NCBI RefSeq assembly: GCF_016125955.1
Contig: NZ_JADEVE010000155.1
Coordinates: 1-60,334 of the forward strand
Length of the DNA stretch: 60,334 nucleotides
DNA from: Acetomicrobium sp. S15 = DSM 107314
Lineage (GTDB): Bacteria; Synergistota; Synergistia; Synergistales; Thermosynergistaceae
Direction: 5' to 3'
The position numbers were made by a program, and so were the translations under genes. The first letter of the stretch is position 1; each line of letters begins with the position of its first letter. Below the pieces are notes generated by a model. That model was not told the DNA's origin. It saw only the letters and a list, made by a program, of their open reading frames with translations, and made no database searches. Positions 1-60,334 of this stretch are shown piece after piece.

Positions 1-71
1 TTTTCAGCAGACTCTTCACATATTACTTCCTACACTCACTCTCACACTCATTTTCACATTTTCCTCTCATC

Positions 72-109
72 ACTGATCACTCATCACTCATTACTGATCA
101 CTCATCACT
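72..109. repeat. Short tandem direct repeat (17 bp, two copies)
   Basis: A 17-bp unit (actgatcactcatcact) occurs at 72-88 and again at 93-109, a 21-bp period, inside a CACT/TCA-rich tract spanning roughly 30-120. No reading frame is evident. It sits downstream of the MNT-type gene. Simple noncoding repeat; function unknown. Confidence 0.7.
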
Positions 110-157
110 TTTCACGCCTCACGGCCTTTCCTCTTGGCTCAGCAATTTATCATCCAT

Positions 158-607
158 TTAGGCCACTCCCAAAAGTTTCAACCGATTCCGATAGTATTCT
201 TGCAGAACAGGATAAAAATCCTGATAGGCGCTCATAACCATTGCCTGAAAGTCAACCAGTTCTTCAGGGTTATGTAGGACCAAAATAGTCTTGTCTTCAA
301 TTGCGCTGAACTGCACAGTAAGCGGCGCAAGATTTAAATTAACGAGGTCAAAATCGTCTGTCTGTATCAACTGGGATATGTCGCCATATAGTTGAGTGTG
401 CACTTTCAGCATATGATGTTTATCCAAATTGCTATGGTACAAAATCGCCAAATCGATATCACTCAAAAGAGTTGCTTCGCGACGATGGAGGGAGCCAAAC
501 AAAAGTAGGGCCACGACTTTTCCTTTATATGGCATTAACACCTCTGGTGCTTTTTTAAGTTGCTCGATTATAAAATCGAAATCGAGCGGCGTATCGCTCA
601 GGCGCAT
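158..607 (-). CDS. MntA-like nucleotidyltransferase antitoxin (orphan)
   Basis: A 149-residue MNT-family minimal nucleotidyltransferase. The signature GS-x10-DxD is present at residues 38-52 (Gly38-Ser39, Asp50, Asp52), the metal- and NTP-binding core of the polymerase-beta fold. In the family such proteins are antitoxins that adenylylate a partner HEPN RNase (HepT) in type VII toxin-antitoxin pairs. The ATG has an AAGGA ribosome site about 8 bases upstream. No HEPN gene is visible on either side: 1-157 downstream is repeat-like and 608-816 upstream has no convincing frame. It is therefore an orphan here, or its partner lies beyond the window. The gene is AT-richer than the central region, which suggests transfer. 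Confidence 0.8.
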   Translation of the reverse strand: MRLSDTPLDFDFIIEQLKKAPEVLMPYKGKVVALLLFGSLHRREATLLSDIDLAILYHSNLDKHHMLKVHTQLYGDISQLIQTDDFDLVNLNLAPLTVQFSAIEDKTILVLHNPEELVDFQAMVMSAYQDFYPVLQEYYRNRLKLLGVA

Positions 608-642
608 TTATCTCACTTCCTTCATGCCTACCTCTGCTTGGG

Positions 643-673
643 TTCAGTATATAACCATATAGCAAATACTGAA
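643..673 (-). promoter_or_regulatory. Putative promoter and operator palindrome of the MNT gene
   Basis: On the minus strand TTCAGT (668-673), a 16-bp spacer and TATACT (646-651) form a plausible promoter. The same segment is an interrupted perfect palindrome: 8-bp arms ttcagtat (643-650) and atactgaa (666-673) separated by 15 bp. An operator over the promoter would suit autoregulation, which is usual for antitoxin genes; this is inference. Confidence 0.4.
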
Positions 674-816
674 GCTATCTTTTCCTTCTAATTTACCGAC
701 ACCTTGGCAGCTAAGCTGACGATGCCCTATGGACTGTATTTCGATGATGTAGCCAAATGTGGCCAAAGCGATGAGTTTAAATCAATATGGACACGAATCC
801 AACGTGGCTCTGAATC

Positions 817-1341
817 TCACCGATCCTCGACCTCTTGCCAGTTTTGACCCTTTAGCCTTAGGACATTAAAGACCCATAAGGCCAGAGCACCCATGCTCAA
901 TCCCACCAGGTTTGCCAGCATGTCCACCAACGAAAATTCCCTCGTCGAGGTGTAGATCTGAGCCACCTCCAAGGCAAGGCCATAGAGGAATGCCGCCGCA
1001 AAGACAAGAAGCGTCTCTCTTTTGCTTTTTACCATTAAGACCCAACCGAGTAAGATCACGAGGAAAAAATAGCCCAAACCATGGAGAGCGAGTGGACCGA
1101 TTTTTCTAAACAACAACTCCACCGGTTCAGGATAGCGCGTGCCCAAGGACATCCAAACCAGAAGGCCCATATAAAGAGCGAGCAATAAGCATTTTTCGAA
1201 CCTCAACGCAATTCGCGTCTGCCTCAAACGCTGCAGATTTTCCCGGCAGCTTCTCTCATTCCTCAAGCTATCTCTACCCCCGATATCCATGGCGAAATCC
1301 CTTATGAACCAAAAAATCGGCATTTCGCGGCAACTTGTCAT
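817..1341 (-). CDS. VanZ-like membrane protein
   Basis: A 174-residue protein with hydrophobic segments at about 49-65, 85-105, 110-128 and 142-160. The VanZ-family pattern is visible: an HGLGYFFL-type segment in the middle, then YGLALEVAQ followed by R-x-x-S-x-x-D-x-x-x-N-x-x-G. VanZ-like proteins are inner-membrane proteins of uncertain role, named after the teicoplanin-resistance accessory protein. The first ~45 residues are polar and Arg-rich and there is no clear ribosome site before the first ATG. A later start, for example Met17, is possible. It stands alone, downstream of the sugar-dehydrogenase pair and separated from it by about 190 bp. Confidence 0.75.
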   Translation of the reverse strand: MTSCREMPIFWFIRDFAMDIGGRDSLRNERSCRENLQRLRQTRIALRFEKCLLLALYMGLLVWMSLGTRYPEPVELLFRKIGPLALHGLGYFFLVILLGWVLMVKSKRETLLVFAAAFLYGLALEVAQIYTSTREFSLVDMLANLVGLSMGALALWVFNVLRLKGQNWQEVEDR

Positions 1342-1499
1342 GATTTAAATATGCTTAAGCCCAAAGATAGTGTAAAACATATGTGGTACAATCGATACCA
1401 AAGCTGCTTTAACACATAAAAATGGGGATAGCGCTCGTCGTTGAAGCCGCCCTGCCAGATTCGTAAGCTGCAAAAACGAGTGAAATCAAATGAGACAAG

Positions 1500-1529
1500 A
1501 ACACAAAAAGTAAAGACCCGACCCCAAGG
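1500..1529 (+). repeat. Dispersed repeat, copy A
   Basis: A 30-bp sequence whose core is aaaaagtaaagacccgaccc. It begins immediately after the stop codon of the UDP-glucose dehydrogenase gene (stop at 1530-1532). It matches copy B (3854-3883) at 29 of 30 positions in inverted orientation and copy C (5067-5096) more loosely in the same orientation. Confidence 0.85.
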
Positions 1530-2849
1530 TTATCGGCCGACGCCGAAGCAGGCAAAGCCGCGCTGGCGGAGTTTATGCGGGTCGTACTGGTTTCTGGCAT
1601 CGAAGATGACGGGCCGCGACAAGAGCTCTTTCATGCGGTCGAAGTCCGGCTGCCGAAACATCTTCCATTCGGTGGCAAGAAGGAGCGCGTCGGCGCCGCG
1701 GAGGGCTTCGTAACAATCGTTGAAGTACGTAATGGCATGCTCGCCCAAGACCTTCCTTGCCTGCTCGGTGGCTGCGGGGTCGAAGGCCTGAACGGCGCCG
1801 CCGGCTTCAATGATTCTCTTGGCTATCGCCACGGCGGGCGACTCGCGCACGTCGTCGGTGTCGGGCTTGAAGCTCAATCCCCAAAGCGCTATGCGCACGC
1901 CCTTAAGGTCGCCGTTGAAATAGTCGCGTATTTTTGAAAAGACGTAGTCCCTCTGTGTTTCGTTCACCTCGTCCACGGCCTTTAAGATCGAAAGGTCCAC
2001 TCCGTTTTGTCTTGCCGTGTCGATCAACGCCTTTACGTCCTTGGGGAAACATGACCCTCCGTATCCCGGCCCGGCATATAAGAAGCTCGAGCCGATCCTC
2101 GAGTCCAGGCCAATGCCCTTTCTAACGGCCTCTATGTCAGCCCCGACTCTATCGCACAGCCTTGCAAGCTCATTTATAAAGCTGATGCGCGTGGCCAACA
2201 TGGCGTTAGCGGCGTATTTTATGAGCTCCGCCGTTGGGATCGAGGTGACGAAAAACCTATCCTCTCTCATGGTGAAGGGCGCAAGCAGCTCTTTGAGCAG
2301 CTCTGCAGTCCTGCCATTTTCCGTCCCTATGATGATCCTATCGGGATGCTGAAAGTCCTCGACGGCCGACCCCTCTTTTAAGAATTCGGGGCATGAGGCG
2401 ATGTCGAACTCCACATCCGGGGCGCGTCTTTCTTTGAGTTTCGAAGAGATTATTTCCTTAACCTTGTAAGTCGTCCCTATGGGGACGGTCGACTTAGTGG
2501 CGACTATCTTGTAGTTGTCTATCGCCATACCAATGTTTTCGGCTACGTCGAAGACAGCCGAAAGGTCTGCGCTGCCATCGTGATTTGGAGGGGTCCCTAC
2601 CGCTATGAATACGAATAACCCCCTGGACACGCCCTCGGCTATGTCCGTCGTGAAGCGAAGTCGGCCTCCAGCCAGATTGCGCTTGACTATGTCTTCCAGG
2701 CCAGGTTCGTAGATGGGCACAATGCCCTGATTTAGTTTGCTTATCTTTTCTTCGTCCTTGTCGACGCACCAGACGTCGTTTCCCGTATCTGCAAGGCACG
2801 CCCCTGTAACGAGGCCGACATATCCTGTCCCTATCACGCATACACGCAC
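1530..2849 (-). CDS. ugd: UDP-glucose 6-dehydrogenase
   Basis: A 439-residue member of the UDP-glucose/GDP-mannose dehydrogenase family, which oxidises UDP-glucose to UDP-glucuronate with two NAD+ for surface polysaccharide synthesis. The N-terminal Rossmann motif GTGYVG is at residues 7-12. The catalytic cysteine is Cys267 in GPGYGGSCFPKD, and the C-terminal UDP-binding domain carries GLSFKPDTDDVRESP. Length is normal. The start is GTG and overlaps the TAG stop of the upstream epimerase by one base (TAGTG), so the two are translationally coupled. Its stop codon abuts repeat copy A. The partner epimerase suggests the product is turned into UDP-galacturonate. Confidence 0.95.
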   Translation of the reverse strand: MRVCVIGTGYVGLVTGACLADTGNDVWCVDKDEEKISKLNQGIVPIYEPGLEDIVKRNLAGGRLRFTTDIAEGVSRGLFVFIAVGTPPNHDGSADLSAVFDVAENIGMAIDNYKIVATKSTVPIGTTYKVKEIISSKLKERRAPDVEFDIASCPEFLKEGSAVEDFQHPDRIIIGTENGRTAELLKELLAPFTMREDRFFVTSIPTAELIKYAANAMLATRISFINELARLCDRVGADIEAVRKGIGLDSRIGSSFLYAGPGYGGSCFPKDVKALIDTARQNGVDLSILKAVDEVNETQRDYVFSKIRDYFNGDLKGVRIALWGLSFKPDTDDVRESPAVAIAKRIIEAGGAVQAFDPAATEQARKVLGEHAITYFNDCYEALRGADALLLATEWKMFRQPDFDRMKELLSRPVIFDARNQYDPHKLRQRGFACFGVGR

Positions 2850-4006
2850 TAACGGTCACTCCTTGCGCTTTTTATAAAGGTCATCTTAAACCATTCTACG
2901 AACTTCGCTATGCCTTCCTCGAAAGTCGTAGTGGGTTCGTAACCTAAAAGCCTTCTGGCTTTCCCGATGTCCGCGTAGGTTTGAGGGACGTCTCCCGGCG
3001 GAAGGGGTTTTACGTCGAGGATCGGCCTCACACCAAGGCCTCTCGCCAGAACCTCCACCATCTCCTTCAATGAAACAGTGTGGTGATTGCCCAGGTTTAT
3101 CACTTCGTACATGGAATCGCGATATTCCATCGCTGATATCGTGCCCTTCACGATGTCGGCGATATAGGTGTAGTCGCGCTTCGTCGAGCCGTCGCCGTAA
3201 AAGGGGATGGGCTTCCCTTGGACCATGAGATGGGAGAATTTGCAAATGGCAAGGTCCGGCCTTTGCCCGGGGCCGTAGACCGTGAAATACCTCAGGGCGA
3301 TGAAGCGAATGCCGTATAAATGGCTGTAAACGTGGCCCATAAGTTCGCCTGCGATCTTCGTGCCTGCATAAGGGCTTATGGGCTTTAGCGGCTCGTTCTC
3401 TTTCCAAGGGACGTTCGGGTTTACGCCGTAAACGCTCGACGAGGAGGCGAAGACGAACTGCTTCGTTCCGGTCTTAGCGGCGAGCTCCAACATATTCTGC
3501 GTGCCCAAAACGTTCGTCCTACAATATCCTATCGGATCCATTATCGATGGTCGCACACCGGCCTTAGCAGCCAGGTGTACGAAGACGTCGAATTTCATGT
3601 TCCCAAAAGCGCTAATTAAAGCTTCGTAGTTGCATATGTCAATCTCATATACCTTGAGGGCTGATTTATTAACTTCGGCGCTTCTTTCGAGGGCTACCTT
3701 TGAGCACCCTAATATGCCTTCGATATTGCGCTCCTTCAGCTTCCTCGGATAGAAGGGATCGAAGTTGTCTACGACATGAACCTCGCTTCCCAATTCGATC
3801 AGCGCCCTGGCAAGGTGGCTGCCTATAAAACCAGCCCCACCACTCAAAAGCACCCTTGGGGTCAGGTCTTTACTTTTTGTGTTTTTGGCGGCGTCTTCGC
3901 TGATATTTTCAGCGGCGTTTTCGGTAGCGTTTCGGCTGCTGTTTTCACCGTTGCCGGTTTTATCGTCGAGGTCATTTCCGGTGCGCGATGTCCTTGGCAA
4001 TGACAC
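2849..4006 (-). CDS. NAD-dependent epimerase (UDP-glucuronate 4-epimerase-like) with repeat-derived N-terminal extension
   Basis: A 385-residue extended short-chain dehydrogenase/reductase. The dinucleotide-binding motif GGAGFIG is at residues 56-62 and the catalytic YAGTK lies in the middle of the protein. The sequence resembles UDP-glucuronate/UDP-glucose 4-epimerases, in keeping with the coupled UDP-glucose dehydrogenase downstream. Family members start within a few residues of the Rossmann strand. Here about 50 extra residues precede it: a low-complexity Asn/Ala/Glu segment (20-41), then residues 42-51 encoded exactly by repeat copy B. The GTG start at 4004-4006 has GGGGAG 8 bases upstream, so the extension is probably translated. 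Confidence 0.9.
   Translation of the reverse strand: MSLPRTSRTGNDLDDKTGNGENSSRNATENAAENISEDAAKNTKSKDLTPRVLLSGGAGFIGSHLARALIELGSEVHVVDNFDPFYPRKLKERNIEGILGCSKVALERSAEVNKSALKVYEIDICNYEALISAFGNMKFDVFVHLAAKAGVRPSIMDPIGYCRTNVLGTQNMLELAAKTGTKQFVFASSSSVYGVNPNVPWKENEPLKPISPYAGTKIAGELMGHVYSHLYGIRFIALRYFTVYGPGQRPDLAICKFSHLMVQGKPIPFYGDGSTKRDYTYIADIVKGTISAMEYRDSMYEVINLGNHHTVSLKEMVEVLARGLGVRPILDVKPLPPGDVPQTYADIGKARRLLGYEPTTTFEEGIAKFVEWFKMTFIKSARSDR
3854..3883 (-). repeat. Dispersed repeat, copy B (inside the epimerase gene)
   Basis: Inverted relative to copy A with 29 of 30 identical bases. It is read in frame as residues 42-51 of the epimerase (NTKSKDLTPR), just before the Rossmann fold. Copies A and B therefore form a long-range inverted repeat bracketing ugd and most of the epimerase gene. 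Confidence 0.85.
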
Positions 4007-4047
4007 TGGCTTTTCTCCCCTTTTGCTTTCGGCACTTGAGCCTGTTA

Positions 4048-4076
4048 ATTATACTGTCAACGTAAAGCCTTCTCGA
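4048..4076 (-). promoter_or_regulatory. Probable promoter of the epimerase-ugd operon
   Basis: On the minus strand a perfect TATAAT (4048-4053) lies 17 bp downstream of TCGAGA (4071-4076), which matches the -35 consensus at four of six positions. The start codon is about 40 bp further on, behind GGGGAG. The box spacing supports a vegetative-type promoter. Confidence 0.5.
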
Positions 4077-4083
4077 AGGTCGC

Positions 4084-4099
4084 CTCGGCTCAAGCCGAG
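4084..4099. promoter_or_regulatory. Perfect 16-bp palindromic element upstream of the epimerase promoter
   Basis: The sequence ctcggctcaagccgag has two 7-bp arms with a 2-bp centre. It lies just upstream of the proposed -35 box of the epimerase-ugd operon. It could be an activator or repressor site, but no factor is identified. Confidence 0.3.
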
Positions 4100-4287
4100 T
4101 TCGTGCCGTATTTAAGGCAGTTAAGGTTAGGGCAGTTAAGGGAGATTATGAAAAGCTCGATCGCCCCCCGATAATTTATTAACAATCGCCCGTGAGGCGC
4201 TAATAACAAATTGGAGTCTATCACCTATACGATAAACCCCTGTATCTCATATCCCTTCGTCACTCCAATGCCGTTACTCCGACATTT
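4100..4287. other. Gene-free stretch with an 11-bp direct repeat
   Basis: No credible reading frame. A direct repeat ggcagttaagg occurs at 4116-4126 and 4131-4141 (15-bp period). The remainder is AT-rich and featureless. It lies between the decayed nuclease gene and the epimerase promoter. Confidence 0.5.
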
Positions 4288-4748
4288 TTAATCTAACGTC
4301 CTAAAGACCTCAGACTTGTCTTTTGCATCTAAAATCATGTCCAGCGCAACTTCGAGCTTGGCTTCGTCCGTAACGGAGTGCAATTCCTCTTCCTCTGCGA
4401 GGGTGAGGCCGAACTTGCGCTTGAGCAGTTTTATCAATGTCGAGCGTTTGGCCTCTATTTGCCTATCTCCTTGCCTTTCAATTCGCCTCTCTTTTCCAGC
4501 TTCTCTGCCAAAGACGGCATGACTTCTTCATCTCCCAAACTCTTCGCTATCTCAGACATCGTTTCTTCGGGCACGTCCAGCGCGTGTATCAGGAACTCAA
4601 GTATTATTGTCTTTTCATTGTCTGACGCGATTATTATACTAGCCTTGAGCCTGATCTCTCCTAATTTTTGAAGGGAAGCGCACTTCATGGCCCAAAGGGC
4701 CCCGTACCAGGAAGGGGTCAATGCAAACCTGCAAATTTGGGAAAACAC
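4288..4748 (-). pseudogene. Frameshifted remnant of an Rpn-like (PD-(D/E)XK nuclease/'transposase') protein, C-terminal part
   Basis: One frame from 4748 encodes about 97 residues ending in a charged run around GELKGKEIGK and a stop. A second frame takes over near 4450 and continues with IEAKRSTLIKLLKRKFGL and a Glu-rich helix, ending at the TAA at 4288-4290. The joined product has the layout of the C-terminal end of Rpn-family recombination-promoting nucleases: an ALD/EET region, a charged linker with repeated E-x-G-K, then an LLKRKFG helix and a final helical segment. The N-terminal nuclease domain is absent. It is therefore a truncated, frameshifted relic, next to tRNA-Lys. Family assignment is by resemblance only. 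Confidence 0.55.
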
Positions 4749-4845
4749 AGTAAAAGGAGGGAAGTCCGAAGTTTAGGAAAAGTCGTAGTTTTGGAGGTCA
4801 TCACGGCATAGCAAGAAAACAGTCCGGCGCTCCTAAATCGAGCAT

Positions 4846-4880
4846 AAAAAAATCCCGACAGGCTACAAACCCAGCCGGGA
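4846..4880 (-). terminator. Rho-independent terminator after tRNA-Lys
   Basis: On the minus strand a stem starting TCCCGGCtGG and closing CCtGTCGGGA (4853-4880) is followed directly by a run of seven T (4846-4852). It lies 8 bases beyond the tRNA 3' end. It would also stop any transcript reading through from argH. Confidence 0.8.
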
Positions 4881-4888
4881 ACTAAATT

Positions 4889-4964
4889 TGGTGAGCCGTG
4901 CAGGATTCGAACCTGCGACACCCGGATTAAAAGTCCGGTGCTCTGCCACCTGAGCTAACGGCCC
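4889..4964 (-). tRNA. tRNA-Lys (anticodon TTT)
   Basis: A 76-nt cloverleaf read on the minus strand. The acceptor stem GGGCCGT/ACGGCTC has one G-U pair, the anticodon loop is CTTTTAA with anticodon TTT, the T-arm carries GGTTCGAATCC, and the 3' CCA is encoded. It has its own promoter (5004-5031) and a terminator. Confidence 0.97.
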
Positions 4965-5003
4965 AAAACTCCCTTCTATTTAAGACCCGATCGGCACGTA
5001 TAA

Positions 5004-5031
5004 ATTATCACGCAAGGGTCAAAGATGTCAA
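5004..5031 (-). promoter_or_regulatory. Promoter of tRNA-Lys
   Basis: On the minus strand TTGACA (5026-5031), a 16-bp spacer and GATAAT (5004-5009) match the vegetative consensus at 11 of 12 positions. The tRNA 5' end is about 40 bp downstream. The promoter lies just past the end of argH. Confidence 0.8.
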
Positions 5032-5060
5032 CCTGCCGGCGTTGGTTCCCGAGGCGAGAG

Positions 5061-6506
5061 CTAAGAAACACTAAAAGTAAAGACCTGTCCCAGGAGGGCT
5101 TCAAGAACGCACTCGCGGTAGACTTCGAACTCCGAAAGGGCCTTTTCGAGCCGCCCCTTGCCGGACTTGATCTGCCGTCTCACCTCAGCAAAAGCCGTCC
5201 CCCCAAAGGTGCGGCGTCTCTCCACGGCGGCCTCCGGCACGAGCAAGCCAATCAGGTCGGCCTCGACCTCCGGAATCAGGACTTTCCACTCTTCGACGGA
5301 AAGGGAGTTCAAGGCCCTTCCCCTCTCCAGGCACCACTTGACGGCCTGTCCCACCTTCTGATGCGCCTCCCTGAAAGGTACCCCCTTGGCCACGAGATAC
5401 TCGGCTACGTCCGTCGCCAAAGCGAAACCGTCCCTAAAAGCGTCCAAAGCACGGCGTTCATCCACGTCCACCCGAGAGAGGAGCGGAGGGAGAACGTCCG
5501 TAACGGAGGCGAGCAATTCTAACGACGCCCAGAGGCTGCGCTTGTCCTCCTGCAAATCCCTGTCGTAGGCCATGGGAAGGCCCTTTAAGAGGGTGGCCAT
5601 GCTCACGAAACACCCGATGGCCTGGGATGCCCTGCCGCGCACCAGCTCCAATACGTCGGGATTTTTCTTCTGAGGCATCATGCTGGAGCCCGTGCAAAAT
5701 CCGTCGGGAAGGCGAATCCAGCCGAACTCAGAAGTATTCCATATGATGAGGTCTTCGCAAAGTCGGCTGCAGTGGAGCATAAAAGACACGGCGAAGTGAT
5801 GATAATCGAGCATGTAATCCCTTTGAGATATGGCATCGATGCTGTTCTCCGCGACGCCGGAAAAGCGCAAGATGCTGGCCGCGTAATGCCTGTCGAGCGG
5901 CAGCGTCGAACCGGCCAAAGCCCCCGACCCCAAAGGCGACTCGTCCAGACCTTTGAGGGCGTAAAGCAGAAGGTCGCTATCGCGGAGAAAGGCCCAAAAC
6001 TGCGCCATCCAGTAATGGCCCAGAGAGATGGGCTGAGCCTGTTGCAGGTGAGTGTATCCGGGCACAACCACATCCACGTGGCGCTCGGCGCAGCGGAGCA
6101 AAACCTCGAGCATATGGCAGAGGGAGAGCCCCAATTTGGATAACTCCTCCCGCAGGTACAGGCGCATCGTCGTGGCTATTTGATCGTTGCGGCTCCTTCC
6201 CGTGTGAAGCTTGGCCCCTACACTCCCCAAAAGCTCGATCAACCGCGCTTCGATGTTCATGTGCACGTCTTCGAGTTCGACCTTGGGCACGAACTTGCCG
6301 GACTTGATCTCGTCCGCGATCTGTTTCAAAGCCGACAAAATTGCACCGCACTCCTGAGGGGAAATCAGTTTCACTCGAGAGAGCATCCTCACATGGGCAG
6401 CGCTGCAGATCACGTCAGCCAGAGCCAATCGCCAATCGAGATCTAACGATTGGGTGAAGTCCAAGACTGTTCTTTCGATATCCTCGCTAAACCTGCCCTT
6501 CCACAC
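5061..6506 (-). CDS. argH: Argininosuccinate lyase
   Basis: Cleaves argininosuccinate to arginine and fumarate, the last step of arginine synthesis. Belongs to the fumarase/aspartase superfamily, with the signature GSSMMPQKKNPD, TGRSRND and GYTHLQQAQP visible; length is normal. The chosen start is GTG at 6504-6506: GGAGG (6514-6518) sits 7 bases upstream, whereas a TTG two codons earlier is too close to it. The start lies inside the last codons of the upstream Ppx/GppA gene. The final residues (GQVFTFSVS) and the stop are encoded within or at the edge of repeat copy C, so the native C-terminus seems to have been replaced or extended. It is the last gene of the 50-kb minus-strand run. Confidence 0.96.
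   Translation of the reverse strand: MWKGRFSEDIERTVLDFTQSLDLDWRLALADVICSAAHVRMLSRVKLISPQECGAILSALKQIADEIKSGKFVPKVELEDVHMNIEARLIELLGSVGAKLHTGRSRNDQIATTMRLYLREELSKLGLSLCHMLEVLLRCAERHVDVVVPGYTHLQQAQPISLGHYWMAQFWAFLRDSDLLLYALKGLDESPLGSGALAGSTLPLDRHYAASILRFSGVAENSIDAISQRDYMLDYHHFAVSFMLHCSRLCEDLIIWNTSEFGWIRLPDGFCTGSSMMPQKKNPDVLELVRGRASQAIGCFVSMATLLKGLPMAYDRDLQEDKRSLWASLELLASVTDVLPPLLSRVDVDERRALDAFRDGFALATDVAEYLVAKGVPFREAHQKVGQAVKWCLERGRALNSLSVEEWKVLIPEVEADLIGLLVPEAAVERRRTFGGTAFAEVRRQIKSGKGRLEKALSEFEVYRECVLEALLGQVFTFSVS
5067..5096 (+). repeat. Dispersed repeat, copy C (end of argH)
   Basis: Shares the core aaaagtaaagacc with copies A and B and is the most diverged copy, with about 80% identity by eye over 30 bp. 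It is in the same orientation as copy A and is read on the minus strand as the C-terminal residues of ArgH. Confidence 0.7.
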
Positions 6507-7428
6507 AATCAACCCTCCAGTCGATACCGCTCGCCGCCAACCCTCTCTTGTCTGCCATCTCCACCAGCTCCCCCCAGAGGAGATCGCACTCGCTGTGGGT
6601 ATAGCTATCGATAGCCAAGACGTCGAGTAAAGAAACGATGACGGCCATGCCGGGGATTATTATATCTGCCCTGCCCGGCTCGAGGCCAATTACATTTCGC
6701 CGCTCTTCCGCTGAGAGCTGCGCCGTTTTAGCCAAAAGCCCTTCTATGTCCCCTTTTTTTACGAGGCTTCCGTGGACCCTTCCGGGATGATATTTCTCTA
6801 TGGGGATGGCCTTCAGCATCATGGCGACCGTGGAGGATGTGCCGCCCACACCGACGACCGCCCCTCCGGCAAAAAGGCAGCGGACTTCGGCAAGCCGTTT
6901 GGCCGCCGCACAACCAATCTTTTTAACGTCCTCGCCGTAGAGCGAAGCCATGCGCACCGCCCCTAACGGCAGCGAGAAGAAGCGCTTTCCGTCTCCCACC
7001 TCGAGGCTACCTCCGCCGAGGTCGAAGAAAAGGCCGACCCTTTCGCGCAAGCCGAAGGCGGCACCTCGAAAACTCAAGCTCGCCTCCTCGTAGCCGCTTA
7101 GGACGGAGAGCGGCAACCCGGCGACCCCTTCCAATTCGGCTGCAGCAAAAGAGGCGTTATAAGCGCTGCGAAGCGACTCGGTCGCTATGAAAGACCTGTC
7201 CTCAAGCGACACGCAGTTGGCATCGAGGAGCGTACGAGCCTTGGCCACAGCCGCCTTTGTGCGGCTTAAGGCTTCATCCGATATGGCATATCGACCTTCC
7301 CCAACCCCTTGAGCCAGCCGGCTTATCCAAGCTCCGCTCGCAAGATATACGAAGCGCCCCTCTATACATCCCACCGCGAGGGCGCGGACCGAGTTCGATC
7401 CGACGTCGATGACGCCGAGACGTTTCAT
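6487..7428 (-). CDS. Ppx/GppA family phosphatase
   Basis: A 313-residue protein of the exopolyphosphatase/guanosine pentaphosphate phosphatase family (ASKHA fold). Residues near the N-terminus read GVIDVGSNSVRAL (phosphate-1 loop), followed by a FFDLGGGSLEV phosphate-2 motif and a VGVGGTSST segment. It is about the size of the short, catalytic-domain-only members, so polyphosphate versus pppGpp preference cannot be read. The start is ATG at 7426-7428, with AGGAGG 6 bases upstream. That ribosome site lies inside the DUF501 gene, whose frame continues 155 bases into this one. DUF501 next to Ppx/GppA is a recurring pairing in other phyla. Confidence 0.9.
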   Translation of the reverse strand: MKRLGVIDVGSNSVRALAVGCIEGRFVYLASGAWISRLAQGVGEGRYAISDEALSRTKAAVAKARTLLDANCVSLEDRSFIATESLRSAYNASFAAAELEGVAGLPLSVLSGYEEASLSFRGAAFGLRERVGLFFDLGGGSLEVGDGKRFFSLPLGAVRMASLYGEDVKKIGCAAAKRLAEVRCLFAGGAVVGVGGTSSTVAMMLKAIPIEKYHPGRVHGSLVKKGDIEGLLAKTAQLSAEERRNVIGLEPGRADIIIPGMAVIVSLLDVLAIDSYTHSECDLLWGELVEMADKRGLAASGIDWRVDCVEGQV

Positions 7429-7951
7429 CCCCAACCTCCTCGAAGGAGCAGCGATAGCAAGAAGGCACATCGCATTCTCGAGGACCTATCATTTCCTCCA
7501 GCCACACCGCGCCGGGGTGCTCTCCCAAGGCGAGCCAAGACGCGACTTGAAGATGGAGGCACTTGAGCGTAACTCTATCCTTGACGGCGATGCCTCCGAG
7601 GCCGCTTCTCCTAAGGGCCTGCCAAATGCCTCTTCGCCTCAAGCGTAGGAAGCGCCTCGTCGATGAGCTGATCATGGCCAACCGCAACGAAGCACATCTG
7701 TTGGAGTAAGAGATCCACTCGCTCAAACGATGTCCCATCTTTCTTTCGAGATCGCCCACGCCGCCCGCAGATTCGAGAGCAGAACAGGCTCGAACGAGAT
7801 AAGGGCAGACCAACCAGAACATCGTAGGGAAGGGGCGCATGCCGGAGACAGGAAAGCACAAAATAACCTGCGGACGGCCCCAGCGGCAACGGGTCATCAC
7901 CCCCAAGACAATCCCTTCATCGAAGCGCCTTCCTTCCATGCGGCGCTTCAA
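7274..7951 (-). CDS. DUF501 family protein with long 3' overlap
   Basis: The N-terminal 160 or so residues fit DUF501: a GVMTRCRWGRPQVI segment, then PFPTMFWLVCPYLVRACSALESAGGV, a KCLHLQVASWLA segment and a Cys-rich end (PRECDVPSCYRC). The function of the family is unknown. The frame then runs 155 bases into the Ppx/GppA gene, giving an Arg-rich tail unlike a conserved domain. The native stop has probably been lost. The start is unclear: TTG at 7949-7951 with GGGGA about 10 bases upstream is the first candidate, and the frame is open further up, overlapping the end of the S1 gene. Confidence 0.7.
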   Translation of the reverse strand: MKRRMEGRRFDEGIVLGVMTRCRWGRPQVILCFPVSGMRPFPTMFWLVCPYLVRACSALESAGGVGDLERKMGHRLSEWISYSNRCASLRLAMISSSTRRFLRLRRRGIWQALRRSGLGGIAVKDRVTLKCLHLQVASWLALGEHPGAVWLEEMIGPRECDVPSCYRCSFEEVGDETSRRHRRRIELGPRPRGGMYRGALRISCERSLDKPAGSRGWGRSICHIG

Positions 7952-8021
7952 AAAAATGCGATCCCCGGCGTTAAGGCGCTCGTAGAAAATGGGCGCAGCC
8001 TTGCTGTAAGGGTGCCCGTCG

Positions 8022-8423
8022 CTACCTCTTGCCGCGGCGCTTGTCTCCCTTCTTCCCTTCGCTTTTGCTATTTAAGTCCGCAATCTTCTGTTCGCTCGCC
8101 TTGAGGAAGTTAGAAAGCTTCTTCTCAAAATCATCGCCGTCTTGGGGACGAGGTGCGGAGTGCGCCTCGAGTTGTTTTATCGAAAGATCGATCCTACCCT
8201 TTTCGTCGATCTTGATCACCTTGGCCCTGACTTCTTGGTCCACCTGAAGGACATCCTCGACCTTCTTCACGTAACTCCTCGAAAGCTCAGAGATGTGGAT
8301 CATGGCCTTTTGGCCCGTGGCCAGCCTGACAAAAGCGCCGTAAGGCATTATGCGCTCTACCTTACCTGTTACGACTTCGCCCACATTGACAGAGACGGCC
8401 GAAAAGTTATTGCTCTCTCCCAT
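8022..8423 (-). CDS. S1 RNA-binding domain protein (YabR/GSP13-like)
   Basis: A 133-residue protein. A single S1 domain covers residues ~12-85: VNVGEVVTGKVERIMPYGAF, then MIHISELS, VKKVEDVLQVDQEV and KGRIDLSIK. A basic Lys/Arg/Glu-rich tail follows. The B. subtilis homologues YabR and YugI associate with ribosomes, so a translation or RNA-binding role is likely. GGAGG lies 13 bases before the ATG, which is a long spacing. It sits between unknown proteins and the DUF501-Ppx pair. Confidence 0.88.
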   Translation of the reverse strand: MGESNNFSAVSVNVGEVVTGKVERIMPYGAFVRLATGQKAMIHISELSRSYVKKVEDVLQVDQEVRAKVIKIDEKGRIDLSIKQLEAHSAPRPQDGDDFEKKLSNFLKASEQKIADLNSKSEGKKGDKRRGKR

Positions 8424-8526
8424 AAGTCTGACACTACCTCCAAATGTTTAAATTACTGCAACAAAATCGGAACCGCTGCCCTCAAGCCCCTAAAGCATGC
8501 TCTATGCCAACCACCTCCGCATTCCC

Positions 8527-9147
8527 TTAAGCCCCTGGCCCTGGGAGCCAACGCCATGAAAATATATCGCCCTGAGAGGCATCCAGGCGCCTGAAGAGAG
8601 CCAGCATATAGGGGAGCGCTGCGTCGCTCGAGACGTCATACCAGACGAACAAGACACCCCTTTCCCTCTCCAAAACTTCCCTCAGAAGGGCATCTTTAAT
8701 TATAGGAGAGAAAAGGGCAATAAGGCCAGACCCCTCGACGAACGGCCTCTCTTTCAAATAACGTACGCGATTCCCCCTGACCTGGGGCAAAAGCTTAATT
8801 CGTTCAGTGGCGTCATTTACAGTAGGGCCAATCCCGAATACCAAAACACCCTTTACCAAAGGCGGACGAACCCTAAGGGGAGCGCTGCGAATTTTAACAG
8901 AGCCAGCCAGGGCCAGAATCATCCTGCGGGGGTATATGTGCCTCCACTCCGCCGCGAGAGACCTCATAACAGGAGTATTTTGCCTGTTGTCCAAGCGCTC
9001 GACGTTGATGGTATCCCTTCTAACCGGGGTCAAAGAAGCGATTTTCGCACGGCGCGAGGGCAATGAACGCACTCTGACCCTTCCCGCAAAAAGCCTCGAC
9101 AGGCTCTCCCCGATCTCCTCCAAACGGACGATGAAGCCTTTTTTCAT
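8527..9147 (-). CDS. Hypothetical protein, distal gene of the flagellar/chemotaxis operon
   Basis: A 206-residue protein I do not recognise. It is rich in Arg (basic N-terminal 75 residues) and has no signal peptide or clear membrane segment. The middle has a short hydrophobic strand (VKGVLVFGIGPTVNDATER), and the C-terminus reads FVWYDVSSDAALPYMLALF. Its ATG overlaps the stop of the preceding gene by 4 bases (ATGA), so the pair is probably co-translated. The third of three unknown genes after fapA. Coding is supported by overlap, strand and codon character, not by homology. Confidence 0.65.
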   Translation of the reverse strand: MKKGFIVRLEEIGESLSRLFAGRVRVRSLPSRRAKIASLTPVRRDTINVERLDNRQNTPVMRSLAAEWRHIYPRRMILALAGSVKIRSAPLRVRPPLVKGVLVFGIGPTVNDATERIKLLPQVRGNRVRYLKERPFVEGSGLIALFSPIIKDALLREVLERERGVLFVWYDVSSDAALPYMLALFRRLDASQGDIFSWRWLPGPGA

Positions 9148-9716
9148 TCCGCCATCTCTCCGGTGGCTACGGCTTCCAAGGCCCTCTTTATGCGAGTGAA
9201 GGGTTCAAGGATCTCCATCGAGGCAGCCGCCTCGATGAGCATGGAGACCGCGCTCTTTACGGCATCCTCGCCGGTGTCGACCGGCACAACCAACTTCAGG
9301 GGAGCGCTTATAGGATCTGCCTGAACCAAGTACGCGCCGGGCTCCGGCTGAGACACTACTTCTCCTACAGCATCCAATGGAGGGTAGGATGTGCTTTCCA
9401 AAAAGATTGGCGGGCAAGCGGCATGCTCTTTGAGAAACTTCAGCAGTTCTCGGTCATTGCAAATCCACAAAGAGGGCTTAACTTCGACAGCTTTCAACAG
9501 GTTCTCCAATATGACTTCTTCTCTTATATAGACACGCAAGGCATCGCCGTAAAGGATACGCTCAAGCCTCGTGGGCGATATGGGCTCCGTATATCTGAAA
9601 TCGAGCGGAATCCCTCTTAAATCCGTGACCAGTGCGGCCCCCTGAAAGAGGTTTCTCTCTTCGATCAGCCGCAGATATCCCAGAGCGAGGCCCTTTTGGG
9701 GATTCATGGCTTCCAC
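9144..9716 (-). CDS. Hypothetical protein with an 'FRYTEPI-x-PT...LYG' motif
   Basis: A 190-residue soluble protein of unknown function. Residues ~10-60 look like a conserved block: GYLRLIEERNLFQGAALVTD, then DFRYTEPISPTRLERILYG. The rest is alpha/beta-like with an acidic Leu-rich C-terminus. It begins at 9716, directly after the stop of the preceding small gene (9717), and overlaps the next gene by 4 bases. The compact arrangement downstream of fapA and the flagellar sigma factor suggests a role linked to motility or its regulation, but only by position. Confidence 0.7.
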   Translation of the reverse strand: MEAMNPQKGLALGYLRLIEERNLFQGAALVTDLRGIPLDFRYTEPISPTRLERILYGDALRVYIREEVILENLLKAVEVKPSLWICNDRELLKFLKEHAACPPIFLESTSYPPLDAVGEVVSQPEPGAYLVQADPISAPLKLVVPVDTGEDAVKSAVSMLIEAAASMEILEPFTRIKRALEAVATGEMAE

Positions 9717-10016
9717 TCAGGCGTAAACATCGAGATTGCTTTCCTTCCCTTCCTCGTCCTCTTCCTCTTCACGACCGCCGCCGGGTTTACGCTTTTTCTT
9801 CCTTTTGATCCCGACCTTATCGCCCTCCTTACGAAGGGCCACGCGCAGTTCCTCTTCCGGCCCACGCCTACGCCTAACCTGCCGCTCTTGCTCTACGGCA
9901 GAAGCTATACCCTCTTGCTGCTGAGACGCCTGCTTCATAGCCGCAGCAAATTCCCTGCCCTCTTGAGCGTTTTGGCCGAGCCTCAAAAGCGAAAGCTGCC
10001 ACTCCACCGGCTTCAA
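9717..10016 (-). CDS. Small highly charged hypothetical protein
   Basis: A 99-residue protein. The N-terminal half is Gln/Arg/Glu-rich and probably helical (residues 1-55), followed by a strongly basic run (KRKKKRK), three Gly and an acidic tail (EEEEDEEGKE). No domain recognised; the composition suggests a disordered linker or nucleic-acid-binding peptide. TTG is the first possible start, with a weak AGGAAGAG site about 10 bases upstream. It lies 29 bases after fapA and immediately before the FRYTEPI protein. Confidence 0.6.
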   Translation of the reverse strand: MKPVEWQLSLLRLGQNAQEGREFAAAMKQASQQQEGIASAVEQERQVRRRRGPEEELRVALRKEGDKVGIKRKKKRKPGGGREEEEDEEGKESNLDVYA

Positions 10017-10045
10017 CTCTGCACCACTCTTCCTTTATCGCCTCT

Positions 10046-11644
10046 TTATCCCTCGAAGGAGCGTATCCGCACCTCCCCTTCGTCGTACACAAACGAGACG
10101 AATTGCAATGTGTCCCTCACGACATAGCTTACGCCTTTTATGGAAATTACAACGCCCGGATAGCAATAGCCCCTGACGCGAACGCGCGCCTTCCCCTTAG
10201 ACTCGTATAGGGCTGCCTCTATCTCGGCCAACTGTTTCTGGAGGTTTTCCACATGCGCCCGCAGTTGGAATTTGGCCCTCGTGAGGGCAACGAGCATCTC
10301 GCGCTTTTCCTCGTCCAACATCCCCATTTCTTCCAATTTCTTTAGATAATCCAGGTTCTTTTCAACTTCCTGAAGTTTATTGAGGCTCTCGGCGAAATCT
10401 CCTTCCTTGGCACGTTTCTCCTCGATGAGCTCTGGAGATGTACCCACCTGAACTTCCGTGCGCGTCTCCATTTTGCTGCCCAATTCATCGCAGATGACTT
10501 CCGAGCCGGCGTATATTTTGCCTCCGGCGATCGTGCCCTTTTTGCCACTCGAAACCTGGACTTCGGATCTTGCGTAGATGAGACTGTGGAGGAGAGCCCT
10601 TTCCGCAATGACGTTGGAACCGCTCCTCAAAGTGGCCTGCTCAGCATATCTGACGATGATATCGCCTTGGGCGGATAGCTCTCCCTTGCCCATGCCGCTG
10701 ACCCCGCCCTTTACCACGATCTTGCCGCCACTTTTGAGCTTCGCCCCTTCTACGGCCCCGTCCACCTGGATATCGCCGCTCGCCATAACCACAAACCCCT
10801 CGCGCACAGTGCCTCTCACAATTACGGTGCCCACGAAATCTATATTGCCGACGCTATAATCCACGTCTCCCTTGATCTCATATTCAGGCAGGACATCTAT
10901 TTTCCCCTCGCGAATAGATACATGCCCATCCATAGCAGCCAGGAGATGGAGGCCGTCCTCGGAGACCTCTGTGTTCTTTCCCTTGGGGAGCTGGCGATCT
11001 TTGCCTTGTCTGGCTTTTAAGGGCTTACCCTTGACGCTCGTGCCGTCTTCTCCTTGTTTTAGCGGGATCTTTTCGGCAAGTTCCTGGCCATGCAGGACGT
11101 TTACAACGGCTCCGAGCTCTCGCATATCCACTCTGTCGGCATCGGCCTCTTTGGGTTTAGGACGACTGAGCTCGATTTTGAGCACAATTTGGGCGTCTTC
11201 CCCGTCTTTAGGCGGGTCGCCTTTGGCTACGAGAACCCACTCATCCTCCAGGTGTTCTCTTGCTATTTCCTCGAGCGCACTCTCATCGATACCATATTCG
11301 ACGCCCGCTTCTTCCAAGGCTTTTTTTAATTCGTCGACGGTGGGCCAATCTCTGTCATCCAAAGGAGGGACTACCCTTATAAAAGCCTTGAGTTCGTCGT
11401 CGGAGATGTCCACCTCTATTTTGGCCTTCGCCTCAACGGCAGGCTTGCCACCTATACGCACAGGCTCTTTAGGGCGCTCTTCCAAGGCGGCCAGGATTTT
11501 TCCGCCGTCGAAGCTCGAAACTCCCCGTTCTTTAAGGAAGGCCACGATTTGAGCGAGCGTGACCTTCCCTTCTTGATCGACTTGCAGGTACAGGCCGTCT
11601 TCCTCAACCGAGAAACGAAACGGTCTTCCCGTCAAGTTGCCCAC
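10046..11644 (-). CDS. fapA: FapA family (DUF342) flagellar assembly protein A
   Basis: A 532-residue DUF342 protein. Residues ~80-250 form the N-terminal region (DDELKAFIRVVPPLDDRDWPT, ... KIPLKQGEDGTSVKGKP). Then comes a right-handed beta-helix of repeated V-x-G-x-V turns (~260-390: IRGTVREGFVV, GAVEGAKLKSGG, IVVKGGVSGM), a coiled coil (~400-470) and a small C-terminal domain. FapA homologues occur in flagellar operons of Clostridia and Vibrio and affect polar localisation or assembly. It follows the flagellar sigma factor with a 7-base gap. Confidence 0.9.
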   Translation of the reverse strand: MGNLTGRPFRFSVEEDGLYLQVDQEGKVTLAQIVAFLKERGVSSFDGGKILAALEERPKEPVRIGGKPAVEAKAKIEVDISDDELKAFIRVVPPLDDRDWPTVDELKKALEEAGVEYGIDESALEEIAREHLEDEWVLVAKGDPPKDGEDAQIVLKIELSRPKPKEADADRVDMRELGAVVNVLHGQELAEKIPLKQGEDGTSVKGKPLKARQGKDRQLPKGKNTEVSEDGLHLLAAMDGHVSIREGKIDVLPEYEIKGDVDYSVGNIDFVGTVIVRGTVREGFVVMASGDIQVDGAVEGAKLKSGGKIVVKGGVSGMGKGELSAQGDIIVRYAEQATLRSGSNVIAERALLHSLIYARSEVQVSSGKKGTIAGGKIYAGSEVICDELGSKMETRTEVQVGTSPELIEEKRAKEGDFAESLNKLQEVEKNLDYLKKLEEMGMLDEEKREMLVALTRAKFQLRAHVENLQKQLAEIEAALYESKGKARVRVRGYCYPGVVISIKGVSYVVRDTLQFVSFVYDEGEVRIRSFEG

Positions 11645-11651
11645 CTCTCAA

Positions 11652-12386
11652 TCAAAAGTCTGCCCTCAGTAGAGCCCTCAATGTGGACAAGGCCTTGCCG
11701 TGGATCTGGGAGGCGCGAGATTCCGTCACCCCCAATACAGCACCTATCTCCTTTAGCGTCAAACCGTCATAGTAATAAAGAGAAATTACCAAGCGCTCCT
11801 TTTCCGGCAGCCTCTCAAGCGCTCTGGCGATCGAATCGAGTTCATCGGAAAGCTCCACCGCTTCCTGAGGAGTGGGCAAATCATCCGCCACCAGGTCGCC
11901 CCTCGACACATCGCCATCGTCGAGGGCAAGGACTTCATCTAACGAGACCACGTGGTTTCGGCTGGCCACCTCGAGCAGCTCCTTATATGTTTTTTCGTCC
12001 ATGTCGAGCTCGTCCATGAGCTCGACATCGCCGGCCTGCCCCTTTTCCCTGTACAATTTATCCACAGCCTTCTCGAGCCGGCGGACTTTCTCCCTTCCGG
12101 CCCTGGAGAGCCAATCAAACCTGCGCAACTCGTCCAGCACCGCACCGCGTATCCTCGGCACAGCGAACGTATTGAATTTATAGCCCAGAGCTAAATCGTA
12201 GCGCTCAATCGCATCGAGCAGCCCCATTATGCCGAAGCTCAGGATGTCGTCGAAGCTCAATCCAGGAGGCAACGCCAACGGCATGCGGCTCACTACATAC
12301 TTGACGAGCGGCAGATACCTTTTCACGAGCGCCTCTTTGTCCTTAGGGTCGCGATCCTTCTTATAGCGAAGCCACAGATCATCCAT
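11652..12386 (-). CDS. fliA: Flagellar RNA polymerase sigma factor (sigma-28, FliA/SigD/WhiG)
   Basis: A 244-residue sigma-70-family factor of the FliA/WhiG group, with regions 2, 3 and 4 and no region 1.1. Region 2 reads SFDDILSFGIMGLLDAIERYD with FNTFAVPRIRGAVLDELRRFDW. Region 4 reads LPEKERLVISLYYYDGLTLKEIGAVLGVTESRASQIH, ending LSTLRALL. It directs RNA polymerase to late flagellar genes. It lies at the 3' end of the flagellar/chemotaxis run, as sigD does in B. subtilis, so its level depends on read-through of the operon. No anti-sigma FlgM is seen in the window. Confidence 0.94.
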   Translation of the reverse strand: MDDLWLRYKKDRDPKDKEALVKRYLPLVKYVVSRMPLALPPGLSFDDILSFGIMGLLDAIERYDLALGYKFNTFAVPRIRGAVLDELRRFDWLSRAGREKVRRLEKAVDKLYREKGQAGDVELMDELDMDEKTYKELLEVASRNHVVSLDEVLALDDGDVSRGDLVADDLPTPQEAVELSDELDSIARALERLPEKERLVISLYYYDGLTLKEIGAVLGVTESRASQIHGKALSTLRALLRADF

Positions 12387-12392
12387 GCACCA

Positions 12393-13469
12393 TCACCATA
12401 TAACAAAAATGAGCAGCAATATGCCCAACAAGATGATCCCTATAAATACAGCAAACGCGGGACTGACCTTTGGAACGGCATAACGTCCAGGTTGAAGAAC
12501 CTTCACGCGCACCTCGCCTGAGCCTTTGAATATTCCCTCCATTCCCTCGGATATGTGAAGCCTGACCAAATAATCGCCGCTGGGCAAACGCTCCACAGCC
12601 TTCACAGGAAAAGCCGCAGGCTGGCCGCTTTTAGCCATAACGCTGGCCACAAAGCGCGCGAGGCTGCCCCCTTCGTCGAGAGAAACTTCCACGAGATCAC
12701 CGAGCGAAAAGTCCGATATAGCCTTGCCCCTCACCGGGTCCACGTATGGCTTGCAGAACAGTTGAACCGACTCCGCTTTGGGCCCTTCCCTATCCCTCTC
12801 TTCCCGGGCCTCTTCGGGTTCTCCCTCGCTTTCGCTTTCGGGCAGCGCCTTCGACAGCTCGGCGCGCAGTCTATTGAAACGCTCCAACTCGAGATCTACG
12901 ATGAAATCGAGATGGAACTCGTCCGCGAGCATCTCTTGAATGCGAAGCAGGTTTTCCGGTTTCCCTTCGCCACGAAAGAGCAGGTTGATGACAGTAGGGG
13001 TGAAGAGAGCATCGAAGATCTTTTCCACCTTTTTGTAAGTGGGGTTATCCATCGGCTCCTCGACGTTTCTGATCGCATTCGTCACAGATTCCCAACTCGC
13101 CCTGATGGCGAAGCCCTCGGGCAGCCCATTTCTCCCCACCCAAAGCGATTTATCCAAAACCTCACCGGTCAAGCCGTCGGCCACGACGCAGAACAACCCT
13201 GCCACCTCACCCCGACGGCGCGACTCAAACTTCACTTTTATGGCAATATAACAGGGCACGATCGAGCGCAGGGCAGAAAGCGCGGCCGCCGTATCGCTCG
13301 AATTTGCCAGAACGTGCGCGAGCTCGTCGGGCGAAATGCCGAGCTGACAGGAGACGTCTTCGAGCAACTCCTGCGGAATGGCGACCGATGCGACGCCATC
13401 TTCTTTATCCTCTTGCTCTTGCACCCTTTTGACTTCTTCTACTTCGCCCACAGCCCAACCTCGATTCAC
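12393..13469 (-). CDS. Hypothetical protein with C-terminal membrane anchor, between cheD and the flagellar sigma gene
   Basis: A 358-residue protein I cannot assign. An acidic N-terminus leads into an EELLEDVSCQLGISPDELAHVL-like helical pair (~30-65). A mixed alpha/beta domain (~75-190) and a Glu-rich linker (~205-230) follow. Next is a predicted beta-rich domain (~235-330) with DYLVRLHISEGMEGIFKGSG, and a single C-terminal membrane helix (~338-358) with almost nothing after it. The architecture suggests a tail-anchored cytoplasmic protein. It overlaps cheD by 4 bases and ends 6 bases before the sigma gene, so it is surely co-expressed. Its place roughly corresponds to swrB/ylxL near sigD in Bacillus, but no homology is evident. 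Confidence 0.75.
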   Translation of the reverse strand: MNRGWAVGEVEEVKRVQEQEDKEDGVASVAIPQELLEDVSCQLGISPDELAHVLANSSDTAAALSALRSIVPCYIAIKVKFESRRRGEVAGLFCVVADGLTGEVLDKSLWVGRNGLPEGFAIRASWESVTNAIRNVEEPMDNPTYKKVEKIFDALFTPTVINLLFRGEGKPENLLRIQEMLADEFHLDFIVDLELERFNRLRAELSKALPESESEGEPEEAREERDREGPKAESVQLFCKPYVDPVRGKAISDFSLGDLVEVSLDEGGSLARFVASVMAKSGQPAAFPVKAVERLPSGDYLVRLHISEGMEGIFKGSGEVRVKVLQPGRYAVPKVSPAFAVFIGIILLGILLLIFVIW

Positions 13470-13951
13470 AGCTCTTTTACGGTCGAACCTATGACCCTAA
13501 CGACGAGGACCCACCGGTCGGTCCTGAATTCGACGCTTCTTCCTTTGTTGCCCCCTACATCAAAAGCTACGAGCGGTATATCCAGGCTGGATAGGGCTCT
13601 CTTCGTGGCCTCTACGTTTCTGTCCCCTACCGACAAGATGCTGCTGCCCTTGCCGCCCAAGGCGAACATCTGAGCACCTCCCGCCATTTTGGCCTTCAAC
13701 CTGCCCTTAGAAGCCCCCATTTGGAGCAGCTCGTTAACGAGCGCGCAGACCGCTGTATCGGCGAACTTTCCCGGTTTAGGGGTGTTTTCTCCCCTGCTTT
13801 CCGGCAACATTATGTGAGCCATTCCCGCCACCTTGGCCACCTCGTCATAGATCGCTATTCCTATGCACGAACCCAATCCCAACGATATCAGCGTAGCCGG
13901 GTGCCTGGCCGCCACCAAGTCGGCCATACCTACATGCAAGACGGTAGACAA
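13466..13951 (-). CDS. cheD: Chemoreceptor glutamine deamidase CheD
   Basis: A 161-residue CheD. Deamidates receptor glutamines and binds CheC. The conserved LGLGSCIGIAIYDE motif holds the catalytic Cys, followed by AGMAHIMLPES with the catalytic His and KMAGGAQMF. Length is normal. It starts 2 bases after the cheC stop, consistent with the CheC-CheD adaptation module. Confidence 0.95.
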   Translation of the reverse strand: MSTVLHVGMADLVAARHPATLISLGLGSCIGIAIYDEVAKVAGMAHIMLPESRGENTPKPGKFADTAVCALVNELLQMGASKGRLKAKMAGGAQMFALGGKGSSILSVGDRNVEATKRALSSLDIPLVAFDVGGNKGRSVEFRTDRWVLVVRVIGSTVKEL

Positions 13952-13953
13952 GC

Positions 13954-14583
13954 CTAAAACACCCCCAGCTTTTTGAGAAGGGTCTCGAGCGAATCCGGGT
14001 CTGGCACAAGAACGACAGTACCTTTTACCTCGCTATCCTCGCCTATGACATTTAGGGTGGTCTTAGACATCAAGGCCACATCGCCCGACATACCATAGAG
14101 GGCAGCCACCACATCCATTATAGATCCCAACATGTCATGGGCAACTGCCGGGACCGTTGCCGGCAAGGGGCTTCCAACGAGGAGGCTTATAGCGCTCAAA
14201 AACGCGCCGATGATTATATTGCCGACCTCCGCGTTCACGCTGTCCCTGATATCCTCTTTCGTCGCTTCGTCTAAGCTGCCCAAATCCTGGGAAATCAAGA
14301 TTTCGGACAGTCTAAAGGCCTCTCCTTCTTCCATGAGAAAAATGACGTTGCCCGAAAACTCTCCCTCGCATCGGATGAGGACCGCACAAACAGGCGTCTC
14401 CGGTGCGCCGTACCTCTCGGCAACCTCGTAAACCGGGATCAACTCCGCCTCTGGGACCTCCATGCTGACAGATCTTCTTAAGAGTTTTGAGAGAGCGGTC
14501 GCCGCATTCCCAGCTCCTATATTGACGACCTCTTTCAGCGCATCCAGCTGCAGGCTATTGAGGTGCTCCCACTCGAGCTTCAT
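13954..14583 (-). CDS. cheC: CheY-P phosphatase CheC
   Basis: A 209-residue CheC. Both phosphatase helices are intact: EVVNIGAGNAATALS near residue 18 and EVGNIIIGAFLSA in the middle, each with the E-x-x-N pair. It dephosphorylates CheY-P, stimulated by CheD. A GAGGG site precedes the ATG. The gene overlaps the 3' end of cheA by 29 bases. In Bacillus cheW lies between these two genes; it is absent here. Confidence 0.95.
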   Translation of the reverse strand: MKLEWEHLNSLQLDALKEVVNIGAGNAATALSKLLRRSVSMEVPEAELIPVYEVAERYGAPETPVCAVLIRCEGEFSGNVIFLMEEGEAFRLSEILISQDLGSLDEATKEDIRDSVNAEVGNIIIGAFLSAISLLVGSPLPATVPAVAHDMLGSIMDVVAALYGMSGDVALMSKTTLNVIGEDSEVKGTVVLVPDPDSLETLLKKLGVF

Positions 14584-16594
14584 ACGTCACCGCCCTCTCG
14601 GACCTGCTGCCAAGGGAAGCCACGTCCAATATCAGCGCCACATTGCCATCGCCCAATATCGTAGCACCAGCGATCCCCTGGACCTTGGAGAGGAGCTTCC
14701 CGAGAGGCTTTATCACGATCTCTTGTTGTCCGATCAACTCATCGACGATAAGCCCTCTCCTCTTGCCACCCACCCTGACTACCACCACGGGAAACTCGTC
14801 CGCCTCCAGTCGAGAATGGGCCCTCAAGAGCCCAGCCAAACTCTGAAGCGACAAAATCTCTCCCCTCACGGTAACCACGGGTGTGCCGTGAACGCTCCTG
14901 ATATCGTTTTTATTCACCAAAAGAGTCTCTTCCACGTCATCGAGCGGTACAGCGTATGCCTCGTCTCCTACGCTGACGAGTAAGGCGAGCACTATGGCGA
15001 GCGTCAACGGTAGGCGGATGACTACTCGAGTGCCCCGATCCAACTTGGAGTGCACCGTGAACTGCCCACCGAGCGATTCCACCTTGCTCTTAACGACATC
15101 CATGCCGACGCCGCGCCCGGAGAGATCGGATACCTTATCGGCGGTGCTGAAGCCCGGCAAGAAAACGAGCTTAATGGCGTCCTCATCGGAAAGCGCCTGC
15201 GCTTCCTCGGCGGAGTAAAGACCCCTTTCAACGGCTTTCCTTCTCACGACGTTGGCATCTATGCCGCGACCGTCGTCTGCGACTTCCACTATAACACTGT
15301 TCCCCTCCTGGTATGCAGATATGCGGACAGTGCCTTCGCGCTTCTTGCCTTTCGCTTCTCGCTCTTCGGGCGTTTCAATTCCGTGATCTAAAGCATTGCG
15401 GATCAAATGGACCAGCGACTCCCCTATCTCGTCAACGACCGTCCGGTCCAGCTCTGTCTCCTTTCCTTCTACCTCCAGGCGCGCTTCTTTGCCGAGGCTC
15501 TTGCAGAGATCTCTCACCAGGCGAGGAAAACGATCGAAGACGTACGATATGGGGACCATGCGCAGCTTGGTCACCAGCTCTTGAATCTCTCCGGATATGC
15601 GTCCCAAATGTGCCAAGGGCTCTTCAAAGGCCTTTAACCCCGCCTCTTGGGCCAGGCGCTCTATCCGCGCCCTCCCTATGACCAACTCCCCCACCAGGTT
15701 CATCAGCTTATCCAGGCGATTGATATCGACCCTTATCGTCCCGGTCATCTTGCGCATTCCCTGGAAAGACGGTTCGGGGGATGAAGCCCCCTCTGCTACT
15801 TCGTCCACCTTTTGCGCTTCATCCGTCTTTTGCAACTTCTCAGCCGTGCACTCGCTGTCAGATGTCAGTTCATCTATCTCTACATTTGCGATTTCGGATA
15901 TAGACATCACCGTATGCCGCGTAGTCTCTTGCTCTTCTTTCGTGGCCAGATAAACCTCAAAGGCGTAATCAAAACCTTCCCTCTCAAGCTCCTCAACGGG
16001 AGGGACAGTTTTTATGATTTCGCCCATCCCCTCGAGGCGCGACACCACAAGGTAGGCCCTGGCGGACTTCAAGAGGCATTGAGGGTCGAGGTGAATCGTC
16101 AGATGATACACCTTCATCCCCTGATCTTGCGCTTTCTTCACCCATTCCACTTCCTGAGAGGTAAGCCCGACAGGCGCTTGAGATTTTGTAGCTTCACGAT
16201 GATTTACGACTTCTACCTTTGCCCTAAGGACCTTCAAAAGCTCATCCACGTCGACATCGCCGTCGCGGCCGCCTTTGCGAATCCGGTCGATCATAACCTG
16301 AAGCGCATCGAGACATCGAAAGAGGAGCGATACGTCATCACCGGTGATGAAGAGCTCACCCTTGCGCATGAGGTCGAGGAGGTCCTCCATGGCGTGAGTC
16401 AGGCCCGCCATGCCATCGAAACCCATCGCTCCCGCCATCCCCTTCAACGTATGGGCTACCCTGAAGATCTCGTTCACTATCTCAGGCTGCTCTGGGTTCG
16501 ACTCAAGGCTTAAAAGCAGGTCCCCGAGCAGCTCAAGCTGTTCGGAAGATTCATCGAGAAAGGCATTCAAGTATTCCTTCGTATTTAGATCCAT
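14555..16594 (-). CDS. cheA: Chemotaxis histidine kinase CheA
   Basis: A 679-residue CheA with the full domain order. P1 has His48 in FRVAHTLKGMAG. A P2-like CheY-binding region covers ~155-235. P3 dimerisation helices follow (TIRVDINRLDKLMNLVGELVIGR). P4 holds the kinase domain: N box HLIRNALDHGIE, G1 DDGRGID, G2 GRGVGMDVVK. P5 is CheW-like at ~545-679. It transfers phosphate to CheY and CheB. Neighbours are cheB upstream (4-base gap) and cheC downstream. No receptor, cheW or cheR is in the window, so signalling partners are encoded elsewhere. Confidence 0.96.
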   Translation of the reverse strand: MDLNTKEYLNAFLDESSEQLELLGDLLLSLESNPEQPEIVNEIFRVAHTLKGMAGAMGFDGMAGLTHAMEDLLDLMRKGELFITGDDVSLLFRCLDALQVMIDRIRKGGRDGDVDVDELLKVLRAKVEVVNHREATKSQAPVGLTSQEVEWVKKAQDQGMKVYHLTIHLDPQCLLKSARAYLVVSRLEGMGEIIKTVPPVEELEREGFDYAFEVYLATKEEQETTRHTVMSISEIANVEIDELTSDSECTAEKLQKTDEAQKVDEVAEGASSPEPSFQGMRKMTGTIRVDINRLDKLMNLVGELVIGRARIERLAQEAGLKAFEEPLAHLGRISGEIQELVTKLRMVPISYVFDRFPRLVRDLCKSLGKEARLEVEGKETELDRTVVDEIGESLVHLIRNALDHGIETPEEREAKGKKREGTVRISAYQEGNSVIVEVADDGRGIDANVVRRKAVERGLYSAEEAQALSDEDAIKLVFLPGFSTADKVSDLSGRGVGMDVVKSKVESLGGQFTVHSKLDRGTRVVIRLPLTLAIVLALLVSVGDEAYAVPLDDVEETLLVNKNDIRSVHGTPVVTVRGEILSLQSLAGLLRAHSRLEADEFPVVVVRVGGKRRGLIVDELIGQQEIVIKPLGKLLSKVQGIAGATILGDGNVALILDVASLGSRSERAVTYEARVGAPQ

Positions 16595-16598
16595 CGCC

Positions 16599-17660
16599 TC
16601 ATTCTCCCTTCCGCATCTTTACCAACAATTTTACCCTCTCGGGAATTCTATAAAGCGGCAACGACTCATTCGCCGCGCCCGCCTCGACCGCAGATTTAGG
16701 CATTCCATATACGACGCACGTTTCGGGCGACTCCGCCAAGACAAACCCCCCTTTTGAGCGAATAGCCCTGGCTCCTTCTGTGCCATCCCTTCCCATGCCG
16801 GTCAATATTATCCCCACCGCTTTCGCTCCGGCGACATCTGCTACACTTAAGAATAACAGATCGGCCGCCGGTTTGACAGAGTGCAACGGCGGAGCATCGG
16901 AAAGCCTGCAGATGAATCGGCTGTCTTTTTTCTCCACCAACATGTGCTTGCCTCCGGGAGCTATGGCGGCGACGCCCGGCATAAGTTCTAACCCGTCTTG
17001 TCCTTCCACAACGTGCAACGCAGATATCTCATCAAGGCGCTTAGCCAAAGAAGCGGTGAACCCCGGAGGCATGTGCTGCGCGATGACTACAGGAACCGGA
17101 AGATCATGAGGCAGCCCGCTCAGGAGCTCCTGGAGCGCTTTAGGCCCCCCCGTAGAAGCCGCAACCGCTACGATCTCAGAAGGCTCGCCACGAGGCTCAA
17201 TCGGTTGCGGTGCTTCTTTCAACGAAAGGGGCGCGCGGCGGTGCGCAAGTAGCGCGATGTTTACGCCTGAAGCCATCAAAACTTTGTTCCGGAGCTCATC
17301 CCCCACCTTGGCCATGTCCAAAGAGATCGTGCCCGACGGCTTGGCCACGAAGTCCACAGCCCCTGCAGCCAAAGCCTTAATGGTGATCTCTGCGCCTTCT
17401 CTCGTAAGGCTGCTCACCATGACGACCGGCGTCGGACGAAGGACCATTATGTCCTCAAGTGTGGCAAGGCCGTCCTTTTTGGGCATCTCAACGTCCAACG
17501 TAACCACATCGGGTTTGAGCTCTCCCAGCAGTTTGAGCGCTTCGATGCCGTCCCTGGCTCTGCCGACGACCTCCAGGCGAGGATCCTCTTCGAGAATATC
17601 GGAGATGAGCTTGCGCATGAACGCGGAATCGTCAACAACCAGAACGCGAACCTTTTTCAT
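16599..17660 (-). CDS. cheB: Protein-glutamate methylesterase/glutaminase CheB
   Basis: A 353-residue CheB. The N-terminal receiver has Asp10, Asp11, the phospho-acceptor Asp56 (TLDVEMP) and Lys107. A linker leads to the methylesterase domain with catalytic Ser169 (AASTGGP), His196 (QHMPPGFT) and the Asp motif GMGRDGTEGA. It removes methyl groups from receptors. The methyltransferase CheR is not in the window. It overlaps the PilZ gene by 4 bases. Confidence 0.96.
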   Translation of the reverse strand: MKKVRVLVVDDSAFMRKLISDILEEDPRLEVVGRARDGIEALKLLGELKPDVVTLDVEMPKKDGLATLEDIMVLRPTPVVMVSSLTREGAEITIKALAAGAVDFVAKPSGTISLDMAKVGDELRNKVLMASGVNIALLAHRRAPLSLKEAPQPIEPRGEPSEIVAVAASTGGPKALQELLSGLPHDLPVPVVIAQHMPPGFTASLAKRLDEISALHVVEGQDGLELMPGVAAIAPGGKHMLVEKKDSRFICRLSDAPPLHSVKPAADLLFLSVADVAGAKAVGIILTGMGRDGTEGARAIRSKGGFVLAESPETCVVYGMPKSAVEAGAANESLPLYRIPERVKLLVKMRKGE

Positions 17661-18307
17661 CGGGATAACTCCTGCTTTCTGATGAATTTGATCAACGCCG
17701 CTTCCGCCAAGGGAAAGAGCGATTCAAACTCGACGGCAATCTCTTTAAGCCCATCCACACCCTCCTGAAACCTCACGATTTTGGCCACAAACATAAAAGG
17801 GCTGCCCTCGATAGTCAGAGAGAGAAGCACCCTATCCCCTGCCGCCAACCCTCTCATGTCCGACGATCGCAGCCTGGCTCCTCCCAAGCTGATATCGAGG
17901 ACGTCGCACTCCCGCCAATCTCCCCGCATGGGAGACCGCGCTTCGACGTCCAGGGGGAAAAATGCGGCCTTAAGGAGACAGGGGACGCGGAGGAACCGCC
18001 TCCTCTGAATGCGAATAAACTCCCCTACAGGACGCACCCAGAGGAGAGGGACGGAAGATGCGAGATCGCTCCGCACAGCGCTCACTTGCACAGCTATAGG
18101 AGAGCGCTCGTCCTCGAACATCACCTCGAACTGCATGTCTCTGTATATGGGCAGAAGCGCGCCGCGCAATAGAGGGTGAGATAGCGCCAAGAGCTCGCCT
18201 TCGATATCTTCGAGGCGCGAAGGATGGTGCCCCTTATAGAGCCCGGCATGGATATGGATATCGGCTCGCGCTCCAACCTTCAACTGCGATGCCGCACCGA
18301 TCGCCAT
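17657..18307 (-). CDS. PilZ domain protein (YcgR/MotI-like flagellar brake)
   Basis: A 216-residue protein with an N-terminal YcgR-like domain (~10-95) and a C-terminal PilZ domain. The c-di-GMP-binding motifs are present: RRRFLRVPC (RxxxR) near residue 103 and DISLGGARL (D/N-x-S-x-x-G) near residue 138. Such proteins bind the motor or stator when c-di-GMP is high and slow swimming. The gene lies between flhG (1-base gap) and cheB (4-base overlap), a position empty in B. subtilis, so it is co-expressed with the motor genes. Confidence 0.9.
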   Translation of the reverse strand: MAIGAASQLKVGARADIHIHAGLYKGHHPSRLEDIEGELLALSHPLLRGALLPIYRDMQFEVMFEDERSPIAVQVSAVRSDLASSVPLLWVRPVGEFIRIQRRRFLRVPCLLKAAFFPLDVEARSPMRGDWRECDVLDISLGGARLRSSDMRGLAAGDRVLLSLTIEGSPFMFVAKIVRFQEGVDGLKEIAVEFESLFPLAEAALIKFIRKQELSR

Positions 18308-18308
18308 T

Positions 18309-19235
18309 TCACCCGCTCCGGGTCAGCCGCTTGGCCAGTCTGAAGAGAAAGGCCTTTACCCCGCGCCCTGCGACTGCTTTAGGGGGAAGTTCGCCAGAAG
18401 GTTCAGCCTTGGCGAGCCTGGAGGCGATCCACTTTACACACTGAGACGCTGCGCAACCGGGTTGATAAATGAAAAAAGGCCGGCTCGTCTCGGCAGCTCG
18501 CCTCACTGCCTCGTCCCTGAGCACATAACCCGCATAGGGCACAGAGATTTCCAAAAATTGGGCAGCGGCCATTTGGACCCTGCTCGCGACCGAGGCCGCT
18601 TTCTCATCGGAAGAGGCCATGTTCACGAGGAGGTTGACGTCGATGCCGGTTCCGCCGGAGAAGGCCAACACTTTAAGCATTCCGTAGCAGTCGCGGACAG
18701 CTGCAGGCTCGGGCGTCGTGAGCAAAAGCACGGAGTCGGCGGCCAAGCAAAAGGAGACGACGGTGCGATGCAAACCGGCCCCGGTGTCGATTATCAATAT
18801 ATCGGCCATGGAATCCAATACCGATAGGCTTTCTATGAGCGCGAGCTGCCTGCGAGGATCGAGGTCGGCGATGTCCGCCATGCCGACGCCGCCAGGTACG
18901 ATCAATACGCCCTTGTCGACTTCCACCAATATCTCCTCCAGTCGCCTCTCACCCCGGATTACGTGAGCGAGGTTGTACCTGGAGGTGACGCCCAACAACA
19001 GATCCAAGTTGGCCAATCCCAAATCCGCGTCGAGCAGTGCTACTCTCTTACCCAAGCGCCCCAATGCCAAGGCTAAATTCGCGGATATGCTGCTTTTGCC
19101 GACGCCGCCCTTGCCGCTCGTTACCGCAAGCGACCGCAAGCGACCGCTTTCGGCGGAGATTCGGCCCGTCTCGGCTGCCACCAGTTCCCTCAATTCGTAT
19201 GCCTGATCTGCGGGTTTCGCGTCAAGCCGAACCAA
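18309..19235 (-). CDS. flhG: FlhG/YlxH MinD-type ATPase (flagellar number control)
   Basis: A MinD/ParA-family ATPase with the deviant Walker A GKGGVGKSSIS, switch motif LLDADLGLANLDLLLG, and IIDTGAG. It partners FlhF in controlling flagellar number and position. The start is ambiguous. The frame is open to 19289 but begins there with a TTG lacking a ribosome site. I prefer TTG at 19233-19235: GGGAG and GGAG precede it, and it gives the family-typical N-terminus MVRLDAKPADQAYELREL. That overlaps flhF by 14 bases. Confidence 0.92.
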   Translation of the reverse strand: MVRLDAKPADQAYELRELVAAETGRISAESGRLRSLAVTSGKGGVGKSSISANLALALGRLGKRVALLDADLGLANLDLLLGVTSRYNLAHVIRGERRLEEILVEVDKGVLIVPGGVGMADIADLDPRRQLALIESLSVLDSMADILIIDTGAGLHRTVVSFCLAADSVLLLTTPEPAAVRDCYGMLKVLAFSGGTGIDVNLLVNMASSDEKAASVASRVQMAAAQFLEISVPYAGYVLRDEAVRRAAETSRPFFIYQPGCAASQCVKWIASRLAKAEPSGELPPKAVAGRGVKAFLFRLAKRLTRSG

Positions 19236-20382
19236 AGCGCTCCACTCCCATGACCAGTTTCGCAATGCGAGATGCTTCCGCCACCTCAATATCGCTCGGC
19301 ACGTTCTGACCCGTCGTCAAAAAAGAAACAGGCGTGCCGAACTCGAGGCAGAAGTTAAGTAGCACGCCATATGTCATAGCCTCGTCCAGCTTGGTGAAGA
19401 TAGCGCAAGATATAGGTATTTTGCTCATCCTCCGCACGACATCCACGATGACAGGATAGGCCACGTTAGCTTGAAGCACCAGGTGGACGGCGTCCGGTTT
19501 AAAGGCATCGTGAGCCCGTTCATATTCTTCCAGGTGGCGGTCATCCCGCTGCGATCGACCGGCCACATCGAGGAAAACCACTTCTGCGTCCGCGTGACGG
19601 GCGAGCACGTCGTCGTAATCTTTAGGCTCGAAAATTACCTCTATCGGAATCCCCAGGATCCTCGCATAGGTGCGCAGCTGCTCCACCGCAGCGATACGAT
19701 AGGTATCGGCCGTTAAAAGCAGCACTTTTCTCCTCTCCCATAGGGACTGGATGGCGGCGAGCTTCGCTATCGTGGTGGTCTTCCCTACCCCAGTGGGGCC
19801 GATGAACATCACCTTTCGCCCCCCCAAAGCGGATGCGAAATCTCCACCTACCACACGGATATAGCCTGAAAGCCACTGAATCGCGTCTTGCGCTCCCGAG
19901 GCTTCGTGGTCTTGCGACAGTTTCTGCGCTAAGGCGGGCCCTACGCCGGCATCGATAAGCTTTTGACAAAAGGGAGACTTTTCGTGAGAGTTTTCCCCCG
20001 AATTGTCTTTAACCTTCTGGCCCTCTATCCTCGTCAAGATGGAGCGTATCTCTTTTATCCCTTCGAGCAGGGCGGGCATATCTCCGGACTTCGCCTTCTC
20101 TGAAAGCTCAAGCTTATCGGCAGATGACCTTTTTTGCGCCTCCAACAGCTGCTGAAAGGCGATGAGGCGCTCCTGCTTGGTTTGGACTCCTTGAGGTTCG
20201 TCCTCCTCCAAAATCCCGGCGGTCACCAAAAGGCTTCTCTTTCGGAACAGCCCAAGGAAACCCCCTTTTTTGACGACTTGGGACGACAGGATAACGGCGT
20301 CTCGCCCAAGCTTTTGACGGGCTATCTCAAGGGCTTCCGCATCGCTTCCCGCTTCAAACATTATCTGCTTCGCAAGCCGCAT
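19222..20382 (-). CDS. flhF: Flagellar biosynthesis GTPase FlhF
   Basis: A 386-residue SRP-type GTPase. A basic N-domain (~1-110; MRLAKQIMFEAGSDAEALEIAR) is followed by an NG domain with P-loop [42 protein letters not shown] and the specificity motif TKLDEA. It recruits early flagellar components to the membrane and sets flagellar position with FlhG. It starts 3 bases after flhA and overlaps flhG. Confidence 0.96.
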   Translation of the reverse strand: MRLAKQIMFEAGSDAEALEIARQKLGRDAVILSSQVVKKGGFLGLFRKRSLLVTAGILEEDEPQGVQTKQERLIAFQQLLEAQKRSSADKLELSEKAKSGDMPALLEGIKEIRSILTRIEGQKVKDNSGENSHEKSPFCQKLIDAGVGPALAQKLSQDHEASGAQDAIQWLSGYIRVVGGDFASALGGRKVMFIGPTGVGKTTTIAKLAAIQSLWERRKVLLLTADTYRIAAVEQLRTYARILGIPIEVIFEPKDYDDVLARHADAEVVFLDVAGRSQRDDRHLEEYERAHDAFKPDAVHLVLQANVAYPVIVDVVRRMSKIPISCAIFTKLDEAMTYGVLLNFCLEFGTPVSFLTTGQNVPSDIEVAEASRIAKLVMGVERFGSA

Positions 20383-20385
20383 GAG

Positions 20386-22458
20386 CTATTCCACCATCCC
20401 CAAGGAGCGCAACTCAGTGCCCGGTGTAATTTCATTATAGGAGATAACAGGAATTTGGGGCAAACTTCCCTCCAACAGGCGGCGCACCACGAGTCTCACG
20501 TCGGGGTGGACCAGCAGGACCGGCGCATGGCCGGCGGCAGCTGCTTTTTCCATCTTGTCGCCCACAGCTTTGATAAGCTTTTGAATTTCGTCGACGGGCA
20601 TACCGAGCCTCCATCCCGATGCGAGGTCGCCCTGCATCGACTCTTTTACGCGTTGCTCCCACCTCGGAGAAAGGGTGAGGACGGCGACGGTGCCTTGAGG
20701 ATCCTGAAGGGAGATCGTAATGTGCCTGAATAAGGCCTCCCTGACGCGCTCGGTCAGGAAGTCAGGATTCCGAGAGATACGCCCCACGTCTGCAAGCGTC
20801 TCGAATATCGTAACCAGATCCCTGATAGGCACCGATTCTCTCAGGAGGTTCTGCAGCACTTTCTGCACGTCTCCGAGGGAGAGCACGTTCATGAGCTCCT
20901 CTGTAACGGCGGGATTGCTCTCCTTGACGAGATCTACGAGCTTCTGGGTTTCTTGGCGGGTCAACAGCTCGGCGCCGTATTTCTTGACGATCTCAGAGAT
21001 GTGCGTCGCGAGCACAGAAGGAGCATCTACGACGGTGTAACCCAGCGATTCGGCCTGCTCGCGCAGTTCGGGGGCTATCCAGTAACCTTCGAGGCCGAAG
21101 GCAGGCTCTTTGGTGGGAATGCCCACCAACGGCTCCTCCGTCCCACTCGTGTTCATCGCTAAATAATGATCGGGCATTATTTCCGCGCGGGCTACCTGCG
21201 CCCCCTTGATGCGGATCAGGTATTCGGTTGGCTTGAGCTGTATGTTGTCTCTGATGCGTATCGGAGGCACGATCAGCCCCCTCTCCATGGCCATCTGGCG
21301 CCTGATCGTGGCTATGCGCTCGAGCATATCCCCTCCCTGAGACGGGTCGACGAGCGGGATCAGGGCGTAGCCTATTTCCACCTCCATCGGGTCTACGGCG
21401 ACGAGGGGCAGCACGCTTTCGGGGGCACCAGCAGGCGCCTTGGCGGCTGGCGTAGGCGCCTCGCCGGCAGGTTCGCCCGGCGGCGCTTTGTTCTCTCTGT
21501 AGACCACAAAACCTGCGAGCGCCAGTATTGTGCCGAGGAGGAGGAATGGGGTTGTGGGGAGGCCGGGGACCACGGCCAAGGTGAAGAGCAGCCCCGCGCC
21601 TATAAAAAGAGGGCGACAGTTCGAGGAGAGCGACGCCACGATATCGCGCCCCAAGTTGGATTCTCCTGCCGCTCTGGTGACGATGATTCCCGTCGCGGTG
21701 GATAGCAACAGCGCAGGAATCTGGGCGACGAGACCGTCGCCCACCGTCAACAAGCTGTAAGTCTGGAGGGCTTCCCGGAAGGTGAACCCCCGCTGAAAGA
21801 CACCTATGGTCAGACCTCCCAAAATGTTCACCACGGTAATGATGAGGCCGGCTATGGCATCCCCTCTCACGAATTTGGAGGCCCCGTCCATGGATCCGTA
21901 GAAATCGGCTTCCCTCTGTATCTCGCTCCTTCGCCTCCTGGCCTCCTTTTCGTCTATCAGCCCGGCGTTCAAATCGGCGTCTATGGCCATCTGCTTGCCC
22001 GGCATCGCGTCCAACGTAAAGCGCGCCGCCACTTCGGCCACCCTCTCCGCGCCGCGCGTAATGACGACGAATTGGATGATGACGAGGATCAAAAAGACTA
22101 CGCCTCCTACGACGTAGTTGCCTCCTACCACGAAGTCGCCGAAAGCGGCTATGACCTCACCGGCATAAGCCTGAAGCAAGATCAGGCGCGTCGTCGAAAC
22201 GTTCAAGGCGAGGCGGTAAAGGGTAGCTATCAGCAATATGGTCGGAAAGGCAGGTATCTCGAGGGGCTTAAGGACATAGAACGTCGCGAGGAGCACGACG
22301 ACTCCGAAGGTTATGTTCATAGAGAGCAGTATGTCGAGCAAAAACGTCGGCATGGGGATGATCATCATACCCACTATCAGGATGATCAAAAAAGCCATTC
22401 CAACGTCGGCGAAGCGCGTAGCCCTTCTCATCAGAGAACTTTCGCGGATATCAGCCAT
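20386..22458 (-). CDS. flhA: Flagellar export gate protein FlhA
   Basis: A 690-residue FlhA. The N-terminal ~320 residues hold eight membrane segments with the FHIPEP-type loop (TRGAERVAEVAARFTLDAMPGKQMAIDADL as landmark region, ~135-165). The C-terminal ~340 residues form the cytosolic domain that binds chaperone-substrate complexes. FlhA nonamers form the export ring driven by proton motive force. Its first base overlaps the flhB end by one base. Confidence 0.97.
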   Translation of the reverse strand: MADIRESSLMRRATRFADVGMAFLIILIVGMMIIPMPTFLLDILLSMNITFGVVVLLATFYVLKPLEIPAFPTILLIATLYRLALNVSTTRLILLQAYAGEVIAAFGDFVVGGNYVVGGVVFLILVIIQFVVITRGAERVAEVAARFTLDAMPGKQMAIDADLNAGLIDEKEARRRRSEIQREADFYGSMDGASKFVRGDAIAGLIITVVNILGGLTIGVFQRGFTFREALQTYSLLTVGDGLVAQIPALLLSTATGIIVTRAAGESNLGRDIVASLSSNCRPLFIGAGLLFTLAVVPGLPTTPFLLLGTILALAGFVVYRENKAPPGEPAGEAPTPAAKAPAGAPESVLPLVAVDPMEVEIGYALIPLVDPSQGGDMLERIATIRRQMAMERGLIVPPIRIRDNIQLKPTEYLIRIKGAQVARAEIMPDHYLAMNTSGTEEPLVGIPTKEPAFGLEGYWIAPELREQAESLGYTVVDAPSVLATHISEIVKKYGAELLTRQETQKLVDLVKESNPAVTEELMNVLSLGDVQKVLQNLLRESVPIRDLVTIFETLADVGRISRNPDFLTERVREALFRHITISLQDPQGTVAVLTLSPRWEQRVKESMQGDLASGWRLGMPVDEIQKLIKAVGDKMEKAAAAGHAPVLLVHPDVRLVVRRLLEGSLPQIPVISYNEITPGTELRSLGMVE

Positions 22459-23567
22459 TACGTTCGGCCTCCAACATTGACGAATGGACCTCTCCTCTTA
22501 GTGCGATATACGAACGCCAAAACCTCGGCCACAGCTTTATACAACTTCTCGGGGATCTCCGAACCCAATTCCGCCTCGTAAAGGGCCCTGGCGAGTGCAC
22601 GATTTTCCACGATAGGCACACCGTGGCTTCGGGCCACTTCCCTGATCCGCTGCGCCAAGATCCCTTTCCCTTTTGCTACGAGCACGGGGGCCTCCATGAT
22701 GCTTCTATCATAGCGCAAAGCGACGGCCAATGTGGTAGGGTTGGTTATGACCACGTCGGCCTTAGGCACTTCGGCCATCATCCTGCGCCTGGCGAGCTCC
22801 CTCTGTCTCTGGCGAATCCTGCGGCGCACCAACGGATCTCCCTCGATATCTTTAAACTCCTCCTTGAGCTCTTGCCTGCTCATCCTGATCGAACGCTCGA
22901 ACTCCCACCTCTGATAGGCGTAGTCAAATACCGACAAGGCCAAAAGGAGAAGCGCCATCTTGAGGCTCGCGCTCCATAGGGTGCGCAGCAAAAGGCCCAC
23001 CCCTGCGAGGTGCGGAAAGCGCACCATGGACAAGAAAAGCTCAAGCTCTCCCTTTATGGTCCAAAAGAGCACGAGCGCCAACAGCGACGCCTTGAGGACC
23101 CCTTTTAAAAGCTCCACCAAGGAACGCAAGGAAAAGACGCGTTTGAAGCCCTGCACGGGATTGAGGCGGTCGAATTTGGGGATCAACGGTTTAGCCGTAA
23201 CGACGAACTTCACCTGGAAGAGCGTCACTGCGAGGGCAAAAACGGCGCAAAGCAGCCCCAGTGGCAGCCATAAAAGGAGATATCTCTTCGCCGCCACCAT
23301 GGCCAGTTCTTTTATCCAGAGTTCACCAGTGAGGTCTCGCCCGATGTAAGAGATATCCCAGCTCAGATATTCTCTCATTCCGTTAAACAGAAAAGAAGAG
23401 ATAAAATAGATGGTCACCAACCCAGCCATGATGGATACCGCGGCAGATAAGTCCTGACTTCGCGCTACGCGCCCTTCTTCGCGCTCCCTGCGGCGTTTGC
23501 GGGGCGTGGCGGGTTCCGTGCGTTCTTGGGCAAAAAGCTGCAGGTCGAAGGACCTTGTTAGCGCCAC
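22458..23567 (-). CDS. flhB: Flagellar export specificity switch protein FlhB (NPTT variant)
   Basis: A 369-residue FlhB with four membrane segments (about 45-62, 95-117, 158-172, 198-217) and a cytosolic domain from ~225. The autocleavage motif, nearly always NPTH, reads NPTT here (residues 276-279; codons at 22731-22742). Cleavage occurs between Asn and Pro, which are kept. The His, implicated in tuning cleavage, is replaced by Thr. The start is GTG, overlapping fliR by 10 bases. A second FlhB C-terminal homologue is at 52427-52714. Confidence 0.95.
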   Translation of the reverse strand: MALTRSFDLQLFAQERTEPATPRKRRREREEGRVARSQDLSAAVSIMAGLVTIYFISSFLFNGMREYLSWDISYIGRDLTGELWIKELAMVAAKRYLLLWLPLGLLCAVFALAVTLFQVKFVVTAKPLIPKFDRLNPVQGFKRVFSLRSLVELLKGVLKASLLALVLFWTIKGELELFLSMVRFPHLAGVGLLLRTLWSASLKMALLLLALSVFDYAYQRWEFERSIRMSRQELKEEFKDIEGDPLVRRRIRQRQRELARRRMMAEVPKADVVITNPTTLAVALRYDRSIMEAPVLVAKGKGILAQRIREVARSHGVPIVENRALARALYEAELGSEIPEKLYKAVAEVLAFVYRTKRRGPFVNVGGRT

Positions 23568-24334
23568 AGCGCAGCCCCCTTCATGGCCAGCTCCAAAGCA
23601 TCTTCTATTTTTCCATGGATCAGATCGACTGCGACGGGCAAAACCATCATAAGCATCAAAAAACCCAACAGCACTTTCAGGGGCAATCCCAAAACAAACA
23701 CGTTCAATTGAGGGACGGTCCTGGCTATGAAGCCGAGGCCTATATCGGCCAAAAGGAGAGCTCCATAGAACGGTAGGGTGATTTTAACGGCCAGGTAAAA
23801 TGCCTCTCTTAGCCAGGTGGCGACCTGCGGGTCTTCTGCGAAGCTCCACTCAACCTGGGCCAAAGGGAATAGGCGCAGGCTCTCCATCAACCCCTGAAAG
23901 AGGAGTATGTGCCCGTTCCAGTACAGGAAAAACCAAAGCCCGAGGAGGAACTTGAGCTGTCCTATAACCGATGTCTGCACCTGGGATAGCGGATCCAAGA
24001 CGTTAACCATGCCGAAGCCCATAGAGACGCCTATCAGCCAACCCGCCATCTCCATCGCGTACAAAGGCAGGGCCGACAAAAATCCCAAGGTCGCCCCTAT
24101 GAAGAACTCCCGCGTGCACGCCAGGATCAAGGCCAACGGCTCGGTTAAATTGGGCGGAAAAGCCTGAGCTAAAACCATGGGCAAAGCGGCGAAGGCCAGC
24201 AGGAGCGCCAGCCAAAAGCGCGCAGCGATGGGCATCGACGGCACTGTGAGCGCAGGAGAAACCATGAGGAGCCCGAGGAAGCGAAGCCCCAACATAAAGG
24301 TCAAGGTCAGCAGGAAAAGCCAATCTCCGTTCAT
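23558..24334 (-). CDS. fliR: Flagellar export protein FliR
   Basis: A 258-residue polytopic membrane protein with about six hydrophobic segments. Family landmarks are RFLGLLMVSPAL near the N-terminus, GATLGFLSALPLYAMEMAGWLIGVSMGFGM, and VLGLPLKVLLGFLML near the C-terminus. It forms the FliPQR export gate core. It overlaps fliQ by 4 bases (ATGA) and flhB by 10. Confidence 0.95.
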   Translation of the reverse strand: MNGDWLFLLTLTFMLGLRFLGLLMVSPALTVPSMPIAARFWLALLLAFAALPMVLAQAFPPNLTEPLALILACTREFFIGATLGFLSALPLYAMEMAGWLIGVSMGFGMVNVLDPLSQVQTSVIGQLKFLLGLWFFLYWNGHILLFQGLMESLRLFPLAQVEWSFAEDPQVATWLREAFYLAVKITLPFYGALLLADIGLGFIARTVPQLNVFVLGLPLKVLLGFLMLMMVLPVAVDLIHGKIEDALELAMKGAALWR

Positions 24335-24597
24335 GGTATGAAACTATCAAGATGTCCCAATATGTCCCGCGCCATCTGACCGATATTGCCAAACATCCAT
24401 GGCCCGAGAAACAAGAGAGCCAAAAAGACCGCCAAGATCTTGGGTATGAAGATGAGGGTCTGCTCCTGGATCGAAGTGGCCGTCTGCAGTATGCCTATTA
24501 TCAAGCCCACAGCCATGGCCGTCAGAAGGACCGGCGCGGAGGTCAACAGGGTAATCCAAACGGCATGTCGAAACGCGTCCATCGTGGTCACGGACAA
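24331..24597 (-). CDS. fliQ: Flagellar export protein FliQ
   Basis: An 88-residue protein with two membrane helices. It shows the typical AVGLIIGILQTATSIQEQTLIFIPKI turn between them, and WITLLTSAPVLLTA. Part of the FliPQR gate. It lies 9 bases after fliP. Confidence 0.96.
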   Translation of the reverse strand: MSVTTMDAFRHAVWITLLTSAPVLLTAMAVGLIIGILQTATSIQEQTLIFIPKILAVFLALLFLGPWMFGNIGQMARDILGHLDSFIP

Positions 24598-24606
24598 GTC
24601 GCCTCC

Positions 24607-25395
24607 TTATTTAAAGCTGCTCACAAGGCTCGAGACCACCAGGTCCCAGCCATCCGCCATTACAAACAGAAGCACTTTAAACGGCAACGATACAAGCATG
24701 GGAGGCAGCATTATCATGCCCATGCTCATCAACACGCTCGCCACTATCATGTCAACCACGATAAAAGGGATAAATATTACCACACCCATCTGAAAGGCTA
24801 TCTTGAGCTCGCTCAACATGAAGGCCGGGATCAATACGCGCGTCGGAAGGTCATCCGGCGTTTGAGGCCTCGGGAGATCGGCCAAGGACACCATCAGCGA
24901 CAATTCCCCCTCCCTCGTCTCTTTGAGCATGAAAGCGCGCACGGGTTCGACAGCACCGTTCAGCGCCTCGGGAGCCGAGATCTCGCCGCGCAGATACGGG
25001 TCGAGCGCGTCATCGTAAACCTTCTGCCACACGGGGGCCATGGTAAAGAAGGTCAAAAAGAGCGCCAGCGTGACCAGAATCTGATTCGACGGCATCTGTT
25101 GGACGCCTATAGCGCTTCGCACAAAGCTCAAGACTACCAATATGCGGGTGAAGCTCGTGAGCATCAATACAATGGCAGGAGCGAGGCTCAAAACAGTAAG
25201 GAGCGCCAGGATTTGGAGGGTGAGCGCCACATCCTGAGGCGATTGAGCAGCCTTTATGCCGAATTCCACGCTCGGAATGGGGATAGAGGGGGGCTCGGGC
25301 TGAGCATAGGCAGCTCCGACCAGGAGCACTATAAAGGAAAGGGCTATAGCGCTTTTAACCGCACGATTGAGCCACCTTGTTGATTCAAGAGACAT
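24607..25395 (-). CDS. fliP: Flagellar export protein FliP
   Basis: A FliP of about 262 residues with an N-terminal signal-like helix, then LTSFTRILVVLSFVRSAIGVQQMPSNQILVTLALFLTFF and the C-terminal LPFKVLLFVMADGWDLVV. The frame is open to 25437, but ATG at 25393-25395 (MSLESTRWLNR) is preferred. GGAGG is about 12 bases upstream, and the longer frame would overlap fliO more and adds a Gly-rich stretch. Core of the export gate. Confidence 0.94.
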   Translation of the reverse strand: MSLESTRWLNRAVKSAIALSFIVLLVGAAYAQPEPPSIPIPSVEFGIKAAQSPQDVALTLQILALLTVLSLAPAIVLMLTSFTRILVVLSFVRSAIGVQQMPSNQILVTLALFLTFFTMAPVWQKVYDDALDPYLRGEISAPEALNGAVEPVRAFMLKETREGELSLMVSLADLPRPQTPDDLPTRVLIPAFMLSELKIAFQMGVVIFIPFIVVDMIVASVLMSMGMIMLPPMLVSLPFKVLLFVMADGWDLVVSSLVSSFK

Positions 25396-25768
25396 CGCCG
25401 CTTTTATCCTCCCAATCCCTGAGGCCCCACCTCCCAAGGAAGAGAGCGCCGTTTTTGCCGGAGACGAAGGCTACGACATCAGGGCCGCAGCGGACCAGAT
25501 ATACAACCTCGTGCCCCAGCGGCAACGTGGCTAAAAGGCACAAATCTCCCCTTTTGGGTCGAGAGATCCCCCTCTTTTGAGCAAAGCGCAGGGCCAACCA
25601 CGCACATGCGCCGATGCCGATCAAGGCCAAGAACATACGAAAAAGATAACTCTCGATGGTGGGCGCCTCGGAAGCCGCCAAAGCCGGAAAAGGACAAAAG
25701 AGCGAGGCCGCGACCGAGGGTAATATGCATATCCTTAGCGACCTCGCCGAATACATCAAAATACACAT
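25385..25768 (-). CDS. fliO: FliO-like flagellar protein
   Basis: A 127-residue protein with an N-terminal hydrophobic segment (~10-32) and a second helix (FLALIGIGACAWLALRF, ~46-62). A cytosolic FliO/MopB-type domain follows (LCLLATLPLGHEVVYLVRCGPDVVAFVSG). FliO assists FliP assembly. Weak sequence similarity is normal in this family; position between cheY and fliP supports the call (fliZ/fliO in B. subtilis). It overlaps fliP by about 11 bases. Confidence 0.85.
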   Translation of the reverse strand: MCILMYSARSLRICILPSVAASLFCPFPALAASEAPTIESYLFRMFLALIGIGACAWLALRFAQKRGISRPKRGDLCLLATLPLGHEVVYLVRCGPDVVAFVSGKNGALFLGRWGLRDWEDKSGDVS

Positions 25769-25784
25769 CCATCCGAGGTTCGAG

Positions 25785-26144
25785 CTAAGACAGGGCCTTT
25801 TTCAAGGCCTCCAAGACGCGGTCGGGCTGAAAGGGCTTTACGATGAAGTCGGAAGCCCCAGCTTGGATGGCCTCAATGACCATCGCCTGTTGTCCCATAG
25901 CGCTGACCATAACGACCTTGGCGTTCGGGTCGATCTTTTTGATCTCCTTCACAGCAGCGATGCCATCGACTTCGGGCATGGTAATGTCCATAGTCACTAA
26001 ATCCGGCTTGAGTTCCTGATAAAGCCTTACGGCCTCAGCACCGTTCGTCGCCTCGCCAGCTATCTCAAAACCACCTTTGAGGAGTATGTCCTTCAACATC
26101 ATACGCATAAAAGCAGCATCGTCCACCACCAGGACCCTTGTCAC
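25785..26144 (-). CDS. cheY: Chemotaxis response regulator CheY
   Basis: A 119-residue stand-alone receiver. Asp8, Asp9, phospho-acceptor Asp53 (TMDITMP), Ser81 in the switch position and Lys103 (VKPF) are all in place. CheY-P binds the switch complex through FliM and FliY, both encoded immediately upstream with the docking motif. Placement between fliY and fliO matches B. subtilis. Confidence 0.96.
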   Translation of the reverse strand: MTRVLVVDDAAFMRMMLKDILLKGGFEIAGEATNGAEAVRLYQELKPDLVTMDITMPEVDGIAAVKEIKKIDPNAKVVMVSAMGQQAMVIEAIQAGASDFIVKPFQPDRVLEALKKALS

Positions 26145-26174
26145 ACAATTCAGCCCCTTCCCCCAAATATATCT

Positions 26175-27290
26175 TCAGCCGCTGATAGAGCGAATGCGAT
26201 CGGCCTTGCTCGCGATCTCAGTTACCCTGACGGCGAAGCTCTCATCGATGATGACGACTTCACCACGCGCGATGAGTTTGCCGTTGGCCAAAATATCGAC
26301 CGGCTCACCGGCCATCTTTTCTAATTCTATCACGGAGCCGGGCCCCATGTTTAAAATCTCGCCTATCGTCTTCCTGGTGCGTCCGAGCTCCACGGTTATG
26401 CGAAGCGGAACATCCACTATCAGATCGAGATTGCCAATGCCCTTCAGTTCGGGCTCTTCGTCTGGCCTTAAAGGTAGAAATGCGGCCGGTCGCGCTTCTA
26501 CCGGCACTGAAGTGGCGCCGGCCCCCACGACTGCACCTCCTCCAGCACGAGGGGGTGGAGCGGGTTCGGTTTGAGCCGTGCTCGGTCGCGGCTCATGGGG
26601 TTCGGGTTTAGCGGCTTCTTCTTTGGCAGCGCTCTGAACCGCTTTATTCAACTCTTCGGCTAACTTGTTCGAGGCATCGAGGGTGGTGAGAAGCCAGACG
26701 TCAAAAGAGCCTATATCGTGGATCTCCACATTGTACCGTACTGCCCAGATTTTTTCCCCCCGATCCATCTCGCCAAAGGGACGCCACTCTCCGTGCGGCA
26801 GAGTCGCGGAGACGCCGCGGGGCACCACTTTTTTACCCGAAAGAAGCCTGCTCAAATCGGCAAGAGCGGTCCCCACAAATTGGCTCAAGCCTTCCTGAGC
26901 GGCGCTCAGATAGAGATCGTTCATTTCGGGCGGAAGGTCCTTGCCGTCCCCTCCCATCATGAGATCGGCGAGCATGAGCGCTCCGCGCCCGTTCAAGACC
27001 AATGCGGCGGGGATTTCCAACCCATCCCACGTCATGGAATAGAGGAAGGGAGACGGATCGCCTAAACGGCTCAAAAAATCATCTTGAGACAAAACGGTCT
27101 CTTCCGCTAACTTCACTGCAACCGTTTTGCCGGAAAGCATCCCCATGACTCTCTCGCCGGCCGCAGAAAAGACCGAGGCGACTTCAGAGAGGAGGCCCGT
27201 ATCCTGCCCCGCAGAATCCGCTTTCTTCTCGCCGGACGACCCTTTTAGCAGGGCATCTATCTCCTCCTGGCTCAAGAGGTCATTAACCAT
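26175..27290 (-). CDS. fliY: Flagellar switch protein FliY (FliN with CheC-like domain)
   Basis: A 371-residue FliY. The N-terminus carries the CheY-P docking peptide LSQEEIDALL. A CheC-like phosphatase-fold region follows (~45-210), then a Pro/Ala-rich linker (~220-265) and a C-terminal FliN/SpoA domain (~285-365; DVPLRITVELGRTRKTIGEIL ... DILANGKLIARGEVVIIDESFAVRV). It forms the C ring and may hydrolyse CheY-P. It overlaps fliM by 19 bases. Confidence 0.94.
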   Translation of the reverse strand: MVNDLLSQEEIDALLKGSSGEKKADSAGQDTGLLSEVASVFSAAGERVMGMLSGKTVAVKLAEETVLSQDDFLSRLGDPSPFLYSMTWDGLEIPAALVLNGRGALMLADLMMGGDGKDLPPEMNDLYLSAAQEGLSQFVGTALADLSRLLSGKKVVPRGVSATLPHGEWRPFGEMDRGEKIWAVRYNVEIHDIGSFDVWLLTTLDASNKLAEELNKAVQSAAKEEAAKPEPHEPRPSTAQTEPAPPPRAGGGAVVGAGATSVPVEARPAAFLPLRPDEEPELKGIGNLDLIVDVPLRITVELGRTRKTIGEILNMGPGSVIELEKMAGEPVDILANGKLIARGEVVIIDESFAVRVTEIASKADRIRSISG

Positions 27291-28294
27291 ACCACATCCT
27301 CCTCCTCTGCGCCCAGCTTTTGAACGACGTCAGTTATCCGTACGGCATATCGCCCTTTCGATGTGCCGGGGGCTGCATAAAACTTTACATTGCTGCCAAT
27401 GCGAACGGCCACGGGATCAGCGTAAGACTCCTCCAAACGGATGACATCGCCGGGACGAAGTCCGAGCAGTTCTTTCAGCTCGATCTCGGCATGGCCGAGC
27501 TCTACGACGACTGGCACCTTAATGTCCTTGAGCCTTTCAGTCAATTTCTCCTTGGCGTTCTCGGTCCCCTTCCGCCCAGTCGAAGCGAACCACCGCTGGG
27601 AGCTCAAACGATCCACGACCGGCTCCATCACGAAATAGGGGACGCAGAAGTTCATGAGCCCCTCGATGTTCCCGAGTTGGACCTTGAGCGTAACCACCAG
27701 CACCATATCGGAACCAGGGCAAATCTGTACGAAAAAGGGATTGCTCTCGAGGTTAACGAAGCGGAATTTCAAGTCTACGACAGTACTCCAGCTCTCCTCC
27801 AAGAGCTCGAGAATGCGCATAAATATCCTCTCGGCCACCATGCGCTCTATGTCGGTGAGGCTCCTCGGCTTGGAGAGCGATTCTCCTTTGCCGCCAAGGC
27901 TACGGTCGATGATAGCGAATATTAAGCTCGGGGCGATCTCCAGCATGGCACTGCCGCTCAAGGGATACATATCGAGCACCGCTATCACAGTCGGCTGAAC
28001 GAGCGAGCGCACGAATTCATCATAAGATATCTGATCCACCGAAGCCACCTCGGCCGAGACCAAAGAGCGCGCCATCGTGGAAATGGCCGTGGTGACCTGG
28101 CGGGCGAAGGACTCGTGAACCATTTGGATCGCCCGGAGCTGATCTTTGCTGAATTTGTCCGGCCGCCTAAAATCGTAGATCTTGAACTTCTTCTCTTCTT
28201 CGCTCTTTTTAATGGCCTCGATATCGACATGGCCGCTGGAGAGGGCTTGTAAAAGGGCATCTATTTCAGCCTGAGAGAGGACTTCGGGCACCAT
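27272..28294 (-). CDS. fliM: Flagellar motor switch protein FliM
   Basis: A 340-residue FliM with CheY-P-binding N-terminus (LSQAEIDALLQAL). The middle domain begins IYDFRRPDKFSKDQLRAIQMVHE and includes the GGKGE loop. The C-terminal SpoA domain follows (VPVVVELGHAEIELKELLGLRPGDVIRL). Part of the C ring; binds FliG and CheY-P. Between fliL and fliY, as in Bacillus. Confidence 0.97.
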   Translation of the reverse strand: MVPEVLSQAEIDALLQALSSGHVDIEAIKKSEEEKKFKIYDFRRPDKFSKDQLRAIQMVHESFARQVTTAISTMARSLVSAEVASVDQISYDEFVRSLVQPTVIAVLDMYPLSGSAMLEIAPSLIFAIIDRSLGGKGESLSKPRSLTDIERMVAERIFMRILELLEESWSTVVDLKFRFVNLESNPFFVQICPGSDMVLVVTLKVQLGNIEGLMNFCVPYFVMEPVVDRLSSQRWFASTGRKGTENAKEKLTERLKDIKVPVVVELGHAEIELKELLGLRPGDVIRLEESYADPVAVRIGSNVKFYAAPGTSKGRYAVRITDVVQKLGAEEEDVVWLMTS

Positions 28295-28308
28295 AAGCTC
28301 CCACTCCT

Positions 28309-28764
28309 TTATTGAAGCATAAATTCCTCAAACAAGACGCGCTTCACTGGGGCACGCCCGTCCGCAAGCGGCATCATGGCGTTGATCCTCCTCGTGAGGT
28401 CCTGGCTCGCCTCCAATATTCCCTCGGCCGTCCTCAAATCGTCGTAAAAGCGATCTTTCATGGCCAATATTACCTCGTTTTTGACTCTGCTCTGCCAACC
28501 GCTCTCGGAAAAGAGGTTTAACGCCTTGGGCGAGTTCAATTCAAGGACGAGCTTGAAGCGCACGATCTTCGGTTCTCTATCGGCGAGGTTAACGGTGAAG
28601 TCTCCCATATTGACCATGGGCCCCGGCATTTCCACCTGCCTCTCCGGCGACGTCACATACGCAGGCTGTTTAAGAATTTTCCCCCCAAAAAACACCCCCG
28701 CGCCTACCCCTACGAGCAGAATCACAATGCCAACGAGGGCGAACAGGATAATCTTCTTCAACAT
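28309..28764 (-). CDS. fliL: Flagellar basal body-associated protein FliL
   Basis: A 151-residue single-pass membrane protein. An N-terminal helix (~5-27) is followed by a periplasmic domain ending in VKRVLFEEFMLQ, the conserved end of FliL (Y/LFTEFVVQ-like). FliL rings stabilise the stator. It lies between motB and fliM. Confidence 0.93.
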   Translation of the reverse strand: MLKKIILFALVGIVILLVGVGAGVFFGGKILKQPAYVTSPERQVEMPGPMVNMGDFTVNLADREPKIVRFKLVLELNSPKALNLFSESGWQSRVKNEVILAMKDRFYDDLRTAEGILEASQDLTRRINAMMPLADGRAPVKRVLFEEFMLQ

Positions 28765-28787
28765 ATATATATACCCCCATGATTATA

Positions 28788-29513
28788 TCAATCTTTAGAA
28801 TAGCGGGAAAGCACAACCACGTCCACCCTGCGATTGAGCCGCCTGTGGTCGTCGGTGTCGTTGGGCACGAGGGGTCTAAAGGGACCATATCCGACGGCCC
28901 GTAGCCTGCGCGGGTCGATGCCCACGACATCACTCAAGAAAGAGGCGACAACGGCCGCTCGAACCGAGGAAAGCCCCCAATTGTCTTTGTAGGGCCCGCC
29001 TTTCAAGGGGACGTTATCCGTATGCCCCTCCACGGACAGCTGATTAGGCAACTCTTTCAAGGCCCCTCCCACTTTGGACAGGAGCCTTTTGGCCTCAGGC
29101 CGTAGCTCTGCGCTCCCCGGTTCGAAGAGAAGCTGTTCCGTGAAGGAGATAACCACGCCCCTCTCGTCGATTCGTGCAGATATGTCCTGCTTTAAGCCTT
29201 CCTCACGAAGGAATATATCGAGCTTTTGCAAGGTGGACAGGATATCGTGCGTCTCTTGGGCGCTCTGTCCGGCGCTGAACCCTCGAAAGCCGGCGAATAC
29301 GTTCTCCGCCTCCTGCATGCTCTTCCCACCCGGCAAGACTCCGATAGCTCCCTGAAAAGAGTAAATCATCTTCTGAAATTTCTGAACGTCGATAGAAGAA
29401 AATGAAAAAAGAAAGACGAAAAAAGTAAGGAGCAATGTGACCATGTCTCCATAAGTGGTGAGCCAGTTACCTTTAACTCCCTCGTCTATTTTCCTCCGCT
29501 TTCGTGCCATCAC
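28788..29513 (-). CDS. motB: Stator protein MotB
   Basis: A 241-residue MotB. One N-terminal membrane helix carries the proton-channel Asp23 (TTYGDMVTLLLTFFVFLFS). A plug and linker precede a C-terminal OmpA-like peptidoglycan-binding domain (SVEGHTDNVPLKGGPYKDNWGLSSVRAAVV). With MotA it anchors the stator to the wall. The start overlaps the motA stop by one base. Confidence 0.96.
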   Translation of the reverse strand: MMARKRRKIDEGVKGNWLTTYGDMVTLLLTFFVFLFSFSSIDVQKFQKMIYSFQGAIGVLPGGKSMQEAENVFAGFRGFSAGQSAQETHDILSTLQKLDIFLREEGLKQDISARIDERGVVISFTEQLLFEPGSAELRPEAKRLLSKVGGALKELPNQLSVEGHTDNVPLKGGPYKDNWGLSSVRAAVVASFLSDVVGIDPRRLRAVGYGPFRPLVPNDTDDHRRLNRRVDVVVLSRYSKD

Positions 29514-30307
29514 TATCCTGCCTTTTCTTTAGATTCTTGCCTTTCAGCCTCCAATTCATTTCTTAACTTAGGCGGCAGGAATATCTTGAGCTTCTCCTCG
29601 ACGATGCGCGGGTTCTCTCCAGCCTGGATGGCCAAAACCCCTTCTACCATCAGCTCCCTGGAGAGCACCTCTTGGGAGGTGCGAACGGAGAGCTTCCTTG
29701 AGATCGGAATGCCGAATACATTCGCCAAGAAGGAACCGTAAAACGTCGTGATGAGCGCCACTGCCATGCCGGGACCCAGGGCATCGGGGTCATTCAGGTT
29801 TTTAAGCATCTGAATAAGGCCTATAAGCGTACCTAACATGCCAAAGGCAGGAGCGAGCTCCGCCATCGTGTCGAACATCTGCTTGTTCCCCACATGGCGT
29901 TCCTCCAAAATCCCTATCTCCGCATCGAGGATAGCTTTGACGAGCTCGGGGTCGGTGCCGTCCACCACAAGTTGGATAGACTTGCGCAAAAAACCGTCTT
30001 CGAGTTGCATGGCGTCTTCCTCAAGGGCTAACAACCCCTCCCTCCGCGCCTTCTCGGCGAAGCTCACCAACGTCTGCACCAATCCCACCAAATCCGGACT
30101 CTCCGCGAAGAAGGCCTTGTGAAGGATCTTTCCGAGATCACGGATGCGCTCCATGGGGTTCGACATGATCACGGCGCCGAAAGTGCCGCCCACGGTAATG
30201 AGCAAGGACGGCATATTGACGAACGCCCCCGGTTCTCCTCCTACTATTATGCCGCCCACGACCAAAACGATTGCCAGGATCAGCCCCAAGACCGTGGCAA
30301 GGTCCAA
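29513..30307 (-). CDS. motA: Stator protein MotA
   Basis: A 264-residue MotA/TolQ/ExbB-family protein with four membrane segments. The channel motif LAPAFGMLGTLIGLIQML holds a conserved Pro. A cytosolic loop between helices 2 and 3 contacts FliG. Proton versus sodium use cannot be read reliably. It lies 45 bases after flbD. Confidence 0.96.
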   Translation of the reverse strand: MDLATVLGLILAIVLVVGGIIVGGEPGAFVNMPSLLITVGGTFGAVIMSNPMERIRDLGKILHKAFFAESPDLVGLVQTLVSFAEKARREGLLALEEDAMQLEDGFLRKSIQLVVDGTDPELVKAILDAEIGILEERHVGNKQMFDTMAELAPAFGMLGTLIGLIQMLKNLNDPDALGPGMAVALITTFYGSFLANVFGIPISRKLSVRTSQEVLSRELMVEGVLAIQAGENPRIVEEKLKIFLPPKLRNELEAERQESKEKAG

Positions 30308-30352
30308 GTGCGCATCACCACCTTAAAATAGACCGTGTTAGATTCAATCCGA

Positions 30353-30538
30353 CTAAAAGGCCTTCGTCTTTCGCTTATATTGTATGACCTTTTCCGTCAC
30401 GGTGTCGACGGACTCTTTGACCACGTAACGATGGCCGTTGACGAGCGTGATCACCGTGTCAGGACTCGCCGCTATCGTCTCTATGAGTTCGGCATTCAGA
30501 ACGAACGCTTCGCCGTTAAGGCGGGTCAACTCGATCAT
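30353..30538 (-). CDS. flbD: FlbD family flagellar protein
   Basis: A 61-residue FlbD (SwrD-like): MIELTRLNGEAFVLNAELIE followed by IAASPDTVITLVNGHRYVVKES. In Bacillus the homologue raises motor torque. The position between flgE and motA/fliL is the standard one. Confidence 0.94.
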   Translation of the reverse strand: MIELTRLNGEAFVLNAELIETIAASPDTVITLVNGHRYVVKESVDTVTEKVIQYKRKTKAF

Positions 30539-30550
30539 TTACTCCCCTTC

Positions 30551-32470
30551 TTACCGCTTTATGTTCATCAGTTCCTCCAACACCTGGTCGCTCGTCGTGA
30601 TCACGCGGGCGTTCGCCTGGAAACCGCGCTGCGCCATGATCAAATTCACGAACTCTTCGGTGAGGTCGACATTCGCCATTTCGAGCGTGCCGCCGAGGAT
30701 GCTGCCTGCGCCGCCCTCCTGAGGGTTTACGATCTCCGGAAGGCCCGAGTTGGGGCTAACCGAAAACAACGTCTCCCCCTTCTTGACAAGCCCTTGAGGG
30801 TTGGCAAAAAGCGCTACTGGGAGGCTATAAAGCGTTTTATTTCTGCCGTTGCTATACGAGCCTACGATCGTGCCGTCTTGCCCTACGGAGAAATCCTGGA
30901 GGACGCCCATGGGATAGCCGTCTTGATAGTATGCCTTGGTGGTGAATCCGGAACCGTACTGCGTCACGCCGTCAACGAGGTCTTTCCCCAACGACTCTCC
31001 GGAAAAGTCCAATTTGATGGTGGACACATCGGCGCCATAGGCGCCGAAATCCACATTCATGGAAACCGTCCCCCCGCCTGAAACCTTGCCATCGGGACCG
31101 AAGCTGATCACGCCGGAAGAACCGCTCAAACCCGGTTCATTTGGGAAATAAGCCATCCACGACCACTGATTCGGCCCTATCTTGCTCCACTTGACCTCGA
31201 GGGTGTGGGGATTGCCGAGAGAATCATATATGTCAAGCTTGGCGGAATGAGTGCTGTCGAGCTGCTGCGAAAGGGTCAGCAGGATTTGCTCGCTCGTGGG
31301 CTGAGAGGGGTCTTCAAAGGTGATGGCGTAACCGCCACTTGAGACTGAAGGAGAAAAACTAAAATAGAAGGGGTTAGTAGTATCATTTGGATCGTCGCTG
31401 TGGGGATTCAAAGCTATGCTTTCAAACTTACCCTCTTCGTCCATCGTGACATCGTAATAATAGTGCACTAAATTAGTCCCGTCATAACCCCACAGGTGAA
31501 GCACATCGCCGGGAGGATCGAACTCCGCTATAAAATTAAACGAAGTTTCATTATTGTCTTTAGCCGCAAAGGTCGCGAAGTTAAAATAGTTGCTCAAGTC
31601 GGCCTGCCACACCACGTTATTGTCACTATTGGTTATCGTCAAGAGGTTGTCCGCCCCCATGAAAGTAACGGTATAATTAGCTCCACCGATGGTAATGGTC
31701 ATCGGCGTAGTATCGGCGAAGACTGGCCCGTCGCTATCGACCCCGATTAATTCTATCGGAAGGCTAAAGGGCAGGGGTGAGTCTGTCTCAAATGTGACGT
31801 TTATAAAACCAGCCTCGGTGTCTCCTTCGGCAAAGGATATGTGCACCTCTTGGCCGTTTATGACGGGATTGAAGGTGATGTTTTCTCCCTCAAAGCCGAA
31901 GGGTAGGTAGGAGCCCACGCGGCTGTCGAGATTGCAGCGAAATCCCACCAGCGTGGTGGCCATGGCCTCGAGCTTCTGCCCCACGGGTATATTTATGCCC
32001 TGAAGGTCCGTCCCCGCTATATATCGCGTCGGGTCGTTGGGATCCACTTCCATCTTATACCCCATGAGCTGAAGGCCCGTCCCCGACTGAACCATGTTAC
32101 CGCTGCCGTCCAGGACAAAGTTGCCCGCCCTCGTGTAAAACGTCCCCTCGCCGCTTCCCACGATGAAATAGCCGTCGCCTTGAATCGCGAGGTCCGTGCG
32201 ATTCCCCGTATATTGAGGCGGACCTTGGGTTTGAATCGTCTCGATGGCGGCGACGCTTACGCCGAGCCCTATCTGCATGGGGTTGGTACCGCCCATGTTG
32301 TCGGCGGGGGCCGTGGCTCCGCGCATATTTTGGTAGAGCAGATCCTGGAACGTGACGCGCGACTTCTTAAAGCCGACGGAGTTGACGTTGCTGATATTAT
32401 TTCCCACGACGTCGAGCATCGTCTGGTGACCTTTGACGCCGCTTACGCCCGACTGGAGCGAACGCAGCAT
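30551..32470 (-). CDS. flgE: Flagellar hook protein FlgE
   Basis: A 639-residue hook protein, longer than the ~400-residue enteric form. The N-terminal rod/hook signature is MLRSLQSGVSGVKGHQTMLDVVGNNISNVNSVGFK-like, and the C-terminal coiled coil ends NLIMAQRGFQANARVITTSDQVLEELMNI. The central part (~200-400) carries extra Ser/Thr/Asp-rich surface domains, and its DNA (about 31360-31800) is visibly AT-richer than the flanks. It follows flgD with a 48-base gap. Confidence 0.95.
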   Translation of the reverse strand: MLRSLQSGVSGVKGHQTMLDVVGNNISNVNSVGFKKSRVTFQDLLYQNMRGATAPADNMGGTNPMQIGLGVSVAAIETIQTQGPPQYTGNRTDLAIQGDGYFIVGSGEGTFYTRAGNFVLDGSGNMVQSGTGLQLMGYKMEVDPNDPTRYIAGTDLQGINIPVGQKLEAMATTLVGFRCNLDSRVGSYLPFGFEGENITFNPVINGQEVHISFAEGDTEAGFINVTFETDSPLPFSLPIELIGVDSDGPVFADTTPMTITIGGANYTVTFMGADNLLTITNSDNNVVWQADLSNYFNFATFAAKDNNETSFNFIAEFDPPGDVLHLWGYDGTNLVHYYYDVTMDEEGKFESIALNPHSDDPNDTTNPFYFSFSPSVSSGGYAITFEDPSQPTSEQILLTLSQQLDSTHSAKLDIYDSLGNPHTLEVKWSKIGPNQWSWMAYFPNEPGLSGSSGVISFGPDGKVSGGGTVSMNVDFGAYGADVSTIKLDFSGESLGKDLVDGVTQYGSGFTTKAYYQDGYPMGVLQDFSVGQDGTIVGSYSNGRNKTLYSLPVALFANPQGLVKKGETLFSVSPNSGLPEIVNPQEGGAGSILGGTLEMANVDLTEEFVNLIMAQRGFQANARVITTSDQVLEELMNIKR

Positions 32471-32518
32471 AATAACCCCTCCCTCATTTCAACAAGATTT
32501 CTCAAACGTGCATGCCCT

Positions 32519-32923
32519 TTAAGAGATCGAAAGAATGGCCCCAAGCGGAATCCTTTCCCCCGAAGCGAGCTCTAACATCATATTGCCGTTGCCGAAGCGC
32601 ACGGATAACACCCGGCTCGATATCTCCTCCCCGGTTTCGTCGAAAAAACTCACCGTCCGGCCCACCAACCCGCTGGAAGAAAGGAGGGAGAGCATCGTAA
32701 GGTTGTCCATTTGTTTCGAGATGTTCATCATCTGCTCGAGTTCGCTGAACTGCGCCATCTGAGCGATGAACTCCGTATCCTTCATGGGCTCCAGAGGGTC
32801 CTGGTTCGTCAACTGGGTTATCAGGATGCGCAAAAAGGAGTCTTTGTCGAGCTCGGTCTTGATCTCCCTCGACTGTGCAGTACCATACACCTCAGTGGTC
32901 GTGCCAATCCCGGTCACGGTCAT
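32519..32923 (-). CDS. flgD: Flagellar hook capping protein FlgD
   Basis: A 134-residue short FlgD with the conserved N-terminal block DSFLRILITQLTNQDPLEPM and DTEFIAQMAQFSELEQMMNI. A small C-terminal beta segment follows. It lacks the FlnIII/Ig-like and TUDOR-type insert of enteric FlgD, as in B. subtilis. It caps the growing hook. It lies between fliK and flgE. Confidence 0.93.
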   Translation of the reverse strand: MTVTGIGTTTEVYGTAQSREIKTELDKDSFLRILITQLTNQDPLEPMKDTEFIAQMAQFSELEQMMNISKQMDNLTMLSLLSSSGLVGRTVSFFDETGEEISSRVLSVRFGNGNMMLELASGERIPLGAILSIS

Positions 32924-32942
32924 AAGTCTTCACCTCCGCTCT

Positions 32943-34403
32943 TTAAGCGATCCAGCACAACAATCCTCTATCTAAGTCCAGCTGAAACACGGCACCTTCT
33001 ACGCCATCTTCTCCGATATGCGGATCCGACGCCTTCTTCCGGCGTCTCTCTTCCGGCTGATCGCCGGACCCTCTGCCCATATCTCCCCCCTTAGCTTCGA
33101 CCGCGACGTGGGCGAGGTTTATGCCGCTGGACTCGAGCGCGGTCTTCAGGCCTTCCATCTGCCCCCTAAGCGACGCGGCGAGTTCCTGGTTTTCGACCCT
33201 GATAAACGCCTCAAGGCCGTCTTTGGACAGTCCGAGGTCTATCTGGATCCTTCCCCACTCCGGAGGCTCCACCGCCACATAAGCCCTATCGATGTTGCCA
33301 TGGTGTATGAAACGAATCGCGTGACCCAACCCGTTTCCCGTCGCTTCGGCTCCCTCCCCTTCAAGTTCCACAAAAAGCGGTAGAAAGGCTCCGTTTCGAC
33401 CCAAACCGGTCGTTTCGCCGAGAGGCAAATGGCTGCGATTCGCAAGATTAGGGAACACTTCGGTAAAGCTCCTATTTACGTTTGCAAAATCAGGACGACT
33501 GTCGTTTGTCCTCGCCCCGAGCACTTCGACAGGCGCGTTTTTGTGAGCCTTGAAGGTCTCTTGAAAGGCCTTCGACGAAAGGTCTGCCCTTGCCTCGCCG
33601 AGTTTCTTTTCGAAAGGCTCGTGACGAGGAGTCAGTCCGGCCGATTCTTCGTCAGACGCAAAACTTCCACTCCTTTGAGGAGGGCTCTCTTGAGTCAATT
33701 CCTCTTTTTTAAGAGCAGCCCCTGCCGCAGATCCGACTTCAATGTCCGTTGCCACGCGGCCACCTGTAGAATCGCCGAGAAGTCCGGCTTTGTCTTTTGA
33801 CCCTTCACCGCCGGGGACAAACACAGCCTTACCATTCCCGTCAGTTTCAACTTCATCAGTCTCGACAAACCCATCCTTTTTCAAACCCTCAGAGAGTTCG
33901 CTCACAAAGAGGATGTCTTTTGTGTCGTTGGAATTTACTGCTGCATCTTTAAAAAGGAGCGGGGCGGGCTCTTGAGCTCTCTCGACAGGGATGCCATCGC
34001 AACGCTTTTCTGAAACGACCGCACCCCCATCGGCAAGAAGATGCGAAGCTAAAAAAGGCGCTCCTCCTTCGACCTGAAGAGATAACAGAGGATTTATATC
34101 GGTTTCTGCAACGTCTTCCTCGCATAACGTTTCGGGAGAGGGCGCCTCGCTGGTCCCTTCTGTCGATTCGGCACCGCCTGCCTCAGCCTCCACGCCGTGT
34201 GAGGAAAAAACTGGGGGTAAATTCCCGCTTAAGACCGCAAAGGATTGCGCTTGGGATGTATTTGCCTCATCCAAGCCCAACGCGCACTGAAGGATGGCTA
34301 AGAAAGAGGTCTCCTTGCGACTATCTCCGCCGAGCTGTCTTTTCGCCCCACTCTCGGAAGATATCCGGTCGGGCAAACTGAGCAAACCGATAAAGTTTAA
34401 CAT
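32943..34403 (-). CDS. fliK: Flagellar hook-length control protein FliK-like
   Basis: A 486-residue protein. The long N-terminal 300 or so residues are low-complexity Glu/Ala/Ser-rich and presumably disordered. A C-terminal Flg_hook domain (~365-450) includes VAVEPPEWGRIQIDLGLSKDGL and ASLRGQMEGLKTALESSGINL. FliK measures hook length and triggers the FlhB switch. Position before flgD matches the standard order. Low conservation outside the C-terminal domain is normal. Confidence 0.87.
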   Translation of the reverse strand: MLNFIGLLSLPDRISSESGAKRQLGGDSRKETSFLAILQCALGLDEANTSQAQSFAVLSGNLPPVFSSHGVEAEAGGAESTEGTSEAPSPETLCEEDVAETDINPLLSLQVEGGAPFLASHLLADGGAVVSEKRCDGIPVERAQEPAPLLFKDAAVNSNDTKDILFVSELSEGLKKDGFVETDEVETDGNGKAVFVPGGEGSKDKAGLLGDSTGGRVATDIEVGSAAGAALKKEELTQESPPQRSGSFASDEESAGLTPRHEPFEKKLGEARADLSSKAFQETFKAHKNAPVEVLGARTNDSRPDFANVNRSFTEVFPNLANRSHLPLGETTGLGRNGAFLPLFVELEGEGAEATGNGLGHAIRFIHHGNIDRAYVAVEPPEWGRIQIDLGLSKDGLEAFIRVENQELAASLRGQMEGLKTALESSGINLAHVAVEAKGGDMGRGSGDQPEERRRKKASDPHIGEDGVEGAVFQLDLDRGLLCWIA

Positions 34404-34421
34404 CCTTACCTCCCCATCGTC

Positions 34422-35084
34422 TCATGGGCCTTCCTTCACCAGCTGCTCCGTCAGCTCGGCCGCCTTGGCCGCATCCATGCGCCCAAGAAGTGAAGCCGCT
34501 TGATCCTGCGGCAATGCTTTGAGAACTCTCACCGCCAACTCTTTGGGAAGCCGCGTCAGGATTTCAGAGCCCCTCCGCGGGTTGATCTCCTGAAATATCT
34601 GAACGAGTTCCTCGAAAGAGCCGTCATTGCTTGAGGCTGTGCTTCCTTGGGATCCAGAAGCACGCTGCGCTGCCTCTTGAAGTGCAAGCTCTCTTTCCCT
34701 GAGTCTCGCCTCTCTCGCTGCGAGATCTTGAGAGGCAGCCTCGATGGCAGCTCTTTGCGCTTCGAGCTCTTTTAGCTTATCAATCACGCTCTTTTCGTAT
34801 TCTTCGAGCTCGAGCCTGCGCCGCTCGACAGCGGTCAGGGCGTAGCGCTCCGGCACCGACAGCAGTTTTCCGAGACGTCCCCCCAAAACAGGAATGCGCG
34901 GCACCGTCGTATAAATTATCGGCCTCAAGTCCGCTACACCTGAGGCGTGAAGGCCAAAAAGCACACCTAAGACCAAAAGAAAAACCAACAACAAGCCAAA
35001 CCAACGGCTTTTCCTTTTTTTCTTCAGAGGTCGCGGCGAAGCCTCTTTAGGTTCTTGTTCAGCTTGCCCTTCGACTTCGGCCAA
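34422..35084 (-). CDS. MotE-like (YlxF/MgtE-N type) motility protein
   Basis: A 220-residue protein: short cytosolic N-terminus, one membrane helix (~27-47), a coiled coil (~85-150) and a C-terminal MgtE_N/FliG-like helical domain (~160-218; LVQIFQEINPRRGSEILTRLPKELAVRVLKALP). This is the layout of MotE, a periplasmic chaperone-like factor for MotC/stator in alphaproteobacteria, and of YlxF in Bacillus. It lies between fliK and the transglycosylase gene. Confidence 0.82.
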   Translation of the reverse strand: MAEVEGQAEQEPKEASPRPLKKKRKSRWFGLLLVFLLVLGVLFGLHASGVADLRPIIYTTVPRIPVLGGRLGKLLSVPERYALTAVERRRLELEEYEKSVIDKLKELEAQRAAIEAASQDLAAREARLRERELALQEAAQRASGSQGSTASSNDGSFEELVQIFQEINPRRGSEILTRLPKELAVRVLKALPQDQAASLLGRMDAAKAAELTEQLVKEGP

Positions 35085-35087
35085 CGC

Positions 35088-35657
35088 CTAATCTACCTCC
35101 GACTTGGCACAGAGTGAAAGCACCTTTTTCACGTAGGCTTGCGTTTCACGAAATGGAGGGATCCCGCCATGCCTGTCCACGGCGCCGGGGCCGGCGTTGT
35201 AGGCGGCAAGAGCCTTTTCCACATCTCCATCATATCTGTCGATCAACTGGGCGAGATACTTGATGCCCCCCTCCAGGTTTTGTATGGGGTCAAAGGGATC
35301 GTCCACGCCCAAATGGCTCGCCGTAGCCGGCATAAGCTGCATCAATCCCAAGGCGCCTTTCGGAGACACGGCGCTGGGATTGCCGCCGGATTCCGCCACG
35401 ATTACGCTGCGCACGAGGTTGGGATCTACGGCATATCGCTTCGCGAGCCCGTCGAGCGTCCTGCTTAAACCATCTTGGTGGTCGCGGCGGACGGCTTCCT
35501 CGGAAGGAGCAATGTCCTCCTCGGATTTCCTCAAAGCCTCAGAAAACGCGCGATCGCGCCGTTTATTTTGGAGCCGTTCACTTTGAGGCGCAAACCGCGC
35601 CTCTATCTCCTGTATTCTCGACACAACCCTGCAGAGATTCGACAGATCGGGCTTCAT
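35088..35657 (-). CDS. Lytic transglycosylase (SLT domain) in the flagellar operon
   Basis: A 189-residue protein. The N-terminal ~75 residues are charged and have no signal peptide. The C-terminal SLT/goose-lysozyme-like domain has the catalytic Glu in VIVAESGGNPSAVSPKGALGLMQLMPATA, then the YNAGPGAVDRHGGIPPFRETQAYVKKV end. It cleaves peptidoglycan, probably to let the rod through the wall, the role of the FlgJ muramidase in enterics. Lack of a Sec signal suggests export through the flagellar apparatus. It overlaps fliJ by 4 bases and ends 3 bases before the motE-like gene. Confidence 0.88.
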   Translation of the reverse strand: MKPDLSNLCRVVSRIQEIEARFAPQSERLQNKRRDRAFSEALRKSEEDIAPSEEAVRRDHQDGLSRTLDGLAKRYAVDPNLVRSVIVAESGGNPSAVSPKGALGLMQLMPATASHLGVDDPFDPIQNLEGGIKYLAQLIDRYDGDVEKALAAYNAGPGAVDRHGGIPPFRETQAYVKKVLSLCAKSEVD

Positions 35658-36118
35658 GGCCTTCCCTCCATCGCTTTTTTGCTTTGCGAGAAGCGCGAAA
35701 GGGCGACTTCGTCGAGATTTTTCTGCTCCTGCGAAAGTCCATCCCTAATTTGATCCTCTTCCATGCGAGACACGAGTTTATCCCACAGGCGAGCCTCCTT
35801 GTGCCGCTCGATCAAGCGCTCCTCCAGCGCGGCTATCAGCTTTTGAAGCGCCGAGAGGTTCTTTTTCATATCGGCCAATCGCCCTTGGGCCTCCTCTATT
35901 GCCTGCCTTTGAAGCCAAACTTCCTCCAGCGAAGACGACGCAGAGCAAAGCTCGGCAAACGCAATGACCGCCTTTTCTTTTTCGGCCTCAGCATCAGATA
36001 TAGCGCAGAAGAGCTCCTGCAGTTGACGGCGATACCTTGCGAGCTCTTCTTGAGCGAGGACTTTTTCCTTCTCGCGCACGTCCCGCACTCGTCGAAAGCG
36101 ATGGATCTTCATTTCCAC
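35654..36118 (-). CDS. fliJ: Flagellar export protein FliJ
   Basis: A 154-residue protein, coiled coil throughout, rich in Glu/Lys/Leu. FliJ inserts in the FliI ATPase ring and shuttles chaperones. Sequence similarity is weak but size, heptads and the position between fliI (62 bases) and the transglycosylase are diagnostic. Confidence 0.85.
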   Translation of the reverse strand: MEMKIHRFRRVRDVREKEKVLAQEELARYRRQLQELFCAISDAEAEKEKAVIAFAELCSASSSLEEVWLQRQAIEEAQGRLADMKKNLSALQKLIAALEERLIERHKEARLWDKLVSRMEEDQIRDGLSQEQKNLDEVALSRFSQSKKAMEGRP

Positions 36119-36180
36119 TTGGGTATCATCTCCAGGGCAAAGTCATCCATTCATATGATCGGAATCTTTACTGCGGAGCG

Positions 36181-37506
36181 TTAGCTTCGGAGGGCCAGCT
36201 TGAGGAGAAGTTTTTTTGTCTCGTCGAAAGAGTAGCGGCCCTCCACCGGCTGTCTTAAAAAATTATTGATCTCGTCGATGCAGGAAATAGCCCAGTCCAC
36301 TTTCGGGTTGCTCCCAGATCTATAAGCCCCTATCGTTATAAGGTCTTCGGCTTCTTCGTAGATCGCCAAAGCCTCGCGCACGCGGTTTGCAGCCTCGAGG
36401 TGTTCTTCTGACACGATGTTGGGCATGACGCGGCTCACGCTGCGCAACACATCAACAGCCGGATAGTGATTCTTCGCAGCGAGGCTTCTGGAAAGCACTA
36501 TATGGCCATCCAATATGCTCCTTACGGTATCGGCCACCGGCTCGTTCATATCGTCACCTTCGACGAGGACCGTGTATATGCCGGTTATGCTCCCTCTCTC
36601 ACCGGCTCCGGCCCTCTCGAGCAGTTTGGGGAGAAAGGCGAAGACAGAAGGGGTGTATCCTCTGGTGGCCGGCGGCTCCCCGATTGCCAAACCCACATCG
36701 CGCTGAGCCAAGGCGACGCGCGTGACCGAATCCATCAAAAGCAAGACATGGGCACCTCTGTCTCTGAAATATTCCGCAATGGCGGTAGAGGTAAGCGCCC
36801 CTTTGAGACGCAACAAAGGCGGTTGGTCTGACGTGGATACCACCACCACGGAACGCTTCAACCCCTCCACGCCCAAGTCTCTTTCTAAGAATTCGCGAAC
36901 CTCCCTGCCGCGCTCCCCCACGAGGGCGATAACGTTGACGTCAACGGCGGCGTTGCGGGCCATCATGCCCAAGAGCGTGCTCTTCCCCACGCCCGAGCCG
37001 GAAAATATCCCTATCCGTTGCCCCCTGCCTATGCTCAAGAGACCATCTATAGATTTAACGCCGACGGGGAGCGGTTCTAAAACTGGCTGCCTTCGCAGCG
37101 GGTGGGGGGGGTGATTGTAAAGGGGGCAATAATTCGCCGCCATCACGGGGCCCTTGTCGTCTATAGGGCGCCCTAAGCCATCGAGCACCCTGCCCAACAG
37201 ATGCGGCCCCACGCGGACCCCTAACGGCTTGCCCATCGCCACAACGTCACAGCCAGGCCCGACATTTTCGATCTCCCCCAACGGCATGAGCAACACGCGC
37301 TCCTCGCGGAAACCCACAACTTCGGCTTGAAGGGGGGTGGAGCGACGATCGCGGAAGCGCACCTCACAGAGGTCGCCGATCTGCACATCGGGGCCGCGTG
37401 ACTCCATCACAATCCCTACCACTTTGGCGACCTTGCCGTTGACCTTGATCAGGTCGACCGCATCGAGGCGAGATTCTATCGCCTCCCACAAAACCTCAGG
37501 ACCCAT
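36181..37506 (-). CDS. fliI: Flagellum-specific ATPase FliI
   Basis: A 441-residue F1-beta-like ATPase. Walker A GIFSGSGVGKSTLLGMMAR, VALVGERGREVREFLE, Walker B VLLLMDSVTRVALAQRDVGLAIGEPPATRGY, and YTVLVEGDDMNEPVADTVRSILDGHIVLSR. It helps drive export together with FliH and FliJ. It overlaps fliH by 11 bases. Confidence 0.97.
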   Translation of the reverse strand: MGPEVLWEAIESRLDAVDLIKVNGKVAKVVGIVMESRGPDVQIGDLCEVRFRDRRSTPLQAEVVGFREERVLLMPLGEIENVGPGCDVVAMGKPLGVRVGPHLLGRVLDGLGRPIDDKGPVMAANYCPLYNHPPHPLRRQPVLEPLPVGVKSIDGLLSIGRGQRIGIFSGSGVGKSTLLGMMARNAAVDVNVIALVGERGREVREFLERDLGVEGLKRSVVVVSTSDQPPLLRLKGALTSTAIAEYFRDRGAHVLLLMDSVTRVALAQRDVGLAIGEPPATRGYTPSVFAFLPKLLERAGAGERGSITGIYTVLVEGDDMNEPVADTVRSILDGHIVLSRSLAAKNHYPAVDVLRSVSRVMPNIVSEEHLEAANRVREALAIYEEAEDLITIGAYRSGSNPKVDWAISCIDEINNFLRQPVEGRYSFDETKKLLLKLALRS

Positions 37507-38326
37507 TGAAAGCTCGACCCTCCAGCAACACCTTATCCAATTCTTGGCTTATCTGCTCGAGCTGGGTTCTCCACCTGGCGTCGTAAACGCCCAAGTTGGT
37601 CTCGACCACACAGCTGCCCCTATCCACGTTGTCGTCGGGTATAAACTCGAGGTGCTTGACGCCCCTCAAAAGCTCGGCAAGTTCGTCGCTGTGAGACTCC
37701 GCGTAAGTCAGATCCGACGGGTTGAGATAAACCAGTATGCGCTCCTTATCGCTCGCGCGAGCCAGTATTTCCCTCAAGACCCTCAACACCACCCCTTCGT
37801 CCAGGGAGACCCCCTGGAAGAGCAAGCGCGACAGGATCTTTTCCCATAAGCGCACGAGCTTCGCCTCGTTGGCGATGAGCAGTACATCGAGAGATTTTTT
37901 CAGCTCCTCGTGTACCGATTCGAGCAAGCCCACCAGGGAAGAGATTTTCTTTATATTTTCCTCGCGAACCGCTTCTATAGCTTCAATCTTGCCCTGTTCG
38001 GCCCCTCGGCGATACCCCTCTTCATATCCCTCTCTGAGCGCCTTTTCTTTCAGTTTTTCCGCCTCTTGAGATATCTTGAGCGTCATATCCCGCCGCTCGG
38101 CTTCGAGCTTCTTCTTTTCCCCATCGAGTTCCGTCTTTAAGGCGGCGTTCTCCCGCCTGAGCTGCTCTATAGTTTTTCTCAGGGTCGCCTCTTCTTCATC
38201 TTTTTCCCCATTGACCTTTTCGGCAGGACGAAGGTCTGCCTGTTGCCCATTCAACGAGGTCACCTTGACAGCCTGTGGGATCAACCTTACGGCTTTCAAC
38301 AGCTTAGGGGAGAGATGGTCAGACAA
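37496..38326 (-). CDS. fliH: Flagellar assembly protein FliH
   Basis: A FliH/HrpE-type protein of about 276 residues: long charged coiled coil (~45-125), then a conserved C-terminal domain (LLIANEAKLVRLWEKILSRLL ... GGVK-like end CVVETNLGVYDARWRTQLEQI). It regulates FliI. The frame opens with GTG at 38344, but TTG at 38324-38326 has AGGAGG exactly 6 bases upstream and gives MSDHLSPKLL; I use it. It overlaps the fliG stop by 8 bases. Confidence 0.9.
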   Translation of the reverse strand: MSDHLSPKLLKAVRLIPQAVKVTSLNGQQADLRPAEKVNGEKDEEEATLRKTIEQLRRENAALKTELDGEKKKLEAERRDMTLKISQEAEKLKEKALREGYEEGYRRGAEQGKIEAIEAVREENIKKISSLVGLLESVHEELKKSLDVLLIANEAKLVRLWEKILSRLLFQGVSLDEGVVLRVLREILARASDKERILVYLNPSDLTYAESHSDELAELLRGVKHLEFIPDDNVDRGSCVVETNLGVYDARWRTQLEQISQELDKVLLEGRAFNGS

Positions 38327-39332
38327 TGAGCTCCTCCTCTCCACCGCGGGATATTATGATCTCTCCGGCCTCCTCGAGCGCTCTGACCACGTTTACGACC
38401 TTCTGTTGCGCCTCTTCCACGTCTCTCACGCGCACCGGCCCCATGTACTCCATGTCCTCCCTGAGCATCTCAGCAGCACGATGAGACATATTCTTGAAAA
38501 ACTTCTGGCGCAATTCCTCGGATGCACCTTTGAGCGCCAAGGCCAAATCTTTCATGTCCACCTCTCGCAAAGCCCGCTGCAGCGAGCGGTCGTCCAAGGA
38601 CAATATATCCTCGAAAACGAAGAGGCGCTTCTTTATCTCCTCGGCCAGCTCGGGATCTCGCTCCTCCAGGCCTTCCATTATGTTCTTCTCCGTGCCGCGG
38701 TCGACGCGGTTTATTATCTCGACGATGCTATCCAGACCGCCGGCGAGGGTGAAATCCTGCCCGGCCACGGTAGAGAGTTTACGCTCTAACACTCTCTCCA
38801 CTTCCCTCAAAACATCAGGGGCGATGCGATCCATTTTGGCTATGCGGCGGGCCACTTCGGCCTGCACGCCTGGGGAAAGACCGCTCAACACTTGCGCAGC
38901 CTGCTCCGGCTCGAGGTAGGAAAGTATGAGGGCAATGACCTGGGGATGCTCGCCTTGTATGAAGCCCAAAAGCTGTTGTGGATCGCTGTGGCGCACAAAG
39001 TCGAAGGGCCTGACCTGCAAGCTCGCCGTGACCCTCCTCAGGACCTCCTGGGCCCGATCGGCACCTAAGGCCTCCTCGAGCAGAGCCCGAGCGTACTCGA
39101 CGCCTCCCTGGCTGATATATTCCCGCGCCATCAGTATCTCTTGCGCTTCCTTCAATACATCAACCTTGAGTTCAGGATCCACCCTTCTGATGCCCGCAAT
39201 CTCTATCGTGAGCATCTCAATCGTGGACTCGTCGAGATTTTTGTACACCTGGGCGGCCAACTCCGGACCCAAGGCTATGAGGAAAATAGCCGCTTTCTCC
39301 CGTCCTTTGAGGTCTCTCCCCTTTTTGGCCAT
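38319..39332 (-). CDS. fliG: Flagellar motor switch protein FliG
   Basis: A 337-residue FliG with its three armadillo-like domains: LKGREKAAIFLIALGPELAAQVYKNL at the N-terminus, HPQVIALILSYLEPEQAAQVLSGL (middle, EHPQ motif) and a C-terminal torque helix with DDRSLQRALREVDMKDLALALKGA. It links the MS ring (FliF) to FliM/FliY and contacts MotA. 75 bases after fliF. Confidence 0.97.
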   Translation of the reverse strand: MAKKGRDLKGREKAAIFLIALGPELAAQVYKNLDESTIEMLTIEIAGIRRVDPELKVDVLKEAQEILMAREYISQGGVEYARALLEEALGADRAQEVLRRVTASLQVRPFDFVRHSDPQQLLGFIQGEHPQVIALILSYLEPEQAAQVLSGLSPGVQAEVARRIAKMDRIAPDVLREVERVLERKLSTVAGQDFTLAGGLDSIVEIINRVDRGTEKNIMEGLEERDPELAEEIKKRLFVFEDILSLDDRSLQRALREVDMKDLALALKGASEELRQKFFKNMSHRAAEMLREDMEYMGPVRVRDVEEAQQKVVNVVRALEEAGEIIISRGGEEELIV

Positions 39333-39407
39333 AACACAAAGGCCCCTTCCTTAGTTAATGAACAGAACATGCTGGCAATTGTTTAACATAATATTTGCCA
39401 AGGGCAA

Positions 39408-40964
39408 TTATACATCCTCCAGAAGCCAATTCTGAACCAACTCAGCGATCTCCTCAGGTCTCTGTCTGGCATATTCTTTCAACTGCTCCTCTATCACAGC
39501 AGCCTCGCCGCGGACCTGCATCAGCTCAGGCCTCTCTATAAGTTCGCGAAGCGACGGAGCGCCCTCTTTTCGTTCAGGAGCGGCTTTCGGCTTTGCCGCC
39601 CTGCGTCTCCACCAGAAAAAGGTCGCGATCCCGATCAAGGCGATGGCAGCGATCAAGAGTATGAAAAATATCATTCGCTCGCGGCGCTCCCTCTGGAGTT
39701 GCGCCATGATTGCATCCATCCAAGATGTGGAAAAGTTCATCGCCTGGACGACGAGCTGGTCTCCGCGCCCTTCGTCGAAGCCTATAGCCGCGGCCACGGT
39801 GGAACGCAACTCTCCCAACGCTTCCTCCGCAAGTTCGCCATCGATCAACACCGAAGCGGAAAGCCTTTTAACGGAGCCGGGCGTGTAAACCTGCTCCTGT
39901 TCGCGGGTCGTGATCTCGTAATTCCTTATGGTATCGCTCTTGTTGTACTCGCTCGGTCCTACCCGCTGAGCGGTCACCACGTAACCCGGTATGTTGGTAG
40001 TGGTCCCTGGCGCACCGCCGGGCGGCGTGCCAGGACCAACGTAGCTTTCCTCCGAAGCCTGCTCGCTTCGGACCACGCCCCTCCCGCCAGCTCCAGGGAT
40101 ATATTCCGTGACGAAGTCTCGCTTTTTGCCGAAATCTAACTCCACCCTCACGCGGACTACGGCTTTCCCTGGCCCGAAGACTTGCTCCAACATCTGCTTG
40201 ACCTTGCGCTCCAGTTCCATCTCTTGGCGGCGCTCCAACTCTCTTTGGACGGACGAAACAGCTCGGCCAGCATTGTCAACATAGACGAAGGTATCCGAAT
40301 CGATCAGTTCCGATAGCATATTGCCGGAGGTATCTACGACGGTGATGTTTTCGGGGTGCAGCCCCTGCACACTGTGGGCCACCAAATGCACGATGGCCTT
40401 CACCTGTTCGGGGCCAACCTTGCTTCCTCTCTTTACACCCACGAGGACGGAAGCGCTGGACGGCTCCTGCTCTTTCAGGAAGAGGCGCTGCTCTGGGATA
40501 ACTATGGTCACCCTTGCGAAGTCGATCGCCTCCATGCGCCCTATGGTCCGAGATAGCTCCCCCTCGAGGGCTCTTATATAGGAGATGCGCTGCTGGAAGT
40601 CCGTCATACCCATCTTCGCCTGGTCAAAGATCTCAAAACCCACCACGCCGCCTCTGGGCAACCCTTGCTGTGCCAGGGAAAGACGCATTTCGTAAACCAT
40701 ATCCTCAGGTACAAGTACGGCGTTGGCGGCGGAATCGAGCTTATACGGGACATTGCGTTCGCGCAGATAAGAAAGTATAGCCGCTTGATCTTCCACCTCA
40801 AGGCCGGCAAATAGCGGCTCGTATTTGCCTCTGCCGGTTGCGATCAACAAAATCAAAAGGACAAAAATGAGCGCCCCGGCCCCCATGATAGAATAGCGTT
40901 GCCACGGGGAAAGCGACGCCCATGTGGCTTTTAGCCGTGCAAAAAGCTCCTTAAGCCTCTCCAT
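39408..40964 (-). CDS. fliF: MS-ring protein FliF
   Basis: A 518-residue FliF. N-terminal membrane helix (~26-45), YscJ/RBM domains (YEPLFAGLEVEDQAAILSYL ..., RGGVVGFEIFDQAKMGMTDFQQRI), a beta-collar region, and a second membrane helix (~445-463). The C-terminal tail (VQNWLLEDV) binds FliG. It is the base of the basal body. Confidence 0.97.
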   Translation of the reverse strand: MERLKELFARLKATWASLSPWQRYSIMGAGALIFVLLILLIATGRGKYEPLFAGLEVEDQAAILSYLRERNVPYKLDSAANAVLVPEDMVYEMRLSLAQQGLPRGGVVGFEIFDQAKMGMTDFQQRISYIRALEGELSRTIGRMEAIDFARVTIVIPEQRLFLKEQEPSSASVLVGVKRGSKVGPEQVKAIVHLVAHSVQGLHPENITVVDTSGNMLSELIDSDTFVYVDNAGRAVSSVQRELERRQEMELERKVKQMLEQVFGPGKAVVRVRVELDFGKKRDFVTEYIPGAGGRGVVRSEQASEESYVGPGTPPGGAPGTTTNIPGYVVTAQRVGPSEYNKSDTIRNYEITTREQEQVYTPGSVKRLSASVLIDGELAEEALGELRSTVAAAIGFDEGRGDQLVVQAMNFSTSWMDAIMAQLQRERRERMIFFILLIAAIALIGIATFFWWRRRAAKPKAAPERKEGAPSLRELIERPELMQVRGEAAVIEEQLKEYARQRPEEIAELVQNWLLEDV

Positions 40965-40997
40965 AACACTTACTATATCAGCAAAGGGACAATAATT

Positions 40998-41303
40998 CTA
41001 TACCGGCATGCGGGCAAGTTGTTGATAGGCATCTACCAGCTTATTCCTGATTTCCACCAGAAGGCGCAATGCGACCTCGGCCTCCTGGACTGCGATGACC
41101 ACCTGGGAGATGTCCTCCGCTTCTCCGGTGGCCAGCTTTCCGATCCCCTCATCCGCAGTGAGCTGAAGGTCGTTAACCCTTTGTAGGTTGTCCTTGAGTA
41201 ATTTTTCGAAACCTTTTTCCCCTTTTGAATCGCTCCCGGCTCCGACCAACCTTGCATCATTATTGAAATGAAATTGTGATAAATCCACCCTGACCTCTTT
41301 CAT
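40998..41303 (-). CDS. fliE: Flagellar hook-basal body protein FliE
   Basis: A 101-residue FliE with the conserved C-terminal half DISQVVIAVQEAEVALRLLVEIRNKLVDAYQQL and the RMPV end. It joins the MS ring and export gate to the rod. The ATG follows an AGGAGG site. It is separated from flgC by 164 bases, the largest gap in the operon. Confidence 0.95.
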   Translation of the reverse strand: MKEVRVDLSQFHFNNDARLVGAGSDSKGEKGFEKLLKDNLQRVNDLQLTADEGIGKLATGEAEDISQVVIAVQEAEVALRLLVEIRNKLVDAYQQLARMPV

Positions 41304-41467
41304 CTTTTAACCGAGCCTCCTCGTGGTTAGGCCTAAGGGTTAAAGTATAATCTGAGGACAAGCACTCTCGCCCCCCCCTTTGGCCTCAATTTCTCTCGGT
41401 TTGAGTAGGACTTTTTAACTATATTTTACTCCGGGAAGCGGGGGTTGACCTTGCCGAATAAGGTCTG
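41304..41467. other. Longest intergenic gap of the flagellar run (flgC-fliE)
   Basis: No reading frame. Just after the flgC stop there is a 6-bp hairpin, gacctt (41447-41452) / aaggtc (41460-41465), without a T-run. A minus-strand TATACT (41361-41366 region) lacks a good -35 box. It may be a leader or a weak internal promoter; I see no firm signal. Confidence 0.35.
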
Positions 41468-41881
41468 TTAGGCTCGCAGCACCTCAAGCGCGCTATTCCA
41501 CATGCTCTGGGCCGTTTCCACGACGGCGAGATTCGCTTCGTAGGCTCGACTTGCCACCATCATGTCTGCCATCTCGCGGATCACGTTCACGTTTGGATAA
41601 GCGACATACCCTTCGGCGTTGGCGTCCGGGTGGTCAGGTTGGTAAACGTATCGCGGCGGCAGGTCATCGTCTGTAATCTGCTCCACCCTTACACCGGCGG
41701 GGGAAGCATCTAAAGCCTCATCCAGGCGCTCTGCAAATATCGGAACCTTGCGTACGTACGGCCCACCTTCGGGCGTGCGCGTAGTGTTGGCGTTAGCCAT
41801 ATTCTGAGAAATGAGCTCCATCCAAAGCCTGTGAGCGGTCAAAGAGCTGCCCGCTATTTCAAGCGGGCGAAATATGCGCAT
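41468..41881 (-). CDS. flgC: Flagellar rod protein FlgC
   Basis: A 137-residue proximal rod protein: N-terminal ISQNMANANTTRTPEGGPY, middle YVAYPNVNVIREMADMMVASRAYEANLAVVETAQSMWNSALEVL. The start overlaps the flgB stop by one base. Confidence 0.97.
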   Translation of the reverse strand: MRIFRPLEIAGSSLTAHRLWMELISQNMANANTTRTPEGGPYVRKVPIFAERLDEALDASPAGVRVEQITDDDLPPRYVYQPDHPDANAEGYVAYPNVNVIREMADMMVASRAYEANLAVVETAQSMWNSALEVLRA

Positions 41882-42294
41882 TACACCCCACCTCCCATAA
41901 CCGTCTTATAAGAAGCCGCCTTGCGCGCTAACAGGCGGAATAACGCTTGGTAAGACATGCGCGTCTCGGCGAGCTTTGCCATTTCGATATCGATGTCCAC
42001 GCCGTTTCCATCCCACCGCACGAGTTCGCCGAGAGCTTTTTTCTCGACGGGTCTTACCGCTTCTATACTCTCCGGTAGCGTAGAGATATGGCGGGGATCG
42101 GTGGTAGTCAACGGCAACCTCTCGGGACCGTGCAACAAACGGCTCAATTGATCCTCAAACGTGACCTCCCTCCGCGCGTATGCGGGGGTGTCTATATTGG
42201 CGAGGTTCTGCGCAGTCGCCTCCAAGCGCCTCGAGAGCCCACCTATGCTTACTTTCGCTGCCGCCCAAGCCTTATCCATGAAAGATGCCTCCAC
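41881..42294 (-). CDS. flgB: Flagellar rod protein FlgB
   Basis: A 137-residue proximal rod protein with RLEATAQNLANIDTPAYARREVTFEDQL at the N-terminus and the helical MAKLAETRMSYQALFRLLARK end. GTGGAGG precedes the ATG. It is the first flagellar gene, 57 bases after codY, as in B. subtilis. Confidence 0.97.
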   Translation of the reverse strand: MEASFMDKAWAAAKVSIGGLSRRLEATAQNLANIDTPAYARREVTFEDQLSRLLHGPERLPLTTTDPRHISTLPESIEAVRPVEKKALGELVRWDGNGVDIDIEMAKLAETRMSYQALFRLLARKAASYKTVMGGGV

Positions 42295-42326
42295 AGCTAA
42301 GATAAAAGACGAGGATCATACTTCCT

Positions 42327-42354
42327 GTTTCGACCATCAAAGGAGGAGGCTTTA
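42327..42354 (-). promoter_or_regulatory. Possible sigma-28-type promoter before flgB
   Basis: On the minus strand TAAA (42351-42354, sharing the codY stop codon), a 16-bp spacer, then GTCGAAAC (42327-42334) resemble the flagellar-sigma pattern TAAA-N15/16-(G)CCGATAA at about 5 of 8 positions in the -10 box. Weak, but well placed ~30 bp before flgB. Confidence 0.3.
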
Positions 42355-43197
42355 AGAGCGCCCTTCAGCTATGCCCAATTCCTCCAAAAGGAGCGGGAGA
42401 AGGACCTTGATGTATGTGCCCTTCATCCCCAAGCTGCGGCACTCCAATACGCCGGCGCTCTCGAGTTTCCTCAAGGCGTTTACGATTACGCTCCGCGTGA
42501 GGCCGAGCCTGTCGGCGATGCGACTTGCAACCACCACACCCTCGGAAGCGTCGAGCTCCCGGATGATATGTTTAACCGACTCGACTTCCGAGTACGAAAG
42601 GGCGCGCAGCGCCATTTGAACGGCGAATCGCTCTCTGGCCCTCTCCTCGATCGAGCGCGTGCGCTCGTGGAGCATCTCTATGCCCACGGCAGTGGCCAGG
42701 TATTCCCCCAAGACCAGATCGCGCGCATCGAAGGGTGAGCCGAAGCGAGCCAAGATGAGCGTTCCGATGCGCTCCGAGCCGCTGTAGATCGGCACATAGA
42801 CTACGTGCTTGTTCGGATAAATGCATGGCGCGTCGGCATAGGCGCAAAGGCCGTAGTCTGAGTGATTCAAGACGGATTCGTGATGCTGGTTTAGTCTATC
42901 GACATAGCTCTCCGGCATGGCGCCGACCTCCAACAGGCCGACCATGGTCGGACAGTTGTATTCGCTGAGCCACGCATAACCCAATACCTTTCCTTGGCGA
43001 TCGATGATATAGGTGTTGGCCGTAGAGAGATCGCAGAGGAGCTTGGCCAACTTTTGATAATCGGGGCTTGCTCCGTCCTTCCTGTTTTGCAGGGCCCTGC
43101 TCACCATTCGCGTCTTGTCCAACAGATCCTCCATCGCTGAAAGGTCCGAGATCTTCGGCCGCGCCTCCAATAATTCCTTCGGAGTTTCCATGCTCAT
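42352..43197 (-). CDS. codY: GTP/branched-chain amino acid-sensing repressor CodY
   Basis: A 281-residue CodY. An N-terminal GAF domain (~25-175) binds isoleucine/valine and a C-terminal winged HTH carries the near-invariant ASRIADRLGLTRSVIVNALRKLESAGVLE and RSLGMKGTYIKVL. It represses nutrient-limitation genes in Firmicutes, motility included. ATG at 43195-43197 has GGAG 8 bases upstream. It is adjacent to hslUV and xerC, the Bacillus codVWXY arrangement. Confidence 0.96.
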   Translation of the reverse strand: MSMETPKELLEARPKISDLSAMEDLLDKTRMVSRALQNRKDGASPDYQKLAKLLCDLSTANTYIIDRQGKVLGYAWLSEYNCPTMVGLLEVGAMPESYVDRLNQHHESVLNHSDYGLCAYADAPCIYPNKHVVYVPIYSGSERIGTLILARFGSPFDARDLVLGEYLATAVGIEMLHERTRSIEERARERFAVQMALRALSYSEVESVKHIIRELDASEGVVVASRIADRLGLTRSVIVNALRKLESAGVLECRSLGMKGTYIKVLLPLLLEELGIAEGRS

Positions 43198-43208
43198 CGT
43201 CTCATCTC

Positions 43209-43238
43209 CTTTTCCATAAAAGACTTTTCCATAAAAGA
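43209..43238. repeat. 15-bp tandem duplication in the codY leader
   Basis: Two perfect adjacent copies of cttttccataaaaga (43209-43223 and 43224-43238) between hslU and codY. On the minus strand each supplies an ATG. The pair opens a 12-codon frame (43232 to 43194) whose TGA overlaps the codY ATG as ATGA. The upstream frame has no ribosome site, so translation is doubtful. Confidence 0.6.
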
Positions 43239-43251
43239 AAAGAGCTGGTTA

Positions 43252-44649
43252 TTATAGCAGGTATTTCCTGAGGTCGGAACTCTGAATCAGGGGTTCGAGC
43301 CTCTCTCTCACGAAGGCCGCATCGACGAGGACCTCTGACCCCTCGAGCTCCGGAGCCTTAAAGCTCACGTCTTCCAAAAGCTGCTCCATAACGGTGTGCA
43401 AACGCCTGGCGCCGATGTCTTCCATCTCGGCATTCATCTTGGCTGCGATATTCGCTATCTCCGCTACGGCATCTTCGCTAAAGTTTATAGATACGCCCTC
43501 GGTCCCGAGCAGGGCTTTGTACTGGCGCAGAAGGCTGTTTTCAGGTTCTGTTAGGATCCTGCCCAGGTCGCCTTCGTTTAAAGGAGACAGCTCCACTCTG
43601 ATGGGGAAGCGCCCTTGGAGTTCCGGCACGAGATCGGAGGGTTTGACTCTATGAAAGGCACCGGCTGCGATAAAGAGGATGTAATCCGTCTTAACAGGTC
43701 CATACTTCGTCATGACGGTCGAACCCTCTACGATGGGAAGCAGATCGCGCTGAACCCCCTCTCGGCTCACGTCGGGGCCGTGCTGCGCTCCGTCTTGCGA
43801 AGCAACCTTGTCCAACTCGTCCAGAAAGACGATTCCCTCCTCCTGCACCTTTGTCAACGCCTCCTGGACGACGCTTTCCATATCTATGAGTTTTTCCGCT
43901 TCCTCCGCTTGAAGCAAAACGCGAGCGGAGGACACTGACATCCGCTTGCGTTTCATTCGCTTGGGAAGGAGGTTTCCCAGCATCTCGCTCAAATTTATTC
44001 CCATCTCGTCCAAGCCGACCCCTAAGATGGGCACATTCGCCACAGCGCTCTCTGCGACCTCTACCTCTACCTCGCGCGTATCGAGCTTGCCAGCGCGCAA
44101 CATCTCCCGCAGCCGCTCCCGCGTGCCGCTGTCTTCCCTTTCCTTGGGCGATTCTGCCCTCTCCTGGACTCCGCCCATGAGGACCTTGACGAAATCCTGC
44201 ATGCTCTCCTGCTTGCGCGGAAGCGGGAGGAGGAGGTCCAAGAGCCTCTCTTCGGCTCGCTCCGCCGCCGCCGATTGAACGGCCTCCATATGGCGAGCCT
44301 TTACCATGTGCACGGCCACCTCGACGAGGTCGCGGATCATAGACTCCACGTCGCGTCCGACATATCCCACCTCTGTGAATTTCGTAGCCTCCACCTTCAC
44401 GAAAGGAGCATTGACCAACGCGGCCAGGCGCCTTGCGATCTCCGTCTTTCCTACGCCGGTGGGACCGATCATCATGATGTTCTTGGGGATCACCTCTTCG
44501 GCGACCTTAGGATCGAGCCGTTTTCTCCTGAGCCTATTCCTCAGCGCTACGGCCACAGCACGCTTTGCCTTAACTTGACCCACTATGTATCTATCGAGGT
44601 AAGCGACGACCTCGGCCGGCGTCAAATCCTCGTACATGATAGAGGTCAC
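43252..44649 (-). CDS. hslU: HslUV protease ATPase subunit HslU (ClpY)
   Basis: A 465-residue AAA+ unfoldase. N-terminal [31 protein letters not shown], Walker [16 protein letters not shown], an I-domain insert (~110-240), Walker [11 protein letters not shown], sensor region and the C-terminal end SDLRKYLL that opens HslV. The start is GTG (44647-44649) overlapping the hslV stop as GTGA, with GGAGG 10 bases upstream. Confidence 0.97.
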
Positions 44650-45188
44650 TGATCTATCACCTCCAAGACGATGGCGTCGTTGGTGTAAATGCAGATTTGG
44701 GAAGCGATCTCAATGGCTCTGCGGGCGATGCGCTCCGCCTCCCAATCGGATGCCTCGAGCAACGCCCTCGCCGCAGCCAGGGCAAAGCCGGAACCGGAGC
44801 CTATAGACGCCACGTCGCCCTCCGGCTCTATGACATCGCCCGAGCCGGACAACAGCAGCGTCTCTTCTCTGTCGGCCACGAGCATGAGCGCCTCGAGCCT
44901 CCTCAAAGCTCTGTCGAGCCGCCATTCCTTGACGAGGTCGACGGCGCTTTTGGTGAGGTTGCCCTTGTTCTCTTCCAGGCGGCGTTCAAAGCGTTCGAGC
45001 AACGTCATGGCATCCGCCGTGCTGCCGGCAAATCCGGCCAGGACTCTCCCATCATAGAGGCGCCTCACCTTGCGCGCCCCTTCTTTGACGATCTGATCTC
45101 CCATCGTCACCTGCCCGTCTCCAGCCATAGCGACACGGCCATTCCTCCGCACCGATACTATAGTCGTGCCCTTAAAATTTACGTTCAT
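44646..45188 (-). CDS. hslV: HslUV protease proteolytic subunit HslV (ClpQ/CodW)
   Basis: A 180-residue N-terminal-nucleophile protease. It begins [30 protein letters not shown]; the nucleophile is the first Thr of GTT (residue 8), so seven residues must be removed, as in Thermotoga-type HslV. ATG at 45186-45188 is preferred to the GTG one codon earlier, because GGAGG lies 7 bases before it. It overlaps xerC by one base (TGATG). Confidence 0.96.
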
Positions 45189-46072
45189 CACTCCACCTCC
45201 GCGCGCGGATGAGCCGCGACGTAACTCCTTTTCAATTGATCCGTGGTAATCTTCAGATAGCGCTGTGTGGTAACCAAGCTCTCGTGGCCCAGGAGCTCCT
45301 GTAAAACGCGCAGATTTGCGCCGTGCTCAAGCATGTGAGTGGCAAAGCTATGGCGCAGGACATGCGGTGTAACACCCGATAGGCCAACGCTTTGAGCCAG
45401 CTTCGTCACGACCCTGTGTGCCGTCCTCACCGTCATGCGCCCGCTGCCTTGCCCAGGAAAGAGCGGTCCGGCGCTTGCGCCAATCTCCTCCCTCCAAGCG
45501 AGAAGCGCCTGCACGGCATATCGCCCCATGGGAACGAGCCTCTCCTTGTCTCCTTTGCCTCTGACCCTGATCCACCGCTCTTCCAAATCTATATCTTCCC
45601 AGTCGAGAGCAATGAGTTCGGCCACGCGCAGGCCAGAGCCGTAGAGCAGCTCCAAGATAACTCTGTCGCGACGAACCGTCTCTCCCCTGGGACCTTCCTC
45701 CAGGAGGCGCTTCACGTCATCGTAGGCCAATGCGCGCGGTAAGCGCTGGGGAAGCCTCGGCCCCCTCACGCCGGCGGTCGGGTCTTTCTCGAGGACACCG
45801 CTTCTGATAAGGTAGTCGACCCAGCTGCGGACCGAGGAGAGTTTTCTGGCCGCTGAAGCCTGGGCATATCCATAGCTCATCATTTCCCTCAAAAAGGCCC
45901 TCACGTGAGATGCCGTTATCTCGAGGGGAGATGATATCCCTTGCGCCGATAAGTAGTCGACGAACTGGTTCAGATCTACGGAGTAGTTAGTAATGGTGTT
46001 TTCTGAACGACCGCGGCTATATTTTATATATTCTAAAAAGGCATCTACAAAGGTGCACAATTCCTCCGCCAT
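45188..46072 (-). CDS. xerC: Tyrosine recombinase XerC/CodV
   Basis: A 294-residue site-specific recombinase. A SAM-like N-terminal domain ([26 protein letters not shown]) precedes the catalytic domain with Arg in [35 protein letters not shown] (H-x-x-R), GH and the Tyr nucleophile in VTTQRYLKI. It resolves chromosome dimers at dif. Housekeeping copy by context (trmFO-xerC-hslV), not an integron or phage integrase. It begins 5 bases after the trmFO stop, without an evident ribosome site. Confidence 0.94.
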
Positions 46073-46077
46073 GAAAG

Positions 46078-47421
46078 TTAGTTTATCACAACTTCCTCAA
46101 ATATGATCGAATATTCTGCCATAAATTTTTCCAAAGCCGTCAAAGCGCGCCGTGCTACGGCCTCGCAACGCTTCATGCGGTCGCGAACCTTTGTCCCTAA
46201 GGGAGGGAAGATCCCCAAGTTGACGTTCATCGGCTGGAAGTTATCGGCTCTGGCATTTCTAATATAGTGAAGCAACGAGCCTATAGCGGTCTCCTTCGGC
46301 CACTGTGGCACGGGGAGGCCCAAGAGGGCAGAATAGGCGCTGATGGCGGCCACGAGCCCCATCGCCGTGCTCTCCGTGTAGCCCTCGACCCCCACGATCT
46401 GCCCGGCAAGGTATACATCTTGCCTGGCGCGTAAGCTCAAATTCTCATTGAGGACGAGAGGGGCATTCACATATACATTGCGATGCATGACACCGAAGCG
46501 GACGAATTCGGCCTTCTGCAGGCCGGGGATCATCCTGAAGACGCGCTCCTGCTCGCTCCATTTCAAATTCGTCTGGAAGCCGACCAAACTATAAAGCGTC
46601 CCTTCTGCGTCCTCACGCCTCAATTGGACGACGGCATAGGGCATCCTCCCGCTCTTGGGGTCAACAAGCCCCACGGGGCGCATAGGCCCGTAGCGCAGGA
46701 CATCGCGCCCTCTTTCCGCCATCACCTCTATAGGAAGACATCCCTCGAAGTAGCGTTCGTCCCGCTCGAAAGAATGGAGTGGGGCCCGCTCCGCAGAGGA
46801 TAGCGCCTCCCAAAAGCGTTGATACTCCGCCTCGTCCATCGGGCAGTTGAGATAATCTTCGCCCTCTCCATAACGGTTGCCTTTGAAGACCACGGCGAAA
46901 TCGACGCTCTCGGCCGTCACAATGGGAGAAACGGCGTCGAAAAAATACAGAAAGTCCCTTCCTACGAGGCGCCGCAAGGCCTCTGACATGGAATCCGACG
47001 TAAGCGGCCCTGTGGCTATTATCGCAAGCCCTTCGGGTATGTCTTTTACCTCCTCGCGGACGACCTCAACCAGTGGACAGGAGGCCAACGCTTCGGAGAC
47101 TGAAATGGCAAAGCGGTTTCTGTCTACCGCCAACGCCTTGCCGGCGGGCACCCGACTCTCATCGGCACAACGCATGATGAGACTTCCAATGCGCCTCAAC
47201 TCCGCCTTTAGGATGCCGGCTGGGCTCGTCAACAGATCTGCGCCGAGCGAGTTGCTGCAGACGAGCTCGGCCAAGTGTCCAGTCTTGTGAGCCGGCGTGA
47301 GGCGATTCGGACGCATCTCATAAAGCCTAACAGGAATGCCCCTGCGGGCCAGTTGGTAAGCAGCCTCAGACCCCGCCAGGCCACCCCCTATGATCGCGAT
47401 CGGCGCTTTAGGCAATTTCAT
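46078..47421 (-). CDS. trmFO: tRNA (uracil-54-C5)-methyltransferase, folate-dependent, TrmFO
   Basis: A 447-residue flavoprotein that makes m5U54 in tRNA from methylene-tetrahydrofolate. FAD motif IAIIGGGLAGSEAAYQLARRG at the N-terminus, LVCSNSLGAD, RYGPMRPVGL and QLRREDAEGTLYSLVGFQTNLKW are diagnostic. The frame opens with GTG at 47442, but ATG at 47419-47421 with AAGGGG 7 bases upstream is preferred. It then overlaps topA by 14 bases. Confidence 0.96.
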   Translation of the reverse strand: MKLPKAPIAIIGGGLAGSEAAYQLARRGIPVRLYEMRPNRLTPAHKTGHLAELVCSNSLGADLLTSPAGILKAELRRIGSLIMRCADESRVPAGKALAVDRNRFAISVSEALASCPLVEVVREEVKDIPEGLAIIATGPLTSDSMSEALRRLVGRDFLYFFDAVSPIVTAESVDFAVVFKGNRYGEGEDYLNCPMDEAEYQRFWEALSSAERAPLHSFERDERYFEGCLPIEVMAERGRDVLRYGPMRPVGLVDPKSGRMPYAVVQLRREDAEGTLYSLVGFQTNLKWSEQERVFRMIPGLQKAEFVRFGVMHRNVYVNAPLVLNENLSLRARQDVYLAGQIVGVEGYTESTAMGLVAAISAYSALLGLPVPQWPKETAIGSLLHYIRNARADNFQPMNVNLGIFPPLGTKVRDRMKRCEAVARRALTALEKFMAEYSIIFEEVVIN

Positions 47422-49474
47422 CAGCCAACCCCTTGTGGCCACAAGAACTGCACGTGGGGGTTTTAGACCTTCCCTTCAAGACCACATATCCGCCGCAGGC
47501 CGGACATCGCTCGCCCGTGGGCGGGTCCCAAGACGTGAATTTGCAATCGGGATAGCGTGAGCAGCCGTAAAAGGTGCGCCCTTTTTTGCTCTTCCTGCGC
47601 ACCACCTTACCGTCACCGCAGACAGGGCAAGATACGCCTATTTCCTGCAAGATCGGCCGAGTATAAGTGCACTTAGGATACGCGGAGCAGGCCACAAACT
47701 CCCCATAACGGCCGCGCTTCACCACCAACGGGGCGCCGCACTGCGGGCACGCCTCGCCTACGGCCCGATCGGGCAAAGAGACAGATTCAGCTGCGCGCTT
47801 CACTTCCGAGAGGACCTTGGAAAAGCGGTTCCAGAAGTCTTTGATGACTTTAAGCCATTCCACGTTTCCGCCTTCCACCTGATCCAACTGCTCTTCCATC
47901 TGGGCGGTGAAGGAGACATCGACCACGTCCGGAAAGTGACGCACTAAAAAGTCGTTCACCACTCTGCCCAATTCTGTTGGGATCAACTTTTTATCATCGC
48001 TTTTGGCCACATAATCACGATCGTATAGCGTCTGCACTATGACGGCATAGGTGGAAGGACGACCGATCCCCTTCTCTTCGAGGACTTTCACCAGGCTGGA
48101 ATCGCTATACCGAGCTGGAGGTTTGGTGAAGCGCTGTTCCTTGTGCACATCTCCTTGTCTCAGGAGTTCACCCTCTTTGGCAGGCGGCACTTCATCTTCC
48201 TTGAGGTCGAGCGGCCAGAGTGCACCCCACCCCTCGAAGAGGAGCGTCGCTCCGGACTGCTTCAACGAATAAGGCCCGGCTTCGACGACGATCGAACTAC
48301 GAGCGATCGAACTCGGCGCCATTTGACTCGCCACGAACCTGCGCCAAATGAGGTCGTAAAGCCTGAACTGGTCTCTGGTAAGGTCTTCTTTGACGGAGCC
48401 AGGAGTGAGCGCCACGTCGGTGGGCCTTACGGCCTCGTGCGCATCTTGGGTGCGCCCTTTGGAGACGTAATAATGGGGCTTTTGGGGGAGATATTTGTCG
48501 CCAAAGGCAGCGCCTATGTAACTTCGCACGCTCTCTATCGCCTCGGCAGCAACCCTGAGGCTGTCAGTGCGCATATACGTGATGAGGCCAAGGGGGCCCC
48601 TGCCCTTTATATCGACGCCCTCGTAAAGGCTCTGGGCCACCCGCATCGTCCTCTGCGGCGAAAACCCCAAGCGCCTCGCCGCCTCTTGCTGCAATGTGCT
48701 CGTCTTAAAGGGGGGAAGGGGGCTCCTCTTACCCTCTTTGCTCGTGAAGGAGCGCACGACGAGGGCGAGGCCTTTTAGGCTTTTTTCTATCGCTTCGGCT
48801 TCCGATTCGCTTTTTACGACGAGCGCCTTGCCGTCCTTCTTCTCCAGGCGGAGCAGATAAGATCTGCCGTCATCGGATGTAGCCTCTACGTCCAAAAGCC
48901 AATACTCCTCCGGGCGGAAAGCCTCTATCTCGGCTTCTCTCTCGCATATGAGGCGCAGGGCGACGGATTGCACGCGTCCCGCCGACAGCCCGGAGCGCAC
49001 CTTACTCCATAACAAGGGGCTTAGGCTATACCCAACGAGGCGATCCAAAAGCCGCCTGGCCTGTTGGGCATAGACCTTGTCCATGTCTATAGCCTGGGGG
49101 TTTTTGACCGCCTCCTTGACCTCTTTCGCCGTGATCTCGTACATGCGTATCCTGCAAGGCGCATCCGAGTCTATGTTCAAAAGTTCGGCGAGGTGCCAGG
49201 CGATCGCCTCCCCCTCCCTGTCCGGGTCGGAGGCTATAAGCATCCGATCGGCCTTCGACGAAGCTTCCCTCAGTTCCTTTACGATCTTGCCCTTGCCGCG
49301 CACGAGTATGTACTCCGGTTTGAAATCTTCATCTATATCGACGCCCATGCGGCTCTTCGGGAGATCTCTCACGTGCCCCATGCTTGCCTTCACTACATAT
49401 CGCTGGCCCAGGATCTTTTTTAGCGTGCGAGCCTTGGCCGGCGATTCCACAATCACCAGCGTATTAGATGGCAT
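47408..49474 (-). CDS. topA: DNA topoisomerase I
   Basis: A 688-residue type IA topoisomerase. The N-terminal TOPRIM begins LVIVESPAKARTLKKIL. The active-site Tyr lies in GLITYMRTDSLR. Three C4-type zinc fingers (CPQC...CSAYPKC, CPVC...CSRYPDC, CPAC...CSSC) form the C-terminus. It relaxes negative supercoils. ATG at 49472-49474 with GGGGTG 8 bases upstream is preferred to the GTG at 49507, which would overlap dprA. Confidence 0.96.
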   Translation of the reverse strand: MPSNTLVIVESPAKARTLKKILGQRYVVKASMGHVRDLPKSRMGVDIDEDFKPEYILVRGKGKIVKELREASSKADRMLIASDPDREGEAIAWHLAELLNIDSDAPCRIRMYEITAKEVKEAVKNPQAIDMDKVYAQQARRLLDRLVGYSLSPLLWSKVRSGLSAGRVQSVALRLICEREAEIEAFRPEEYWLLDVEATSDDGRSYLLRLEKKDGKALVVKSESEAEAIEKSLKGLALVVRSFTSKEGKRSPLPPFKTSTLQQEAARRLGFSPQRTMRVAQSLYEGVDIKGRGPLGLITYMRTDSLRVAAEAIESVRSYIGAAFGDKYLPQKPHYYVSKGRTQDAHEAVRPTDVALTPGSVKEDLTRDQFRLYDLIWRRFVASQMAPSSIARSSIVVEAGPYSLKQSGATLLFEGWGALWPLDLKEDEVPPAKEGELLRQGDVHKEQRFTKPPARYSDSSLVKVLEEKGIGRPSTYAVIVQTLYDRDYVAKSDDKKLIPTELGRVVNDFLVRHFPDVVDVSFTAQMEEQLDQVEGGNVEWLKVIKDFWNRFSKVLSEVKRAAESVSLPDRAVGEACPQCGAPLVVKRGRYGEFVACSAYPKCTYTRPILQEIGVSCPVCGDGKVVRRKSKKGRTFYGCSRYPDCKFTSWDPPTGERCPACGGYVVLKGRSKTPTCSSCGHKGLADEIA

Positions 49475-49493
49475 ATACGTTTCACCCCAAGCG

Positions 49494-50570
49494 TCATCGG
49501 ATGGCACTCCAGCGGCCGGGGCCCGAAGAAGCGACTAGCCCTTTCGCTGTCAACATGCCTAACGCCAACATTGCGTCGGCGGCGCCCATTTTAGCCTCTG
49601 ATGCGATATTGTCAACCGTCCGCTCTCCTCTTTCTTTAAGCATCGAGTAGACGAGCTCTTCCTCTGCCGAAAGCTCTTCCATTTGTGGCTCGTCCTCGAG
49701 GATGACGTCTCCTCCCAAAAGCGAGCAGAATGCAGGGATGTCGATCAAAGGTTGAGCGCCGTCAAAGATCAGCAAATTGGAGCCGCGGCATACCTCTTCG
49801 TCTACCCGCCCTGGGACGGCCCATAAATCCCTGCCTATTTCCATTGCTATTCTTGCTGTTATCATGGCACCGCTTCTTTGTGGTGCTTCAACTACCACCA
49901 CGCTCCTCGAAATACCGGCGATGATGCGATTGCGCTTGGGGAAACGCCACGGCCTCGCTTGAGACGAAAGCGGATATTCGCTGACCAATAAACCGGATTC
50001 CCTTAAGCGCTCGAAGAGGCGCCTGTTCGAACTCGGATAGATACAATCCACCCCTGTGCCGAGCACGGCTATGCTGCTTCCGCCGGCCTCCAAAGCCGCC
50101 TCTTGAACCGCACAATCTATGCCGTAGGCGCCGCCGCTCACCACGACGAAGCCTGCGGCGGCGAGCTCTCTGCCCAGCTCCTTAGCGACGCGGAGGCCAT
50201 AGGTTGACGGCCTTCTGGTTCCCACGACTGCAACACCGCCATCGTCCAAGGGGGATGTCCCCCAGAGGTAGAGCAAAAGGGGCGGCGACGACAGATCCAA
50301 AAGCCCCTTCGGGTAGCGCCCATCCCCGAAGCAGACAACGTCGACTTTAAGTTTTAGGCACTTCTCCCATTCGCGCTCAGCCCATCCGCCGCACTGCAGA
50401 TTCGACCACGCACTCATCGACGATTCACCGGCGCCGAGCACACCAAGCAGCGTAGGCGCCTCCAATATATCCTCGGGCTTTATGCCCCTCTGCGCGAGGG
50501 CCTCTATCGCGCGCCCATCGAAGCACTGGCACGCGTTGAGGAGCAAAAAGGCCTTAAGACGGGCGTCCAT
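49494..50570 (-). CDS. dprA: DNA-protecting protein DprA
   Basis: A 358-residue DprA/Smf. An N-terminal helical domain, then the Rossmann-like core (VAVVGTRRPSTYGLRVAKELGRELAAAGFVVVSGGAYGIDCAVQEAAL, AVLGTGVDCIYPSSNRRLFE) and a C-terminal winged-helix (~300-355). It loads RecA on incoming single strands. It overlaps yifB by 17 bases; with yifB/comM this is a transformation-associated pair. Confidence 0.95.
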   Translation of the reverse strand: MDARLKAFLLLNACQCFDGRAIEALAQRGIKPEDILEAPTLLGVLGAGESSMSAWSNLQCGGWAEREWEKCLKLKVDVVCFGDGRYPKGLLDLSSPPLLLYLWGTSPLDDGGVAVVGTRRPSTYGLRVAKELGRELAAAGFVVVSGGAYGIDCAVQEAALEAGGSSIAVLGTGVDCIYPSSNRRLFERLRESGLLVSEYPLSSQARPWRFPKRNRIIAGISRSVVVVEAPQRSGAMITARIAMEIGRDLWAVPGRVDEEVCRGSNLLIFDGAQPLIDIPAFCSLLGGDVILEDEPQMEELSAEEELVYSMLKERGERTVDNIASEAKMGAADAMLALGMLTAKGLVASSGPGRWSAIR

Positions 50571-52068
50571 ATATGTTGACTCCCTCTCTGTAGGCGAGGG
50601 CCTCAGCGACGTGGGATGCGCCTACACATTCTTCCCCCGCCAGATCCGCCACGCTCCTCGCTACCCTCAAGATCCTCGTAAAACCCCTGCCCGAGAGGCG
50701 AGAGCGCCCCATCGCCGACCTCAGAAAAGCCCTCGCCTCTTTTTTTATGTGCGCCTCTTTGCGGAGGAGCGCTTCCGGCACCTCGGCATTGGATCGTATG
50801 TCCCACGCCTTCCATCTCTCTATTTGTATCTCACGCGCCCTTTCGACGCGCTTCCTCACAGAAGCGCTGTCCTCTGCCGACGGCTCAACGGCCATCAGCT
50901 CATCGGGCGAGAGCCGAGGGACGCTGATCTGCATATCTATGCGATCTAATATTGGGCCAGAAAGCTTCCTTTGGTATCGCTCGAGTTCGCCCGGTGAACA
51001 TCGACAAGGGAACTCGGGGTCTCCGAAGTTGCCACAGGGGCATGGGTTGCAAGCCAGGGCCAGTAGCACCTGAGCCGGATATGTGACGCTCCCGGAAGAG
51101 CGGCTCACCACGATCTTTCCGTCTTCGAGGGGTTGGCGCATGGCTTCTATGAGATCGCGTCTGAACTCCGTAAATTCGTCCAAAAAGAGAACGCCTCTGT
51201 GGGCCAAACTGATCTCGCCTGGCTGCAGGGCATTCCCTCCTCCGCACACGGCTACGGTGCTGGCTGTGTGGTGGACGGATCGAAAGGGACGGGCCCTGCC
51301 TCCGTCGAAGGAAAGTCCCCTTGCGCTGTATATCAGGAGTACCTCGAGCAGCTCTTCATCGGAGAGGGGCGGAAGGATGCCCTTCAGGGCGCGGGCCAGC
51401 ATGGTCTTCCCCGAGCCGGGAGGACCGACCATGAGCAGGTTGTGATGTCCTGCAGCGGCGATCTCCATGGCCCTCTTGGCTCCGGCTTGCCCTTTTATAT
51501 CGGCTAAGTCCACATCCACCTCGATCTCCTGCAGCGCCGGCATGCGGTGTTCGATCGGCCGCAGCGCCGCCTCTCCTCTCAAAGCTTCGATCAACTCCGC
51601 TATGTGGGAGATTGCATAGGCTTCGACCCCCTTGACCAGGGAGACCTCGTGGGCGTTCTCCCGAGGGATGTAGAGCGGAAGCGAAAGTTTGCGCGCCAAC
51701 AGAGCAGCCGGCACGGCACCTTTTGCCCTACGCAGGCGTCCGTCAAGGGCAAGCTCTCCGACGAAAACGGCAGGTCGACCGGAAACAGGGACGGATCCAA
51801 CCTGCTTGGCCATCTCGATTGCGATGGGCAGATCCAACAGGGCCCCCTCCTTGGGAAGGTCGGCAGGAGCGAGGTTCACCGCTATCCTCCCCCTTAGCGA
51901 TATGCCGATAGAGCGCAGGGCAGCCCGAACCCGCTCTTTTGCCTCCCTGACTGCCGCGTCTGGCAGACCCACAATAGAGATGGCAAATAGCCCGCCAGTG
52001 ACTTCGACTTCGACCTCCACGGCTACAGCCTCAATGCCCCGAAGCGTTATCCCTAAGGCTTTGCTCAA
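50554..52068 (-). CDS. comM: YifB/ComM family Mg-chelatase-like AAA+ ATPase
   Basis: A 504-residue protein. An N-terminal Lon-like domain (~1-165; GLPDAAVREAKERVRAAL) is followed by AAA+ with GPPGSGKTMLARALKGILPP, LAHRGVLFLDEFTEF and RYQRKLSGPILDRIDMQI, a Cys cluster CNPCPCGNFGD...CRC, and a C-terminal helical domain. ComM is a hexameric branch-migration helicase in transformation. It lies 3 bases after the YraN gene. Confidence 0.94.
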   Translation of the reverse strand: MSKALGITLRGIEAVAVEVEVEVTGGLFAISIVGLPDAAVREAKERVRAALRSIGISLRGRIAVNLAPADLPKEGALLDLPIAIEMAKQVGSVPVSGRPAVFVGELALDGRLRRAKGAVPAALLARKLSLPLYIPRENAHEVSLVKGVEAYAISHIAELIEALRGEAALRPIEHRMPALQEIEVDVDLADIKGQAGAKRAMEIAAAGHHNLLMVGPPGSGKTMLARALKGILPPLSDEELLEVLLIYSARGLSFDGGRARPFRSVHHTASTVAVCGGGNALQPGEISLAHRGVLFLDEFTEFRRDLIEAMRQPLEDGKIVVSRSSGSVTYPAQVLLALACNPCPCGNFGDPEFPCRCSPGELERYQRKLSGPILDRIDMQISVPRLSPDELMAVEPSAEDSASVRKRVERAREIQIERWKAWDIRSNAEVPEALLRKEAHIKKEARAFLRSAMGRSRLSGRGFTRILRVARSVADLAGEECVGASHVAEALAYREGVNIYGRPS

Positions 52069-52071
52069 ACG

Positions 52072-52434
52072 TCACACCCTCCCGGCAGTTACGTCCTTGA
52101 CGTGTTCTATATCCCACCTATCATTCATATCCACAGTGACCCCGAATACATCGATGCGCCACGGCTTTCCCCACCCCAAAAGGGATGCATAGGTCGAACC
52201 GGCTCGCACCAAGCTTTTGAGCTTTCGCGGCCCCACCGAAAGCACAGGAGGCAAAAGCTTTCCGACGCGGCGCACCCTCACTTCAACCATGACGAGCTCA
52301 TCGCCGTCCAGGGCCACGATATCCAACTCTCCGCCTCCGATCCTTACGTTGCGGTCCAAAATGCGCCACCCCATGCGCTCGAGCGCGCTTTTTACAAGAT
52401 CCTCTCCCCACTGGCCGAGTTCGCGGCTATCCAT
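52072..52434 (-). CDS. YraN family (UPF0102) nuclease-like protein
   Basis: A 120-residue restriction-endonuclease-fold protein. GEDLVKSALERMGWRILDRNVRIGGGELDIVALDGDELVMVEVR carries the E...GELD...EV(K/R) PD-(D/E)xK-like core. Role unsettled; often next to rnhB and yifB. It overlaps the FlhB-like gene by 8 bases. Confidence 0.93.
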   Translation of the reverse strand: MDSRELGQWGEDLVKSALERMGWRILDRNVRIGGGELDIVALDGDELVMVEVRVRRVGKLLPPVLSVGPRKLKSLVRAGSTYASLLGWGKPWRIDVFGVTVDMNDRWDIEHVKDVTAGRV

Positions 52435-52714
52435 TGCTCTTTTTCCCCTCTCTATCTAACCTGTAAAGGAAGGCGAGCACGCGAGCCACAGCCTCGTAGA
52501 GCTCAACCGGAATTTCTTCCCCCAGCTCTACAAACAGAAGAGCGGAGGCGAGCGCAGGGTCCTCGACGATCGGGACGCCGCTTTCCTTCGCTATCTCGAT
52601 TATCTGTTTCGCCATTACGCCTTGCCCCGAAGCGACCACGCGCGGTGCTTCGTCTTTTTTAGCCTCATAGCGCAACGCTGCAGCCTTCTTGGGCAACTCG
52701 TCTTCTGCCATCAC
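52427..52714 (-). CDS. FlhB C-terminal domain homologue (FhlB/YlqH)
   Basis: A 95-residue protein matching the cytosolic domain of FlhB after the cleavage site: AAALRYEAKKDEAPRVVASGQG, then QIIEIAKESGVPIVEDPALASALLFVELGEEIPVELYEAVARVLAFLY. It has no membrane part and no NPTH; it corresponds to the cleaved FlhB-CC fragment. Homologues (YlqH in Bacillus, FhlB) can replace the FlhB C-terminus. It overlaps its upstream FliK-like neighbour by 4 bases. Confidence 0.93.
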   Translation of the reverse strand: MMAEDELPKKAAALRYEAKKDEAPRVVASGQGVMAKQIIEIAKESGVPIVEDPALASALLFVELGEEIPVELYEAVARVLAFLYRLDREGKKSNG

Positions 52715-53739
52715 GCCGTCACATCCAATCGCCCTACCGTCACATCGCCATGACGAGAAAGGCCCACAGATACGCTAAGGTGGCGCAAAGATAGCGACAC
52801 TGCGGACAGAGAACGCCTGAGTTCTTCCAGGCGCTCTTCGATGAGCGATTTCGACGGCTCGTCGCGCGCCCTCAGCGCTATAACCAAAGACGAGCCATTG
52901 CTGAATGCGTCACCGCGGACTTCACCTATCCGCCTCCCCTCAAAAGCAAAGGATGCGCGGTAGACCTTCTGCCCGCGGCGTTCCAAGACTTGGAGGTTCA
53001 CGCAGGCCCAAAGCGGCTCATCCTCACCCAAAAGCGGCCATACCAAAGGGAAAAGCGCTTCTGACTTTGCGCCTCCTTCAAGCGGATGCAGCAAGGCCTT
53101 ATGGGCCACCACAAGGTCGCGCAGTTCGCTCCTGTCGCGGCCTGCCAATTCGAGCGCCTCGCGAAGGGGCGCACCGTCTTCCATATAGCGCTTCAAGCTC
53201 GCCCTGAGCTCGCCCCAAAGGGAGACCACGGCTTGAGGGCTAAGCGACAGGTACCAAGCCAAGGGCAGAGCCAATTCCCCTTTTAGGGGAAGGCCTCTCG
53301 CCAATAACTCCGTCAGTGCCTCTATGAGGGTGAGGTTGGACCCCATCTGCTGCCATGCGCCTTTCAGGAAAGAAATCGCTTCGCCGTTCGCCATCAAGCC
53401 ACGAGAAAGGAGCGCCGCAGCAAAGGGGCGATCTTCAGGGGCAAATTGCTCGATTGCGGGAAGGGTCAAACTTTTTACGTGGAGAAGGGGAGGGTCGCTC
53501 TTCGCATCCCACCTGGCGATGAAGCGCTGCCCGACGAAGAGAGGGATAGTGGAGCGGGCCCACAAAAGCTTTCCCTGAAGCCTCACCCAATATCCCCCGC
53601 CTTGAGCGCTCGCAACCGTGCCCTCGATCAATGCCCCGTCGCGAATGAGCGGAACGTCGCCCTTGACGCCTGGGATTTTCGCGCTATCGGATGCCCCTCC
53701 AACGCTGTTAGGCCCGGACGGCATCATGGGCGCCTCCAA
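52711..53739 (-). CDS. FliK-like hypothetical protein (YlqG position)
   Basis: A 342-residue soluble protein without a signal peptide. The first ~40 residues are low-complexity, then an SH3/OB-like segment (LIEGTVASAQGGGYWVRLQGKLLW), a helical middle (~115-220), and a C-terminal alpha/beta domain (~235-335: WACVNLQVLERRGQKVYRASFAFEG, LEELRRSLSAVSLSLRHLSVSVGL) that recalls the hook-length-control C-terminal domain. It is coupled to the FlhB-like gene exactly where ylqG precedes ylqH in B. subtilis. FliK/FlhB-like pairing is inference. Confidence 0.65.
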   Translation of the reverse strand: MEAPMMPSGPNSVGGASDSAKIPGVKGDVPLIRDGALIEGTVASAQGGGYWVRLQGKLLWARSTIPLFVGQRFIARWDAKSDPPLLHVKSLTLPAIEQFAPEDRPFAAALLSRGLMANGEAISFLKGAWQQMGSNLTLIEALTELLARGLPLKGELALPLAWYLSLSPQAVVSLWGELRASLKRYMEDGAPLREALELAGRDRSELRDLVVAHKALLHPLEGGAKSEALFPLVWPLLGEDEPLWACVNLQVLERRGQKVYRASFAFEGRRIGEVRGDAFSNGSSLVIALRARDEPSKSLIEERLEELRRSLSAVSLSLRHLSVSVGLSRHGDVTVGRLDVTA

Positions 53740-54296
53740 GTGAAGCTCTTGCGGTGCAACGGGCTAGGTCCGAACTCGCCCAGGGCCTTTACGTGCGCCG
53801 CCGTCGGGTAACCTTTGTGGCGAGCGAACCCATATTGCGGATACAGGTTGTCGAGGGCCACCATAACCCTATCTCTCAACACCTTAGCCACCACCGATGC
53901 TGCCGCCACGACCGGAAACGAGGCATCGGCTTTCGCAACGGCTTTTTGCCTGTACGGAAGGTCCGGTATGGTATTAGTGCCGTCCACAATGACCAGGTCA
54001 GGCTCGAAAGGCAGCGCAAGCACCGCTTTTCTCATCGCCCAAAGGGACGCCCTCAAGATGTTCATCCGGTCGATGACGCGCGGCGAAGCGGCCTGTGCCT
54101 TCCAACATATAAAACCATTTGCACAGAAGGAACAAAACAGGCGCTCCCTCTCCTTCGGCGAAAGCGCCTTCGAATCCCTGAAGCCGAGCTCCCAGAGCTC
54201 TCCGTCCGACCCGAATGGAACGGAAACCGCAGCCGCCACGACAGGACCTGCCAACGGACCTCTCCCAGCTTCATCTACGCCGACCAGATACTTCAT
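53724..54296 (-). CDS. rnhB: Ribonuclease HII
   Basis: About 190 residues, normal for RNase HII. GVDEAGRGPLAGPVVAAAV holds the first Asp and Glu, FRDSKALSPKERERL follows, and ASVVAKVLRDRVM contains the K/R-DR motif. It removes RNA from RNA-DNA hybrids. The frame is open 56 codons further, but that part is Arg/Ser-rich shadow of rbgA; ATG at 54294-54296 (MKYLVGVDEAG) is the start, directly after GAAGG. It overlaps rbgA by 26 bases. Confidence 0.95.
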   Translation of the reverse strand: MKYLVGVDEAGRGPLAGPVVAAAVSVPFGSDGELWELGFRDSKALSPKERERLFCSFCANGFICWKAQAASPRVIDRMNILRASLWAMRKAVLALPFEPDLVIVDGTNTIPDLPYRQKAVAKADASFPVVAAASVVAKVLRDRVMVALDNLYPQYGFARHKGYPTAAHVKALGEFGPSPLHRKSFTWRRP

Positions 54297-55110
54297 CCTT
54301 CGACTCTTCCGGCATTTCCAAGGTGAACCGGCCCAGATCGCCGCCAGAGAACGCCTTGAGGAGCGACATCCCGGCCCTCTCCAAGTCGACCTCTCCGCCG
54401 GGGCCGAGGCAACCGAGACGCCGACCCATGGCTTCAAGCGCCTCTTGCTCGCCGTTCGCCACATCTACACCCCATTTCTTCCGAATAGCGCCGATCAAAT
54501 TTTTCTCCTTTAAAAAGCGAAGCAGCGACAGGGCAAGCACTTCGTACCCTCCGATCACCTCGACCTTCGAGCACCCGAGCCACGCCAAGAGCTGGTGAGT
54601 GAAAGGATCTGAAGAGGGATCCAAGATGCCGGGCGAATCCAGGACGAGGAAGCCTTCACCCCTGTACCACGAAACCCTCCTGGTCACGCCGGGAAGAAGT
54701 CCTACTTCTGCCTTTTTTCTCCTCACGAGCGCGTTTAAGAGCGTGGATTTTCCTACATTCGGTATGCCGATTACGGCGAGGCGAAGCTCTCTGAAAGACG
54801 GCTTATGCCGCAACAGACTCGCCCTCAAGGAAGCGATGTTGCCGCGCAGGTTCAGGGCCACTGCCGATACTCCGAGTCGCTTGAAGTGCGCAAGCCACAG
54901 ATCGGTGCACTTGGGGTCCGCTAAGTCTTTGTGGCTCAACACGATCAACCTCGTGCGCTTACCCGTTAAATCCTCGGCAAAGGGAGCGGCGGTGGAAAGG
55001 GGAGCCCTCGCGTCACGCACCTCTATTACGAGATCGACCAGCGGGACGATTTCCTCGAGCTCTCGCCTCCCCTTGGCCATATGGCCCGGAAACCACACCG
55101 TCCTCCCCAC
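54271..55110 (-). CDS. rbgA: Ribosome biogenesis GTPase RbgA (YlqF), atypical G4
   Basis: A 279-residue circularly permuted GTPase for late 50S assembly. The order is G4-G5-G1-G2-G3: G1 IGIPNVGKSTLLNALV (Lys121), G3 LDSPGIL, and VRDARAPLS at the N-terminus. The G4 motif, normally NKxD, reads SHKD at residues 59-62 (54925-54936), which would weaken guanine specificity unless compensated. It begins one base after lepB and overlaps rnhB. Confidence 0.95.
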   Translation of the reverse strand: MGRTVWFPGHMAKGRRELEEIVPLVDLVIEVRDARAPLSTAAPFAEDLTGKRTRLIVLSHKDLADPKCTDLWLAHFKRLGVSAVALNLRGNIASLRASLLRHKPSFRELRLAVIGIPNVGKSTLLNALVRRKKAEVGLLPGVTRRVSWYRGEGFLVLDSPGILDPSSDPFTHQLLAWLGCSKVEVIGGYEVLALSLLRFLKEKNLIGAIRKKWGVDVANGEQEALEAMGRRLGCLGPGGEVDLERAGMSLLKAFSGGDLGRFTLEMPEESKDEVSGRRR

Positions 55111-55111
55111 G

Positions 55112-55624
55112 TCAATCTACAGCTCCTATCCGGCTCGGCGGCCAGTATCTAAACAAGACAGGGCCTCTCAGAAAACCCTTCGGGACAAAACCCCAAAAGC
55201 GGCTGTCCTGAGAATTAGGGCGATTATCGCCCATCATAAAATACTCTCCGGGCGGCACCTTGACGGGACTCATGTTATAGAAATCGCGATTCTGCACATA
55301 CGGTTCGACGATCGGCTCTTCGTTTATATAAACTTGCCCGTCTCTGATCTCCACCGTCTCCCCTGGTAGCCCGATTACGCGCTTGACGAAGTCCCTCCTC
55401 GGATCCACGGGATACCTGAAAACCACAATCTGACCCCGCTTGGGATCAGTGAAGTGATACCAAAACTTTGCAACCAGGACGCGATCTCCCGGAAGCAGCG
55501 TCGGGATCATAGAGCCGCTGGGTATCCAAAAGGCTTGGACCACAAAAGCCCTCAATATCAACGCAAGGACCAGTGCCCAAACCACGGTCTCAAGCGTCTC
55601 GCGCCACCACGGCTTCGCTGCCAT
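55112..55624 (-). CDS. lepB: Signal peptidase I
   Basis: A 170-residue single-pass signal peptidase. The N-terminal helix (ETVVWALVLALILRAFVV) is followed by Ser38 (PSGSMIPTL), Lys81 (RRDFVKRVIGLPGE) and the GDNRPNSQDSR box. It cleaves Sec signal peptides. GAGGAGG lies before the ATG. First gene of the 50-kb run, with its own promoter. Confidence 0.96.
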   Translation of the reverse strand: MAAKPWWRETLETVVWALVLALILRAFVVQAFWIPSGSMIPTLLPGDRVLVAKFWYHFTDPKRGQIVVFRYPVDPRRDFVKRVIGLPGETVEIRDGQVYINEEPIVEPYVQNRDFYNMSPVKVPPGEYFMMGDNRPNSQDSRFWGFVPKGFLRGPVLFRYWPPSRIGAVD

Positions 55625-55688
55625 CGCTGCGACCTCCTCAAAGACTCAAGCTTCCGCTTAAGCTCAAATCGTAGATGTTTATAGTCTT

Positions 55689-55717
55689 TTTATAGCCCTT
55701 CGGCGGAGAAGTTGCAA
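55689..55717 (-). promoter_or_regulatory. Promoter upstream of lepB and the 50-kb run
   Basis: On the minus strand TTGCAA (55712-55717), a 17-bp spacer and TATAAA (55689-55694), ~65 bp before the lepB start. Nine of twelve consensus bases. It is the best promoter candidate for the long co-directional unit that includes the flagellar genes. Confidence 0.6.
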
Positions 55718-55794
55718 GGAGACCCTATACGAGTCGTTTCTTTGTACCTTAACTACAACACACCGCCAAAAACCGCGACGGCGTGCGTTTGCAA

Positions 55795-56319
55795 TTACGA
55801 ATTGTCCCTCAGCGTGATGAGGCACTTACCGGAAATGACCAGATATTTGAGAGCCCTTGCCTTGTTCTGCCCGTCTGCCGTGATTTTCAACGTCACAGCC
55901 GGCGTCAACGTATGCCATACAGGGGAATAACTCGACTTATACGAACCTCCGTCTGCTTTGAAATAACATCTGCCGCCGCTTTCAAACGTCTCGTCCTCGT
56001 TCGTGTCGAACCAGTGAACAGTGATCCAATTCGAAGGTATTGTGGAATACTTCAGCTCGAAAAATCTTCCCTCCTTCACAGCCACATAAAAAACACGCTC
56101 TAACCAGCGCTTAGCTCTTTCGGCCTCGGCAATGGCCACTGCATCCTTAGACGGCCTAAAAGATAAAGTCAGGGTTGCCGCCAAAATGCCTACCACCGCA
56201 AAGACGACCAACAACTCGACCAACGTAAACCCGGAATGTCGGCCACAGCGCCCAACCGAGAGGGGCGATTTACGTCCGATGTCCCAAAAGATCGGCAACA
56301 CCACCTTTAAGTCGGCCAT
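55795..56319 (-). CDS. Type IV pilin/pseudopilin-like protein (GspH-type)
   Basis: A 174-residue protein with a class III prepilin signal: SG|FTLVELLVVFAVVGILAATLTLSF, Phe at +1 and Glu at +5, cleaved after Gly ~31. The remainder looks like a GspH/FimT minor pseudopilin. The leader is long for the class, and later GTG/TTG starts (codons 6-8) are possible. The start lies 50 bases inside the thioesterase gene. No other pilus gene is nearby. Confidence 0.82.
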   Translation of the reverse strand: MADLKVVLPIFWDIGRKSPLSVGRCGRHSGFTLVELLVVFAVVGILAATLTLSFRPSKDAVAIAEAERAKRWLERVFYVAVKEGRFFELKYSTIPSNWITVHWFDTNEDETFESGGRCYFKADGGSYKSSYSPVWHTLTPAVTLKITADGQNKARALKYLVISGKCLITLRDNS

Positions 56320-56728
56320 CCTCGCAAAGCTCTAAGAGCATGCCGTAAAACGGTTGCGGCTCCCTTATCAGCCGCCCGCGGCTATCGCAGAAACCATGGC
56401 GCGTATAGCCGTGAACCAGGAGACGTTCTTCGGGAATCTTTAATATGCTATAAGAAAATGACATAGAATAGGGGGTTAGAGCGCTTACGCTCGTGCGCAC
56501 CAAAAGCTCATCGTCATATCGAGCGGAATGCTTGTAGCGACAGCGGACCTCCACAACGGGCATGTATACACCCGTCGCTTCCCACTTCGAATAGGGGATA
56601 CCCATAGCCCTACAGTAGTCAGTGCGCCCGACTTCGAAGTAAGTAAGATAGTTGGCGTAATAGACCACCCCCATGTTGTCGGTCTCGCCATATCGCACTC
56701 TCAGGCGCGATTCCACCACGGGAGCCAT
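56270..56728 (-). CDS. Acyl-CoA thioesterase, YbgC/4HBT hotdog family
   Basis: A 152-residue hotdog-fold protein: RVRYGETDNMGVVYYANYLTYFEVGRTDY is the YbgC signature with the catalytic Asp in TDNMG. It hydrolyses short acyl thioesters; substrate unknown. ATG at 56726-56728 is chosen because AGGAGG ends 6 bases upstream (the GTG 5 codons earlier has none). 45 bases after the MOSC gene. Confidence 0.92.
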   Translation of the reverse strand: MAPVVESRLRVRYGETDNMGVVYYANYLTYFEVGRTDYCRAMGIPYSKWEATGVYMPVVEVRCRYKHSARYDDELLVRTSVSALTPYSMSFSYSILKIPEERLLVHGYTRHGFCDSRGRLIREPQPFYGMLLELCEDGRLKGGVADLLGHRT

Positions 56729-56773
56729 GGAATCCCTCCTCACAATACCAAGTTGGACATCTGAAACGCTTAC

Positions 56774-57223
56774 TTACATGGAAACGTCGGCGAGCTTTCG
56801 CACCGGATCGCCTTTGCGCACGGTACCGCTCTTTATGACGGAGCAAAATGTGCCCTTCTTTGGCATTATACACTCTCCGGCGAGCCTGTAAATTTCGCAC
56901 TCACCATGGCAGTTCTTGCCTATCTGAGTAACCTCTAAGATCGCGTCCCCTACCGCCAAGCGATCTCCCACCGCCAAACAACTCACATCGAAACCTTTTA
57001 ACGTGAGGTTTTCGGCAAAGGCACCGGGGCCCACATTGGGAATCCTATCGCGCATTCCCTCTATGTCTTCAAGGGACAAAAGGCTGACCTGTCTGTGCAT
57101 AAAACCGGCATGGGCATCACCGCGAAGGCCGAGGCCTTCCAAAAGCAATGCCTCACCGACGTCCTGTTTTTTTGTGCCTTTTTCCTTAGAGATACAAACA
57201 GCCCAGACTACCCCTGTGCTCAT
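56774..57223 (-). CDS. MOSC domain protein
   Basis: A 149-residue stand-alone MOSC protein. GLRGDAHAGFMHRQVSLLS, GAFAENLTLKG and the Cys region IGKNCHGECEIYRLAGECIMPKKGTFCSVIKSG match the family. MOSC proteins handle sulfur for molybdenum cofactor or similar groups, and in anaerobes they are often next to moaC/mog. Here it overlaps iscU by 4 bases, tying it to cysteine desulfurase sulfur supply. Confidence 0.92.
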   Translation of the reverse strand: MSTGVVWAVCISKEKGTKKQDVGEALLLEGLGLRGDAHAGFMHRQVSLLSLEDIEGMRDRIPNVGPGAFAENLTLKGFDVSCLAVGDRLAVGDAILEVTQIGKNCHGECEIYRLAGECIMPKKGTFCSVIKSGTVRKGDPVRKLADVSM

Positions 57224-57636
57224 ACCGTCACTTCGCTCTCTTTTTTGTTATCGACGCCGGCTCTATCAGCTTTCGACTTCGATAGGTAATCCTCTATGGC
57301 CGCCTTTATTCCCTCTTCGGCGAGCAAGGAACAATGGAGCTTATGAGGAGGGAGCCCTCCGAGCGCTTGAGCCACATCCTTATTGCTGACCTTAAGGGCC
57401 TCCTCGAGCGTCTTGCCCTTGACCATCTCCGTAACCATGGAGCTCGTGGCGATCGCCGCGGCGCAACCGAAGGTCTCGAATTTAACGTCCACAATACGGC
57501 CGTTTTCTACCTTCAAATATATCTTCATGACGTCGCCGCAGACCGGATTGCCTACCGTGCCTACACCATCGGCGTCCTCTATGCGCCCGACGTTCTTCGG
57601 ATTCATAAAAAGCTCTACCACTTTCTCGCTATACAT
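57220..57636 (-). CDS. iscU: Iron-sulfur cluster scaffold IscU/NifU N-terminal type
   Basis: A 138-residue scaffold with the three cluster cysteines Cys33 (NPVCGD), Cys58 (FGCAAAIA) and Cys102 (KLHCS). The last ~20 residues are a charged tail. It receives sulfur from the desulfurase encoded just upstream (8-base overlap) and hands clusters to apoproteins. Confidence 0.95.
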   Translation of the reverse strand: MYSEKVVELFMNPKNVGRIEDADGVGTVGNPVCGDVMKIYLKVENGRIVDVKFETFGCAAAIATSSMVTEMVKGKTLEEALKVSNKDVAQALGGLPPHKLHCSLLAEEGIKAAIEDYLSKSKADRAGVDNKKESEVTV

Positions 57637-58813
57637 GCCTCGCTACCTCCTTTTTGCCATAAGGAGACATCGCCCTCAGCGACTCTACCACTTTTGGAAG
57701 ATTTTCCAAGACATAGTCTATATCCTCATCGCTCGTATCTTTCCCGAGGGAAAGCCTGAGAGAGCCATGGGCAACTTCATGAGGCAACCCTATGGCCAAG
57801 AGCACGTGACTCGGTTCTAAGCTGCCCGACGTGCACGCCGAGCCGCTGCTCGCGCCTATCCCGAGGGCGTCAAGCCGCAATAGGAGAGATTCTCCTTCGA
57901 TGTATCGGAAACAGAAACTGGCGTGAAAGGGAAGCCGCTTGGTGCGGTGCCCTGTCAAAAGCACGTCGTCTATGCGCTCGAGGACCCCATCTATCAGACG
58001 ATCGCGCAGGCGCCTCTCGTTGTCGACTTCGCCCTTCTGCAATCTCTCCATCGCAAGGGCAGCTGCCTCACCAAACCCAACCATGCCAGCGGTATTTTCT
58101 GTTCCGGAGCGAAGCCCCCGCTCCTGGCCGCCGCCGTGGATCAAGGGTTCGATCTTTACCCCTTTTCTCACATATAAAGCCCCCACACCCTTGGGCCCGT
58201 ACATCTTGTGAGCCGCCATTGTCATCAAGTCGATGGGCAAAGTTTTCGTATCTATGGGGATATGCCCTGCCGCCTGCACGGCGTCGGTGTGAAAGAGCAC
58301 GCCGCGTGCGCGGCAAAGGGCGCCTATTTCATCTATTGGCTGGACCGTCCCGATCTCGTTATTGGCGAAGTGGATCGTGACCAGAACCGTATCGGGGCGA
58401 ATAGCGCGCTCGAGTTCGTCAATCTTGACGAAACCTTCGCCGTCGACGGGCAGAACAGTGGCCTCGAAGCCCTCCTTGCCGAGCCACTCGCACGTATGGA
58501 GGACGGCGTGATGCTCCGTAGCCGACGTTATGACGTGACGCCCCTTCCCTTTTAACGCGAAGGCGGCACCTTTTATAGCGAGGTTATCGGCCTCGCTCCC
58601 GCCCCCGGTGAAGATTATCTCTGCGGGGTCGGCATTTATGAGCCCAGCCACTTTATCGCGCGCTTCATCTACAGCCTGGCGCGCCTTCCTACCCCACGCG
58701 TGAAGGCTGTTCGGATTGCCGAAGTCTTGAGAAAAATAGGGGATCATCGCTTCCAGAACACGGCAATCTACTGGCGTGGTAGCTGAATGATCGAGATACA
58801 CTGAACGGTTCAT
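57629..58813 (-). CDS. iscS: Cysteine desulfurase (NifS/IscS)
   Basis: A 394-residue PLP enzyme. N-terminal VYLDHSATTPVD, Lys203 of HKMYGPKG binds PLP, and the catalytic Cys327 lies in SSGSACTSG. It makes persulfide sulfur for Fe-S clusters. The promoter and an operator-like inverted repeat lie upstream; no IscR gene in view. First gene of the iscS-iscU-MOSC-thioesterase-pilin operon. Confidence 0.96.
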   Translation of the reverse strand: MNRSVYLDHSATTPVDCRVLEAMIPYFSQDFGNPNSLHAWGRKARQAVDEARDKVAGLINADPAEIIFTGGGSEADNLAIKGAAFALKGKGRHVITSATEHHAVLHTCEWLGKEGFEATVLPVDGEGFVKIDELERAIRPDTVLVTIHFANNEIGTVQPIDEIGALCRARGVLFHTDAVQAAGHIPIDTKTLPIDLMTMAAHKMYGPKGVGALYVRKGVKIEPLIHGGGQERGLRSGTENTAGMVGFGEAAALAMERLQKGEVDNERRLRDRLIDGVLERIDDVLLTGHRTKRLPFHASFCFRYIEGESLLLRLDALGIGASSGSACTSGSLEPSHVLLAIGLPHEVAHGSLRLSLGKDTSDEDIDYVLENLPKVVESLRAMSPYGKKEVARHV

Positions 58814-58836
58814 TGTTCGTACCGCCTCTCTTTTTT

Positions 58837-58857
58837 AGGCATTCCTAAACTATGCCT
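58837..58857. promoter_or_regulatory. Inverted repeat at the iscS transcription start
   Basis: aggcat (58837-58842) and atgcct (58852-58857) are a perfect 6-bp inverted repeat with 9-bp centre, adjoining the -10 box and covering the expected start site. The motif TTTAGGA also repeats twice at a 23-bp interval on the minus strand. Suggests a repressor site (Rrf2/IscR type is a guess). Confidence 0.4.
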
Positions 58858-58886
58858 ACTCTAACTCCTAAATTGCTCCTTGTCAA
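58858..58886 (-). promoter_or_regulatory. Promoter of the iscS operon
   Basis: On the minus strand TTGACA (58881-58886), a 17-bp spacer and TAGAGT (58858-58863): perfect -35, four of six in the -10. The start codon of iscS is about 45 bp downstream. Confidence 0.7.
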
Positions 58887-58926
58887 GAGCGGCGGCAAGA
58901 GGTTGCGACGCAACCCTTCACGGCCC

Positions 58927-59307
58927 TCATCCATAGCCGCGACCCTCATCCGGCAATACCTTTACTACAGCAGGATAGGACTTCAACCGCAGATAAAGGT
59001 TGATTTCGCCCACCTCGTCCGGACTTAAAGTCGCGGGTCGCGACAAAGTCCAACCGTCTGCCACGAGGTTTCCCGAGGCGTCGTAGAGCTCCACGACCAC
59101 TGCAGCCCCTTTGACGTTCGCAGAAGAGACATTAAGCAACGTGGCCGTCAGAGAAAAGAGTCCTTCTTCGGCATCGTAATGCCACGAAAGCTCGGGTATC
59201 GCGAGGTTAGAAGTCGCTTTCTCCTCGCAAGAATCTTGAGCGGAAGCCAACCCTGCGCCCCAGAGCAACAAAAACATCAAAAGCATACCGCGTGCTGCGC
59301 GCGCCAT
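58927..59307 (-). CDS. Small secreted protein, FxLYD-like domain
   Basis: A 126-residue protein with a Sec signal peptide (~1-23: hydrophobic core, cleavage after ASA). The mature part has a single beta-sandwich of FxLYD type: FSLTATLLNVSSANVKGAAVVVELYDASGNLVADGW. Function unknown. AAGGGG lies 9 bases before the ATG. Stands alone between iscS and tRNA-Ser. Confidence 0.75.
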   Translation of the reverse strand: MARAARGMLLMFLLLWGAGLASAQDSCEEKATSNLAIPELSWHYDAEEGLFSLTATLLNVSSANVKGAAVVVELYDASGNLVADGWTLSRPATLSPDEVGEINLYLRLKSYPAVVKVLPDEGRGYG

Positions 59308-59416
59308 GCCAAATCGCCCCTTTCGTTATCTTATTAAGTCAAGGTCGCTATAGCACATAAGGACAAACTCGCCTCACGCAAAATGCAAAAGACAACTAAA
59401 CGTTTACCTTCAACCC

Positions 59417-59446
59417 CTGCCATTTTCCCCATCGTTATCTTATAAT
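59417..59446 (+). promoter_or_regulatory. Probable promoter of tRNA-Ser
   Basis: A perfect TATAAT (59441-59446) lies 10 bp before the tRNA. The -35 candidate is CTGCCA (59417-59422) with an 18-bp spacer, four of six. The -10 box is convincing; the -35 is weak. Confidence 0.5.
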
Positions 59447-59455
59447 ATGACAAAG

Positions 59456-59545
59456 GGAGGGCTGGCCGAGCGGTCGAAGGCGGGTGACTTGAAATCACTT
59501 GTGGCTTTAACGCCACCGGGGGTTCGAATCCCTCGCCCTCCGCCA
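59456..59545 (+). tRNA. tRNA-Ser (anticodon TGA)
   Basis: A 90-nt tRNA with acceptor stem GGAGGGC/GCCCTCC, anticodon loop CTTGAAA with anticodon TGA, a long variable arm typical of serine tRNA, GGTTCGAATCC T-arm and encoded CCA (59543-59545). It ends 3 bp from the end of the convergent speD. Confidence 0.96.
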
Positions 59546-59548
59546 ATT

Positions 59549-59962
59549 TCAAAGCGCGTTCTTGGAGCGCAGGTCCTCTTCCCACGTGATGAGTGAATGG
59601 TAGAATTCGTTATCTCCGTCGTCGAGGCCCCGCGTTATCTCCGTCACATGGGAGTAAACGGCGCCCACCTGTTCAACCACGTAATCCACAGCCACTTCGG
59701 GAAGGCTCTCTTCGCCGCAAGTGTAGATATCGAGCGCCATATAGCCGAACTCGGGCCATGTATGCACAGACAGGTGGGATTCGCTTATTACCACTACGCC
59801 GCTCACGCCGTTTGGAGGAAAACGATAGAAAGAGACAGCCCATACCTGTGTCTTGGCGCGCCTGGCGGCTTCAACGAGCACTTCTTGCATGCGATCAACT
59901 TCGCCTATAATCTCTTTGCAGCCAGAAGCTTCTACTATGAAATGACGACCCCGAGGGCTCAT
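59549..59962 (-). CDS. speD: S-adenosylmethionine decarboxylase proenzyme
   Basis: A 137-residue class 1B (bacterial, short) AdoMetDC. The self-cleavage Ser62 follows Glu61 (VVISESHLSVHTWPE), giving a pyruvoyl group; His67 and Cys82 (DIYTCGE) are the expected processing/protonating residues. It feeds aminopropyl groups to spermidine synthase, whose gene is not in view. A GGGGGGG-type site precedes the ATG. Confidence 0.95.
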   Translation of the reverse strand: MSPRGRHFIVEASGCKEIIGEVDRMQEVLVEAARRAKTQVWAVSFYRFPPNGVSGVVVISESHLSVHTWPEFGYMALDIYTCGEESLPEVAVDYVVEQVGAVYSHVTEITRGLDDGDNEFYHSLITWEEDLRSKNAL

Positions 59963-59996
59963 TTCCCACCCCCCCTTTTTCGCTAAGGTTTCCTGA

Positions 59997-60026
59997 ATAA
60001 TAGTAACACGATCAGACCTAAAGCAA
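59997..60026 (-). promoter_or_regulatory. Possible promoter of speD
   Basis: On the minus strand TTGCTT (60021-60026), an 18-bp spacer and TATTAT (59997-60002): five of six in the -10, three of six in the -35. About 40 bp before the speD start codon. Confidence 0.35.
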
Positions 60027-60054
60027 CCGTTCGGCTCTCATGATCAAAGCAAAG

Positions 60055-60079
60055 AAAAATGGGAGGCTCTTAACCTCCC
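60055..60079 (-). terminator. Rho-independent terminator after tRNA-Ala
   Basis: On the minus strand GGGAGG (60074-60079), 7-nt loop, CCTCCC (60061-60066), then ATTTTT. It begins 10 bases after the tRNA 3' end and separates it from speD. Confidence 0.8.
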
Positions 60080-60088
60080 AGAATTCAC

Positions 60089-60163
60089 TGGTGGAGCTGG
60101 GGGGAATTGAACCCCCGACCTCTTCCATGCCAAGGAAGCGCGCTCCCTCTGCGCCACAGCCCC
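60089..60163 (-). tRNA. tRNA-Ala (anticodon GGC)
   Basis: A 75-nt cloverleaf on the minus strand: acceptor GGGGCTG/CAGCTCC, anticodon loop TTGGCAT with anticodon GGC, GGTTCAATTCC T-arm, encoded CCA. It has its own promoter and terminator. Confidence 0.96.
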
Positions 60164-60180
60164 GCTACTTAGCGAGGATC

Positions 60181-60209
60181 ATTATATGTAGAATATTGAT
60201 GCCTGTCAA
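60181..60209 (-). promoter_or_regulatory. Perfect consensus promoter of tRNA-Ala
   Basis: On the minus strand TTGACA (60204-60209), exactly 17 bp, TATAAT (60181-60186): twelve of twelve consensus bases. Transcription should begin about 10 bases before the tRNA 5' end. Confidence 0.92.
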
Positions 60210-60263
60210 CAAACCGGTTTTCCTCAAAAATAATGTCTTCGAAATCTCATTGTTTCCCCACAA

Positions 60264-60292
60264 TTGACGAAAAGGGCAACCACTCCGACAAT
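60264..60292 (+). promoter_or_regulatory. Probable promoter of a plus-strand gene beyond the window
   Basis: TTGACG (60264-60269), 17-bp spacer, GACAAT (60287-60292). Five of six and four of six. It points towards an ATG at 60331 with a purine-rich ribosome site. Confidence 0.5.
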
Positions 60293-60330
60293 CCCTTTTG
60301 GACAAGACTTTCATCAAGGGGGGTTTTGGA

Positions 60331-60334
60331 ATGG
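60331..60334 (+). CDS. Probable start of a gene cut by the window end
   Basis: ATG at 60331-60333, preceded by AAGGGGGG with a 7-base spacing and by a reasonable promoter (60264-60292). Only four bases are inside the window, so the product is unknown. Confidence 0.35.

Follow-up and report, generated by a model that had tools for sequence, protein, structure and literature searches.

A short repeat at gene borders in Acetomicrobium: probable solitary ends of a TIRtron-type transposon

Introduction

Three copies of a repeat of about 30 bp lie within 3.6 kb of one another at the edges of genes in Acetomicrobium sp. S15 = DSM 107314, in a 60,334-nucleotide stretch of DNA (contig NZ_JADEVE010000155.1) that was analysed as a whole and is called the window here. 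What is this repeat, and how did its copies come to border genes and even to form parts of proteins? An earlier note, made from the sequence of the window, suspected a palindromic or REP-like mobile unit that inserts at gene ends and adds coding sequence there, and mentioned, without confirming it, a link to RAYT-type transposases.

Several known systems bear on this question. In the passages of Di Nocera et al. (2013, PMC3733652) drawn on here, TIRtrons are described as Y1 transposase genes lying between terminal inverted repeats (TIRs), many of which carry GGGGWSAS, and moderately abundant families of TIR repeats are described in some species. The same passages state that stop codons can come from REP ends and that REPs occur inside ORFs, N-terminal cases of which may be misannotations. 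The TIRtron transposases, TIRYTs, probably correspond to TnpA_REP subclass 2.1, which has C-terminal HTH domains, according to the portion of PMC6006769 that treats them. REPs located up to 15 nt from stop codons in E. coli are reported to affect translation (PMC12306157), and the RPEs of Rickettsia are a known precedent for repeats in frame in unrelated proteins (PMC10969869).

Results

Three copies of one repeat in the window

The copies and their host genes are the following.

1499..1529, + strand: copy A; core 1506-1525 is AAAAGTAAAGACCCGACCCC, followed by AAGG; the GACCCC end points towards the ugd stop
1530..2849, - strand: ugd, UDP-glucose/GDP-mannose dehydrogenase family (ORF; Pfam PF03721/PF00984/PF03720), ending at copy A
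2849..4006, - strand: NAD-dependent epimerase/dehydratase gene (ORF and Pfam); copy B falls within the extension formed by codons 1-50
3854..3887, - strand: copy B; core 3858-3877 is the exact consensus; KNTKSKDLTPR in frame within the N-terminal extension of the epimerase
5066..5096, + strand: copy C; core 5073-5092 with 2 mismatches; codes for the ArgH C-terminus QVFTFSVS
5061..6512, - strand: argH, argininosuccinate lyase (NCBIfam TIGR00838 and alignment), whose tail runs about 21-30 residues past the usual end

Copies A (1500-1529, +) and B (3854-3883, -) are identical at 29 of 30 positions, in a match that extends over 34 nt at 94% identity, and copy C (5066-5091, +) is 92% identical to copy B across 26 nt. 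Both the resemblance and the three placements given in the earlier note are therefore correct. Copy A is separated from the ugd stop codon by 4 nt (CCTT in the gene sense). The Pfam domain of the sugar-nucleotide epimerase/dehydratase starts at about residue 52, after the 50-residue extension in which copy B is read, and argH reads through copy C to a stop codon within the outer part of that copy. With up to 3 mismatches, the 20-nt core AAAAGTAAAGACCTGACCCC matches exactly three sites in the window (A, B and C), and 100 shuffles of the window gave 0 core matches at the same threshold.

Between copies B and C lies a tRNA-Lys gene (TTT; 4889-4964), the only known RNA family near the copies; an additional repeat copy in the sister genome (L125 9578-9597) adjoins the same tRNA-Lys. 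Positions 4288-4748 (-) hold a decayed gene with similarity to the C-terminal portion of YhgA-like putative transposases (PF04754), which are also present near copies in L092 and L094. At the start of the window (1-125), short TGATCACTCATCACTCATTACTGATC-type repeats are located past the 3' end of a Polbeta/MNT nucleotidyltransferase gene (158-607, -). Since contig 36 begins with the same gene end and the same type of repeat, the contig probably breaks at this repeat.

The repeat forms an old family in the genus

The host genome (G000; 2.44 Mb in 438 contigs, 99.9% complete) contains 26 copies of the core with up to 3 mismatches (11 forward, 15 reverse), 23 of them outside the window. The sister species (G001), the one other genome of the genus compared, contains 20 at the same threshold, and the reversed pattern, serving as control, gave 0 matches in both genomes. 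The repeat is thus not limited to the three sites, and the earlier proposal of a dispersed family holds.

The consensus of 45 copies reads AAAAACACAAAAAGTAAAGACCTGACCCC and then a purine run (RRGG): purines occupy flanking positions 1-4 in 36, 45, 41 and 44 of the 45 copies, position 4 being mostly G. Some copies extend upstream with GTTAGGGCAGRCTAAGAAACAC.

Around the copies the two genomes are ~90% identical. About a dozen of the G001 copies align with a copy, sometimes a degenerate one, at the orthologous G000 site, and the N-terminal copies of CoaX and of the exonuclease are also common to both species. The many copies at orthologous sites indicate, on sequence comparison, that the family is old in the genus. 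At the site of copy A nothing but GCCCCAAGG is retained in the sister species, through either a deletion or the absence of an insertion; this ambiguous site is the sole candidate, and no clean empty site was found within the genus. On contig 36 of the host a GIY-YIG gene appears truncated at a copy.

Relatives carry a transposase with the same ends

Exact matches to the 15-mer GGGGTCAGGTCTTTA occur in 7 of 188 Synergistota genomes, from three families of the order, which was identified as Synergistales through ArgH matches to named records. In G019, inverted copies of GGGGTCAGGTCTTTA, one end off by one base, flank an intact gene encoding a transposase of 284 aa, which belongs to Y1_Tnp and to the REP-associated tyrosine transposases (NCBIfam NF047646), harbors HYH and Y---NP motifs and shows a below-cut-off match to Sigma70_r4 at residues 242-279. 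Transposases 62% identical to this protein are found between the same ends in G018 and G026, and G046 and G005 carry a transposase with variant ends. The core of the host repeat matches the terminal inverted repeats of these HUH/Y1 proteins of ~285 aa, which belong to two further families within the order. What the families have in common is limited to the ~20-nt core, and the outer part differs. Short IS200-type transposases were also considered as a source and rejected, as all 12 loci checked were without the TIRs.

G018 contains both a transposase-bearing unit and a gene-less unit of 380 bp, at different, unrelated sites. Similarity between the units starts and stops exactly at (TCCTT)GGGGTCAGG and CCTGACCCC, and the flanks outside are unrelated. 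Such exact common boundaries within unrelated flanks indicate that these units have moved. TCCTT stands beside the CCCC end at three sites in G018 and G026.

The mobile origin and the RAYT (Y1/HUH) link put forward in the earlier note are thereby supported, the latter through the GGGGTCAGGTCTTTA ends of the relatives' transposases. The transposase sharing these ends was found in G019, G018 and G026; the two Acetomicrobium assemblies, both fragmented, yielded neither a Y1_Tnp protein nor a homologue of the G019 protein. For this reason present-day mobility in the host genome is doubtful.

Single copies do not form stable hairpins

The palindromic character that the earlier note had supposed did not hold up. 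Single copies show no stable DNA fold (z between -1.0 and +0.9), nor does the only plausible stem display covariation. Without a stable hairpin or covariation, the host copies are solo transposon ends, i.e. terminal inverted repeats, and not REPs. Furthermore, none of the host copies carries a GTAG/CGTC tag, and the 26 copies include no close inverted pair. Pairing of GACCT with AGGTT, as a hairpin or as guide and target, was examined and dismissed: the consensus is complementary, but permuted flanks pair more (P 0.9995), and pair counts were not above those of shuffles.

A REPIN-like relative of the family was observed in another taxonomic family, where contigs 3, 10, 12 and 8 of G031 contain about nine palindromic pairs GGGGTCAGGTCTTGAC...GTCAAGACCTGACCCC, ~41 nt apart, with a strong hairpin (z -9.9).

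Copies face gene edges with fixed polarity

Twelve independent, non-overlapping copies lie at most 25 nt from a plausible gene edge (hand-curated from ORFs), and in 12 of 12 the GACCCC end faces the edge (sign test, 2 x 0.5^12 = 5e-4). Six of the 26 G000 copies are located 2-6 nt past a stop codon (p ~6e-5, for an expectation of 2.7% per copy under random intergenic placement and orientation with the gene models of the window). Together these results substantiate the clustering at gene ends that the earlier note had described from three sites. A general abundance of CCTY after stop codons was also considered; it begins within 0-3 nt of 6 of the 65 stops in the window, which is not enough to account for the copies next to stops. 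Likewise, a purine-run target does not explain how close these copies are to the stops.

Towards a gene start, two of the three frames of the repeat contain a stop, and the third reads K-N-T-K-S-K-D-L-T-P. Seven genes have the repeat in this stop-free frame at their start, encoding the epimerase, CoaX, an exonuclease-family protein, two substrate-binding proteins, a glycosyltransferase and a NAGPA-domain protein. Several of the seven have a plausible start codon downstream of the repeat, and there the repeat is probably leader RNA.

Translation of some copies appears obligatory

In the gene of the NAGPA-domain protein (L095/L110), neither species has an ATG, GTG or TTG between the repeat and the hydrophobic core of the signal peptide; export of the protein, as predicted, would therefore require that the repeat be translated. 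At the native start of CoaX the sister has GTG and the host GTT, and an upstream TTG follows AAAGGAG in both; translation of the repeat is likely in CoaX and in the epimerase. At the opposite end of a protein, alignment shows that ArgH of other Synergistales ends ~21-30 residues earlier, and the C-terminus of ArgH here is formed by the repeat, which makes its translation obligatory.

Simple Nei-Gojobori counts over few sites gave a dN/dS of 0.82 for the ArgH tail vs 0.09, and of 0.76 for the epimerase extension vs 0.12 in the core. Both segments are nearly unconstrained and appear to be tolerated additions. The earlier claim that the repeat adds coding sequence therefore stands in part: open frames exist and the addition is demonstrable for a few proteins, and the two tails tested are nearly neutral. 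Frame-preserving indels were discarded as proof that all extensions are translated, as the exonuclease leader differs by 16 nt between the species.

Discussion

The copies are probably solitary TIRs of a small TIRtron-type element that was once mobilised by a TIRYT-class enzyme, a Y1/HUH tyrosine transposase; this enzyme would since have been lost or left unassembled, and the copies would be ageing fossils. A TIRYT-type single-strand transposase probably worked on GGGGTCAGG...CCTGACCCC ends, and short ends that were non-autonomous were spread by it. We infer that these very copies were moved by such an enzyme and that it later disappeared from the genus, unless it merely escaped assembly. Purifying selection would then have removed harmful insertions, leaving ageing copies where harm is least.

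The GACCCC end adjoins a purine run (RRGG), which can serve as the ribosome-binding site at gene starts and, read on the opposite strand at gene ends, is the CCTY directly past the stop codon. Since only one of three frames lacks a stop, copies on the start side would persist either in the 5' leader or, in frame, as an N-terminal tag; those on the end side would lie just past the stop codon or encode the final residues. The insertion target may be the purine run itself, next to the CCCC end, and as CCTY is complementary to a ribosome-binding site, insertions would then be placed directly upstream of such sites. A stronger version, in which the family targets purine runs (CCTY on the cut strand) with fixed polarity at gene edges and its open frame serves as a portable tag, KNTKSKDLTP, some copies of which have been domesticated, for example as the n-region of the signal peptide of the NAGPA-domain protein, seems to us doubtful.

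We weighed three other explanations. The window taken by itself, with just three copies within 3.6 kb, might suggest a chance resemblance, yet this is hardly credible and is refuted by the empty shuffles, by the 23 further copies in the genome and by the occurrence of these ends on transposons in other families. A classical palindromic REP/REPIN family of the GTAG type would agree with a small dispersed repeat near gene ends, with a Y1 transposase bearing the same ends in relatives and with the palindromic pairs of related sequence in G031. It is nevertheless very improbable, being contradicted by single copies that are neither palindromic nor covarying and by host copies that are untagged and never closely paired in inverted orientation.

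Of more weight is the idea that the repeat is a conserved element for regulation or processing (a terminator, a stabiliser of mRNA or a translation-control site) that is selected beside stops and starts and whose mobile past is incidental. Strict polarity, the spacing of 2-6 nt past stops and the retention of many copies in both species all speak for it, as does the report that E. coli REPs lying no more than 15 nt from a stop stall ribosomes (PMC12306157). We nonetheless consider it unlikely, because the copies show neither stable structure nor covariation, transposase genes elsewhere are bounded by the same sequence, copies are found at gene starts, at gene ends and inside proteins, and those that code for protein evolve nearly neutrally.

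The host family is consistent with TIRtron-derived repeats. The motif GGGGTCAG in the host consensus fits the TIRYT motif GGGGWSAS given in the relevant passages of PMC3733652 and PMC6006769. As in TIRtrons, the relatives have a ~285-aa Y1/HUH transposase with Y---NP and a candidate HTH-like C-terminus between TIRs beginning with GGGGTCAG, and single TIR copies form a moderate family. Unlike in TIRtrons, the transposase was not found in the host genus, and the host copies are single and strictly polar at gene edges; Synergistales, moreover, are not among the taxa named in the parts of PMC3733652 and PMC6006769 drawn on here. Because the published families, as those parts present them, sit beside their transposase, we file the host copies as orphan derivatives. 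To TIRtron-derived repeats this family adds its taxon, its orphan state and its strictly polar placement at gene edges.

Other systems resemble it in part. REPs and REPINs (GTAG) are likewise short dispersed repeats near gene ends that are linked to RAYT proteins, whereas the host copies are non-palindromic, untagged and without close inverted pairs. The RPEs of Rickettsia also lie in frame in unrelated proteins, but they are palindromic, ~100-150 bp long and present in many ORFs; the host copies, non-palindromic and ~30 bp long, occur only at protein ends. With MITEs derived from IS200/IS605 the comparison is to the 380-bp gene-less unit of G018, which shares both ends with a Y1-transposase element, while the host copies consist of one end only, without internal sequence.

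These findings extend the TIRYT/TIRtron repeat type to Synergistales and offer orphan repeats that are traceable to a transposase in neighbouring families. They also supply a small set of cases for tracing, from one species to the other, what becomes of transposon ends that lie at a gene border (stop, start or fusion). Annotators should be aware that, in this genus, the repeat is the origin of N-terminal extensions of the KSKDLTP type and of the ArgH tail.

Copies also occur in series. In the host, positions 1-3020 of contig 36 (L091) contain same-oriented copies at 214, 1389, ~2080 (degenerate) and 2999, between small gene modules comprising a GIY-YIG remnant, a HicA/HicB-like pair, a PIN-like pair and an MNT-like remnant. 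Each module has a similar TGATGAGTGA-rich stretch in front, so that together they resemble cassettes that have one border in common. Variant copies (AAAACTAAAGATGTGACCCC), mostly in one orientation, recur every 1-5 kb or more in contig 1 of G009 (1936586-1976506), and similar runs are present in G040 C20, G018 C5 and G026 C1, resembling an array of units that share one end.
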